A DNA stretch of 64,000 nt from positions 27,503,501-27,567,500 of the forward strand of contig NC_057916.1 in assembly GCF_018873765.1 (NCBI RefSeq). Reading direction: 5' to 3'. The position numbers were made by a program, and so were the translations under genes. Below, one piece after another: positions 1-64,000 of the stretch (positions are counted from its first letter, which is position 1; the number at the start of each line of letters is the position of its first letter). Source of the stretch: Telopea speciosissima. Lineage: Eukaryota; Streptophyta; Magnoliopsida; Proteales; Proteaceae. The notes beneath the pieces were generated by a model. It did no database searches, was not told where the DNA came from, and saw only the letters and a list, made by a program, of their open reading frames with translations.

Positions 1-111
1 CAAGCTGCAACCGAACCAAATAGCACAAGCAAAGGTACAATGGAGGAGGATATGCTCGATGGTTTCATTGACAACAACTTAACTGCATAGACCTAACGAG
101 TGGACCAAGTT
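1..111 (-). mobile_element. L1-type LINE remnant, zinc-binding (zf-RVT) part
   Basis: Read on the minus strand, this edge fragment gives a broken frame containing ETIEHILLHCTFACAIWFG. This is the C..C....ET.xH.LLHC..A..IW pattern of the zinc-binding region that follows the reverse transcriptase in plant L1 LINEs. One in-frame stop is present and the rest of the element lies outside the window. Confidence 0.6.
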
Positions 112-442
112 GAAATAAAAACATGACATGAAGTAAGGGTAGTCTATGATATTTTTCCAAAGTTTGGCATGTCCGTGATATTTCATATACTTACAAGGGG
201 TGTCCGTGAAATTAACCCAAGAAAAAAAAATACCAATTACTCACTTGATCGGATCAGGTCAAATGCCAAAAATGGTTCTAGAGTGCAGTTTCCCTTTGGA
301 TTTTTGTATTTATTAATTTTCGATTATTTTCTGAATATGCAAGTCTAATGTGAATGATACTGAGGTTTTTTTTTTTTCTTGCTCTTGGAATTGGTTAAGC
401 AATTCGACTCTTCTACTTCTGTTTGCCCCTACTGCCGTGTGT
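112..442. other. intergenic, nothing recognised
   Basis: AT-rich sequence without a supportable gene. A T-run lies near 367-378. Confidence 0.5.
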
Positions 443-613
443 GCCCCACACACAAGCAAAGCGGAATGTACCGCCTTATCCCTGTCCAAGCGGAATGTAC
501 CGTCTTATCCCTGCCCAAGCGGAATGTACCGCCTTATCCCTGCCCGAGCGCCTTACCTAAACGGGGGTAAGGCAGTACTTTCCACCGCACTTGTGTGGGG
601 GTGCACGATAGTA
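443..613. repeat. foldback element with three 29-bp tandem repeats
   Basis: Short inverted ends (CCCCACACACAAG at the left, CTTGTGTGGGG at the right) enclose three tandem 29-bp units at 459-487, 488-516 and 517-545. The units start AAGCGGAATGTACCG and differ at a few bases. The region is more GC-rich than its surroundings, like the other foldbacks in this window. Confidence 0.6.
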
Positions 614-648
614 CCGAGCAAGCGGAAGTAGAGGAGTCGGATGTCAAT

Positions 649-772
649 TACTTAGAGGTGATGCAATAATTAATGTTGTGGGCCACTACTCAATTCAGAT
701 AGGTCCACTTTTCAATCTCAACTGTGAAGTTGGATGGCCATCATAACTTTCATGACCCAACCCAGCTATGAA
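649..772 (+). repeat. dispersed repeat, copy 1
   Basis: This block resembles 8045-8165 over about 120 bp. Both contain the order 'ttaatgttrtgggccac', then a run ending 'ccacttttcaatctca', then 'ttcatgasccaacc'. No ends or target duplication can be seen, so the class is unknown. Confidence 0.55.
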
Positions 773-1376
773 ATTAGAAGGCAATCATGTAAATAAGGCA
801 GGCCATCACAACTTTGATATTGACTGTGAAGATGGAAGGACAACACAAGTTTGTATGAAGATACAAGGATCGAGCTCGTCTGTGGTTTGGGGTTGAGAGC
901 GTTCTGTCGACCCTTTTATCGACATGAAATCCATGTGGTGGTCTGTGACTTGAGCGCAACACGATGGTCTCTCAACCCCAGGCTGCAAACGAGCTCAATC
1001 CGAAATTACAATCATATTTGATGCATTGTGCGGTAAGAAAAACGTGAACAGATACATTAATACATTTATTTACTTATTCCCCCCTTATTGTCCGGTATAA
1101 ATTGTTGATTGCTTTATCGATTTAGGATCATCTCATGGATGCTTTGGAGCATCGATTTCAGATGCGGTTTCACATTGGAAATTAAGGAATTTTAATCCCA
1201 TTCAACAATGAGAAGACCTATTATTTTAAGAAGAATTCAACCCTTTCGACAGAAATAAGGAAGAGAACAAAGAGTGCCATTATTTTCCTACCTCTAATGA
1301 AAAAACCAAAGTGTTCTAAAGAGGATTGTGATACGGTGTTTGCTGCTTCATCCTGGTATAGTATTGTAATGCAAAT
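773..1376. other. intergenic, nothing recognised
   Basis: No gene, RNA or clear repeat was found. Short open frames here have no family resemblance. Confidence 0.45.
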
Positions 1377-1530
1377 CATTTTGATCAAAATGATTATGAA
1401 CCCAATAACTCTTGTTCTTAGATATAACATTTTGATCAAAACTTGTTATGAACCCCCCCCTATACTGTTTGTTCTTAAGACACCATTTTGATCAGAACTT
1501 GTTATGAACCAGGCCAATACTCTTGGATAA
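1377..1530. repeat. imperfect tandem repeat, three units
   Basis: Three units begin CATTTTGATCARAA at 1377, 1428 and 1484. Each is followed by TTATGAACC and a variable part containing 'actcttg' or 'tgtttgttctt'. The periods are 51 and 56 bp. Confidence 0.6.
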
Positions 1531-1850
1531 AAGAAGTTTTACATTTGTATTTATATCCAGGGCTTCAAAATCCAGCAATCTAGATCAATCTAACAAACTT
1601 AACAAATACTTGAAGAGAGAGCCTCCCCCAACCCCAAACCCCCAATTGAACATTGTAAAAAAATTTGGAAGCCAATCCACAACATTTGCATTAATAGGAT
1701 AAAAAAAATAAAAGGGAGCCATTTCAAATAACATAAGCATAGAAAACAAAAATACAAAGTAGGAACAGAAATTAATCACATTAAAAATAAATCAGATACC
1801 CCATCAAAACAACTGTTGTCCACAAACAAACAAACCAAACCCCCTTCCAC

Positions 1851-1873
1851 TCTCTCTCTCTCTCTCTCTCTCT
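1851..1873. repeat. (TC)n microsatellite
   Basis: About 11 TC units abut the stop codon of the F-box pseudogene: its minus-strand TAG runs directly into AGAGAG. Confidence 0.9.
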
Positions 1874-3191
1874 ACCAAGAAATTGGTGTGAACCAGATGG
1901 GCGGAGACAGAGAAGAAGATGAATGTGAATCATTTGAAAAAAAAGGTTCAATGCTGTTATCTTCAAAGTGAAACACACCCAAATCATGGCAAGTTGTTGG
2001 TTTATCTAAAATGGCTGAAGTATTGTGATAGAATTCATCTGTGAAATATATGGAGTTTCCTCCTCTAAATCCAGGGCAGTCGAAAAGTGTGGCCGCCGCC
2101 GCCGAGAGAGAGAAGCCTGTACTTGTGCCAATAAATAGCATTTGATCACCCAAGTCCTCCTCCTTAATCCAGCGCCGACGTTGTGGATCTAACTTAAATA
2201 TCTTGAACATAACAGTTTTGGGGGATGTTAAACCAACTACAAATTCTGCACATCTTATAACCATCAGCAGCTCTCCACGACATTCCACCAAATAAACAGA
2301 CTTCACCATCTCAGTGGTAAGTCTCTTAAGATCATCTTCTGCTGGAGGAGCAATGTTACAGCTTGTTCTTTTTGGGTGAAGAGGAGGATTACTACCTAAT
2401 TCCACAAGCATAAGATCATATTCGGAAGTAATAGATTATAATGTCTTCAAGATATTCCCTCAAATGGGGATTTCTTCCAAAGATAGTCCATGCCCCATCC
2501 CCTGGTCTGGTCTACAGAAGGCTAAATTCCAGGTATAATAAATCGCTACGATCAAACAATCATCCAAATAATTAGAATTGTTGTTAGTCGTAGCAGCAGC
2601 AGCAGGAGGAGGCGGCGACAACATTAACATAGCCTTGCGAATGTAGTTTGGGCTCCGTTCAATCCAGTCAAAGAAAGGTCCCCCACCGAGAGAAGGAAGA
2701 GTAGATTGAGGTGGAAGTTCAATTCGAACCCTAGTAAATGGATTCAGAAGAAAATTGCATCCCTTATTACCCACCATTATCAACCATCCCCAGTTAGACC
2801 CACAACACCGAGCGCCATAGACTTCAGGAGGCAATTCTAACCTAAAAACTTTCCCATGGAAGACACTGAAAAACCCATGATGATGATGATGATGATCCTC
2901 TGACTCTGAGGACTCTGAGGAGGAAAGCATGAGGCATGGGAGTTGAGGTCGAAGGAGAAACTGCCGTATTTTCCTGGCAGCAATAGCAATCGATTGCCAG
3001 GACCTACAAACTGCGCTAAAACGATGAAAATCCACCAAGTCTAACTTGTTTACGATTTCCAGAATTATGATATCCTCTGGAAGTAGTAATAGTGCAATAT
3101 TATTATTCTCGACATCATCATGGCAATTTTCAATAGACTTCTTCAACCGCTTTCTATTGGTATCGCAATCGTCCTCCGGAAGGAAAGCCAT
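1872..3191 (-). pseudogene. F-box/DUF295 protein, broken tandem copy
   Basis: This is a close paralogue of the intact gene at 5156-6439, and the likeness runs through the 3' flank. The 5' frame (ATG at 3191 to a stop at 2460) encodes the F-box (LPEDIIILEIVNKLDLVDFH, then CRSWQSIA) and the middle region. The 3' frame (2411 to 1872) encodes the DUF295 end (GDQMLFIGTSTGFS, YFTDEF, DLGVFHFEDNSIEPF). Against the paralogue, a 5-nt insertion just after the AFCRP codons (near 2500) shifts the frame, and a deletion of about 20 nt near 2425-2440 shifts it back, leaving stops between. A spliced intron is unlikely because the intact copy has none there. The translation also has six His in a row where the paralogue has Ser-Glu repeats. 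It is probably non-functional unless a truncated F-box protein is made. Confidence 0.85.
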
Positions 3192-3874
3192 GCTATCTCA
3201 GCTTACTACTACTGCATATAACCCCCCACCCACGGCACAGATAGATATGGATACCACTACTGTCTGTCTGTGTACCTCCTGCTCCTGCTGCTCCTGCTCC
3301 AATTAAATGAAATCACTGGAGTAAATATACACCACCACCTACTACAGAATAATATATATTTGCAATTGAAAAGTGATTTATACAAGAAGTGAGGATGAAA
3401 ACGTAAGAATCCAACGGTTACAAGATCACTCACTCACACAAGGAGTCTTCTTCAACCGAGAATTTCTCACAACAACAGCTTTCTCCTGAGTCATAGCTAA
3501 CCACTCTTTCTGCTGATTTTATCTTTATCTCTTCTTCTTCTGTAACAATCAAGTTAGTTACGTGTAGAGGATGGATATATTTGAGTACCTGGAGTGGAGC
3601 GACGATTTCCCACTTATAAATTGATTCTAATTTTTTTTTTCTTTCATAGGAAGCAAGCCCTAATGCCGCTAGCTACTACAAGCACTATTGTTCATGATCT
3701 GGATTTTGCTTTCTGATGATCCTCAAGGGCAACACGCTCAGGGACTCTGAGATTTTAACACGGCTATAACCCACCTAATAGAAACCCGAAACGCATGAAC
3801 ACTCAAAACAGATCTTGCTCTCCTCGAGCCGTGACGGGAGTTGGAGGGTCTGGCGTATGGAAACCACGGATCTT
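3192..3874. other. upstream region of the F-box pseudogene
   Basis: Part of this resembles the flank of the intact copy: 'atttcccactt' followed by an AAACTGA/AAATTGA-like stretch occurs near 3608 and near 6649. This suggests that the duplication included the promoter. No other gene is seen. Confidence 0.45.
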
Positions 3875-4017
3875 TATCGCCCCCAGTACTAGGGGCGGTG
3901 CTGTGCGCATCGTGCGGTGCAACATCACCCATGTACGTACGGTGGGGTCTACTGTGCACACATGGGCGATGCTACACCGCACGATGCGCACAGCACCGCT
4001 CCAGTACTAGGGCGATA
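3875..4017. repeat. GC-rich foldback element
   Basis: Two arms of about 58 bp pair with a short central spacer. The outer ends read TTATCGCCC and GGGCGATAA, followed inward by AGTACTAG, and the arm core is GGTGCTGTGCGCATCGTGCG. The arms differ at only a few positions. Related arms occur at 36667-36826. Confidence 0.8.
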
Positions 4018-5155
4018 ATTTTCCAGAAACCACCCCCAAAAACAAAGGACTTGGTCAGTTAACAGGTTGGGCCAAGGTGGGACCCACCTGTCAAATTACC
4101 AGCCCACCCCTGTATTTGCTATCATTTGTTTAACGGGAGCTAGAGTAGTGGACCCTCCAGCTTCTGCTACGACTGGAGAAAATCCATTTCCACCCTAACC
4201 AACTGATTCCTTATGAATCCTATTTTCGATGGAGTTTTTTTTTATGTTTTAAGTTTTTTGATATGTGGAAGCCCATTGCTATTCTAAAGTGTTAGGTTCA
4301 AACCTCTTGCTGCAGGTCTCCCTTCCGCCACATAGAATGGAGTAGGACCTATCTAAAAAAAAATAAAGATGGAGAAGTTGTCTAAGCGTAGGAATCAGGG
4401 GGAGAAATAACATCACTTGGAGGACCAAGACAGTGTTCCTAATAAAGGGAAGTGTTTCCTATGGGGAAGCGTGGCTCCGCACATTCTTAAAAAGGAAGGT
4501 TTTTTTACAAATGCCCCCTACAACTTTAGTAATTGCAAACTTTCTTTACTTTCAAAACAGCATAGCATTTTGATCCAATCTGTTAGTTTGGGATGACAGA
4601 AGTTATTTTCAGGGAATCCAATGACCAAAATGCCCTTATGATAAAAACCAACCAAAATTAAATAGGATAAGGCAGCATTGTAACATGTATTATTGTTGTA
4701 TGCGTTTTATTATGTTGGATTTTTAAAAAGTACTAATATCTTCTTAACCCATTTAATTGTCATACATATCCTTATCTTAATCCGGACAGGAAACTGAACC
4801 AGCCACATACGACAGTCGATAGATAGTGTTCTTTCTCTGAAAAAAATTAAACAGGCAGACCTAACTACCTAAGAGCCCATCAATCTGGTAGAGTGGGCCT
4901 ACTTATGCTAAGCATGTGAATAGTGTTGGTAGGCCACGAACTATCCAGCTTAGGTCTTGTTCGGATTGATAGGATCAAACTTACATTCCTTACGACCCCT
5001 AATGAACATTATAAAAATTAAGAAGCCGAACCATAACATTTGCATCAATAGGATAAAATAAAAGATAAATCATTTCAAATAAAATAAGCATAAAAAGTAT
5101 AGAATATGAACAAAATTACATTAACCCCCATAATGTTAATCATAAGACAAGCTCT
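4018..5155. other. intergenic, then 3' flank of the intact F-box gene
   Basis: No gene was found in 4018-4960. From about 5000 the sequence parallels 1650-1790 downstream of the pseudogene (shared 'aacatttgcatyaatagga', 'atttcaaataa'), so the duplicated unit includes the 3' UTR. Confidence 0.5.
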
Positions 5156-6439
5156 CTACCAAGAAACTGGAGTGAACCAAATGGGTGGAGACAATGAGGA
5201 ATGTGAATAATTTGAGAAAAAAGGTTCAATGCTGTTATCTTCCAAGTGAAAGACACCCAAATCATGGCAATCCGTCGGTCCAAGTACCATGGATACAATA
5301 TCGTGAGAGTAATCATCTGTGAAATATATGCAATTTCCTCTAAATCCAGGGTAGTCAAGTGCCGAGATAGAGAAACCGGTACTTGTGCCAATAAATAGTA
5401 TTTGATCACCCAAGTCGTTCACCTTAATCCAACACAGACGTTGTGGATCCAACTTAAATATCTTGAACACAACAGTTTTGGGGGATACTGAACCAACACC
5501 CCATTTAATAACCATCAGCAACTCTCCAAGACATTCCACCAAATAAGCAGACTTTTTCAACTCAGTTGGAAAGTTATTCTGATCTTCTTCCTCTTCTGCT
5601 GGTAGGGGAGCAATGTTACAACTTGTTACTTTTTGATGAGGAAATAACTCCACAATCATAAGATCATATTTTAAATTAATGGAATACAATTTTCCATTAT
5701 AGAAAATAAAGTCTTCAAAAGATGTCCTTAAAGGGAGATTTTCATTGGTGATGGCTGTCCATGCCCTATCCCCTGGTCTACAAAAGGCTAAATTGTAGCT
5801 ACAATAAATAGCTACAACCAAACAATCATCGGTGTTAACCAGAGAGGATAAAACAACATTGTTAGTAGCAGCAGCAGCAGGAGGAGGCGACAACATTAAC
5901 ATAGCCTTGCGAATGTAGTTTGGGCTCTTTTGAACCGACTCATATATAAATCCCTGACCCAGAGCAGGAATAGTAGCTTGAGGTGGAAGTTCGATTTGAA
6001 CCTTAGTGAATGGATTCAAAAGAAAATTGCATCCCTCAATATCCACCATTATCAACCATCCCCAGTTAGACCCACAACACCGAGCGCCATAGACTTCAGG
6101 AGGCAATTCTAATTTAAAAACTTTGCCATGTAAGAGACTGAAAAACCCATGCTCTGACTCTGACTCTGACTCTGACTCTGACTCTGAGGATGAAGATGAG
6201 GAAAGCATGAGCCATGGGAGTTGAGGTTGAGGGAGAAACTGCTGCCGTATTTTCTTGGCAGCAATGGCAATTGATTGCCAGGACCTGCAGACTGCACTAA
6301 AACGATGAAATCCCACCAAGTCTAACTTATTAACAATTAGAATCGTGATATCCTCTGGCAGTAATGCAACCGTATTAATAATATTCTTGACATCCACTGT
6401 AGTAGTATTGCTATTGCAATCGTCGGGAAGGGAAGCCAT
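5156..6439 (-). CDS. F-box protein with DUF295 C-terminal domain
   Basis: A single-exon gene of 427 residues starts at ATG 6439 and is preceded by a TATA-like motif. An F-box lies at about residues 26-60 (LPEDITILIVNKLDLVGFHR, CRSWQSIA). The C-terminal third carries the DUF295 pattern (LGDQILFIGTSTGFS, then FRGNCIYFTDD, then DLGVFHLEDNSIEPF). In this plant family the F-box binds SKP1 of an SCF ubiquitin ligase and the C-terminal part is thought to select the target. The substrate cannot be inferred. A Ser then Ser-Glu repeat at about residues 80-95 is encoded by a hexanucleotide microsatellite. A broken tandem paralogue lies about 2 kb downstream on the same strand. The family resembles SKIP23/KIB-type proteins, but I do not assign a symbol. 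Confidence 0.88.
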   Translation of the reverse strand: MASLPDDCNSNTTTVDVKNIINTVALLPEDITILIVNKLDLVGFHRFSAVCRSWQSIAIAAKKIRQQFLPQPQLPWLMLSSSSSSESESESESESEHGFFSLLHGKVFKLELPPEVYGARCCGSNWGWLIMVDIEGCNFLLNPFTKVQIELPPQATIPALGQGFIYESVQKSPNYIRKAMLMLSPPPAAAATNNVVLSSLVNTDDCLVVAIYCSYNLAFCRPGDRAWTAITNENLPLRTSFEDFIFYNGKLYSINLKYDLMIVELFPHQKVTSCNIAPLPAEEEEDQNNFPTELKKSAYLVECLGELLMVIKWGVGSVSPKTVVFKIFKLDPQRLCWIKVNDLGDQILFIGTSTGFSISALDYPGFRGNCIYFTDDYSHDIVSMVLGPTDCHDLGVFHLEDNSIEPFFSNYSHSSLSPPIWFTPVSW

Positions 6440-6563
6440 TCTAAATCACTGGTTTGAGTATCTGGAGATTTTATGATCCACTAGGGGAGGTATGTATCTC
6501 ACTCTTCTCCAATTCTCCGATTCTCTGCCTTAATTGATTCGAACTCATACACTTTTCATTATC

Positions 6564-6576
6564 CTTTATATATATA
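6564..6576 (-). promoter_or_regulatory. putative TATA box of the F-box gene
   Basis: The minus strand reads TATATATATAAAGG about 125-135 nt upstream of the ATG at 6439. This spacing suits a TATA box with a UTR of about 100 nt. It is inferred from sequence alone. Confidence 0.45.
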
Positions 6577-6710
6577 CAATGTACATAGCAGCTTCGTTTC
6601 CTTTCCCAACTACGAGTATGATTTAACCACTAGGAATGGAATGCACTATTTCCCACTTCTAAACTGAGTTTGATTTTACCAAAAAAAAAAACTGAGTCTG
6701 ATTTATTTTT

Positions 6711-7226
6711 ATGGGTCCAATTTTGGTTCAAGCCTTGATCGAGGACCACGGGCTGTCTTGGATGTATAAAAACCTAATTAACCCACAATCTGGCGTGGTT
6801 GCACCCTTGGCTCGGATTATTGGGCTGATATATAATTGGTCGAATCCTCACTTGGCTATGTACGTGCCACCCTGGAAGGAGGTTTTGGCCTTGTGGGACA
6901 TGAACCCGGTTGGCCAGCCTGGGCTACATCTTGGGGCCAAGCTTCTGCCTGTACGTCTTCAAGCTAGCTAGAATTCTATATGTGGTCTATGTTTAGTCTG
7001 AGTTTAGTTTGGGCAATTAAGGTTTAATTTAGACATTGGGTTGCATAGTTCAGGGCTATACTTGTTCTCAACTTTGCTCTGTCTTAATTAATTACAATCA
7101 TAGCTAGCTGCGGCTGAATTCTATGGCCTCTTTGAAGCCCAGCCCAGTTGGTATGACGATGGATTTGGATTATTTGTCACCTTCAACAAGGTCTTGCCTA
7201 ATATATCTCAGTACTCATGGATCAAG
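6711..7226 (+). CDS. two-exon coding fragment, family not recognised
   Basis: An open stretch from ATG 6711 to 6950 (80 codons) ends at a good donor (CCT|GTACGT). An acceptor (ATCATAG|CTAGCT) opens a second stretch, 7104-7226 (41 codons), ending at another donor (AAG|GTATTA). The junction is in phase. The translation looks protein-like (SWMYKNLINP, WKEVLALWDMNPVGQPG, then AAAEFYGLFEAQPSWYDDGF). An in-frame TGA lies 12 nt before the ATG. After 7226 the sequence becomes a degenerate GATAC repeat and no further exon is seen. It is either the 5' part of a gene cut off by repeats or a captured or duplicated fragment. I do not recognise the family and infer no function. Confidence 0.45.
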
Positions 7227-7520
7227 GTATTACTATTATATCAAACGCCTCGGCTGATACATATCAATATTCACGATACTTCATACCGATATAATACTGA
7301 TACAAATTTGGAGTATTTTGATATCCATATGATACTGATACAAATTGGGAGTATTGGCCAAAAAGTGAATCGACCCAATACCAATACGAGTCGAGATGGC
7401 TTGATCTGTGTCCTATTGTTATATGTATCGGTAGTGTGACCGATACAATAACCAATACCGACACATATAATCTTGATCGGGATAGCCATAATTGACGTTT
7501 GATAGCGGCCCATCCGGATC
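7227..7520. repeat. degenerate GATAC-rich repeat
   Basis: Frequent GATAC, TACCGATA and TGATACAAATT motifs occur on both strands, including the near-duplicate 'gatactgatacaaattkggagtatt' segments at about 7295 and 7330. A similar low-complexity style occurs at 31640-31980. No ends are visible. Confidence 0.5.
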
Positions 7521-8044
7521 TCTGCGATACATGTTAGCTAAATGTGCGTGTATGTTTATGACAACCGAAAATAATTAAATGAATTTTGTTGAGTGTATCA
7601 ATTTATGTAGTAACCTAAATAAATACAATAGAAGTATATAACATGATATGTGAATCATCATAAAACAGACTAAGAAGGGCACCACTTGCATTTGTTATTT
7701 TATGTATTCCGTTTAAGTTAAAACAACAAAAAAAAAAAAAGGATCGAGTATTCCTTAAGCCACGGTGAAGGAGAATCTCTTGACCACGACTTTTGGATGG
7801 ATGGGAAAAGTTATCGTGCAACAGGAGAGGGTATTATCAACTTCTTCCAATAAGGGGGTATTTTTGGACCCTAGGATTGGTGGTTGAACAACGTGTCAAT
7901 TATTAAAGGGTATGTCAGCTCTGGTTCCTAATAGGTTTTAGGCACTGTTTCAATATCTAAAATTCCACAAAATCCATTCCTAAGCTGTTAAGCAAGTCAA
8001 TTACCTATACAGGTGATTACCCCTTCCTCCCCAAAAACACTAAA
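7521..8044. other. intergenic, nothing recognised
   Basis: No gene or structured repeat was seen. There is an A-run at about 7727-7740. Confidence 0.45.
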
Positions 8045-8165
8045 AAATTACCTATAGGTGTTGCAATGATTAATGTTATGGGCCACACTACTTATTTTTT
8101 ATGGGCCCACTTTTCAATCTCAAGTGTGACGGTCAAAAGCCATCACTACTTTCATGAGCCAACCT
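8045..8165 (+). repeat. dispersed repeat, copy 2
   Basis: This is the diverged partner of 649-772, in the same orientation, with the same order of short matching blocks. Confidence 0.55.
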
Positions 8166-8574
8166 AAGCCCAACAAAAGCCCCACAATTTTTACAAGCTT
8201 GGTTTTAGATTGGGCTATGCCTTTCTGAGCTCAGATGCTTGCATCCCTACACCCCAGAGATTGTTAATACCTTGAAATATCTTTGCCTTATTGCCTCAGT
8301 ATAAATATCTTGTATGTGTATATCACAGAAAATTTGTAGGATCATTTTAATATTGGTATCATACGTGAATTTACTATTATTCTTCCAAAGCTTCCAAAAA
8401 AGTGTTATAATGGGAAAACGGACCAATGAAATGGAATAATTCACTTTCCTTTTGGTTCACAAATACTTTCCGAGGTTTTGATATTTTTCAAAATACTCTT
8501 CGAGATACCAATTTTTTAACTGTGAGCCCAGGTAGCAAGAAAGTTCAAATAGTGGCAAAAATTTGTTCATCAAA

Positions 8575-8690
8575 ATAGAGATCCAGATGTTCTACGGCGC
8601 AGCTGCCCTAGCCTTGCCCCAGCGGGGGTAAAGTGGTCTTTGCGCATGCAACTGTGTCTGCACCGTAGAGGATCTGAATAGTCAAAATAG
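8575..8690. repeat. imperfect foldback
   Basis: The ends GATCCAGATGTTCTACGG and CCGTAGAGGATCTGAAT are inverted copies around a GC-rich centre containing 'ccagcgggggtaa'. The GATCC...CTAC ends resemble those of the foldback at 35027-35205. Confidence 0.55.
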
Positions 8691-9201
8691 TGGTGCATAC
8701 TATTGTGTTTTGAGATATTTCAACTGGATATACTAAATTTTTAGTATATAATGAAATATCCATGGTTTATAATTTGAACTTGAGCCTTGTAAGTGAAGCT
8801 AGCTGAATGTAGACCTCACAGTTTTAAAAGACCTCGTGTGGGAATGAGGATTCCAATCTTTATATGGATCACAGTCTTTCCATCACTCACTGATATGGGA
8901 CTATATGTCTATCTTAGTTGCCCCTGGGGTTAGTTTTTAAGTACAACGGGTTGTACAAGACAAGATATGAGAGGGGTCTATGAATCAAGAATTGGTTCAG
9001 TGTTAGGAATCAAATACACAAGAAGGGAAAGTCATGGGAATCAAGTCCATTCATTAATATACTACTTACTTTTTTTCTCTATCTAAAAGGATAATCCCTT
9101 CCATATACTTGTTTAAAGTTTAATCTGAACAAATTGAAGTTTATTGAATCCTCTATGATAAAGTGTAAATCATATAAACTGTTTCTACCATTTAAAAAGA
9201 A

Positions 9202-9232
<31 letters not shown>

Positions 9233-9639
9233 AAGGGGGGTAGGCTTCAATCTTCGTTAATTATCTAACTTAGAAAGTTGGGGTCATCTTGATTTCTGAA
9301 ATTCTTCATCTAGACCATTTCCTTGTAAGATTCTGAAAACAGTCTTAGCAGGAGACCTTTGGTAGTTTCAAGGTAAGTTGATCAGAAAAAGGTTTGGCCA
9401 TTAGCATTTATTCACATTCTCCTGTTATGCAACTATCCTTTTTTAATTTAAAAATACTTCCAAGAAGAGATTCTACTTTTAAAAAGTAAGGATAGAAAAC
9501 TAGCTAGTCTTATCTAGAAAATTTAATACGACTAACTGCAGCAACTACTAGAATTAGTGGTACTAACTACTAAGTAATACTCTTTTTCACACTGGTTTTT
9601 ATCTATCTATCTATTTAGTGTTTCTAATTTTTCTTTGCG

Positions 9640-9644
<5 letters not shown>
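8691..9644. other. intergenic, nothing recognised
   Basis: AT-rich, with a T then A homopolymer stretch at about 9200-9234. No gene was found. Confidence 0.45.

Positions 9645-9674
<30 letters not shown>
9645..9674. repeat. (GA)n microsatellite
   Basis: About 15 uninterrupted GA units. Confidence 0.9.
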
Positions 9675-9677
<3 letters not shown>

Positions 9678-10163
9678 CAAAAGAAACCGACCAAGACCTT
9701 ATTTTCAGTGGATGATAAGATAGATTCATTGTATAGGAAAGGGCCAAGCCTCCAAGGGGTGGTGAGTGGTTGGTTCATTCTTTGTTTCATCTTCCATGTT
9801 TGTGTGCCATGGAGAGAGCATCTCTATCTATCTGGTGATGGTGATGGGTCCTACCTTAGCCTCTACTTTACTTTGTTTATCTACCGAAAGTTTAGTCCAA
9901 CTCTCCAAACTGACAATACTTTGGAATTTATCTCCCCTCTTTCTTTCCCAAGTCCCATCTCTGCTTTAGTATTTATCACTCTCTCTCTCTCTTATTCCAA
10001 GTCTCCTAGGGATAAAAATCCTCAACCGCTTTTTCATTTGTAAATAGGTGTAACAATCTTCAATCGTTGGATCTTTGTTCACCACGTGCCACTCAATGCA
10101 GGCTACATTGCCAAATCTTGTACCACAGAGGATTTTTATCCGTCTCTCAACCATGGTTGTAGG
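9675..10163. other. intergenic, nothing recognised
   Basis: An open frame spans this region, but it begins in the microsatellite and its translation resembles no known family. Confidence 0.4.
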
Positions 10164-10421
10164 TAGGATTGTAAACGGATCGAATTCGGCTCGAATAGTA
10201 TTATATCCGCATCCACATCTAATTAGCTATCGGATGGATTCGGACGGTGCTAAATGGATACGGATCGGATATCTTATCTGTTTACATGTAAATACAGCTT
10301 TTCAGATAGCTATAGCCTATCCGTATCCGTATTCGTTTAGTTTTTGGATGGATTCGGATAGTGCTAAAAGGATACGGATACGGATACGGAAACGGATTTC
10401 GGCTATTCATTTACACCCCTA
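10164..10421. mobile_element. hAT-like MITE built from GGATACGGAT repeats, copy 1
   Basis: This 258-bp element starts TAGGATTGTAAACGGAT and ends ATTCATTTACACCCCTA, which are inverted ends. It is flanked by an exact 8-bp duplication, GTTGTAGG, at 10156-10163 and 10422-10429. Eight-bp duplications are the hallmark of the hAT superfamily. The interior is degenerate tandem GGATACGGATMCGGA. There is no coding capacity. Confidence 0.82.
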
Positions 10422-10754
10422 GTTGTAGGACATCGTCTTAGTGGCAAGATTATAAAACTCGGGTTTCAACTAGGTTTTGATCAGTCAAAAATCGAGTTCA
10501 TCTCGGATTCGATCATATCTCGATAAAAACTTAGGATTTTCTCTAGGCTAACTCGAACCTTGGTTTCGAGGCTCAGAAATTATTTTTTTGCCTTGATTCT
10601 TATTGTGCTGCCTATTTTTGACATTTTAGACTCAATCCATGCATTAGTTTCACATAGTGAACACTAAAAATATACTTGTGATTTTGATCCAAGTTTGATA
10701 CTGTATATTGTTCTTGGACATGTTATCGAATTAGCTTTGTCTGGAACATAATTA

Positions 10755-10836
10755 TTTCAATATAAATCAGATTTAAACAATCTTGGACTTGTTGGAAAGC
10801 TATCATAAGATTGTTTAAATCTGATTTATATTGAAA
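10755..10836. repeat. perfect 30-bp inverted repeat (hairpin)
   Basis: Arms at 10755-10784 and 10807-10836 are exact reverse complements over 30 bp, with a 22-nt spacer. The arm begins TTTCAATATAAATCAG and is AT-rich. A transcript would fold into a stable stem. It may be a young small foldback or a small-RNA source; no conserved miRNA is recognised. Confidence 0.85.
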
Positions 10837-12429
10837 GAATTATATACCGGTCAAACATAATTTAGTGTGCACGAATGCTGTCAAAATCGTTCTGAATGAA
10901 AATATTTTTTTGGTCATCAAAACAAATAGATATTTTACAGTACTTTTCGTTTTTAGCAATGTTTTACCATATTAAGATTTATGAAATATTTAGATTTGAG
11001 AGAAACCCCAGCATTAGAAAGTTCAAAATTGCACCTACCGTCGATAATCCAATTTTTATTCTTGACCTGAGGGGTTGATTTTTTTACTTTGAAATTTGAT
11101 TTTTTTTAACTATTTTTGTTTGATTCAAATAGGGGGTATTTGCATATTTATGAATAATATCTTAAGTAAATGAAATACAAATACAATAACATTTACTTAA
11201 ATGATATTAGACATAAATAAGTGTATTGGTCTTGGTTTCTGGTTTCGTTTCTGGTATAAATACTTGTTTGTCTTAGTTTCAACCCAAGTTTTCCCAAGTT
11301 TCGATGGGAATAAGTGTCGAAAGTACCGAAATATGGTCGAAACCAATCGAAACTGGTTGAAACAAGTCATTACCAACCAAAACCTAGGACTTTTTAAATT
11401 TACCCTTCAACTCGTCTCAGAAACCTACGAAACCGAGTTAACTCGGTGGTTTCGATAGGTTTCAATCGAATTTTTCTTCCATGCTTAGTGGTGAATGTGG
11501 TTGTGGTGGAGTCTTCTTTCTTACTGACTGCAATAGAGTTGACGGTTTCCTTCTCGCCCTTTGATTGGAGTTGACTGTCATCTTCTCACCGTCGGATTCC
11601 CAGATTTTCTATAGGCTGTATCCCACTCCCGGACGTTGGCTTGAGTGGGCTTGAGTGGGATTCCTTTCTATGCCCTCTTACATAATAAGTCGTGGGGTTT
11701 ACATTAACACTCTCTTTGCTTAAACAAAATATGAGATTTTTATTGAATGAATCAGGCTTCTGCCCTCTTATTGTTGTGGTTTCCCACTCTCTGATGTTGC
11801 GGGAAACTTTACATGACTACTTATTATCCCAATTAAAAACTACCAATGGAAGGTGGAACGTTCATCTTAATAACATTTTTACCTAAATAAGTCAGGTATG
11901 TTAATGGTGTGTGTTGAAGAGTAAGATGCAGGTACGTAAAATGAATAATTGGTTCTACGGACGATGGCTCCCCCAGTATTCATTCCCTGTTCCCCCAAGG
12001 CGGGATAACAGTACACAACAAACATGTCCGTCACCTCAGTACTCCGTACTTGATATCTTTCATAATTTGCTTTAAGGGCTGTGGGGAAGAGGTTTGATTA
12101 TTTTGGGACTCAAATGGACATGGGGTAATGACAATCATTTCAGTTTCTGAGGGGCACAGTCGAGTCGTCGGATGCCCTCGGACAGGCTCTCGAATCCTTC
12201 TTTTTCGATCATCACATTTAGAAGTGTATTTTTATTTTAATTTAAAATAAAAAGGTATTATTTCTACCCATAGATTTAAATCTCGGAACCCACACGAGAA
12301 AACCGACCCTAAGTTGACTCAGCTGATGAGATGCCAAATCAAAATGTAGTGTTGGGTCAAGAAATCTCCACAAGTTATCCTAATGTACTGTAGTTTACAC
12401 AGAAGAGTAAAGAATACATCATAGAGCTG
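10837..12429. other. intergenic, low-complexity and unclassified repeats
   Basis: The stretch 11200-11470 is rich in GAAAC/GTTTC motifs of a degenerate repeat. No gene was found in the rest. Confidence 0.4.
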
Positions 12430-12975
12430 GTTTGTACCAGTGGGGGGATTTTCCGATGTCTAAGTCAAATATCTCTAAGCAACAATTGAGAATAATCCAG
12501 ATGGCTTGTATGTTGTTATACGTAAGTATACATAGAGTTCGTGGCCAATTGAGGCGGTAAAGGAGAGAGTCCCAACATGGACCCTCCATCTTTCAACTAG
12601 AAGCAAGTTCCTCGGAGTTCTTCTTCCCTTAGGGATAATCTCTTTACATCGGTCTTCAATATCTGCTCAAATATCACTAATAATACAAGGGCTGGTCTTG
12701 GTCTTGTTCCTGAAAATACGAAAGTTTTTCTCCTTCCATACATGATCAATAGTAGCACAAAATGCAAGCTTCACAATACCACCAATCGAATGTCCTTTAA
12801 AATACTTAGCAATCCATCTAGCCTCCAAGATGACATTACTCCCAACCCTTCTTGAAGAAGAACAAAGTTTCAAGATAACTCCCCAAATATGTCTAGTAAA
12901 TGGGCAGTCAAAAATTAGTTGATCTCTAGTCTCCAATCCCACCCAACAGAAACAACAAAAGGGGGACACCATCAC
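12430..12975 (-). mobile_element. L1-type LINE remnant, zf-RVT domain
   Basis: A minus-strand frame gives CCFCWVGLETRDQLIFDCPF followed by TRHIW and a downstream TIDHVWKEKNFRIFRNK. This is the typical zinc-binding domain (C..C....ET...L.F.C.F...IW) and tail of plant L1 polyproteins. The reverse transcriptase is missing, and stops lie further downstream in the same sense. It is a dead fragment. Confidence 0.75.
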
Positions 12976-13835
12976 ATTTCTCTTACGAAGCTGGTCTTTG
13001 GTAGGTCAAGACCAATAGTCTACCCAATACACCATCTAGCGAATAAGTCCAGATCTTTAGGCTTGTCCATACCATTGGTAAGGTTCTAACGAAGTTGAAT
13101 GCAACTCCAAAATGAGTATTTTGTGAGAGAAAATTTTCCCACATTACTAGTGTAAAATCATCCTCACATGGAATTTATTTTATTGTTTTACACTTTCTTA
13201 CTTTGAATTGCATATAATTGATATTGTTCTTTACACCGTCATCGGTGTGGCATGAGAGATTCGTTTCACTGGTTTCATCGAAAATCCTCTCTTAATTTTT
13301 TTGTGGGATTGTTCTTTGTGGGAGAGCACAAGGGTTACACGCACATTAGTCAATGAGAGTGCCCACAACTCACAATGGCATTTTGGGGGCAGAATTTCCA
13401 CCTATCATGGGGGCGAGATGGTTATTTTGCACCCACTCTATCATATAGAATATTTTCCCATATTTATGGAAAGGGTTTTGCTGCAAGGCTGTGTAGCCCC
13501 TACGCCAAGAAGGGCAAATGCGAATATACGCAAGGAAATCCAAGGGGAAAGACAAAGTGATCATTTCGCCGTCCTATGGGAGAAGGTATATAGGAATAAT
13601 TGGACGTACATGCATGTAGGATAAAAATCCTCCCCAATTCCTTAAAAGTGGAGTGCAGTTCGTATAAGTGTGAATGGTTGGCTTTTTGACATCAACATCA
13701 AAACAACTGAGAGGTACGTAACAACAATAATAAACACTGCCAGCTACGGTTCGAATTATTGCCTATAACAAAAGGGGAAAATGCTTTATACATCACCATG
13801 GACTTAAATATCGGTATTCCGATACCGATTGATAC
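12976..13835. other. intergenic, degraded repeat
   Basis: The stretch 13270-13640 looks like a decayed foldback ('aaaatcctctc' near the left end, 'ggataaaaatcctccc' near the right), but the arms do not pair well. No gene was found. Confidence 0.35.
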
Positions 13836-14261
13836 TAGGGATGTAAACGGATCGGATACGGATCGGATGTGATCGGAGTTGGATATTCCCTGATCAAATT
13901 CGGATACCTCTAAACGGATTCGGATGCGGATCAGATTCAAATTTTTGACCATCTGTTTACATCTCTGCCTTGTGTAACCCGGACCTTCCTCCCCCTAGTG
14001 GATACAATTCACTCTCAATCCATATCTCTTAGATCATGATTCTCTTTTCATCATATTCTAGAACCTATTGAATCTTCAAAAACCGTCAAAATCATTATTT
14101 ATTTAATTTTTTATTATTAAGTATTCGGATTTTTTTTTTGGACGGATTTTAATCGGAGTATTCGGATTATTTCCTGGATATCTCTAAACGAATACGGATG
14201 CCGCTAAACAGACACGGATGCAGATTCGGATTCGGATTTCGGTTATCCATTTACATCCCTA
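13836..14261. mobile_element. hAT-like MITE built from GGATACGGAT repeats, copy 2
   Basis: A 426-bp element with ends TAGGGATGTAAACGGAT and ATCCATTTACATCCCTA, flanked by an exact 8-bp duplication ATTGATAC at 13828-13835 and 14262-14269. It has the same ends and internal GGATACGGAT/TCGGATTTCGG composition as 10164-10421, so both belong to one family. The middle includes an AT-rich stretch absent from the shorter copy. Confidence 0.85.
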
Positions 14262-14369
14262 ATTGATACCTAACCAATAACATCTCGTTGGAATAGTTCT
14301 TATCATGGATACATTTAGGGCACAATCATTGGATACACAACTCTATTGAACACTAACCTTGCAATTCTT

Positions 14370-15166
14370 GGAAAATTATCTCCTCCAATTTCCTGCCCAA
14401 CCCAGTTCCCCCAATACCTGTAATAAATGGAGGTGGAACCCATCCAAACAGAGTATTGGGGCAAGGGTAGTGTTGCGTCAAGAAATCATCAGTGGGTCCT
14501 TCGGGTGCCACAACTTGCAAAAGGATCTTAGTGACAAGGGAGAACCGGTGTGGTTCCAACCTAGGACTCTCCGATACCTATGTTCTCTCTGAGCAATAGA
14601 TGAATAGTTAGAATTCAATATGGGTTAATGGGATAGAGTGCCTTGGAATTTATAGTGAAGTATGACGGTGTGGAGAATCCCAGTTGGTAACGAGTAGTCC
14701 TCGTAATAGATAGGCGTTCCTTGTTGATAGGATTTATCACTTAGTCGGTTGTTCCCTCATGGGAGGTAGAATCCCAGTAGGGAAGATGTTCTCGGTAGGT
14801 AGACATGCATGCGCCCTTGTATGTTGGATAAGATCTTCGGTGCATCAGTCCAAATGAGATTATACCTCTTATAGATGGGACCTTCCACTGGTGAGGTGAT
14901 GTATATCTCAGCGATGATGCTAGTGGCTTGCGTATAGTATTTGGTCTTGGACCTTGGATGACCTTATTGGTTCTTTGCCGTCTGGGCCAATCAAGTGAGA
15001 CAGAAAGTGATCGGGCTTGGGGTGGTCTTTCCTCTTGGACCAGGACATGTGGCAGCTCACAATTGACCTGTATAATTTTGGTTTATCAAGTAGAGTAGCC
15101 ATTGCGCCCCAGTACTACAAGCACAGGAGAATTAGGCCAGACAGAGATTTGGAGGGGACAAAGATC
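14370..15166. repeat. foldback element (AATTATCTCCTCC family), split by an insertion
   Basis: The left arm at about 14372-14415 (AATTATCTCCTCCAATTTCC, then CCCAACCCAGTTCC) pairs with the right arm at about 15113-15163 (GAATTAGGCCAGACAG, then GGAGGGGACAAAG). Two related foldbacks occur at 31452-31625 and 36414-36600. Here the centre is interrupted by a 624-bp insert. Confidence 0.6.
14478..15101 (-). mobile_element. 624-bp insertion in a foldback, possible LTR fragment
   Basis: The insert is flanked by TTGCG at 14473-14477 and at 15102-15106, a 5-bp direct duplication. On the minus strand it begins TGGCTACTC and ends TTTCTTGA. It contains TAGGTATCGGAGAG near 14565-14580, which resembles an initiator-Met tRNA primer binding site (TGGTATCAGAGC). 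A shortened LTR-retrotransposon end is possible. No coding domain is seen. Confidence 0.5.
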
Positions 15167-16541
15167 TACAAATCTTTTTCACTACACTAAGCATGGTTTA
15201 AGTACACACTATCGAATATTACAAAATATAAATAAATAAAATACACAATATTATCCTCTCAAGTACCCAGTGCACAACACTTGAGAATCCAACTATTATA
15301 ATATGAGTACTGGTATCTTTTTATCTTCTCCGGTTCTCCCAATATCAACAAGATACAAATCTGTTCATATTGGTGACTGGTGATTCCATTACAGAGTCAC
15401 TGCAAACCAATCTCTCTTCCTAATCCCTTTCTTAAAACCCACTCATCGCATTCCAAAGTGAACGAACTAGTGAATGTGAGTTTTGTCACCGGTTAGTGTG
15501 GACTTGTGGAGAAAAGATCCGTGAACAGTCAGTCATGGTCAGAGTCCTTCACTATGGCGTAGTTGCTGCCATTTTCTCGTGACTCGTGTAAGTTGAGACT
15601 GAGACTCGAGGCGTCCTCGTCTGATTCCCCTTTTATCCTCAAATCCTGCTTACTAATGTGAAGCAACTACTCATATAAGGCGTGACCGCGTGAGCACCCG
15701 ACATCAAGAAGGATCTCAGTTTCGTCCAGGCTTTTTAATTTAAAAAAAAAAAAAAAAAATCTGTTCGGGATTTTGACCTCCGCATGAGTATCTTCCTCTT
15801 TTTCATATGAACAGACAGTTTTACCCTCTTATTTTAAGAAAGAAAAAGATAAACACTTGAAAATACTATCGTAGATCACATTCCGGGACAGAAAATTACT
15901 TTCCAATAAAAAATGAAAATGGGGTTACACAAATCTGATTCGTCTGATCCCAAAACTAAAAAACTAATTCTAGCCGATTCAGCTCCGTAGATTTCCTTCC
16001 ACAAAAAAATTAGGGTAATCCATTTTATTGGAAAATTAAATCCATACAAAAAATAAGAACGAGAAAGCAATCAGAGGCCACAACTTTTAACCATATAAAT
16101 TATATATTATAACTTTTGTCTATAAGAAAGATTAACTAACATATATGCAAGCAAGCTGCGGGCTATATTTTTTTCCCTTGCAGCCACTTCAGCCACGCTA
16201 CAGTTTCGTTACACAAATTTTCCCACTTCCTATTTCCACCCCTTTCCCACCACTAACAAAAATAAAATTAGATGGAAACAATAAAAAAAGGTTTGAAGAA
16301 AGACACTGTCATCATACCTACATAATCAATCCAAACACACTCCCTCCCCTTTTTCTCTCCCTACCAAAAACACCACCCATTCACTTTCAAACCTTCTCTC
16401 TCTAAGTAACAATTTCAAAAAATATAAATAAAGCCTCTAAAAATGGCGCCACCAAAGATGGAAAGCAGACAACGTTTAAGCGGGAATTTTCAAAAAAGAA
16501 AAAGAAAAAGGGGGAAATGGCAAGTGAGATGATGATAGGGA
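15167..16541. other. intergenic plus 3' UTR side of the expansin gene
   Basis: No gene was found. There is an A-run at about 15739-15757. 'ttcatatgaa' and 'accctcttattttaag' near 15800 have counterparts near 20260-20295, suggesting a shared dispersed repeat. The last 100 bp or so before 16541 should be the expansin 3' UTR. Confidence 0.45.
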
Positions 16542-18678
16542 TCAGACTCTGAAATTCTTTCCCATGAAGGTTTGACCGAACTGCCAATTTGCAGGAGCGA
16601 TGTTCCAGGAGGTGGAGGTCCGACGATCGCTGCCGGTGACCCGAAAAGAGAGAGCCTGACCCACCAAAACAGCATTGGATTGCCAGTTCTGCCCCCAGTT
16701 CCTGCTCATAGTCAACCACCCTGTCTTTGTTCCCTTCACGCTCACCTTCACTATGTCTCCTGCTCCCGCAACATTCGTGACCAACACCAAGTTGAAGTAA
16801 CTGAAACCGTTGATCGTGAATCTTATCCCTCCCCTCTTCCTGCATGGCACCCTGCGTAATACACACCAGTTCCACTTTTATTAGTAAACGGACCCGTAAT
16901 ACCCGGCCCGTGATTATGGGGTCCTTACAAAAGAGACTAGGACTGTCTATATGACTGTCTAGAGAACCGTGTTTCTACGCAACTACGCGGGAGCGGCATG
17001 GGATGGTTTAAAGCTTTACACCTAATCTTTCCATACATTGATGAATGAGAAATAGAACGATGGGCCCCACTAGGCTATTACGCTTCAGATTTTCTACCAT
17101 CAGAATATATTCATTATAATAATAAAGTTTTTTTGATGAAAAAAATAATAATAATAATAAAGTTACCAAACATGCGCGTCGGAAGTAGCGCAACCCGGAT
17201 TTTCTGCCGAGTGTTTAATCGACATAGGCCGTTAAAATCCTCACCTGTTAAATGACCCAAACACCCTTGGATATCGTCCGTCCAAATAAGTCAGCACAAT
17301 GACTTTAATACCCTTATTTTTGTTGTACTATATATATTCAAGTAAAAAACTAAGAATTCTTAGTTGTCGGAAAGGGGTATTTCAGTCATCCCGACTACTG
17401 AAGACCAAAAGAATAGTACAAACCCCACCGAAAGAAAACGCATAAAAATGGGAATTTCGGTTCCAAGTTCCAACTATCCCCGAAAGGCAGTTACAGAAGG
17501 GGACACCATGAGTCATTACGGAAGAAGAAAACGGGTTTTATAGTCAACTTGGGTCACATCCTGTGGACGTACAGTGGCAAAAAACAGCATCTGATAAAAA
17601 AGAATCAAACAAAAAGAGAAAGAAGTTAAAAAAAAACTTACCTCCGAAAGGAGACGGGAACGATTCCGGCACGGTATTCTGCTATCTTCAGAAACATGGG
17701 CATGGCGAGATCAAAGTGTGGACGAGGAGGGTTACACCAACCACCGTTGTCGCTTGGGAGGGCATAGTTAGGTGGGCAAAAGTTCGTTGCCGTAATCAGG
17801 ATGGAAGGGCTGCCTGAGTGGCACCACGTAGGGTCATCAGCGCACTTAATCTCAAAGCACGCACCACAGCTTAGTCCGTTGTTGAAGAGTGCAGTGCTTA
17901 ATGCCGCTGTGTTCACACCGTATCCTTGGCTGTAAAGATTACCGTAACCGCATGCTCCACCTGCTCACACAGTTAAGAAATAACTTAAGTAAGTCATTAA
18001 AGTGCCCTGTAATTGGTTTTGTTTTTTGTCCTTTTTCTTTCGAGGAAGAGGGGCGGTTAAGAAAAAAGGGGGCAAGATAAAGATCACTGGGCGGAGCTTC
18101 TGGAATTTCCTTCAGCCCTATGGTCTTTGGGAGGAAATGCAGCTTATCTACAAGTAAAAATAGCGGTTACCGGCAAGAAAACAGATTTAAGCCCGGAGTA
18201 ATTCACTACTTCACTGAATTAGGACTCCATTTCCCCGAGAAGAAAAAAAAAATACACGGCCTGATATGGTTAAGAAGTGCCAGAAATAGCAACCCTAAGC
18301 GACGATGGAAAGCAAGATAATCAGGTATTTGAAAAAATGCCGGAAAACAGAGGTTACATAAATTTGAAGAGATCCCCAAGAAAATGTCTGCCTAACAAGT
18401 GACAAATAATGGCATATAAGAGATGGAAAGCGCGTAACTAGTAGTTGAAGAAGAATGCGAGAGGGACTGAAGTGTAATATAGTTCAGTACACAAGTGAGT
18501 AGAGTTTACACTAGTTTCTCCGTCACATACCCATAGTTCCAGAGGCGTCGCTACCGCCGTAGAAAGTAGCATGGGCATTCTGCCATGGCCCGCCGCCAAA
18601 AACGCCCGGGATGCGTGCATCGACGAGCGCCAAGTATGAGAGAAGTGAAACTACGCAAACCACGCTTGATAAACCCAT
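16542..18678 (-). CDS. alpha-expansin, three exons, complete
   Basis: Exons are 18678-18531, 17960-17642 and 16851-16542, joined by GT-AG introns of 570 and 790 bp; they encode 258 residues. Residues 1-22 or so form a signal peptide ([20 protein letters not shown]). The domain I double-psi barrel follows, with the expansin cysteines ([39 protein letters not shown]) and the HFD motif at 131-133. The C-terminal CBM63-type domain runs from about 165 to 258 with conserved tryptophans ([24 protein letters not shown]). The WCNPP..HFDLA block and the C-terminal WQFGQTF are typical of EXPA rather than EXPB. Expansins are secreted and loosen the wall non-enzymatically during acid growth. The start was chosen because upstream codons in frame begin with a non-ATG codon and the signal peptide starts here. 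The exact EXPA member cannot be assigned. Confidence 0.95.
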
Positions 18679-20879
18679 TTCTCTTCCCCCAGTCACCACG
18701 CGCCCTTGAAGCAAGCAGCAAGGGGAAGAGATGCGGAGAATCTAAGACCGAAAGGGTTGAGATTTAAGAACTTGAGACGAATGAGGTGAAGCGGAAGAAT
18801 GGCGGAAGGGGGCTACTTATGGTGGATGGAGTGAGGGTATAGCAGAGGCAGGGGTAGGAGAAGTAATTATGACGCTATAATTAATGCTTATGTGGCAGTT
18901 TTGTAATCGTGTGGAACAAATATCATTTTATTTGCCCCTAAAAATCAGAAAGAAAATATTAATAAAATATTATTTGATTTCAGATTTTAGTTTAATTCCA
19001 TTTTTGGACCGTATTATCCCTTGGGGTTTATTTTTTGCAAACTTTTTCCTTGCTAATTTTAAAGAATAAGGTTAATAATAAAGGAAAGACGTTCTGAAAC
19101 CGCTTTGCTTCCTTCTCAAGTTGTGCTGTCACTGGTGGCCGTGAATTGTCTGACTTTTCTTTAGCCTTTTCCCCCCCCCTCCCTTTCTGTGGTTTTCATT
19201 GTGGGGGTTAGGGGGTAATTAAAGTAGATTTTATTGGAATTTTGACGAATAGGGAGGGACAGGGGGGGAAATAAATTGGGACAAATCCTCCGCACAAGCG
19301 GCAGCTCTGGCGAAGTCTCCGAGCAGTAGCGGCAAAAGTTACCCGCCTAACGGGGAAGAAGAACAAATATAGCAGCAAATCAAAACGTAGGGAGTGGGAC
19401 CCATTTGTCCGTATTCATCGCTCCACGTATCACGCCGGTCATTTACCGTACGTGGGACCCATCTCATGCCTCTACTCACTCACTCACTCACGCAGTCTGA
19501 ATTTCTCTCCAACCAACTACTCTCTCGTGCGTTTGAACGGACCACCTCGTCCTCGAGTACTCGAGCAACAGAAAGCAGACGAACGGTAAAGATCAGAGAG
19601 CAGATTTCTATGTGGGGTCACAATCACACCAATGGTACAATTGTGTGGGTCCCACTTTAAGTATGTAACTGACACTTTACGCGTTATGGTACAATTCGCA
19701 TATTTAAAACCTTTAAAGCCTAACCGGGACCCACTGCGATATGGTAACCCTTTATTTTCTTTAGCCTAACCTCGCATAAAATTACATACTTGGTAAATAT
19801 TTTTTAATATTGACCTTTATTATTATTATTTATTTTTTATCTTTTACTGTTTTACGTTTACCTTTAGAAGAATTAGTGATTTCACTTTACAATCTTTCAT
19901 GGCATAATAGTCTCTCTCTCTCTCTCTCTCCATCCATATGAGTCGAATAATTGATTCGTTGCCCCCAAAATCCAATCCAGAAGCGAACCCCCCATGTGCA
20001 GTAGAGTTATTACTTATGAGTTATGACTCATCCTTTCCCTCCCCTTCCCTCTAATCTTTCTATTCTTTAGTCTATCCCTTTCTCTGTTTGTTTTTGTTTT
20101 TGTTTTTTTGGTAAACACTCTTCCCTGTTTGTGATTGTGCATAATTAAATAAGATAGATAATCAACTCATTTTGTTTCAACTTAAATAAATTTTGGGAAA
20201 AAGTTCTCTGTCCGGGAGTATGGCCTACGTCAGCACTCTCATGAGTCTATCTCTCTCCTCCCCATATGAAAAGACACATCTACCCCCTTATTTTAAGGAA
20301 GAGAGAGATAGACACAAAAAACTGTTTCCCATAAATTTTTTTGTTCTTTTCTTCTACTACTTGTTTTGGTTTTCCTTTGGTTTTCTTTATTTTTAAAAAA
20401 CATTAAAATCATTAACTTCAAAATTTTTCCTTTAATGCACTTCTACTGGATCCGGCTTCTCACTAGGGAGCCCATCGCCTACGAAGTGTCCAATGAGGTA
20501 TCTAACGATTGGGCTGGCTGGATGTATGTCAAGCTCCACTCAGGCACATATCTTACCGCACGCTCAGCAATCCAACCGTTGGATGCATTCAGTTCTAGTT
20601 TTTCAGTTGTTTTTGGTTCAATTCAAGATACAATATGTACAGTTGAAACTGGTCATATTTTTCTTAATCTCAAAACCAAAACCGAACCAAATCTTTGGTT
20701 TCATTCATTTTGTGCACAGTCTTGTTAATTCAATTTAAGTTGAAAAACTTTGCCGCAACAAAAAATATGTTTGGACAGAAATTACAACCTCATGAAAATA
20801 TAATCTCTCGATATCAAATTTGTTACCTTTTTACACTACTTTTTTTTTGGGTGAAAACCTTTTTACACTATTCAATAAA
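18679..20879. other. upstream region of the expansin gene, no other gene
   Basis: Presumed promoter and intergenic sequence. It holds repeated 'cactcactcact' near 19483, 'gtgggacccat' at about 19396 and 19453, a (TC)n tract at 19911-19930, and a dispersed-repeat-like stretch at 20199-20330 (GTTCTCTGTCCGGGAG). No confident TATA box could be chosen. Confidence 0.4.
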
Positions 20880-21496
20880 TGATGTAGGCATAGAGGCAGT
20901 AGTGGAGGGCGTGGAAGCCCAGCTCAACCACCCAAAGATCCTTAGAAGATCTGAGAGAATAAGAGCCCAACGTGGCTAACTGGATGCTGATTTGGTGTTG
21001 ATTGCAATCAAGGATTGATTGCAATCAAGGATTGATTGACTGATTTACAGTTGATTGCAATCAAGGATCCTTGCTTCGCTGATTTGGTGTGATTGCAATC
21101 AATGATTGATTGACTAATTTACAGTTGATTACAATCAAGGATCCTTGATTGGCTGAATTGGTGTGATTGCAATCAAGGATTGGTTGGCCGATTTACAGCT
21201 GATTGCCTTCTAATTCTATCCTTAATTAGTTTTTTTACCTAATATGCTATGTTTTTATTTAGTATGTTCTTATTTTGGAAAATCTCAATCTTAGGCTTGG
21301 AGATTGAGATTGGGCTTTGGGAATCCTATAAAAGGATCTACTGTAATAAGGAAAGGGAGAATTATTGAGTAATTAATACTTTTGGCCTCCATTGGAGTGT
21401 TTCCAAGGAACTTGCGAGTTCCATTTTTTGGTATGTTCAAGTGTTAATTTCCTCCCTTCCCTTGCTCGATCCTACCCTTGGCACAAGGCTGCTCCA
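20880..21496 (+). repeat. 5' LTR of the Gypsy element
   Basis: 617 bp, TG...CA. The last 190 bp or so match 25073-25263 closely, including the TATA-like CCTATAAAAGGATC. The first 100 bp are open in one frame, ending LRRSERIRAQRG and a stop at 20979. The LTR is followed by TGTTATCAAAGCC, a degenerate initiator-Met tRNA primer binding site. Confidence 0.85.
20990..21205. repeat. tandem repeat within the LTR
   Basis: About three imperfect units of roughly 65-75 bp contain GATTTGGTGTGATTGCAATC and GATTTACAGYTGATT. Each carries the perfect palindrome TTGATTGCAATCAA or a one-base variant, often followed by GGATCCTTG. Confidence 0.75.
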
Positions 21497-24400
21497 TTTT
21501 TGTTATCAAAGCCGACGCAAGGCATAGCGAGTATGGCTCCCAAGCGTAGAGAAGGTCACACTGGGAACAACGGAGACGTTACGTTAGGAAACAAGAATGC
21601 TCAACTGCGTCAACAACTTGCTACTTTGAGCATCGAGATAGAGCATTTGCATAATGCATCTCCACAGTCCAGCAGGTCGGGTGATGCAACAAACAGTCAA
21701 TCCCCTTCTTTTGGTAGGCATACAGTTGGAAGGAGACCACTGCAACGGCCTGCTCAGGAAGAGCGAGAAGTCGACTGGTTTCATAAATTGAAGGGTGGCA
21801 TTCCGAAGTTCACAGGAAACGAATCCCCTCATGAACTGGTAGACTGGTTAGCATTGGTAAATGAAGTATTCGATGCTCGATCGGTGCCAGAGAACCAGCA
21901 GGTCAACATCATCATCATGAGGATGAGAAGGAAGGCTATCACGTGGTGGCGCCGCGAGAAGCAGACCCGTCTTCATGATGGCCAACAACCGGTTACCAAA
22001 TGGCATAAGATGGAGGAGCGCATACGCAAATACTACCTGCTCGGAACGTATCAACGTGAACTGTACCACCGTTACCAACACTTGAAGCAAGGTATGAAGA
22101 CTATCGACTAGTACACTACTGAGTTTAATGAATTGCTAATTCGCAACAACATCAGTGACCTGGCGGAAATGCTAGTGAACAAAAATATATTGGGGGATTG
22201 CAACCCTTTATCCAAGAAGTGATCGAAGTTTTGGAGATTTTGGACTTGAGTGACGCCCACCAACGTGCTGTGAAGATTGAACGATCTTGATAGCGAGGAC
22301 AACAATGCCCTTTCCCCATCACTCGCACCCAAAATGGAGTAAAACCAACTATCAAAGGCGGCCGATCACCTACACCCGTTGTTGGTTCGCCTCCCTCCAA
22401 CCGTCCCATTCCAACAACCAATACGGACCAACGAACCATGACCAATGTTCGATGCTATGCATGCGGAGAACTTGGGCACCGCGTAGATTCTTGTCGCAGT
22501 GTCATGGGAAGACCCAGCAACAAGGGGCTTCTCATTGAAAATGATGTGGAAGCTGAAGAGGAAGGACTTATTGATGTTGATTTGGTCGAAAAACCAATGT
22601 ATGATAGTTCCAATGCCGATGAGTTTGGACAAACACTATACGCCGACACTGGTGAATTTCTTATGATGCGTCTGGTCTTCCTTAGCCTACGTGTTGAGTT
22701 GGGAGATCACTGGCTGCGACACAATATCTTCCACTCCGCCTGCACCGTGTCCAAGAAAGTGTGCCAACTCATCATTGATTTGGGATGTTGCAAGAACGTA
22801 GTCTCTGAAGAAGCGGCTTGCAAATTGAAGCACGAAATGAAGGATTACCTCTCACCATACAAAATGACATGGCTTTAAAAAGGGACTAAGGTAACCGTAT
22901 CCAAACGTTGTTTAGTTTCTCTATCCATCGCTGCCACTTATTTTGACACTGTTTGCTGTAATGTCCTGCCTATGGACGCCAGTCATATCATTCTTGGAAG
23001 ACCTTGGTAGTTTGATAGACAAACCAAACATGACGGGTACCATAATACATACACCTTCACTCATAAGGGCAAGAAAATCACTTTAGCTCCTTCTAAAGAG
23101 CCCCTTCCTATTTCCAACCCATCCTCTACTGGTTTGCTCACATTTAGACACCTAAGAGGTGCTCTAGAAAATGTCGATGTTGTGTATATGTTGTTGAACA
23201 AGGTCAGGAATTCTGATCTTGCAGTGACAGAAGTTCCCACATTATTCCAAACCTTAGTGCATGAAGTTCAAGATATTTTTCCAGCTGATCTTCCACAGGG
23301 ACTTCCACCGATTTGAGAAATCCAACACCAGATTGACTTGGTGCCTGGCGCCACTCTACCAAATCTCCCTCATTACAGGATGAGCCCTATAGAACATGAG
23401 AAACTGTAGCGACAAGTTATCGAGCTGATGGACAAGGGATTTGTTAGGGAAAGCCTGAGTCCGTGTGCTGTCCCTGTACTATTTGTGCCAAAGAAAAATG
23501 GAAAATGGCGGATGTGCATCGATAGCAGGGCCATTAATAAAATAACGGTAAAATACCGTTTCCCCATTCCAAGGCTGGACGACTTGTTAGATTAACTTGC
23601 CGGTGGGACGGTGTTTTCAAAGTTGGATCGAAAGAGTGGATATCACCAACTCCGAATCCGCCCGGGTGACGAATGGAAGACCGCGTTCAAAACATGCGAT
23701 GGGCTGTTCGAATGGTTGGTAATGTCGTTTGGCCTATCCAACGTGCCTTCTACTTTCATGCGCTTCATGGCATATGTGCTTCGTCCCTCTTGGGAAGGTT
23801 TGCAGTAGTCTATTTTGATGACATTTTAATTTATAGTAAGACTACTGGCAAACATCTGCAGCATGTCCGAGTGATGTTCTATGTGTTGCGATAGGAATGT
23901 CTTTTTGTAGCTCCAGAAAAATGCTATTTTATGATGGCCAAAATCCTTTTCTTGGGAATCTATATTTCAAGGGAGAAGATAGCAGTTGACGATTCTAAAA
24001 TTGAAGTGATCAAGAACTGGCCGACCCCCCGAAACATTCACGAAGTGCACAGCTTTCACGGGCTAGCGTCCTTTTATAGGCGATTTATCTCACATTTCAG
24101 CACTATCGCCGCTCCTCTCACCTCTTGTATGAAGAAAGGGGTCTCCGACTGGACGAGTGATGCTCAATCAAGCTTCGACCAGCTCAAGAGAAAGCTTAGC
24201 ACGGCCCCAGTCCTTGCCTTGCCAGACTTCACCGTACTCTTTGAGGTTCACTGTGATGCCTCGGGCTTGGACATTGGCGCTGTCCTCAGCCAAGCAAGCT
24301 GACCTGTGGCATTATTTAGTGAACAAATCAGTGGTGCCCGGACTCGTTACAACACCTATGACCTGGACTTCTACGCTATGTTTTGCACTTTGGAACATTG

Positions 24401-25036
24401 GAGGCAATATCTTATACATCAAGAGTTTGTTCTCTATACAGACCATGAATCTCTTAAATACATCTCCAACCAACAGAAGTTGAGTTCGTGAAGTGCGAAA
24501 TGGGCAGAATGTTTACAAGAATTTAATTTTATCCTCAAGCACAAAGTCGATTCCCAAAAGCAGGTGGCAGATGCTCTCAGCCGCATGCGCACACTATTAT
24601 ACACCATGCGCACCATGGTATTGGGCTTTGATTCATTTCGAGAATTATACGTTGATGACCCGTATTTCTCCCCTGTACTCACCGATGTGGGCAACCACTA
24701 AGCGTCCAAGTTTACCATTTGTGATGGTTTCTTGTTTCATGGGAATCGCTTGTGCATTCCTAACTGTTCGCTTCGCCAAAAAATTATCTCTGAGGTGCAT
24801 AACAAAGGCCATTTTGGGCGAGATAAGACACTTCAACTGTTCTCGGCTAAGTACTATTGGCCACATTTGAAGCGAGACGTGCATCCGTTTGTAATGCGCT
24901 GTCGGATCTGTCAAGTAAGGGCCATGCCACCGATGCTGGTCTCTATTTGCCTTTACCCATTCCACAGGCCCCGTGGGAAGATATTTCCATGGATTTTGTT
25001 TTAGGCTTGCCCCATACACCAAGGGGCATGGACTCT

Positions 25037-25263
25037 GTAAAAGGATCTACTGTAATAAGGAAAGGCAGAATTGAGATTGGGCTTTGGGAATCCTATAAAA
25101 GGATCTACTGTAATAAGGAAAGGCAGAATTATTGAATAATTAATACTTTTGGCCTCCATTGGAGTGTTTCCAAGGAAATTGCGAGTTCCATTTTTCTGTG
25201 TGTTCAAGTGTTAATCTCCTCCCTTCCCCTGCTCGATCCTACCCTTGGCACAAGGCTACTCCA
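25037..25263 (+). repeat. truncated 3' LTR of the Gypsy element
   Basis: Only the distal part of the LTR remains. It joins directly to integrase sequence. A short LTR segment (AAAGGATCTACTGTAATAAG) occurs twice, at about 25039 and 25097, the mark of a rearranged junction. Confidence 0.8.
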
Positions 25264-25484
25264 ATAAAGAAACCAGTAAGTAATTTCACACTAATCAACT
25301 ACGACACATGATTGTAGGGTTTAGTATGATTTAGGTTTGGTCAATTTTATAACGATTTACACTTTATTTGAGTCAATTTGGTTCAAATCAACTATTTTAA
25401 CGTGTCCAACACAAGGTGTCTGAATTACAAAGAACCGACAATTAGGGAGTGAAAATTGACCAAGATGTCCTACACGCAATAGAC

Positions 25485-25715
25485 ACCGCCCTCTTGGCTA
25501 GAGAGTTAGCCATGATGCTAATTTCCTTGGAAACATGGTGAAATGTACATGATTTGAAATAAGTAGTTAAATGCTTGATATCATGAACAATGTTGGCCAC
25601 TTCTATCTAACCATCAAAATGAGCAAGTAAGCAGAGGGATATGACATCCTTGCTATCCAACTAAATCATAATATTATCGATTGACCTCTAGTGGCATTTT
25701 GGATTGAAGAATATT
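25485..25715 (-). mobile_element. L1-type LINE remnant, RNase H C-terminal part
   Basis: The minus strand reads, with interruptions, VISLCLLAHFDG, VANIVHDIKHLTTYFKSC and FHHVSKEISIMANSLAKRA. This matches the end of RNase H domains in plant L1-like polyproteins (F..C.F.HV.RE.N..A..LAK.A). It contains stops and is a fragment. Confidence 0.6.
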
Positions 25716-25867
25716 TGGCTTTTGAAAGCTTTATATGTAAGCCATCCCTATATTATATTTGGAAAATTAGGTTATTCGACTCGACTCGACTCACTCATCT
25801 TTTTCAAAACTTGGTGACTCAGGTGAGTCAAAACCGATCATGACAAGTCATTTGTGTGTCTATTTTA

Positions 25868-26613
25868 TAAATCTTTAGGGGTATCAAAACCAGTAAAATT
25901 GATCGACAAAAACCCGGATGGATCGGAACCGGTCCTTATCTGATTGATTTTGGACAGGGCGGTATGATGGGACCGGCCAACTAAAATCGAACCGCACCAA
26001 ATCGACCAATATCCAAATCGAACCGAATAAAACAATATATTTTTTTTAAAATATGAGGTTATGTATAAGTGAATTGATTATCCATTGATTTGAGAAAATT
26101 TCTGATTATAAGGGGAGTTGTTATAAATCAATGAGTATGAGGTTATGAATAAGAAAATTTATATGTAATTATGCTTCCATTGATCTTCTTGTTTACTATA
26201 CAAAAATTAGCTGGAAATTTAAATGAATGATTTGACAGTAAGGTTCATTTTGTGATTTTAATATTAGTTATCTTCCCCTTGCAATTCATCATTCCTCTTG
26301 TTCCGATAACAACATGAACACAACAAATCAATTTTCATATTCTTGGTTGTGTACTAGTTTAACTTGGGAACAAGAGTTAAAGTGTTTTTACCAAATCTTT
26401 CCTCACTTTAAGTTATGAATATAAAATTTCATTATGGTTTAAATCGAAAAACAAATCGATCTAAACCAGTATTAACCCAATACTAAAAAACCAAAATCGT
26501 ACTGTACTGAAAACGAGGTATTCTTAACGGTTTGGTTTTGGTCTCACTCATTTTCAAATCGAAATCAATTCAGCCCGACTGAAAACCAGATTGAACTGAC
26601 CATTTGACACCCT
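25868..26613. repeat. possible TIR element with degenerate interior
   Basis: The ends TAGGGGTATCAAAACC and TTTGACACCCTTA are roughly inverted, and the interior is rich in AAATCGAACCG-type motifs. The adjacent 8-bp flanks match only about 5 of 8, so the call is tentative. No coding domain is seen. Confidence 0.35.
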
Positions 26614-26800
26614 TATTATCTTCTATTTTCTCATTTTTTGAGTGAAGATGGATTGAAGCTATGGTTGCTTTACATATGAGAAGAAAGAAAGAGGCTAATA
26701 TTGATCGAAGACAACTAATAAAAATTTCAGGGTTTTGTTTAGTAGTAGTCCAAAACTTATGGTCTATGAATAGTATGTGGCCCAATAATAATAATACTAA

Positions 26801-28457
26801 GGGAAATTTATGAAACACCCCGTGAAAATGGGTCGAAACTCGGATCACCCCCTGAAATTTGAAATTACTCAGATCACCCCCTCTACACTAACGGTGTTAT
26901 TTTGTTGTTAGTTATTGACATAAAAAGACTATTTTACCCTTGTACTAAATCATTATAATCAAATTTACAATACTACCCTTTCCTTCGTCTTCAACCTAAA
27001 ATACCCACTTTCACCCATTTCTTCCTCCTCTCCCCGTAATCCTCACTTTGCAACTCCGACCTCACCATTGCAATTTCGTCGGAGTTTTCTGCAACTCGGG
27101 GGATTTGTAATAAGCATTGAACTGGGTAACAAAAATCTGGTTGACGTTCTTCCCGTCGATTTGCTTTAGCAGCTTCAATCCTTGCAAAAAATGGATCTCA
27201 GATCGAAATTCGAGAATGGAACCATTGTAGATGGTTTGAGGAATTGCAACAATTTTGTCAAAAATCACAGAAATGTCGTCTCTGAGTTTGATCGACTAGA
27301 GCAAAAATCAGTTTTTCAGAGAGATACCATCAATTATCGAACTTCAGAATCTCAAATAGATCAAATAGATCAAGAAATTCTAAGAATGATAGAGAATCAT
27401 ACCTGGAATTGGGCAGATTTGTAGAAATTTCGATTGATCTCAGTGATCGTTCTCTTCGATTGTTAAATAACAAATAAAAAAAAAACAAAAAATTGCAAAA
27501 ACAAATCTGAGATTGAGAAAAAGAGAGATTTCAGGGGAGGGATTTCAGAAGAAAAAAATCAGGGAAAGAGAATGAGAAAAATCAGAGAAGGTGAGAAATC
27601 TTAGTATTTTCAAATTGGTCGACGACCCATTAAGTATTTTCAAATCTTAAAACCCAACATGCAGTATTTTCAAATTGGTCGATTTAGGGCTAGAGAGAGT
27701 CGCCGGCAGAGTGGTCGACAACCACCTCTGTGTTTTTCTTGCAATCGGAACAGTACTCGAAGAGTTTCTAAAAGTTTGCTTCAAGGGTTGGGTTCGGTTC
27801 CACTAACCGAGAACCCTAAACAGAAAGAGAGATTCCTTAAATCTTAAAGCCCTAGGAGTTTTTTTCCCCAGAATCATTCTCTGCTGTGAGATTTTGCACC
27901 ATAACCAAGCTTGAAACTGTATTCACCATCAGGTTATGGTTGCAAGAGTTGAATGTCCCTTTTCACATATTAATTGAGTTGATTGATGGTTGCATTCAAA
28001 AGAGCTTGAAATTTCGACAATTGTCTCAAAATCTCAGATCCAACTGTGCCTTGTTGAAGGAGTTTTATGCGATTGGAGTTCGTCTCCTTCCGCTGGCTTT
28101 GTTCCTGGTTGAAGGTTGAAGACAATCTTCATGGCTTTTGTTTAAAGCCTAGATTTCTGTTTTTCCCTTTTTTTTTCTCTCTCCCAGAACAAAGAAGCAA
28201 ATCAGAAGAATTGGGGAAGAAGGAGGAGAGGGAATTCTTTATTTTATTTAAGAAAAAAAAAGAATAAATAGTAATTATACTCTCAAGGGTAGTTTAGGGT
28301 TTTCAAAAAATTTAACTAGCTGATTTCATTAGTTAACTAACGGTAGGGTTGAATCTGAGTATTGGGCTCTATTCCAAGGGGTGATCTGAGTATTTTCAAA
28401 TTTCAGGGGGTGATCCGAGTTTCGACCCATTTTTAGGGGGTGTTTCGTAAATTTCCC
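26801..28457. mobile_element. MULE-type element, non-autonomous
   Basis: A 1657-bp element with terminal inverted repeats of about 90 bp. The left end is GGGAAATTTATGAAACACCC and the right end, reversed, is GGGAAATTTACGAAACACCC. Both continue with GGGTCGAAACTCGGATCACC. The flanking 9-bp sequences are TAATACTAA (26792-26800) and TAATAATAA (28458-28466), 8 of 9 identical. There is no transposase. The interior, 27000-28130, has several open stretches that I cannot assign. Confidence 0.8.
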
Positions 28458-28466
28458 TAATAATAA

Positions 28467-29339
28467 TAATAAAACCCAGACTCAGTAAATTTCGCATGAA
28501 TTGGATAAAAACATTAAGTTAATGAATACTTGGACTAACTAGAACTTAGTATGATCATTTCTTAAACTCGGGTGAATCTTCATGACTTCTAATCAGGTTT
28601 CATATTTTTTTTTTTTTTTTTTTTAAACTCAATTTAGGGGACTCAGCCCAAGTCAAAACCTGATTTTCCAACTATGCTCCATACATCTAGAACATTGGCT
28701 AGCTTCTTTTTTTTTTTTTTTTTTTTTTAAATTTATCCTCATTATTTGGAGAGATATAGAGAGTTGCATTGTACTCAAGTCTATTACATAGAGATAAAAT
28801 TTTAACTTTTGTTTGTAATGACCTCCCTTTCATTTTTTTTAATAGGTTTGGTGGGGGGAGTGGGGGGGGGGGGGGAGAGAGGAGGGTTTGGGGGTAATAC
28901 GTTTGTACTGCTCTATGAAGTACTAGATGCCATTTTCACCCTTCCAGACCCCCCCCCCCCTAAAAGCAAAAGTATAAATTGAAAAGGGGTTAAAAGCACT
29001 CGGCCAATTTACAAGGTTAAGATCACCCTTTCCTCCTTGGTCCTTATACAAACTCATTCTTTAACGTCTAATCAACTTTTTTTCCCACAAACCTATATGG
29101 TAAAGTAAATGTAGAAAGAAGGGACACTAATTGAATGGTTGATCACAGCTGGGCCGCTGCCCCTTCTATGATTTAGTCATTCTTGTAGTTTTCTAAATGT
29201 AAGCTTAGGGTCTTAGGCTTTGATCAATATTTTGAAATTCTTTCGGACCATTGTCTCATTATGGAGACCCGGGCAGCTAGTCAGTCTGATGGGTCCACTT
29301 ATTTCTTTTTTTTTCTTTTTTTTATAGAAAAACAAAAGA
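28467..29339. other. intergenic, homopolymer-rich
   Basis: T-runs occur at about 28605-28624 and 28707-28728, G-runs at about 28853-28876, and a C-run at about 28950-28960. No gene was found. Confidence 0.5.
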
Positions 29340-29570
29340 TATATTACTAAAATAAAAGTAGATATACAGTATGCTTGGATTGAGCATACTTAACAAGGAT
29401 CATGGTTATAACTATACAAAAAGAGTCTCCTTGCTTATCAAACACTATTTCTTGGGTTATATCAGAGTTATACACTAAATCCTTAATACAATACAAAGGC
29501 CAAGAAGAATTATTTGGAGATGAAAGAATATCAGTGATGTGTGGATTGAAACCTTCAATTTAAAACATTA
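29340..29570 (-). mobile_element. L1-type LINE remnant, RNase H tail
   Basis: A minus-strand frame gives FNPHITDILSSPNNSSWPLY, then IKDLVYNSDITQEIVFDKQG and KYAQSKHTVYL. It resembles the C-terminal RNase H region of L1-like elements (SSWP ... I.DL ... VF ... AKYARSSKHT). Decayed. Confidence 0.45.
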
Positions 29571-30767
29571 AGGGTGTGTTTGGTATGTATTTTTAGAATA
29601 CATTTTAGGTTGATTTACATTTTTTTTATATATTAAAAATAGCTTTTTTAACGTTTAAAAGGAAAAAAAGGTATCATAGGAGTGCATACCCAATGATATG
29701 GGAATGCATACCGAAGCGCAGCCCAATTTCCTATTTTTGGATTGACGTAAAGTAGTGATTCGAGTAGAGTGGTTTGGTAGAACAGGTGAATGATAGGAAG
29801 ATGTTATTAAGTGGGCCATAAAAAAAATTGTGAGGAGTAAGGAGAGGGGATTAGAAACTGATAGGGGCAGATCTACCACGTCATGAATATGAGTCAAGAG
29901 TCATCTCAGTCTCTTAACTGTCCTGCAAGAATATCACACCCACCACCTATTTGGACTATTGCCTGAGTGGAGCCAGCAATGGCAAAGGCACGTGAACTTG
30001 CCACCAAAACCTTCCCTTCCCTAATCCCTAGGCTTCTTCTCTTCTTCTTCTTCCTCAACTCTCCTTTCCTGTCTACTCTGCACGACTGTCCATGTTGCCC
30101 TTGGAATGTGATTCCTCCAATCACTCCTTGACCCTCCTTCTTCTACTTCCATTACTCCAAGTCTCAACCATAACACACCAAAGTTTTCTAAGGTTTCACA
30201 TTCACTTTGGGATGACTTAGCTTGTTAAGGAGGGAATAGGGGTGGTGGTGGTGGTGGTTTGGGTTTCACTTTTCAAATCCACCCTTTCTTTGCTGTGGAC
30301 TGTGGTGTGTGTGTCGCTCACAAAGCCCCTTTGACTTAGTGAGCATTAACATTAGTAGTAGTGAGTGTCTCTAGGGATCCAAAACTCACATGGGTTTGTC
30401 CACTTTTTTTTTGAACCTTCCCCTCCTAATCCACTTATTAATGCTTCATTCTCTTCAATTTCTGAGGGAGATAATGCATCCCACATTCTCAGTCCCACTT
30501 AACCACTTGAATCATGAGGTTGTCTTGAGCCTGGTGTCGTTGTTGGGTATTGTGGCTTTGTGGTGGGGTTGGGGATTAGATCTTGTCTCGAGACACCCCT
30601 CTTCTTCCTTTCTTTTACTATCCTTTTTTCTGTTTAAAAATTAAGAAATACTCTTCTTGGATTTCACACCACATTGTGAGTTGTTGGTTTGTACTATTAA
30701 CTGCAAATTGAAAGATTGAAAGACAAGAGTAGGAAAACCTTCTCCTTTTTTTTAATTGAGAGAGAGA

Positions 30768-30812
<45 letters not shown>

Positions 30813-31451
30813 AGCCTATGGATTCCCACCCCAAAGGTACATGAATTGGCTAGGGGGTGACTTTGGATCTCTCTCTTTGTCTTTCTTTTGAGGCAAAAGA
30901 GGTCCAATGGATGGTACTTTGATTCCTCAATCGCCGTACTACTACAATTATTCGATGGGTAATATTTTACAAATCCATAATCGTGTCGCTGACGCATGGA
31001 CCAAAATTCTTTTTCTTTTTCGTTAGATCTTAGGTGAGGTTTTTTTTTTATTCTTCTTCCTTATCAGACTTTATTAAATTTGAATTTAACGAAAAGTTAA
31101 ATGACCGATTTTCTCCCACGCGTTCCTCGATTACGATGGGATAAAATTGGGATAATTATGTCAATAAGTACGTTTCTGTCATAATAATTCATAGCCTATA
31201 CCACCTAATCAGGCTTGATTTTCGGATGGACGACGACGAAGGGAAGGAAAGGGAAAGGTTAGGGAACTAGGGAAGGGATTTGGGCCACTTGGGAAGGAAT
31301 GGAAAGGGGCTTAGAAGACAAAATGCTTAAGCCTTAATAATGGCATGAAGGAAGAAAGCAACCAAACGCTCGCGATAGTATTTGAATCACATGGGTCTCA
31401 CTTCACGGCTAAGGTAGTAGACGTTTAGAATATCTGTGACTATGGTTCTAG
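29571..31451. other. intergenic, no gene recognised
   Basis: A lone MITE-like end (GGTGTGTTTGGTATGTATTT) lies at about 29573-29592. A (GGT)n tract lies at about 30241-30257 and a (GA)n tract at 30758-30806. The remaining sequence gives no supportable coding region. Confidence 0.4.
30758..30806. repeat. (GA)n microsatellite
   Basis: About 24 GA units with one interruption (GACAGA) near 30780. Confidence 0.9.
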
Positions 31452-31625
31452 GGAAAATTATCTCTTTCAGTTTCTTGTCTGGCCCAATTCTTCAGTCCCT
31501 CAAATAAGGGGGGACCCCACCTAAACAGAGTGTTTGGATAGGGGTAGGGTGATCATTGTGCCTCTCTTACTAGGGGGATTGGAGAATTAAGTCAGACAGG
31601 GAACTGGAGGGGATAAAGATTCATG
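31452..31625. repeat. foldback element (AATTATCTCCTCC family)
   Basis: The left arm starts AAAATTATCTCTTTCAG and contains TCTGGCCCAATTCTTCAG. The right arm contains GGAGAATTAAGTCAGACAGG and ends ACTGGAGGGGATAAAG. It has the same layout as 36414-36600 and 14370-15166. Confidence 0.65.
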
Positions 31626-32299
31626 GTTCTAGGCATTGAATATCACGATATGGGTATTGATACGATTGTATCCATTGTTTAAAAAATCAAAATCGAAATT
31701 GAATCGGTTGATTCAAATGGAAATAAATCAATTCAATCTTAATTATGAATGTTTCAAAACAATCGATTTTAAGGTTTTTTTAGACTTAAACCACTGAGTC
31801 TTCAAAACTAAGGGGCCAATCCTATGGTTTCTAGGATAGACTCCAATCAATTCCAATTGGGAATTTAAGCGAAGTGGTTAGGGATCAATCGGTTCAATAT
31901 AGTCAGTCTGTATCGGTTGCAAAATTAGTATCAAAATCAACAGTGACCAATACGGTAACCGATACAGTGTTTTGTAACCTTGTCGGTGACCGGTTGCCTA
32001 ATATGGACCTCCTGGCTTATTAGCCCTTTTCCCTTCCCCCAATATTGATGGGATTGGAAAGGATCCACAGGTACAGCCGTACAGGTCCAGGTCAGATATC
32101 TAATTAACATCTTGATGTAGGTAGACCAGCATTATCCATATTTAAAAATGGTTGAAAGGATTAAAAGAAAAAGGAAAAAAAAAAAAATGGTAACCTCGAG
32201 AGTCTCATTTGGTTTCAGATTTGGATTTCTTATTTGAATAAGGTGGATTTTGAGGAGCCATGAAAGTCAAATTGGTTTTATTTTATTTGTATATTTTTA
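31626..32299. other. intergenic, degenerate repeats
   Basis: Contains ATCGGTT/CGATAC-type low-complexity sequence at 31640-31980 and an A-run at about 32176-32187. Confidence 0.4.
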
Positions 32300-32390
32300 A
32301 TTTTGGTCAGAGACTCGAACTCAAGACCTCCTCCTGGTAAGCATGGGCATATAGCGCACCACGGCTCATCAATTGAGCTAAACAGTTGTT
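32300..32390 (-). mobile_element. tRNA-derived SINE, copy 1
   Basis: The minus strand reads AACTGTTTAGCTCAATTGAT, then GAGCCGTGGTGCGC, ATGCCCATGC, CCAGGAGG and GAGTTCGAGTCTC, followed by an AT-rich tail. TAGCTCAATTG fits a pol III A box and GTTCGAGTC fits a B box. The same body occurs at 63541-63653, with about 80% agreement by eye. Confidence 0.7.
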
Positions 32391-32466
32391 GATAACCGTA
32401 CGAAGTTTTAATAGTCCTTTAAAGAAGGTTCACATTCAAAACCACATAATACGAATTATTATCCTA

Positions 32467-32572
32467 TGTTGTAACTGCACTACATCATGTAGGGGTTGCA
32501 GAGGCCATATGCACCATGTGGGGCTCGCTGTGCAACATAGCCTCTGGAGCGTCGCACAATGCAGTACAACAC
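32467..32572. repeat. imperfect foldback
   Basis: The arms contain GTTGTAACTGCACTACATC / CACAATGCAGTACAAC and GCAGAGGCC / AGCCTCTGG. The pairing is imperfect and the element is GC-richer than its flanks. Confidence 0.5.
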
Positions 32573-34055
32573 GGTGCTGTAATAGCAGAGGATAATGATC
32601 CACAGAATACAAAACATCAATCCTCAACACACCCATCAACTTACAAGCTTAAGAGAGTTTGTCACCGATGACAATGTTGGAGATTTGTGTATAACTCATC
32701 CACAACCTTGGTTCTGATATCATTTATTAAGAACTTGAATAGATTTTATCTTTAAAAACTAGTCGTTAAAAAGAAGGTGCCCGAATACCTATAACTCTTC
32801 ACATCAGAACCCTCTCTTGTTTATTAATATGTTCATCAAAAAATAAAATAAAATCTTATCCAAATGATGCTTACCAATTTTCCAAAAATATTTTATTTTG
32901 GGAACAAATGAGAATTAATATAGTAAATATATTTTTATGGACAGACAGGGTAAGCCCATGAGAACCATGAAACCAACTTCAATTGGATGGCCAAAAAAAC
33001 CTAAATCCTTCCTTAAACATGATCCTTGCCGAGTTAGCTAACCTCCTTGAGGTTTACGCTTTTAAATTTCTTTTTTCATAGGATCATTTGTACAACATTG
33101 CTTGGAACTTCTTTCTCTGTCTCTCTTGGTACACGACATCTTCCTTATATCATGGCAAGGCCAATATGGAGAAAAGGAAAGATCGAGAGACAGAAGCAAG
33201 AGTGTTGCCATGGAATGGATGAAGGAGGGAGAAAGAAGTATAATGGGGTGTTGGGTTTGGAAACACAAATAATTTGAGAAACAGCAGCTGGGAAGGAGAA
33301 TGACCCAACCAACCTTCCTTCCCAAATGGGTCCCGCCCTCCCTTTTGGTGGGTCCAATCCATCCATCCATTCATCAGCCCATGGACTCTGATTCATAAGG
33401 CCCATTTTCCTCACAAGTGGGCCCTTTCATTCCCCCATTTAAAGAATCTAGTGGGAGACCACACCCATGAGTCCCGTCATGACCCAACCCATCCTGAATT
33501 TGCTCCATTGGTGGGCCAACCAACGCTGTCGGTTGTCCATCATAAATAATACACGGCCCATATCATGAACTCAATCAAAGACTTCGAATGGTCCAGATCA
33601 TCTTCTTCTTCATAAGTTCATTGATATATGATCTCATCGATCAACGGCATTTGAACTTTTCTGCTGCCTCACATGCTCTCATTAATGGAGGCAGATCCTG
33701 ATTTGACAGGACTGGCTCCGAAGCCGCCTGAAAACTGATATTTGATCCTCACTGGGTCAAGGTAAACCGGTCAAGATAAGGTTTTAGGCTACGAGAATGG
33801 AGATGGAGATTGGCTGCATTTAGTCATTTTATGCTTCCACCATCAAAAAAAGGTGTCGTCAACGTTCAACGTTGGGAAAAACAAAAACAAAAGGCAAAGT
33901 TAGAACTGGACTTGTTTGAACATGAAGTAAAACAGCAGTGTGGGAAACGCATCAATGAAGAGTGATGAAATGGTTTCATACAAAATAAGGGTGGAGAGAG
34001 GTTATTTCATGTGAGAGGAAAGAGATGGAGAGAAAAGATTGGACTTGTTCCTAAA
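32573..34055. other. intergenic, no gene recognised
   Basis: No family-like coding region was found. Short frames at 33050-33410 on both strands have no recognisable domain. Confidence 0.4.
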
Positions 34056-34620
34056 TAACAACAATAACAACCATAGCCTTATTCCAATTACATGGATCCG
34101 AAGAAGTTGTGACAACAATAGAATAAAAAGAAATGAAAAAAAAATAGAAAAAATAAAAAAATTCTAAAGTGAAAAGTTTAAGCAGTAGTCAAAGCAGCAT
34201 CCCAAGAACATTATCCTATAGGGGTCGGTTACACGGGTTATTGTCCTCTAAATAATTCTATTCACGGTCATATTAGGGTTGAGTCCTACCACGTGCATAT
34301 CCTTTCTTACCACTTCTCCAATAGTCATTTTAGGCCTGTCTTTACCTCTTTTAGCTCTTTCAAACTGAATTTGATCACTCTTCGTTATTAGTGCATCTTT
34401 GGGTTTCCGTTGTACATGACCATATCACCTCAAACAATTCTCACGAAATTTAACCTGGATTGGTGCAACTCCCAAATCAGTTCTAACGACCTCATCTCCG
34501 CTACACTCATCCTATCTATGTTACTTTTCTTAACGACCTAACATTCTACCCCATATATCATCGCTGATCTTATTACTATCTTATAGAATTTCTCCTTAAG
34601 CTTAATGGACATGTGTTTGG
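34056..34620 (-). mobile_element. RTE-type LINE, 3' end
   Basis: On the minus strand this gives (with stops and shifts) GVAPIQVKFRENCLR, YGHVQRKPKDALITKS and upstream C-terminal RT-tail sequence. It ends in the characteristic GTTGTTATTGTTGTTATTTAG tail after a CATGTAATTGGAATAAGGCT-like motif. This is the same family tail as LGVTPTHDKLRES / WHGHVQRRPKDAR at about 54660-54760, which supports the assignment from within the window. Confidence 0.72.
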
Positions 34621-35026
34621 AGAACAAGGTGGAGAAAAGAATTCATTTACTAAAGGCTTAAATATGGATTAATGAAAGAGAGTGTCAGTGTAGATTCTAT
34701 AAATCACTTTATATTGACATCAACGAGTTAACCTTCTAGTTTGGCTTTGACGGATGACCCTTGGGTTGGGCACTCATTTTCATGTCGTCCCTAAAAAGCC
34801 TCAAGTTACATTCCATTGATTCAAACTTGTGGTTTTAGGTATCGGTATCAAATCAACCATATTAAAATAGGGGAAAGTAAAATGGTTAAAAAAACGTAAG
34901 TATCAATATTTTGAGGGGCAAAATAGTTCTAAATCCCAACCGTTGGATTTTGAAATTCTATAGATTGTTTGTGACCAAACAAACCCTACATAACCCCATC
35001 AATTCTCTTGGGTGGACTGTGGACCC
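34621..35026. other. intergenic, nothing recognised
   Basis: No gene or clear repeat was seen. Confidence 0.4.
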
Positions 35027-35205
35027 TGATCCTCTACTGTCGAGCTACCTGGTAGGACTGTGCTGTGCAGACACAATAAGGCGAGAAATGACCGCTTTAT
35101 CGCTGTCCGATTGCCTTGTCCGAATGGAAGTAAGGTGGTTATTTCCCATCTTACTTTATCAGCAACAGTACGATCCTGTCGGGCAGCTCGAGAGTAGAGG
35201 ATCCA
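35027..35205. repeat. foldback element with GATCCTCTAC ends
   Basis: The left end GATCCTCTACTGTCGAGCT and right end AGCTCGAGAGTAGAGGATCC are inverted copies. Further inward GGTAGGACTGTGCTG pairs with CAACAGTACGATCC. The interior contains 'gaaatgaccgctttatc' and 'gtggttatttcccatc'. Confidence 0.75.
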
Positions 35206-35740
35206 AATTGGTGGACTGTACGCTTCAGGGATTTAATCTGGTGGTTAGCATTGAATTGCTTGATATCGACGGTCACACTTTTCACGATTTGGGCTATTGG
35301 AGATCTGATAGAAATTTACGGTCATGGTCATTCAGTCAATCAAAAATAATGAATAGGACCCACCCATGACCCATGGTTTGGTTGACCACGACCTTTGAAT
35401 GTTCAAAAAAAAGTTATAAATATACTTACAATGCATATTAATTTGTATTAATTTGCACGTGCATGTGGTGGGTGGCGTGACAAAGAAACCAAACAATTTA
35501 TTCTTTCCGGAGTGCAGTGTCTTGTAAGGTAAACAAAGTCATCAAGTCAATTAATACTACAATTAATTTCATTTATTTTTGAAGACCACGAGTAGATAAG
35601 GGAATAAGATCTAGGTATGCCTTCGTTCGAAAGTAAAACATCAGGTCTTTTAATAATTGTCATATGGCAGTTCAAGTGAGGTTGAAATTTTATATATAAT
35701 TAGATTCAAAAATTCTTCGTATATTTTTTCAATAATCAAA
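35206..35740. other. intergenic, nothing recognised
   Basis: AT-rich, no gene found. Confidence 0.4.
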
Positions 35741-35873
35741 GGATATATTTGATATGTATTTTAAAAATAGATTTTTGATTAGAATTCATTCTGAAACTCG
35801 ATTCTTTTCTACTTTCTCGTTTCAACATTTTAGACTCAAAATCTATTCCGAAAATGCATACCAAACATTAATG
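35741..35873. mobile_element. small MITE-like element (TTTGGTATGYATT ends)
   Basis: The left end GGATATATTTGATATGTATT and right end AATGCATACCAAACA form imperfect inverted ends, matching the element at 62481-62600. No clear target duplication is seen. Confidence 0.45.
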
Positions 35874-36413
35874 TATGGCATCTCTTTTAGGTTGAGGTGG
35901 GGGTTGGGGGAGAAATAACTTTCTATTATTTGTTAGCACGTAATTTCTCCTTTCGTAGCCCTACCTTCGACTGACCAATATGAAATAAATGGATAAGGAA
36001 TTTAGCCTATTAAGACAAAATTGCTGAGAGATAAGTTGGATAAAAATTTAACTGTTAAGAGAGACATTATTCTAGTTTTGTTGTCAGTAATGTGCATTTG
36101 CATGTGATAGAATGACTTTATTTTTTTGTTGTAAAGTGGATTGCATGTGATGATAGAATGACTTCCGGCCAAGAATAGAAAGATTATTCTGGAAGGTGAG
36201 GAAAGGCAGTTGGAGTGTATTCAGTTGCCTTGTTGATCAGATCTGTCCTACTACTCAATGTGATCAAACTATCCATCACGTGGTAGATCTGATGGGATAT
36301 AAATTTTGTGGATAGTTAAACTTTAAGGTATACCCTAAAGACAAACTTGGTTATGGAGATTAAAAATCTTTTATGACACTCACTAACACTTTCTTTCCCC
36401 TCTATCTGTGTGA
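35874..36413. other. intergenic, nothing recognised
   Basis: Contains the short duplication 'catgtgat(gat)agaatgactt' at about 36101 and 36145. No gene was found. Confidence 0.4.
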
Positions 36414-36600
36414 CTCCCCAAAAAATTATCCCCTCCAATTTCCTATCCAGCCCAGTTCTGCAATGCCTCTAATAAAAGGGGTGTGGATCCCACCAGAGTA
36501 CAGTGTTCGGGCAAGAGTACGGTGGTCATTGTGCTCCCCCTCTATTAGAGGCACTGAGGAACTGGGCTGGAAACTGGAGGGGATAAAGATCCGTGAGTCC
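36414..36600. repeat. foldback element (AATTATCCCCTCC family)
   Basis: The left arm AAATTATCCCCTCCAATTTC, then CCAGCCCAGTTCTGCAATGC and CTCTAATA, pairs with the right arm TATTAGAGGCACTGAGGAAC, then TGGGCTGG and CTGGAGGGGATAAAG. This is the best-preserved of three copies. Confidence 0.8.
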
Positions 36601-36666
36601 TCTCCCCCCTATATACAAATAGTGAGACTCTCTGAAAAATTATCACGTCAAGTATTTGACGCGGTC

Positions 36667-36826
36667 AAGTGCACATCGTGCGGCTGGGCACCGCCCATGT
36701 GCGTACAGTGGGCCCCACCGTGCACACATGGGTTGTGCCCAGTCGCACGATGCGCACTTGACCAGGCCCACCGTGCGCACATGGGCGGTGCACAGCCGCA
36801 CGATGCGTACTTGACCGCGTCAAGAT
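36667..36826. repeat. GC-rich foldback with three arms
   Basis: One arm (GCGGTCAAGTGCACATCGTG, then CGGCTGGGCACCGCCCATGT) is followed by two tandem copies of its reverse complement. These end GCACGATGCGCACTTGACC (about 36763) and GCACGATGCGTACTTGACCG (about 36822). The arm core CATCGTGCGG is shared with 3875-4017. Confidence 0.8.
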
Positions 36827-37008
36827 AACGATCCGAGACACTCCATCCTATCTGCCCTTTGACTTGGCATTAAAGATGTACCAATACACATAATGCAGCG
36901 ATGTGTAATCCATCCCCCTTAGTTTAAAACCATTAATATATTGTTGCAACATAAAAATGAGCCATGCTTTCTACTCAAAAAATAAAAAAAAATTGCCATG
37001 CCTAAAAG

Positions 37009-37187
37009 GCTAACCGGTCGCGCTCTAGGTGTGGCTCCAATGCCTAGACACATAACCACCTAATGACCTTCGAAATGATCATCTTGCCCATGGGATTTTC
37101 ACTCTTTCATGGGGGTAAGGTGGTCATTTTCAAGACAGTTACTGTGTCTAGGCATTGGATCCATGCCTAGAGCGCGACCGATTAACG
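37009..37187. repeat. foldback element with GGTCGCGCTCTAGG ends
   Basis: The left arm TAACCGGTCGCGCTCTAGG plus CCAATGCCTAGACACA pairs with the right arm TGTGTCTAGGCATTGG plus CCTAGAGCGCGACCGATTA. The centre holds 'catgggggtaaggtggtcattt', similar in style to other foldback centres here. Confidence 0.8.
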
Positions 37188-38854
37188 TTCTTAAACCCAT
37201 AAAAATAAATGGATAAAGTGTTAAAAACTTGCTTCTGATTTGCAATTATCTTAAATTTTTCTTTTGTAATTTTAAGCATATTAACTAGTATAGTTTTATG
37301 ATTCATCTTATCATGTCAATTAATTTAAACTACTGTTTTTAGGACTACTCATCGGTCTGACTCGCAAGTTTGGAGTTTTGCTTACTGTTCCCCTCATCAT
37401 GTCAGCCCTAATATTTGTTCAAAAGCATCTCTATTCATACGAATTCAGACCATAGGCTTCCAATTATGGGCTTTTCAAGCTCTCAAATTAGGGGCCCATA
37501 TAGAGATCCCCACTGGCCAGGTAAGGTGGGCTCAAGATCGTGGCCTTTGGCTTGGCATAAAACAATGAAAATTATAAGTATAATTTACGTACACTGTGGT
37601 ATGTACAGTACTTTCTTGTCTTTTTACATAGCCCTAGGTGATTACATCTTTCACACATATTAATTGGGATAGGGGAAAGCACTAATGAGGTGCGATAAAA
37701 TGGTATCGAACATTGGAGGACAGCGAAGTCATTTCATGTGAGTAGGAGAGAGATAAACACAGAGAAGAAATAAGTCCACAAATTATATATTGAAACATCA
37801 TTTCTTAGGATGAAGAAAATTTATTTCCAACAACCATACTATTATTTACTTTTAATGCTAAATATTGGTTTGTTTGAGAGATTATTATGCATCAAATCCT
37901 ACAATTAGATGGAAATTTATAAGGTATTTCATAGTGATTAAACTTATAATGATTCCATGTACCAAAATGGATTTTAAACAAAACAAGAAGGAGGTGATGA
38001 ATATGTGATATGATGCATATATGGAAATCATTAAAACTTAAAAAAAACTGGTCCATATTGTTGTGAGAGTTATGAGAGGAGGGAGGGAGGGAGGGAGGGA
38101 GAGGAACAAGAAGTACTAAAAACATAAAGATGCTCCCTCTTTTTTAGTCTTCACTTGGGGTCTATATAACTCAGTTTTCAACTTTACGCAACATCGTTTA
38201 CATGAAGGTCAGAAGTTTCCTGAGCAAGCAAGCAAGCAACCAACCAACCAAAAATATGGTATCATATCATGAATCTCTCTTTTTGTTTCCATGCACCACC
38301 ACCCACGCCATATTGGCCCACTTTGCATTTCTCTCTCTCTCTCGGGGGCCCCAAGGAGATCTCTCTTTTATGAAAGATGGAAGTTTCTGGAGAGACAAAG
38401 AGCTCTTCTTTTAATGATATATACTTAGTGTCTTAGTGGGAGGGGAGAGGGAACCCTACTCTGTAAGGGCACCCATGCCACGTATTAACTAGATTGGTTT
38501 GGAGCACAACTACCAGAACCACCGACCATAACTACCAGTAGTAATAATATCTTAAAAGGGCGAAACAAACAAACAAACAAGCACAGTTAAATTAGTTCAC
38601 AATTAGGAGAAGGATGCATGATGAGTCATTTAACAAGGCATTGAGACCTCAGGCCTAGCTAGAGCTAGCTAGCTCGTGCCAAACTCATCGATCTTCATTA
38701 CTAATTGATAATTAAAAAATTTTACCATACGACACACAACATTGTATGATATGATGACACCAACGTCGTCAACTCATCTCATCATCACTTATTTCTACAT
38801 AATGAGTGATATATATTATTCACACTACTTCAATAATAATAATAATAATAATAA
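37188..38854. other. intergenic, no gene recognised
   Basis: Holds a (GGGA)n tract at about 38077-38101 and a (TC)n tract at about 38332-38343. No coding family was recognised. Confidence 0.4.
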
Positions 38855-39032
38855 GGGCAAGAGATCTTTCTACTTGGTCACATGGTCTCTACACAAGCGT
38901 CTGGGCTAATGGGTGAGCACATTTAGATATCTCTACTTGATCACATAGTCTCTACCCAAGGAGCAGAGGAGTCATCTCAAAGTACCCTGGGAGAGGGTGT
39001 AGCAAACATCACCAAGTAAAGATCTCTTGCCC
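38855..39032. mobile_element. MITE, 178 bp, probably MULE-type
   Basis: The left end GGGCAAGAGATCTTTCTACT and the right end, reversed, GGGCAAGAGATCTTTACTTG form the inverted repeats. The 9-bp flanks TAATAATAA (38846-38854 and 39033-39041) are identical, though the site is a (TAA)n tract. No coding capacity. Confidence 0.75.
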
Positions 39033-39045
39033 TAATAATAATAAG

Positions 39046-40656
39046 GGTTTTTTACAATTATCATCCTAAAAACTTTCATATCTACTATTACCCCCTTCCA
39101 AAAACTTTCAAACAACTACTACTCTCCCTTGTTGCATATTAATAACTAAGTGACCCCTACCGTTACAGATCCGTAACGGAGGGAGTTAGTAGTGATATTG
39201 TGCCGTTGTCACGGAATTTGTAGGACGAACATGCCCTTCGTCCAAAGTGAAATTTTTTATAATTACCACCCCAAAAACTTCCATATCTACTATTACCCCC
39301 CCCTAAAACTTGTAAACAACTGCTACCCTCCCCTGTTGCATACTAATGACAAAGTGACCCCCACCGTTACAGACTCGTAACGGAGGGGGTTAGTAGTGAT
39401 ACTGTGCCGTTATCTCAGAATTTGTAGGACGAAAATGCCCTTCGTCCAAAGTGAAATAAAACAATCTTCAAATGGTTATTTTTTTGTTTTCCTCATCTCA
39501 ACGACCTACCCTCCATAGGAATTAGGATGATTTACTACTATAACTACTCTTTTTCACAGAAACTGCGTTCCTTGAAGGAGAACCAGAACCCTTTATTTTC
39601 TCATCTTCTTCATCTTCTTGTCTCCCTATCCATATCCAACACTTCGCCACAGATACCTTTTCTTCTCTTGATTACCATTTTCGAAGCCAAATCTGTACAG
39701 AAAACCTTATCCCTGATGTGGTTATTGCCTTAGGTGAGAGAGAGTTTAGATTGAATCATATAGGTTAAGATGTTAATGGCTGAAAATGGTGAAGACAAAC
39801 TCATCGTTGTGGCTCGCCACATTGCTAAGACTATTGGCCGGACCGAGACCATGGCTGATGACATTTTTCAGTTCTTCTCCTCCTTCGACGGTCGCTTCTC
39901 CAGAGAGAAGTTGTCTGAGAAGATCAACAGCGACAATCCTCGAAGTTATGCTGCCTTGGAGCAGACTCTGAAATATCTTGATCGTTAGATCTCTCAATAT
40001 GTCTCGGCTGATCAGCCCATTTGGTCTGTTTTCGCCGATGCCTCAGCCTTCCTCGACACCATTGATGAATTAGTCTCCACATCCAGGGATTGGAATTCCT
40101 TAGTTGGCGAGAAATCCATTGCTGCTTGTTTGGCTCACGTTGATGAACTTCTTCAGCAGGCGATGTTTCGGCCGCCGACGAAGTTCTTCTTCCTCCGGTT
40201 TGCTGCAATAGGTGAAGTGAAGGTATAACCCTTTGAAGATTGTTTTATTTCACTTTGGACGAAGGGCATTTTCATCCTACAAATTCCGTGACAACGGCAC
40301 GGTATCACTACTAACCCCCTCCGTTACGGGTCTGTAACGGTGGGGGTCACTTAGTCATTAGTATGCAACAGGGGAGGGTAGCAGTTGTTTACAAGTTTTA
40401 GGGGGGTAATAGTAGATATGAAAGTTTTTGGGGTGGTAATTGTACAAAATTTCACTTTGGACGAAGGGCATTTTTGTCCTACAAATTTCGTGACGACGGC
40501 ACAGTATCACTACTAACCCCCTCCGTTACGGGTCTATAACGGTGGGGGTCACTTAGTTATTAGTATGCAACAGGGGAGGGTAGTAGTTGCTTGAAAGTTT
40601 TTTGGGGGGGGCAATAGTAGATATGAAAGTTTTTTGGGTGATAATTGTAAAAAACC
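39046..40656. mobile_element. Pack-MULE-like element carrying an EXO70 fragment
   Basis: A 1611-bp element with ends GGTTTTTTACAATTATCAYC in inverted orientation. Each terminal inverted repeat is itself a tandem pair of units of about 205-210 bp: 39046-39251 and 39252-39457 at the left, about 40236-40446 and 40447-40656 at the right. Every unit holds CCGTTACAG and CGTAACGG, then ATGCCCTTCGTCCAAAGTG. Both ends lie in (TAA)n, so the target duplication cannot be fixed. The interior is gene-derived sequence, not transposase. Confidence 0.82.
39776..40168 (+). pseudogene. EXO70B-type exocyst subunit, captured 5' fragment
   Basis: The translation begins MAENGEDKLIVVARHIAKTI and continues with FFSSFDGRFSREKLSEKI, an in-frame TAG at 39986, then ISQYVSADQPIW, AFLDTIDELVSTSRDW and ACLAHVDELLQQAMFR. 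It stops resembling the family shortly after. This is the N-terminal 130 residues or so of EXO70B1-like proteins (full length about 620), which tether vesicles at the plasma membrane and act in autophagy-related traffic and immunity. The fragment lies inside a MULE-type element with no rest of the gene, so it is a captured copy. Upstream 39500-39770 looks like captured 5' UTR. Confidence 0.85.
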
Positions 40657-42031
40657 ATAATAATAATCTAACTAAGTCATGGGTTATTCGAGAGATTTCT
40701 TATACTCGGCGTGAATCGAGCCAGAAATCTGGATTTTCCAAAATTAAAAAAATCCTCCTGTCCATCGCATGTGCACGAACTCAGTTGTTCCAGCTCAATC
40801 TGCGTTGTTCAAATGGGAGCTCATCCACGTGACGAGCTCTAGTGCCGCGCTACAAGATCTATAGCGCACCCCCACGCTATAGAGGAACTGGATCCAAGGG
40901 TGAAGGTAAGATTTGATCCAAGACAATCCAAGGCCAAAATTAATCGATCAATATAGTGTATCTTCATACCTAATTCAATGCACATAACATAACTCATCCC
41001 TCTAATGTATGCAAATACATAAGCTTTAAGCCCATAGTCCGTAGTCCAGCCAAAATCCCTAACCCAAATAATAAGAACATTTTTAGGGCTAATCAAGTAC
41101 CCTCTAGATTCTCAAAACCTCGTTTTATTGCTTATTAAGTTTTTGTAAAACCTCATATTTAGTAAGGGACCTTTAAAGTGTTAGATAATGCAACATTGGA
41201 TGCAATTTAAAGGTGCACTGAATAGTGCACAACACTAGAGAAGATAAAGATCCGACCTTCAAATCTATCAATGCACAAAATTTCAACTATATCTAATTTT
41301 TCACATGACAAATATTTATGATAATAAACTGAGTAACTTGCATCAGAACATTGCTGACAGAGGTTGCACTGTACTGTTTGAAGCAGAAATTTGAGTGTCA
41401 AAATCGTTGCCCTTTGAAAAATAAAGAATAATAATTTTTTTCTATTCGAGAAACGTGGACTTGAAATCACCCAAATATTTCTTCCACCAGAATAGGGTTA
41501 ATGAAGGCTGCCGACAGAAGTAATAAGCAGACAAGTAATATAAACGATGGCAACAACTCATGTTGAAGTCCGACGGCTTCCATCTTAATTTGGATTGAGA
41601 GATCAAAATCAAGAATCGTCAACCACACCCTTTGACATTACAAGTTGTGAAAGGGAATATGATCTTTGGATTTTTGAGAGATTAGAATTAAAAATCAATA
41701 GAGAAGTGATTTGATTTAGATTAATAAAAAAAACTAAAAAGACCAAGAAAAGACATAAACCGACTCCTAAAAGAAAAAAAGTTATGAGAAAAGATATGCA
41801 TAGATATATGCATTAATTAAACGTCTAACCAACATACAAAGCGTAACACATTCCCGCCTACCTCATAATTCCTTCTTATTGTTTTTTTGCTTGTTTTGCG
41901 CAGACAATACTGACTAACCTTCAACAGATCATAGTCACATAACCTAGAATTAAAACATCTAAAAGTTTTTTATTTTTGGGTGAGACATACAAAGTTATTA
42001 CAACCCATTGAAATGTAAGTAATAAACTAAA
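40657..42031. other. intergenic, no gene recognised
   Basis: A decayed foldback-like stretch lies at 40830-40890 (CTATAGCG and CGCTATAG). No gene was found in the rest. Confidence 0.4.
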
Positions 42032-42350
42032 GGGCAAATTACACGTCACCCCTTGATTTTCAAACAAAACTCAAATCACATATTAGACCCCAATATGACA
42101 AAATAATCCCTACCGTTAGTTTTATGCTGTTAATAGATGATGTCAACCAATTAAAAAATTTAGATCCATAAACTATCTTGACATCCAAACATAGATTTTG
42201 AAAGGTAGTATTATAAATTTAATTCTAATGTTTTAGTGCAAAGGTAAAATAGTCTTTTCACACCAATAACTAACAGCAGACTAACACCACTACTGTAGAG
42301 GGGGACAGATGAGTTTTTTCAAAAACCAAATGGTGACGTATAATGTACCC
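42032..42350. mobile_element. MULE-type MITE, 319 bp
   Basis: The left end GGGCAAATTACACGTCACCC and the right end, reversed, GGGTACATTATACGTCACCA form inverted ends. The exact 9-bp target duplication TAAACTAAA lies at 42023-42031 and 42351-42359. It shares subterminal 'aaaatagtcttt' and 'taacrg' motifs with 26801-28457. No coding capacity. Confidence 0.88.
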
Positions 42351-42359
42351 TAAACTAAA

Positions 42360-44021
42360 TGACCCCAAGGCCGTACGTACCATGCTAGCTACAACGGACC
42401 CAATTGGAGGTGTTAACCCATGTAATCAGAAGGAGATGACTCAAACCATCCGAGTACATTTTGGAATTAAAGACACCTGCTCTGCTGGATTCGACCTCCA
42501 CCACTGCGTACCCCTTCTTTACGCTACTGCAACCCCTAGAGCAAGACTCCTGACTTCGGCCTTGCTCTTGAGTCTTATCTCCTACTGCAACCCCATAACC
42601 AAGTCTGGGAAAACTAAACTGTCTTTGATGAACAATCAAACTTGTCCATCCAGTCTCAGAAGTGCCACTATCAAAAGAGGTCCACACAAACCACTGGAAG
42701 ATCCAATACAAGTAAACTGAGAAACAAAGTCATTTGGTCTATAAAACCCATTGCATTAGTTTCTCATTATCTCTAAAGATTTACAAAATATTCCCAATAC
42801 AAAATAATTCCATTTCCAAAGAAGTCTACTCAAATCCGATAATTTAATTTACTCATCATATTACAATCATCAACAGATTTCCAACTGGTAGACAGAAATT
42901 GCTTGGATCCAGAGTGGTACATCAAGGCAACCTGAAAATGAAAATCTTTCTTAAAAGATTGAAAAATATTTGCAGTCGATAAAATCTTGAGAAAAAAGAC
43001 TAGAATCGAAACACTCTTTGATCAAGTTGGGTTTTTTTGGCGATTAATCCAAGTAAATGATGAACCCTACGATCTGATCTCTTCAAGGATAGAAAAATAA
43101 CAGAATAGACCTCAAGTTTTGGCCAGAGAGAAACCTAGGGACAAAAGGATTATCTAATTTATCAACTGAATCAAAAACTTCATTGAAATCCCCAAAAATA
43201 ACAAAAGGATCAGACTAAGCTGATGAGAAACACACAATCCTCCCTTTAACCCATTCATTCCCCCTCCACCCTCCCCCCTCCCCCCTCCCCAATGGCACCA
43301 ATAGACTGAAATAATTGAAAAAAATTTAGGAAGCAGAGTGAAATGATGAGAAACACACTTCATTTCACAAAGAAGTATATATCAGGATTTTGTTTATGCA
43401 CATTTTGAATTATACACCTCCTAGTCAAGGAGGAGTGAAGTCCCCTTATGTTTTAATCGAAAACAAGCATTGAGAGCAAGAAATCAACCTAGCACGAAAC
43501 CAGAAGAAAGATCTGTTAAAAAAAACGAAGTCAACAAGGAAAACTATAGTATACAACCAAGACCAAGAAAAAATCACAGAACCAAAGTTCATCTGGAAGC
43601 CTTCAACAACCAATCCAAACTCATAACTTGAGGGGCTTACAACAAACCTTAAATTCAAAACACCAACCACTTTAGAGTGAGCAAGGGCAAGGAAGATTCG
43701 GAAGAAGAATAAAAACAATGGTTGGCATATACGAACTACACTGTCATAATTCATTGACCACCAGTACATTTTGCATTGTCCTACCAAAAAGTACCTGCAT
43801 TGCACATCTAAGCTGAGTACCACACATTAACAACTACTTTCTTAAAGTCAAAAAGTCATTCAATTTGAGGTCAGGTCAAACTATGGCATATTTCGAGCTA
43901 ATGCTGCTGGCCCAGATAATCGAGCAAACAGCGCCAAATAAAAGAAACCAACAACAGTATATAAACCCAAAAATCCAAGGACAATTAAGGATACAAAGTT
44001 TTCGCTAATCAAGTGCAAACC
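42360..44021. other. intergenic and 3' flank of the DCD gene
   Basis: No recognisable gene was found in 42360-43800. The final 150 bp or so should be the DCD-gene 3' UTR. A C-rich tract lies at 43260-43290. Confidence 0.4.
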
Positions 44022-45660
44022 CTAATAACGATATAGGGGAGGTTGGGTTGGGGGAGCCACAAGCTGGTACGCAGGTGGTGGGGCCACAGAATACAATGAA
44101 TCAGCATTGTACGGAGGAGGTTGCCTGTACACGCTGTAGCCATCACGATATTCAGTAATCTCCCGGCGTCTAGGCTCCAAGTCAAAAACCTGCTGACTAT
44201 GATGCTCAGGGTGTGTCTCCCTCCTATAATAATCCATATCCAAAGGCCTCTCATGGGCATAGGGATGCTGCTGTGGTGGCAGCAGCAAAGGTGGTGGCAA
44301 GGCTTGAGGTGGATATGCTTCTCTTTCATACATGCTGGGGGGCTCCAGATACAGTGCGCTCCGACCCAATGGAGAGTGCCTCACTCTATATGCTTCCCTC
44401 TCATACATTCTGGGGCCCTCTGGGTACACTGAGTTTGCACCCAACGGAGGAGAGTGCTTTGGTCTATCATGACTTAGCCATCTACTTCTGCCTCGTTCTG
44501 GCGATGGAAATACCTCTCTTTCATACATGCGGGGGGCCTCTGGGTACGGAAAGTTCCGACCCAATGGAGAGCGCCTCACATCATCTTGACTTGGCCACCT
44601 ACTTCTGCCCCTTTCCGCAATTGTGCGGGCTTCTCGTCTGCTAGGTCTACCAACTCGTTTTGACTTGGCGCCCTTGGTAGTAGCTCGGAAAAGCTTGCAC
44701 AAGTTCTTCACCTATTGACCAACATATCATGAGGCTGCTCGAGATAAGAATTTTCATCAATGGAAAGCCCCTATTATGGGTCACCCATTATAACAAGTTT
44801 ACTAGTGATATTAACTCTGGATATTAGTTATTTTATTTAATGAAGTTGCAGCAACGAAAAGCAACACAGAAAAGGAAACCAAAAACTGACCTGCTCAGAG
44901 TTCAGCTGGCAGTTGAATTTGTTCTTCCCATAGTAGTTATCCTTGATGATTTTTTTGAATTTTTCCTCCGGCAAGGGCAAGCAATCATCCAAAACAGTGA
45001 AACGAACCTGCATTGATGAGATTCCACTTTTAATTACTACCTCGCATAGTATAATTCCAGTAGTGCAAATCAAAAAACAAAATTGAGGTCAGCAAGAAGT
45101 AATAAAGCAAATTATATAAATAAAAATTAACTAAGAGATAAATAATGTAGAGCTAGGTCTCTAGTAGGTAACTATCAAGTATCAACCCTGTCCACAATAG
45201 GATCGTCCAACACTGATAGAAGTACAAAGAATCACTAGTTCCCAGAAAGTGAAACAAGAGAAAAACCTAGACAGTAGGGCTCTGTATGGTAACATTCTTT
45301 TTAAGCATTTTTAGTGTTTTTTCGCTTTTTTGGAATAGAAACACGCTAAAAACTGTATGGTAAGTCTGGTTCGTTTTTTTGTTTTTTTTAAACGAACCGG
45401 CACTTGACACACTTTCAGCACACATTTGCAAAACACCAAATTAGTGTTTCTCACTTGGTAGAAACACTTCTACCAATTTTCAGAGAAACAACAGTCCGAC
45501 TTAAGTTAACGGGGGTAATATTGGAATTTGGTAGAAAAACATAACATTTGGTGAAACTAAACCTAAAATCGCAAAACACTCTCATTCTCACCTCTTCTGT
45601 GCAGGAACGACGACCATTGCCCTCACCCTCTCCATCTTCTCAACTCGCCCTCACCCTCTC

Positions 45661-45695
<35 letters not shown>

Positions 45696-48600
45696 TTTTG
45701 AACTCACCCTCACCCTCTCCATCTTCTCTCTCGCGCACGACCCTTGCTGCACTTCGAGACTCTGCTCCTCATCCCAAGGTATGAATTAGAAGGGTTAATT
45801 TGTTTATGTTTTATTTCAACTCCATTGAATTGTAAGAGCAGAAAGCAGATGCTGTTACAGATTCTAATCGAACTCTGTTATGGGAGTGTGAAGTTCAACC
45901 AGAAAAGTTGTGTATTGTTTCTGATGAATTGATTGTTAGAGAAGTTTATCCATCTTGCAAATCTGATGAGATTGTAATAGAAACAGTAGGGGCCTCTTCA
46001 GGAAATAATGCAACAGCTCTGTCATCAATTGAACCACTAGATACCAGGTAAAACAAAGTGTAGAATGATCATTTATTCTTAGTATTTCACAATTTATCCT
46101 GATGTTGTTGTGTCAGCTGCCATACCCTTGAACCAATGTGTATATTTGTTGACAGTGCGCATCCGATGGCACAGCAGAGGCCATGTGGCACACATGGCCT
46201 CTGCTGTACCGTCGGATGTGCACTGCCACCCCGCCGGTACTGTAGAGGATTTTAATTTGCAGCTGTCCTTGTTTGGTGCACTGGTCACATGATATTTTGG
46301 TGTTGAGAGCCAGCTGGAAGGTGATTTACGCCTTTTCATTGATCTTTGTTTACTGGCCTTACCGTTTATGTTTCTCAGCCATGCTCTGCTGTAAGAATTT
46401 CTCTCCAGTTTATCTTATCTTTCTGTAGTTCTTCTATATTGTTTTACTATTCTTCCCTAAGCTTTTGTAATAGGACCAGGTTTTGTATTATTTTTTATGG
46501 AATGTCTGTTTCAGTGATCCTTGAAACTGGGACAAATACCGGAGTTTTTAAGAGAAAATTGAAAGACTGCTTCTTCCAAATATTCCAGAGTTATACACCT
46601 CCATTTCATGAGTTAATCATATCTTGTTACCTGCTTGTAGCAAAATTATAAGTACAAAAGCCATGGTGTAGGTGCCAATTACATAATTTTTGGTAAACAA
46701 CAGAAATAATTCTGTTAAGTGCGATCCATACAGATTTCTGTTTCTTCTAAATTTCAGAAATGTTTTATTTTTTGGGGATACCATACAGCATTTCATGACT
46801 CAGAAACGCTCAAAAAACACAGAAACACATAAAAGTATACCGGACCCAAAAACACTAAAAAAAAAACAGAAGTGTTACCATACAAAGCCTAGGTAAACAG
46901 CAAAGGTACTGTGGTTATTCACAATGTCGAGCAGTGTCTTAAGATTATGCCAGCCACCATAGAATCAAACAACTTCAGTTCCAGGAAATAGATGGGCTGG
47001 AATGGATGACTTGATCTGGAGTTACAAGTCCCCGAGCTTTCTGTAGAAAATCTCCAGAACCAGAGAGCTGCTAGGAAGAAAAGTATGATCGGTAGGTCTC
47101 CTTAGCTAGGCTTGATGGACTGGTATTCAAACATGAACAGAAACTTGATAACGTCTACAGCACCTTTGAGTGCTTAATAGTTGCTTCATATTTGCAGACT
47201 CAACAAAATAGAAAGTAGAAATCAATGGAGGGTGTTAAAGTATGTACCACGGGGGTACATTAGTCATGTGTGTGAACATAACCACAATAAGGGGAGTGTC
47301 CCCATTGTGATCTGCATTAGGTGATAGATTTAGGTAGTAGTTAGTCTATCTAAGTGATGCAGCTAGGCATCGGAGAAATTAGAAATTATTTTATTTTCTT
47401 TATTTCAGCCATAAATAGAAGTAGAGTTTGAGTGAAAGTTTGTTTCAGTTGAGTCCATTTCTGTTTCAATTAGGATTTCTTTGTTTCAGTTTTAGAGTAG
47501 GAGTCTTCAATTGCTCCCTTTAAATACTTGGCTGTAACCAACGATTGAGATGGAGAATTTTGAATAAATTTTATTTTGGGTTTAACCTATGGCTGCCATT
47601 GGGTGTGCGTACCTCTCTCCCCTCTTCTGATTTTGTTCTTCTCCTCCTCCATCTTCTTTCTTCTTTTTTCACATCTTCTAAGACCTCTGGCTTTGATGCT
47701 AAAACCTGCAACAGATCAAGCATCAAAAGAGAGCCTTTCTGATTTATCAATCCTGGTCAATTGGCTCCAAAATCTGGATCGAAGGAAGCACATCTACTGG
47801 CGATGGTAGTCCCCGAATCTTGGCCCCAGATACTTCTCCCTTTGAAAGCTTCGAAGTCTAGTTCAGAATCTGTTTTACTGCCAGATCTGATTTCAGATCT
47901 CACCAATCAATTGCAAGCAGAATTTTGAGGCTATTTTCTCATTGAGATCAGCTGACCTTGGCACTGCGATTTGTTCCAGAAATTGCAAGGAGAATCCTCT
48001 TCATATGAGGGAGTTTCCTCTGCTGGAACGACTCCAGTTCACCGCCTCTATTTCTAGCGTGTTATTGCAAGGTTGAAGAAGACATAACAAGTCTTTAAAA
48101 TTGCAAGGACAACTCATATTATTTACACAAAAACCACATGTTCTCTGATGCTATTCTGTTTATTCTCATCTTATGTGTCCCATTCCAAGTATACTCCTCT
48201 TATTAACACGTTATAGACCATTCACTTGTTTCTCTTTTTGTGGTAGATTCCATTAAATTACGGTTCTGCCACTCCTTTACAACATCAGATTAATTACAAT
48301 AAGCCATCCTATTATAAAACCTCAAGTTATTTACTGTTTTGCCACTAGTGCTTGTGATTGAATTTATCTAACACTTGAGTGGGCCCATAAGCGATCCAAT
48401 TAGGGTTTCCAACCCCTGGGATTGCATCACTAAGTTAGTCTTTTCTATTCCTTATCCAACTCTTCGCTATTGTAAACTCCTACTCCTATTCAGAATGTTT
48501 ATCTATAAAAGTAATGTGGAAGGTAGGATACTCTATGGACTGTTTCTTCTATACCAGTGATAGTCCTCCTCTCTCTTGCCCTCCATTCTTCTTCTTGGTA

Positions 48601-51600
48601 TCCTCCTCCTCCTTGATGTTAGTACTGGTTAACTTATTTTGATATTATCACATGGTATCAGAGCTCTCTTCATCAGTACTAGCATCCTCTCCACCAGTAT
48701 TTTGATAGGCTCTCTGTAGGTTTCTCTTTTCAGGTGTGCAGCCACCCTTGCTGCAACTAATTGTTATGGAGGCCTAGTTTTATATCAATGGAAAAGGAGG
48801 TATTTTTTCGATTGGGATGATAACTGCCTGTTGTAGGCTCTTAATGAAGGATTTCATCTACAAAAGTTGGTTTCTATTCATATAAAAGTTATTGCCTGTT
48901 TCTATCATGCAAATTTGAGGATGAGAGTGATTGAGAGTAATTAGAAAATCTCAACTCAGGATAGAAATCTGGGAAGAACAATCAAACTGAAGTTAAATCC
49001 AACCAGATTCCCCCCAACTTCAGATCGGGATCTATCCTTAATATGTCCCATCAAACCCCCAAATATTGAAACAGATCAGATGTCTGATTAGGGAGTAATT
49101 AGATCAACAATAAACCTAAAACCTAAACTCAATAACCAAAACCCAGAAGACCCACCAAACCTGGATCGACTGCTATCCTAGGGATACTCTCTGATATCCA
49201 AAAGTTTAGGTGCAACTGGATGTATGGGAATTAGATTTAATTGATAGAACACTATATGATGAAATAGAGAACAAAACAGAGCATACGCAGGTTCAATAGA
49301 ACTAAAATAAAACTCTGATTTTATCATACCCGATGTTAGGAATGTAATATGAGATGAAGGAGTAATCAACCCTCTTGGAATCAGGTAGCAAACACCAGCA
49401 GCAACTATAGATCAAAGTCAGAAATCAAGCACAAGGACCAGTTGGCAGTAAAACAGATAGGGGGAAGGAATCTCAAGATTGGTAGCCTATCACAGGCTTG
49501 GGTCTCTCGCCCACTGTGTCTCACAGCCGCTTAAGGCCAAAGGCAACTCAAAATTTCATTAATCAAATCATGAAAGAGGCTTAGCAGCCTTACATTGCTT
49601 AAATAGACTGAAATAAAAACTTCTAATCAAACTAGGAAAGCTGCAAATCAACTCCTATTATGAGTAGGAGTATTACAATGCTGCTGAATTTAAAAAATAA
49701 CTAATAAGTAGCAATCCTAACAGTATTAGGAATAAACTAAAGCCACTAAAATAACTTAGAAATATTAAATAGCTCATGCGAGCTTGCATAACCAGCCGGC
49801 TGGCTCAAATAGGCCCAAAATTGGACCTCGGTTCAGCTGCTGCCCTCCTTCCCTTCTTCTGCAGCTATATTATAGCCCAGTGTGTGGATCTACATCATAG
49901 GATTCTTAAGATTAAATCCAAATTTCACAAAAATACAACGGCTGGTTTGCATAATCTCAAAAAAAAAGTGCTACATATGATCTTCTAGAAAGTAGGGTTC
50001 TAGTTGCAAGAAAATATAAAAATACTTAAATGTTAATGGATAAAAAAGATGATGGAATAATAAGAACAGCAGAAAATAACACCCGGGCATCACACCACAA
50101 GGTGGTTCAATTGGATCAAACACCAATCTACCTTGATCGCACACAAGGGGTTCCTTGATCAAAGACCAGGGATCTTCAATAGAGAAGAAAGCAGTAAAAG
50201 CAGCACATTTATTTATTAAATTTGTGTACAATGTTGGCCTTCCTTACAAACATAAAAATAGGCCCCTACACTAAAAAGGTTACCTAAATTGACTAATAAA
50301 ATAATAAACGAAACAAACTCAAAACAGAACTGGACTTATAGAATCCTAATCCAGCCCAACTAAAACACTTAATAACAAAAACTTGCAACTTAAATTGAAC
50401 AATATAGAACAGGTTCAATTGAATAAACCCAAAACAACTTAAAAATAAACTAAGTCCCAATAAAAGAACTTCCACATGCAATCTTACTACCCATGCTTTA
50501 GGCCCATAAAACGTGTATAAGAAGGTTGCTAAAGAGGTCCTAGCGGAATCGAAAGGAAAACGTCATGCCCCTAAGGAGATTTGGAGGTGGGAAGACGAGG
50601 TTCAAGCATCCATTAAGACTACGAATGCTAGTTTTAAGAAACAGCATAGGACTAAGAATGTAGAGGATAGGTATAAATTTGTAAAAAATGAAGCAAAGAT
50701 GATTGTAGGGAAAACAAGGGCAAAGAAATATGAAGATCTTTATAACAACTTGAGCACAAAGGAAGGAGAAAAATCTATCTATAAGATAGAAAAAATGAGA
50801 GAGAGGAAAAGTAGGGATTTCGACCATGTTAGATGTATTAAAAGGGAAGATGGTAGAGTACTAATAAGGGATAAAGACATCAAGGAGAGCTAGAAAGAGT
50901 ATTTCTACAGCCTACTAAATGAAGTCCTTTGGAGGGAGTAATAGTGTCATGGAAGACCGCACTACTTATCAAGATACCACATGTCATAATTATATACACA
51001 AAATTAGGGTGTTTGAACTCTGAAGTAAAAGAAGCTTTAAGAAAGATGAAAGTAGACAAGGCACCTGGCCTAGACGGATCCCAACAGAAGTGTGGAATAT
51101 AGGAATCTGTGGTTTATATTGGCTAAACAAATTGTTTAATAAGATTATGAGCACAAGGAAAATGCCAAATGAATGGAGGAGAAGCATTATGGTTATCGAT
51201 TCACATAAATAAAGATGATATTGCAACCATCATGGAAACAATCTCTCCATGAAGCGGGGGTAAGGCTGCTTACAGCAGTATTAAAAGGGAAGATGGTAGA
51301 GTACTAATAAGGGATAAAGACATCAAGGAGAGCTAGAAAGAGTATTTCTACAGCCTACTAAATGAAGTCCTTTGGAGGGAGTAATAGTGTCATGGAAGAC
51401 CGCACTACTTATCAAGATGCCACATGTCATAATTATATACACAAAATTAGGGTGTTTGAACTCTGAAGTAAACGAAGCTTTAAGAAAGATGAAAGTAGAC
51501 AGGGCACCTGGCCTAGACGGATCCCAACAGAAGTGTGGAATATAGGAATATGTGGTTTATCTTGGCTAAACAAGTTGTTTAATAAGATTATGAGCACAAG

Positions 51601-54600
51601 GAAAATGCCAAATGAATGGAGGAGAAGCATTATGGTTACCGATTCACATAAATAAAGATGATATTGCAACCATCATGGAAACAATCTCTCCATGAAGCGG
51701 GGGTAAGGCTGCTTACAGCAGTAGCAGGAGCCTCACACACTAGCAATAACAATAGCGGCATAAAACTAAAGACCCATACTATAAATTTATGGGAGATGAT
51801 TATTGAAACCTACTTGAGAAAAGAGACTACTAAGTCATAACACCAATTTGGTTTTATGCCAGGAAGATCCACGATGGATGTAATTTTCTTATTTACGAGG
51901 CTCATGGAAAGATGTAGAAAGGATAAGAAGGATCTCCATATGGCCTTTATTAACCGAGAAAAAGCCTACGACAGAGTCCCTAGAGATTTAATCTGGCATA
52001 TATTAGAGAAGAGAAGGATTTCAAGTAAATATATGGACATAATTAAAGATATGTATGATAGGGTGGTGATGGAGATTCATCACCGAAATAATCTTGTTTT
52101 ATTAAGAATAAGTCTAGGATTGGGTTCTATACATGTTGGGCCTTTGATCCCATGGATTTCCAATGTAATAGGTAACTTTTATGGACCTAAGGTATGGGTA
52201 ATAGGGTTGCATACGTGATTAGTTGTTTTAGTTCCATACTTAGTTTGGGTTGGGTTCTATACATGTTGGGCCTTTGATCCCATGGGTTTCCAATGTAATA
52301 GGTCACTTTTATGGACCTAAAGAGTTATAGGGTTGCATATTGGATTTGTTGTTTTAGTTCTATAAGTTTTATTTTGGTGTTTTTGTTCATAAATTGGACC
52401 GGTTCAACCAATGGTGATGCAGACCCGGGTTGGAATAACCCTTATTGGGTGGCTTGAGGGCCTACCCAAGAAAAGAAACACTCAAATGCAAGGTTTAGTG
52501 GCAGAATAGTAACTAACTCAATGTCCAAAAGGAGGGTGGCAATTCCGTAAATAGATGGAAGTTTAAACATGAGAGAAAAGAAAATAGGGACAAACAGAAA
52601 TAAGGATGGAAGGGGTATTTATGGAAATTGGGTAAATAAAATAAAAGCACAAGAATCGTGAGAAAAGGGGAAAGAAAGTACCGTCTCCTACCTCTAACAC
52701 AAACCAGAGGCGGAAAACCAGATTTGATTTTAAGGAACTCACTCGATTGGCTTCAGTATACCTTGAGACTTCAATCGATGAATCATAACTCAAGACCTTT
52801 CTGAATCCCAGTAATATCAGACCTATTCCAAGAAGGATTGGCTGAAACAGATCTGGCTGAAAGCTTAGATTCAGATTTGATTTCTGATTAGAACTTCAAA
52901 CATATAGCAAACTCTCAAGGCTGTGAAGAGTGAATCATTTCTATCGCAGGGATGTTTTTTTACAACCTCAAACTGTTCTGAAAAAAACAGTAGAGATCGA
53001 TGTCAACACCTGGGCTGAGATCAGCATAATAGGGTATCTTTTAATGAAGGTAATTAATATGAAATTAAAGGGAAGTAGAAGAAGAAAGAAGACGAAAGAG
53101 GAGAAGAGGGGCTCATACGAGCAGTCAAACCACAAGAAGTTTCAACCAAACGAATTAATTTCATTCTTCAAAATCTGATTATTGTTTGATTACATGATAA
53201 ACTCACTAATAAAAACCGTATCAAATAAATAAATTAAATAACCTACTGAACCCGTAGACCCAGTTGGACCCGGTTCATCTTCAAATGGATACCCAAATGG
53301 GTTTGGGTCGGTCAAAGGCAGTGCACCTGCATCAAATGGTTCAATTTAAGTGATTTTAGTAGTTTCTTTTAAGTGTTTAGTAGGGCTAGATTAGGACTCT
53401 GTTTTGAGTCTATTTCAGTTTCCTAGTCAGTTAAGTTACCTAATAGGTTAAGGATTGGATTAGGCCTTTTCTTTTTTGTGTAGGAGCCTATTTTTGAGTC
53501 TTTTATATAAGGTTGCAAAGGGGGCAAGTATTGAACACCAATTTTGATAATGAAAACGATTTTTGCTACTCTTTATTGAAGATTTGTCTTGTGTTTGATC
53601 AATGCTTGTGGGATAGGTGTTTGATCCGATTGATACCTTACAGTGAGAAGCCTGGGTAATTCGCTGAAGGAATCGATGCTTGATCCGATTGACACCTTGT
53701 GGCGGAAAACCCAGGTGTTTGTTTTGGTTCTCTTTTGAAGCTCTCCATTATTGTTCTACTTGATTTTGAATCTATGGTTGAGGTTTGCGGTAATTCTTCT
53801 ACTAACAAAATCTATGATTTATTTTATTACCCCATCCCTAACCTAATATATTTTGGTTCCCATTGTTCTCTTGGTTTCACAATGTGTTATATAAATTTAT
53901 GTCCCACTGTTCTCCTGGTTTTATCCTAAAACTGAGTCACCTTTTGACAAAGAATTAGTAAACCTAATACCTAACCTAAAAACCCTAGAAACCCTAACTC
54001 TAAATTAGCTATTTTTCTCCTGTTTTAACCCTTAAAAAAATCATCTTTTGGTAAAAGATCCTGATTTGGCTCCTAGTTTGAGTATTTAAATCTGGGACTA
54101 CATTAGGTGGTGACTAGTGTATGAACTGTGGGAGGGTTAAGGTAGCAAATTCCCAAATTAAAATTAGGTTACATCAAGGATCAGCCCTTATTTCTTAGCG
54201 GTTATCATGCATGATCTAACCAAAGACATCCAAGATGAGGTTCTCTAGTGTATGTTTTTCGTTGACAAGACAAAAGCAGAGATTAACGCCAAGTTAGAGT
54301 TATGGAGATCAAACTTCGAATCAAAAGATTTTAAGATCGGTAGAACAAAGACAGAGTATACAGTGTGCAACTTTAGTTGCACTAGTGACTATTTTAGGTA
54401 TCTGAGTTCAATCATAAATAAAGAAGGTGACATAACGAATGATGTTGCTCAGAGAAATAAAATAGGTTGGATGAAGTGGAGGGGTGCGTCTAGAGTGTTG
54501 TGTGCTCGATGTATTCCTTTAAAGGTTATGATGTATAGTGTAGAATGTTGGGCTGTTAAGAAGCATCATATAGATAAACTAAGGGTAGCAAAGACGAGGA

Positions 54601-57600
54601 TGTTGAAATGGATGTGTGACAAAACTACAAAGAACAAAGTAAGGAATGAACACATTAGAGCTGAGTTGGGAGTAACTCCGACTCATGATAAACTACGAGA
54701 AAGTTGTTTGAGTTGGCATGGCCATGTTCAACGGAGGCCTAAGGATGCTAGAAAGATGTAACTTCAAATAGAGCTGATTGGAGAGCAAGGATCCAAGTAG
54801 CCACTAGCCAACCCCATTTAGTTGGTATAAGGCTATGTTGTTGTATATTTTGATGACATTCATTTTTTATTTTTTTTACATTGGATAGTTATTGGTGTCA
54901 CAAGTGTTTGTGACATTTCTAGAAGCCACTAGACAGACCAGAGCCCGTCGATTTTCATGGTTTTGTCAATCTAAACCATCTGTTCCTACTCAAAGTTGAA
55001 AGAGTGTACAATAATGGCCATAGTTCTGGTACGCATGCATTGACAAACACGAGATGCATGCTAATACATAAAAGGGGTATTTAATTGAATTAGACTCTAA
55101 AATATAACACATGGCTAATTTAGACCATGTACTCTCTATCCAACAGTTGGAATGGACATATAATCCGTCCATGTGGCAAAATAGATGTCTTGTGAGCTTT
55201 GGAAAATAACAGACCCATGGGACAATACTATTTCACCATTTACATTTAAATTTTTGGAAGCTGTATACTTTTTGCATTACTGCTTGGCAGCATTTCTTTA
55301 CTTTTTTTAATAAAAGTGGTTATTAATTTTTTTTTTTTTAAAAACTACTATCTACGTACTTATTCAAATCCCAAAAAAAAAAATAGCATAAACAGAAAAA
55401 TATGCCACAACACATTTTGAATGACAAAAAAAATTAGCCTAAGATTTATTTCAGATAGTTCTCACTCCTAAGCATAATTCTGCCCTCATAGTCATATAGT
55501 TCATTGTGCTTCAACAGAACTGGCTAAAATATTGGTGTTGGTTCAAGAATCAAAATGCATAATTCACTGGCATTTTGTTTTAAAGCCAGCACAATTTCCA
55601 GCCATTCAGGCTCATTTTAGGCATTTGAGTTACTCACTAATGCAGATAATTCAGCAAAAGTGGGCTTGTTTCCACTGAAATAAGCCTTGGGTTGGGTTCT
55701 ATGCATGTTGGGACTTTGGTCCAACATAATTTTACGGTATTAGGCTGCTTTTAAGGTGCCAAAATATGGACAGGAATTAAGACAGAATTTACTATATTAG
55801 TTAGTAAATTTAGAGTCCTATTTCTTTATTTTATTCATTATTAAGTGTCTTAATTAGGCTGTAATTCAGTCTCTTTCCTTTATTATTTCGGTTTCCTAGT
55901 TAGTTTCAGTTACTTTATTAGTTCAGCTAAAAGGAAAACAGATGAGATCCTTAAATAGAATCTTTAACAATTGGACTGCAGCTTTTTTAGTGGTAGTGGG
56001 CTATACTTTTAATAACCTAAAAGGAAAACAGATGAGATCCTTCTTTTCAATTCAATAAATCCTCACTCTCTCAATTGTCTATGACAATCAAAGGGTTCCA
56101 ACTCCAATCTTAGTGAAGCATTCTCATTTTTAGGGTTCAATGTGCTATCCTAGAGGTAATACAAATGATGAATTTATGTTATCTAAATGATGTGCCATAG
56201 GGTTCTTAAATTTTGTTTTAGTTTAATTCTGTCAAACTTTATTATCTATTTTTTGTTTTTTTTAGTATTTTAATATTTACCCAAGCATTTCAGAAAATAA
56301 TAAGCTGCACTAACTATAGTACTGATGCAAAAAATCATTAAGCACTTCTTTTTTGGAACCAATAGAAATGGCCAGCAAAAGGGGTTTTACAACTGAGTGG
56401 ATCCAAACATTGAATCAGGCAAGAACAACAACTCATGCATTCTTCAATGATGATGGATGAACTTGATTCACAAAAGATGACTTTAGAAAAATGAATTCAT
56501 CATAGCACTCCTAAAGAAAGGTCGAGTATCAAGACCTCGAAGATCTTGTAAAGCAGGTGGTTGTGGATTCCTTATCAAACTTAAATATCAATATGTTGGT
56601 CAAGTAACATGTCAAGCCTAGGATTCCGGACAGACAGCTATGACTGTGAAACTAATGTAGAGGGGCTAGGCTGCAAGAGAACAGCTCTAACACAGAATCT
56701 CAGCAAAACTCCTTGAAAACTGAACCGCAAGAGGCTTTTGTATCCTCTGATTAACAACTGTTGCAGCCACAGCAAAATACTCTGCTCAGGAATCAATGAG
56801 GTTCCCAGCAGCAACAAAACACCTTCTGTAAGATCTCAGGTATGCAAAAAATAGCAGAACAGCAGTAGGGTATCGATGAAAGATAGGAAAGAAGATAGAA
56901 AAAATAGATGGATGGATCAAGTCTCTCACTCTCACCTGAGGTATCTCACATCTCGTGAAGTCTCTCACCTCTCAGGAATTTCTCCCACTTGACTGCATCT
57001 CACAGAGCTCACGGTTGCTAAACAACTTCTTTTACTCCTCAAATCGTTGGCTGTATTCAGCCTTGTGCTTTATTTATAGAATCAATTACAACCTAATGCA
57101 AACTCTAGAAATAAATAAAACACCAAATATTAGTGGGAAACTAATTCCTAAACTGTATCTAATTACAAGACTGAATAAATCCTAATTATAATAAATATCT
57201 AACTATCTAACAGCCCTCACACAATAGCATAAAATTCCCTAAAATCTAGGACTAACCTATTAGCTATTACATAGGAAATAACTGAATAAGATAACCCAAT
57301 ATAACTCAATTTGATTCCTTGTATTAGTCTTCAAACTTGATCTTATCCAGCTGGCCATTATCTCCTAGAAACATTTTCAACCCAAGCTGTCTTGGGTGAT
57401 GCGGATCCGGGGTCTGAAAAACCCTACTCGGATCACTTATAGACCCACCCAATTATCAAAAGTCCAAATAATAGAAGGGCAATGGCAATCTTGTAAAAAC
57501 CAGAATTTTTTTAAGGGCTGTTAGGTAAGTAAAGAAGAAAGGGCTCAAAGGGAATTCCTATTTATTAACTAGGGGCAAACTTGGAAGCAAATATAAGGTA

Positions 57601-60600
57601 TGGGACATGGGGGAATAAAAGCTGAAGGAAAGGGAATACTTGGCAATAAAGCAATAAATGCCAAAAAAATTAAAGGGAGAAGGAATCATGAAGAAGAGTC
57701 GTCTTCTTCCTTGATAGTTCCTCTTCAGTGGCAAAACCAGCCTAAGCTCACCTAATCAACTGCTGTTGGGCTCAAGATTTCAGGTGAAGGTTTCTACTCC
57801 AAAGCCCTACAGAATTCAAGCCTTAATGGTGTTAAAGATGTGCAACTGAGAGAAACAAACCTCTCAAAGTGACTCTGGCAGTACCTAGAGTTCAGGTCTG
57901 AAACTTTGACTGGAATCTCAACGTAAAAGAGGGGTTTTGGAATGAGATTCAAGGGCTCGAATCGCCCTAGGGTGGACACTTCATGCCTAAAATCTTAGGC
58001 TGAAAGAACCATTATGCAAAGAGTTCATAGGTGATGAATAGGGCTGCAAGTGTCGCCCACAGCAGAACCAAAAAACGAAACAGAATAGGAAAAGGCAAAA
58101 ATAAAGATAAAGAACAAGGAGACAAGAAAATAACAGATCGACAAGGAGGGGAGAGAAGAAGAAATGAGAGAGAAAGGAGAAGGGGTCTCACAACCTGATT
58201 CGTACCATTTTGGTAACAAAACCATTCAAAACTTTAATTCCAAAATCTACTATTCCAATCTTCAGCTACACATCTATTTATAATACTCAAAAAAATAAAG
58301 ACTCCAAATTACTTCCTAAAACCTAGACTAATAAAAATAGAAATTGTATAAAACTCAAATTGGAAACTTCCCTACATGTCTAACAGCTATCCCAAAATAA
58401 AAGATTACATTATCTTTCCCAAATAAAATAAATCCTAAATATCCTACCGAACCTAAAAACCCAATTGGACCTGGTTCGTCTTCATATGGGTCCCCCAACA
58501 GGTTTCGCCCGGTCCAAGAAATTGTTCTTGCATCAATGGGCCCCCCACAGAGATTTACTAGTAGCCTCTACAGCAAGGAAGAAACTACTCCAGCAAATAT
58601 TCCACGCAAAAGCCTGGCTGATATCCTGAATTATCTTCTCCATGCGAGCTGGCCATGCGACCAACTGAGGCTGTCAATTTCTCTCCAAATGTATCCACGC
58701 AACTGGCCAGAATGGGCCCACAAATTCTGGAAAATAATCCTCACTTAAATCAGCAATCTCAGTCTCTTCTTTGGAAAAAATTGATGGTTCAATGTGACCC
58801 AAATTATGGGCCAGGTACATGCTAGTTCGATGGCTCAGAATATGGGCCAGAATTGAACCCAAATTTGATGCCCAATTATAGGACCTGATCTACATCAGAA
58901 ACCTTATGTCACCTGCCTAAGTATGGTTAGAGCCAGGACAAATAATTCCCAATCATACAATCAAGAGACTCTAATCCCTTGACACAAAAAGCGTTGGTGT
59001 TGGTTCAAGCACCCTTAGGACATGCTACAAAATCTTTATGGATGCAATGAATGGGATGCTAAAATATTCTCTCAGCATTGCAGTATAACACAGAGATAGA
59101 AGATAGAGATTATAGACATTATTAAAGTTTAATAGTGTCTCCATTCAAAAATAAATAAATCTAGAAGTATTTGTTCAGGTACAGTTCTAGACAATCAACA
59201 TTCTATCCTTAAATATTGCAATTTATACCATAACTAAAATGTAAGTACTCCAGAGCAATAACTTAAAGAACAATACACAGATGTTATTTGATAGGAATAA
59301 TATCGACACATGAATTAAATATTAAAAAAAATGTGCATTTCACAAGTCCACAATAAAAGAATCTACATATAATTTCAATATAGCAGAGATTTTTTTTCTC
59401 ACAGAAAGTCCACAATTAAAATTATCTACATTTAACTTTAATCTACCTTCTGAGATTTTTGTATTTTTTAATTGCAGATTTTTCTAACCAGAAAAAATTT
59501 TCAAATTCGGATAAGAGTTCTGAGGGTGAGCTTGCCCCATGTCTTGCAATTGGGGGAGAATGAGAGATACCCTGTTACTAAAGAATACATATACATGTTG
59601 TATACACACACACACACACACACAGAGAGAAAAAGAGAGAGAGAGAACAACGTACATTTCAAGTGAACCAAATTCCATTCTAAGAGTACTAAATCCTTGA
59701 TTTGGGTTCTAACTACTGCTTTTGGAGGGCATAAAACACATCTAATCAACGTTCCACACCCTGATCTGTGTTCAAGCACCCAATATCTCCAAATCTCGTT
59801 TCTTGTTTTTAAATAGTTAACAAATCTCATTATCTCCTGTTGATCATCACTCTGGTAACTTAAATTGTTTCTGTGCAGTATCTATTATCAAGCATCACTT
59901 TGGAAAACGATTCTTTCTTCTCTTAGTTTGGCTATTTAACCTCCTAACTATCTATCTATCATGCAAAATTCTTTTCTGTTTGTCTTCTTAAACGTCATAT
60001 GTGCACTGTATATATTGCAATACCAAAATAAAGAACGGAATACAGAAGACAAAATCGTAATATTTCAAATTTTTTGGTACATTAATATTTCAAATATAAC
60101 ATCTTGGCCCACTACTAGCTAAAAAGCGCTAAGGTTATTTTTCCAGAATAATCTGTGGCATGTAAAAGTCATAGCAACATTCATTACTACAGATTAGCCG
60201 TATTTTTTCATTAGTGCCACCACAAGATTTTATGCTGATACGCAAGAACAATGTAAATTAAAAAAGGGTGCCCATGCAGCAAGTAGACACCATTGGGTGA
60301 CTAGCATTGAGATGGATGCAAACAAGAAGTAGACATCATTGGGTGACTGGCATTGAGAAAGATGCAAACGAGAACTTTGGTAGTACTCTTTAGATTCATA
60401 AATGTGCACCATGAATCAAAATACAAATTCAAAGTAAAAAAGAAAAAAGGGACCAAACCTAACCTGAGAAGGGAAAGCTGATTTGAAAGCTTTGGGTTCA
60501 ATATTATAACCCCCTCGTCCTGCAGCCTTATAGATCCCATACATCAGCTTCAGATCGACATCAAACAAAAACAGCCTCATGCCTTTATAAATCTCAGCAA

Positions 60601-61036
60601 CCGTATCCTTCTTGCTAGCAGGCAGCCCCAGAACCTTGTACTGGTAGCAATCTTTCTTTGTCTTGGAATTGCACATAAAAACCATCCCCATGCTCTCAGC
60701 CTTGTTTGAAGCCTTATCTCCATCTGAATTTTCTGGCTTATCAGCATCTTTAACAGTCGCTGTGTTAGCAACATTTTTGGTCTTCCTTCTGATTCTATTT
60801 CTCTTCCTCGACTTATTGACCGGTTTACTTGTTTCTTTTCCTTTTTCTTCCTTCACCTCTTCCCCCTTATTCTCTTCTTTATTCTCTTCAACACTAGGAA
60901 CTATGTCAAGTGCTTCTGCATCTGTCTTTACCGGCTCAGATGCAGTTGCTACAGTTGTAGCACTGGGAGTTGCATTTTCAGTTTTGCGTTTTGATTTGGG
61001 AATACGGGCTTTCCCCTTGCCATTGGCTTTCACCAT
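44022..61036 (-). CDS. DCD (Development and Cell Death) domain protein
   Basis: Coding exons are 61036-60464 (191 codons), 45007-44891 (39) and 44711-44022 (229 plus stop), all joined in phase 0 at CAG|GT ... AG|GT sites; they encode 459 residues. The N-terminus is Lys/Glu-rich with nuclear-signal-like basic runs (KSRKRNRIRRKTK). The DCD domain spans about residues 115-245: GMVFMCNSKTKKDCYQYKVL, then GIYKAAGRGGYNIEP, AFPSQ at the exon 1 end, VRFTVLDDCLPLPEEKF in exon 2 and QVKNLCKLF across exons 2/3. The C-terminus is Arg/Pro/Tyr-rich with repeated MYEREA and SPLG units. DCD proteins are plant-specific and linked to stress and programmed cell death; the biochemistry is unsettled. The first coding intron is 15,456 bp and full of transposons. 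A 5' UTR exon probably ends at 61964. Confidence 0.88.
45275..46892. mobile_element. hAT-like non-autonomous element in the DCD intron
   Basis: The left end TAGGGCTCTGTATGGTAACA and the right end, reversed, CTAGGCTTTGTATGGTAACA are inverted. The 8-bp flanks CTAGACAG (45267-45274) and GTAAACAG (46893-46900) match at 6 of 8. The subterminal runs of A/T with 'gtttttt' are typical of plant hAT MITEs. The interior of about 1.4 kb has a (TC)n tract at 45667-45691 and a GC-rich hairpin but no transposase. Confidence 0.65.
46152..46226. repeat. GC-rich hairpin, nested in the hAT-like element
   Basis: Two 36-bp arms, CAGTGCGCATCCGATGGCAC ... AGAGGCCATGTG and its near-exact reverse, are separated by only 3 nt (GCA). 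The outer flank contains CTGTAGAGGATTTT, like the ends of other foldbacks here. Confidence 0.85.
46893..48099. other. DCD intron, unclassified repeat sequence
   Basis: The stretch 47240-47600 has an LTR-like look (TTTAAATACTTGG TATA-like, then GAATAAATTTTATTTTGGG), but no ends or partner were found. No coding domain. Confidence 0.35.
48100..48790 (+). mobile_element. copia-like LTR end with primer binding site
   Basis: TGGTATCAGAGCT at 48653-48665 is an exact match to the usual initiator-Met tRNA primer binding site of plant LTR retrotransposons. It is preceded by a sequence ending ATTATCACA, as an LTR end should be, and a TATA-like CTATAAAAG at about 48502. The LTR start is uncertain. The internal region decays within about 150 bp. 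Confidence 0.55.
48791..50509. other. DCD intron, no recognised feature
   Basis: Intron sequence without coding domains. Short frames have no family match, and repeated LTR-like fragments cannot be bounded. Confidence 0.35.
50835..51720. repeat. 443-bp tandem duplication inside the RTE element
   Basis: Segments 50835-51277 and 51278-51720 are almost identical (a handful of substitutions, for example AAGATACCAC against AAGATGCCAC). Each ends with GGGGGTAAGGCTGCTTACAG. The second copy leads on into the next RT block, so this is a local duplication within the element. Confidence 0.9.
51672..51717 (+). repeat. Au-SINE-like fragment
   Basis: CCATCATGGAAACAATCTCT followed by CCATGAAGCGGGGGTAAGGC TGC resembles the central part of Au-type plant SINEs (TGGAAACAGCCTCT ... 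GGGTAAGGCTGCG). The earlier copy of the duplication has the same sequence at about 51229-51274. It interrupts the RT frame between KDDI and NNYSGIK-like residues. Only the central part is present. Confidence 0.45.
52120..52375. repeat. 130-bp tandem repeat
   Basis: TGGGTTCTATACATGTTGGG begins at 52121 and again at 52251. The following 100 bp or so are alike (CCTTTGATCCCATG, CCAATGTAATAGGT). A weaker third copy lies at about 55690. It is fused to the RTE RT fragment and is part of the inserted material. Confidence 0.7.
52415..53334. mobile_element. solo LTR, copy 1
   Basis: 920 bp, starting TGATGCAGACCCGGG and ending CACCTGCATCA. It is flanked by an exact 5-bp duplication AATGG (52410-52414 and 53335-53339). 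There is no internal retrotransposon sequence. The ends match 57397-58535 (shared GATGCRGAYCCGGG start; GGACCYGGTTCRTCTTCA and TGCATCA end). The most likely origin is recombination between two LTRs. Confidence 0.82.
54851..57396. other. DCD intron, unclassified repeats
   Basis: GGTTGGGTTCTATGCATGTT at about 55691 is the weak third copy of the 52120 repeat. A duplicated AAAAGGAAAACAGATGAGATCC occurs (in part) at about 55929 and 56021. No coding domain was found. Confidence 0.4.
57397..58535. mobile_element. solo LTR, copy 2
   Basis: 1139 bp, starting TGATGCGGATCCGGGG and ending TTCTTGCATCA. The 5-bp flanks TTGGG (57392-57396) and ATGGG (58536-58540) match at 4 of 5. It is the same family and orientation as 52415-53334, diverged in the middle. 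Confidence 0.7.
58536..60463. other. DCD intron, proximal part
   Basis: No gene or bounded element was found. There is a microsatellite at 59604-59646 and a short duplication 'gacatcattgggtgactrgcattgaga' at about 60286 and 60332. Confidence 0.45.
59604..59646. repeat. (CA)n(GA)n microsatellite
   Basis: About ten CA units run into interrupted GA units. Confidence 0.9.
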
Positions 61037-61103
61037 ATTCTCCAGTTGAAGAAAGTCAAGACAAACAAACCCCTAGGGAAACCGGAAACCGGAAACCGGA
61101 AAC

Positions 61104-61963
61104 CTACAGACAAGAAAGGGATAGCAGGTCAGCCCAATAGAGCAAAATCTTAACCGCTCAAATTTGGAAAGACAAATGAAGGGCAGTGAAGGAACCAAAA
61201 AGGAGAAAAATAAAAAGGGGGCCGCCACACTCTTCAATCAAAGTATAAAGGCAATTAGAAGAGCAGCAGCAGAACTTAAAAAACAGAAAAATGAATTCCA
61301 AAATGAGAAATCCTAACATTGCATGGAAATGGAACTGAACAAGAAGACTGTTAATCGAGAAAACAAAAACTACAATAAGAAAAGGAACAAAACTCTAAGA
61401 GTAACAACGTCTGCTCCCATAGAGTGGCGAATATGCCAGACATATCAGAATGGCAAAACGATAAACTTAATGGCACCAAATCTCTTTGATCTTTGAAAGC
61501 TAATGTACCCAAACTACAGCTGGAAGACAAACCAGAAAAAAAAGAGAATCAGAAACGACTTGGACAAGAGACCCGTAATCGATGTTTGCACCGTGAAACA
61601 TAACCGGAAGTAGCGAAATTTGCCAAAGGTATCTACACTCGAGTATGCGAGGCAGAAAATTCAAACTTTAAGTCGCGAAATCAAACAGCGGTACACTGCT
61701 TGTTCAAATCCAGGCCAAAATGAAAAGAGACTTTCAGCGAGCAAATCAAAGAAGACAATATTTCAAAAAATTCCAAGATAAATCCGAACTTTAATGTTCG
61801 GTTCTTGGCGATGTTTCATCACTTCATGCTTACTTTAAAATAATCCGTAACTCGAATCAAGAATCGAAAAAAACAAACAAGCCGATCTATAGCCACAAAT
61901 GTACATATGCAACAACCCTAAAAACAAACACAATAACTGAGCAGAGGAAGAATTTAAACGTAC
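61104..61963 (-). other. probable 5' UTR intron of the DCD gene
   Basis: A good donor (CATCG|GTACG, exon ending at 61964) and acceptor (TCTGTAG|GTTTCCGG, exon starting at 61103) lie upstream of the ATG at 61036 on the minus strand. The presumed first exon, about 61965-62110, is pyrimidine-rich and contains TCTAGGGTTTTCTTCG, typical of plant 5' UTRs. This is inferred without transcript data. Confidence 0.5.
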
Positions 61964-62110
61964 CGATGCAAGAGACTGAGCCTCGAAGAAAACCCTAGAA
62001 AAAAAAATGTAAATAATTGTACTGGAGGTAAGGAGAGCGGGGAGAGGGAAAGCTGCAGTAGAGACAGTTCTCAATTCACAGGATCCCAATAAACTTAAGT
62101 CCAACCATTT

Positions 62111-62480
62111 TCTTGCGGGGGTTAGGGCTTTTGGGGGTTTTGAGGATTTGCTCTCTCAATCGATATCGGTTTTTTTATTTTTATTTTTTCTCTTCTAACC
62201 ACTTCATTTTATATGGTTAGCAAAATATCACTTGTAACTCGTAAGGGTGTAGCGCTTGCATTTGTGCAGTAGGGTTATCTAAACAATAGAACCGTGGAGG
62301 ATCTAGATTCGGGTCTGGATTCGGATATGGATACGAATCGTAAGAACCACCGACGCCTCTGAATGTGTGTGGGTCTCACCGTCTCAGAGTGCGGGGTGAT
62401 GGCAGCGGTAGCATCCCTGCACTGACGCTGCAATGTACGGTACCTATCTAACGCCCCTTGTAACGTAAGATATGACGTTA
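62111..62480. other. presumed promoter of the DCD gene
   Basis: Contains 'ggttagggctttt' and an AT-rich stretch at about 62165-62190. No confident core-promoter motif was chosen. Confidence 0.35.
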
Positions 62481-62600
62481 GGTTGTTTTGGTATGTATTT
62501 CGGAATAGATTATGAAACATAATTTTTTTTTGCTAGTTTTTTGCTTGATAATATGTTCTTGATCGAGGATATATTCTGATAATGCATACCAAACATGACC
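62481..62600. mobile_element. small MITE-like element (TTTGGTATGYATT ends)
   Basis: The left end GGTTGTTTTGGTATGTATT and the right end, reversed, GGTCATGTTTGGTATGCATT are inverted. 120 bp, AT-rich, non-coding. No clear target duplication is visible. Confidence 0.6.
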
Positions 62601-63359
62601 TAAAAAGTTCAGGGATGTGCATTTTCATAACTAAATGATTCTCCAAATAGGATGGATATAACAGACCTTCGTGTAATTCTATGTTTTATTATGTGATAAT
62701 TGAATTGATGTTATTAATACTAATCTCACCCACAAAAAAAAAAAAAAAAACTGTTTTCATATACATTTTAACACTTCAACCATCAGAAATATGCAAACGC
62801 TTAAGTGTCAATTTTGATTTAGTCAGAATTGGCGTAAACTCTAGAAATTCAATATGAATCAATAAACTCAGATCGATAAAAATCAGCATCTATTAGCCAG
62901 TCTCAATGGAAGGAGTCTCGTTCATTCGAAAGTTTTCCATAACTTCTGTAATTCCTCATCTAAATCACATGTTATATAAAATCTTCTTTGTATAGGAAGT
63001 TTATATCACATGCGATATGGTTTCTTTTATTATCTCATTCCTAGTTTATTTCTTCCCTAGTTTATTTAATTGTATCATTTGTATATATATTCATCATCGG
63101 ATCTCGATAAAAATTATTCCAAGAATTCCAATCAATCTCGCTTTCTTTACAGCATCAAGATCGAGCTCAACCCATTCTGATTCAAAGCAATTGATTTAAC
63201 CAATTTTATTCCGATTTAAAAAATCTCGGTTCATGTACAGTCATGTATAAAAATCTTTCTTTAAAAAAAGGTAGGCTACATAATATTTTTTCTTCTTCTC
63301 AATGACAATTTACTATGTTTGGGTAGAATGCAATGATCAAAGGATCTCTAATCTTTAGG
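62601..63359. other. intergenic, nothing recognised
   Basis: AT-rich, with an A-run at about 62735-62750. No gene was found. Confidence 0.4.
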
Positions 63360-63964
63360 AAATAAAGCAAAATATATTAAAAGCTAAGAAGGAAATCATC
63401 TATATTGTTCCATACAATAGCTCTATTTTTAGATATTCTAGCATGATTAGCCAAGATATGAGCTAAGTTAACATACTCTCTAGTCTTCTTAATAGTATAG
63501 ACTTTCACAAACCATTTGATAAGTGACATAATATCATAAACAACTGCCTAGTGTAGTTGGTGAGCCGTGGTGCGCTTCATGCCCATGCTCTCCAGGAGGT
63601 CTCGAGTTCGAGTCTCTTGGCTGGTACCTTTACCCCTCCCTTTAAAAAAAAAATGTCCGTCAAAATGTCTACATGCTCAGCGCCTAGTGACTTTGTTTGT
63701 TCCAGACCTTCAAGCATTCCTTTTGCTTCAACTTCCAATGCATTCCATACATAACCAAAATCCATGTACGCAATCAAGGCCTTTCAATGAGTAATAATAA
63801 TGAAGGCCCATCCTACTTCATTGGCGTCATGTTCAAAAGTCTTGTCACAAATCATAGTGGTATGATCAGGTTGAGTAGATTCAAGGATATCTCGTAAGGA
63901 GAAAGATGATACTATGCAAGGATCTATTTTAGGTGTATAAGATCAGCTTCAAGTAGATTTTGGT
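63360..63964 (-). mobile_element. L1-type LINE remnant, RNase H domain, split by a SINE
   Basis: The minus strand gives ANEVGWAFIII, then DFGYVWNALEVEAKGMLEGL and HVDILTD. After a 113-bp SINE it continues YDIMSLIKWFVKVYTIKKTR and EYVNLAHILANHARISKNRA. Together these follow the order of the RNase H fold in plant L1-like polyproteins (acidic start, EAEA..GL, D-LTD, LA..LA..AR). Stops show that it is dead. Confidence 0.78.
63541..63653 (+). mobile_element. tRNA-derived SINE, copy 2
   Basis: CAACTGCCTAGTGTAGTTGG, then TGAGCCGTGGTGCGC, ATGCCCATGC, CCAGGAGGTC and GAGTTCGAGTCTC, ending in a CT-rich stretch and an A10 tail. TAGTGTAGTTGG fits a pol III A box and GTTCGAGTC a B box. It shares its body with 32300-32390 and sits inside an L1 RNase H frame. 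Confidence 0.78.
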
Positions 63965-64000
63965 CTCCTGTCCACAGGTAGATATTAGTTTTACTTCAAC

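Follow-up and report, generated by a model that had tools for sequence, protein, structure and literature searches.

A multicopy Pack-MULE with tandem ends carries the beginning of an EXO70B1 gene in Telopea speciosissima

In the 64-kb stretch of Telopea speciosissima DNA analysed here (the window), the beginning of an EXO70B-type gene lies between long inverted ends, which raises the questions of what kind of element this is, from where and when it took the gene fragment, and whether the fragment has any role of its own. The preliminary description of the locus had proposed a Pack-MULE lacking a transposase, and the inverted arms, the target site duplications (TSDs), the match to a donor gene and the further copies in the genome leave very little doubt that window positions 39045-40657 are a Pack-MULE, i.e., a non-autonomous Mutator-like element (MULE). 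In the alignment of the window, the arms 39046-39479 and 40225-40656 are 92.6% identical over 434 bp, which gives the element the long TIRs of a MULE. The ends were therefore real and had been placed accurately to within one base, the element spanning 39045-40657 once the terminal GGG/CCA and the flanks are considered. Two features had been missed. The first is that each arm consists of two units of ~205 bp in direct tandem (Table 1); the left internal unit is 88% identical to the external one, lacks the terminal GGG and adjoins it directly, with no TSD between them. The second is a 52-bp segment to the right of the captured piece, considered as an extra gene fragment and ruled out as such, being MULE subterminal sequence: it is present in both arms of five of six single-TIR relatives and in one arm of the sixth (L059), and it is missing from the left side of the window copy, where the capture starts. 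The interior thus consists of the capture and MULE ends, and Pfam assigned no transposase family to any of three ORFs tested there. Rfam at the gathering threshold and a tRNA scan under the bacterial code gave no matches in the 64-kb window.

Table 1. Features of the Pack-MULE at the window locus
Feature	Position	Strand	Evidence
Left target site duplication, TAATAATAA	39036..39044	.	read from the sequence, scored in the TSD comparison
Left external TIR unit, ~205 bp, start GGGTTTTTTACAATTATCA	39045..39250	+	self-comparison, copies
Left internal TIR unit and 22 bp of common inner TIR	39251..39479	+	self-comparison, copies
Captured EXO70B1 5′ UTR	39476..39775	+	donor match, copy consensus
Captured EXO70B1 first ~132 codons, TAG at codon 71	39776..40172	+	ORF, Pfam, donor match
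MULE subterminal segment, 52 bp	40171..40222	-	also in single-TIR relatives
Right inner TIR and internal TIR unit	40223..40451	-	self-comparison, copies
Right external TIR unit, end ...GTAAAAAACCA	40452..40657	-	self-comparison, copies
Right target site duplication, TAATAATAA	40658..40666	.	read from the sequence, scored in the TSD comparison

The captured frame of the window copy opens at ATG 39776 and extends over ~130 codons with a single in-frame stop, the TAG at 39986-39988. Its second half resembles Exo70_N (E 1.7e-4; 22.2 bits, under the Pfam cut-off of 23.9); the first half gave no Pfam match, and a PDB search with the 132-residue fragment gave none up to E 0.1. The parent gene, whose existence the preliminary description had left to a genome search, was found intact on C2 (18879381-18881297), with 639 codons and both Exo70_C and Exo70_N. 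A protein search with the donor returned an identical Telopea speciosissima protein annotated as exocyst complex component EXO70B1. Among the 120 listed of 973 matches, many that bear a name are EXO70B1 or EXO70B1-like; the B-subfamily label rests on this search. Over 718 bp the window copy is 91% identical to the donor at the DNA level, and the consensus of all copies agrees with it at 300 of 316 positions of the 5′ UTR (95%) and 385 of 395 of the coding sequence (97.5%). Donor match, consensus and protein search thus bear out the assignment to EXO70B as well as the 5′ UTR and the early stop codon. An EXO70B-like gene on C3, initially a 75% match, was rejected as donor since the C2 gene is closer (79% identity of the C3 paralog to the consensus in the coding sequence, vs. 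97.5%). A copy on C11 (L054) was considered as a recombinant with the C3 paralog and rejected when the alignment was inspected by eye.

Similarity between the donor (L053) and the element is confined to 39476-40172. Past 40172 the donor continues as EXO70 and the element as MULE sequence, which also adjoins the TIRs in relatives with other cargo; the EXO70 similarity hence ends within the inverted ends and does not run past them, which would have told against a Pack-MULE. At the left junction TTAT is common to donor and MULE, and at the right junction GC. The Telopea donor and Macadamia EXO70B1 differ at 8 of 131 residues, and the copy consensus has the Telopea residue at all eight, so the capture probably took place after the split of the two lineages.

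Copies with the captured piece number at least 21 (22 long matches minus the donor), a lower bound set by scoring the best 40 of 93 candidates in the 823-Mb assembly; the search also returned the C3 paralog, another piece of the copy on C9 and 18 short matches in subterminal sequence. The copies have distinct flanks, as expected of an element that moved as a unit. TSDs were sought as the best-matching 9-bp duplication within 5 bases of each end, and a perfect one was found in 13 of the 21 copies, vs. 6 of 420 mismatched pairs of left and right flanks from different copies; in three of the 13 (L003, L008 and L009) the duplication is a run of A/T. The other eight copies have one mismatch (one copy), two (two copies), three (four copies) or five (one copy). 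The left TSD of the window copy lies inside a (TAA)n tract, where 3, 6 or 9 bp look alike in that copy alone, and its length is set by the other copies, among which perfect 9-bp TSDs at non-TAA sites include TAAAGAAAA, TTAATCTAA, AATATTTTA, TAAAATTTA and TATAATATA. Microsatellite targeting (cf. the accessible part of PMC5907723) was considered for the (TAA)n insertion and rejected, most of the other copies being at other sites. The ends belong to a repeated family, the opposite of which would have told against a Pack-MULE: 207 TIR-core sites were found in the genome with a pattern built on the EXO70B1-carrying family and biased towards it. The copy on C9 (L020, C9:57407378-57409490) carries an internal duplication, namely a second partial EXO70 piece (capture positions 389-690) and a second subterminal segment, before its right arm.

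Two units at both ends, several of them damaged, were counted by reading in 18 of the 21 copies; L016 and L017 have one left unit and two right units, whereas L019 has a single unit at each end and a perfect 9-bp TSD. The arrangement is that of the type 1 tandem-TIR Pack-MULEs of Ferguson and Jiang, with an external and an internal TIR in tandem at both ends, at least 100 bp of similarity and no TSD at the internal TIR. When external and internal units were compared in 16 copies, the only consistent differences were the terminal GG and one further site, three other flagged columns of the unit alignment being trimmed ends. Of the 20 copies in tandem or three-unit form, 15 entered the comparison of TIR units together with L019 and seven relatives; L008, L015, L020, L054 and L063 were left out for their broken or rearranged units, and the resulting unit tree is poorly resolved. 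A phylogeny of the captured segment, with donor and C3 paralog as its root, is star-like overall: L019 and L005 form a pair (support 87), the remaining 19 copies fall into one group (support 88), and most of the other branches are weak. Two donor bases are common to L005 and L019 alone. We favour, as not proven, the order in which capture by a single-TIR element was followed by doubling of the ends and then by a burst.

The grouping of L019 with a tandem-TIR copy, L005, speaks for a different course, in which L019 descends from a tandem-TIR element and is not the ancestral form, and Ferguson and Jiang, in the accessible part of PMC3310237, discuss how an external TIR may be used aberrantly together with an internal one. 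Such a derivation is possible and yet somewhat doubtful: it requires the loss of a unit at both ends with the GGG termini and the 9-bp TSD nevertheless kept, and both L019 units have the non-external base at alignment column 117, a column that varies in single-TIR relatives (6 G, 5 C, 3 A). Moreover, placing L019 alone as the first branch was not rejected (delta logL 0.10 in an AU test with fewer replicates than advised).

Whatever the order of these events, the copies bear the marks of decay. The copies differ from their consensus by 3.0% at first, 4.0% at second and 4.0% at third codon positions; in the UTR the figure is 2.7%. The codon changes in the copies comprise 186 missense, 98 synonymous and 14 stop changes, where 182.3, 82.9 and 14.0, respectively, are expected under neutrality, given the copies' own mutation spectrum and the majority consensus as ancestor; no clear sign of selection, purifying selection included, was seen on the captured frame. 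C>T/G>A changes affect 95 of 1111 CG sites (8.6%), 132 of 1358 CHG sites (9.7%) and 78 of 4189 CHH sites (1.9%). In plants, long-standing CG and CHG methylation marks silenced transposons, and we read the copies, from this pattern of base loss, as silenced passengers.

EXO70B1 is linked, in the accessible parts of the literature, to immunity and autophagy-related transport, and the preliminary description had raised the possibility of small RNAs acting on the parent gene. The copies would then be sources of small RNAs that silence or tune EXO70B1 in trans. The close identity of the consensus to the donor in both 5′ UTR (95%) and coding sequence (97.5%) would suit this role, as would the CG and CHG decay, which is that of methylated transposons; in addition, Pack-MULEs possibly encode small RNAs (PMC8277862, accessible part) and small RNAs of 24 nt have been mapped to MULEs in rice (PMC4858842, accessible part). 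We nonetheless consider it improbable on the record left in the donor. Donor and consensus have 26 differences, among which seven may be C>T/G>A losses in the donor, six in CHH and one in CG context; none is in CHG, vs. 132 of the 305 such losses in the copies. At two of the seven the C3 paralog has the donor base, so these may not be donor changes. Possible losses on the element side number eight (four CG, three CHG and one CHH). The missing CHG loss in the donor would argue, weakly and on small numbers, against lasting methylation in trans. The donor frame, furthermore, is intact and constrained, the differences from the consensus in the coding sequence being eight synonymous and two non-synonymous, as expected for a constrained gene. 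Less probable still is the broader proposal that the 21 or more methylated copies, with the 5′ UTR and start of EXO70B1, form a dispersed small-RNA source adjusting EXO70B1 dosage and that their spread was driven by end doubling, the doubled ends being a better transposase substrate than those of single-end sisters.

A truncated peptide acting on the parent gene had also been suggested, and finds no support in copies that decay neutrally. It would comprise up to ~132 codons of EXO70B1 together with ~18 that the MULE end contributes. No stop interrupts the consensus frame, and in 4 of the 21 copies (L003, L010, L016 and L019) an ATG and an unshifted open frame extend through the capture; L017 is open without an ATG, and in L006 the reading continues beyond the capture only after a frame shift. 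Against this, stops and missense changes fit the neutral expectation and the window copy stops at codon 71, so that there is very little chance that such a peptide is made and retained by selection. The neutral frame together with the C loss at CG and CHG makes any functional peptide from the captured frame unlikely.

How a transposase-free element could have spread is suggested by its relatives. The fetched loci that share its TIRs include six non-autonomous elements with both arms in view (L055-L060), in five of which Pfam identified the cargo: DUF630 (L055), HMG-CoA reductase (L056), PPR (L058), Myb-like (L059) and LRR (L060). L057 has no ORF of 60 residues, so Pfam covered the other five elements (six translations, five matched). 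One TIR family has hence captured fragments of at least five gene families besides EXO70B1. L056 and L060 have LRR-side sequence in common and differ in part of their cargo. A TIR match was also found in L061, L062, L064 and L065. Finally, the 9.4-kb locus L066 has TIRs 81-84% identical to those of the EXO70B1-carrying family and encodes, between them, DBD_Tnp_Mut (9.6e-7) and SWIM (1.6e-5), both over the Pfam cut-off, and a MULE domain split over two partial matches, neither of which reaches it. The Pack-MULE thus shares its TIRs with an element of MuDR type, which may be its transposase partner; the partnership is unproven because the TIRs are only 81-84% identical, the MULE domain is below cut-off and the right end is altered. 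Elsewhere in the genome there are at least 150 MULE transposases (the best 150 of 827 candidates, all over cut-off). When the TSDs of seven relatives were tested, a perfect 9-bp duplication beside GGG (or GAG) termini was found only in L057 and L059; L055 has one mismatch, L056 matches only by a shift within an A run, and L058, L060 and L066 have no convincing TSD.

A foldback, PIF/Harbinger-like (3-bp TAA TSD) or hAT element, which the TAA repeats flanking the window copy and the foldback-like tandem palindromic ends might bring to mind, has next to no chance of being the right identification, given the MuDR-type transposase encoded by a TIR relative and the 9-bp TSDs outside TAA sites, by which PIF/Harbinger and hAT origins were rejected.

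For the Pack-MULE we propose the following history. A single-TIR MULE would have copied the donor segment by template switching, one subterminal segment being replaced; the 4-bp and 2-bp junction matches fit this mechanism, which rests on them, a 2-bp match easily arising by chance. The element ends would then have been doubled in tandem, and, with a related MuDR-type transposase acting on it in trans, the tandem-TIR form would have spread in a burst. CG/CHG methylation would later have silenced the copies, which would since have decayed with no selection to keep the frame.

Elements of this kind are already known, as are tandem ends and multicopy spread. Pack-MULEs of rice and other plants, as Jiang et al. 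reportedly set out in 2004, have MULE TIRs, a TSD, a host gene fragment, no transposase and an unlinked donor, and the Telopea element has all of these rice-type features. The closest likeness is to PM-ZIBP, a non-autonomous tandem-TIR Pack-MULE family of tomato (PMC3310237, on whose accessible part the tomato comparisons rest): both have tandem TIRs and one early-branching single-TIR copy, which in PM-ZIBP has the longest branch and is thought to be the oldest. The two differ in cargo, which is EXO70B1 in Telopea (Proteaceae) and a zinc-ion binding protein in tomato, and the Telopea family is set apart by its at least 21 copies, two three-unit forms and one single-TIR form. The captured frame is neutral in Telopea, whereas conservation of the PM-ZIBP fragment equals or slightly exceeds that of the TIRs. 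The type 2-46 MULEs of tomato, according to the same source, share the tandem TIRs and high copy number (29) and, unlike the Telopea family, carry no gene fragment. In the literature found that names both Pack-MULEs and EXO70, the accessible parts mention no MULE that has captured EXO70. The Telopea family provides an independent case of a tandem-TIR Pack-MULE from Proteaceae. Its donor is identified and intact, its copies have one, three or four units, and relatives sharing its TIRs hold other cargo, which makes it testable whether end doubling raises transposition. The CG/CHG decay and the neutral frame also make it a clean example of how a captured fragment of an immunity-linked gene need not mean function.

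Other features of the window were observed in passing. Directly upstream of the Pack-MULE, in the same (TAA)n tract, a separate MITE-like element of ~178 bp with inverted ends GGGCAAGAGATCTTT occupies 38855-39032; the two adjoin through the microsatellite, an arrangement reminiscent of the SaTar arrays in guayule and rice (PMC5907723, the accessible part of which does not mention TAA). The remaining observations were made by eye. Two similar, adjacent F-box-like genes lie on the minus strand at 1872-3197 and 5156-6445; a frame break or stop divides the first of them into two ORFs. ORFs at 21377-22878 resemble a retrotransposon gag with a CCHC zinc knuckle, and an ORF at 54249-54761 resembles the end of a LINE-type reverse transcriptase.
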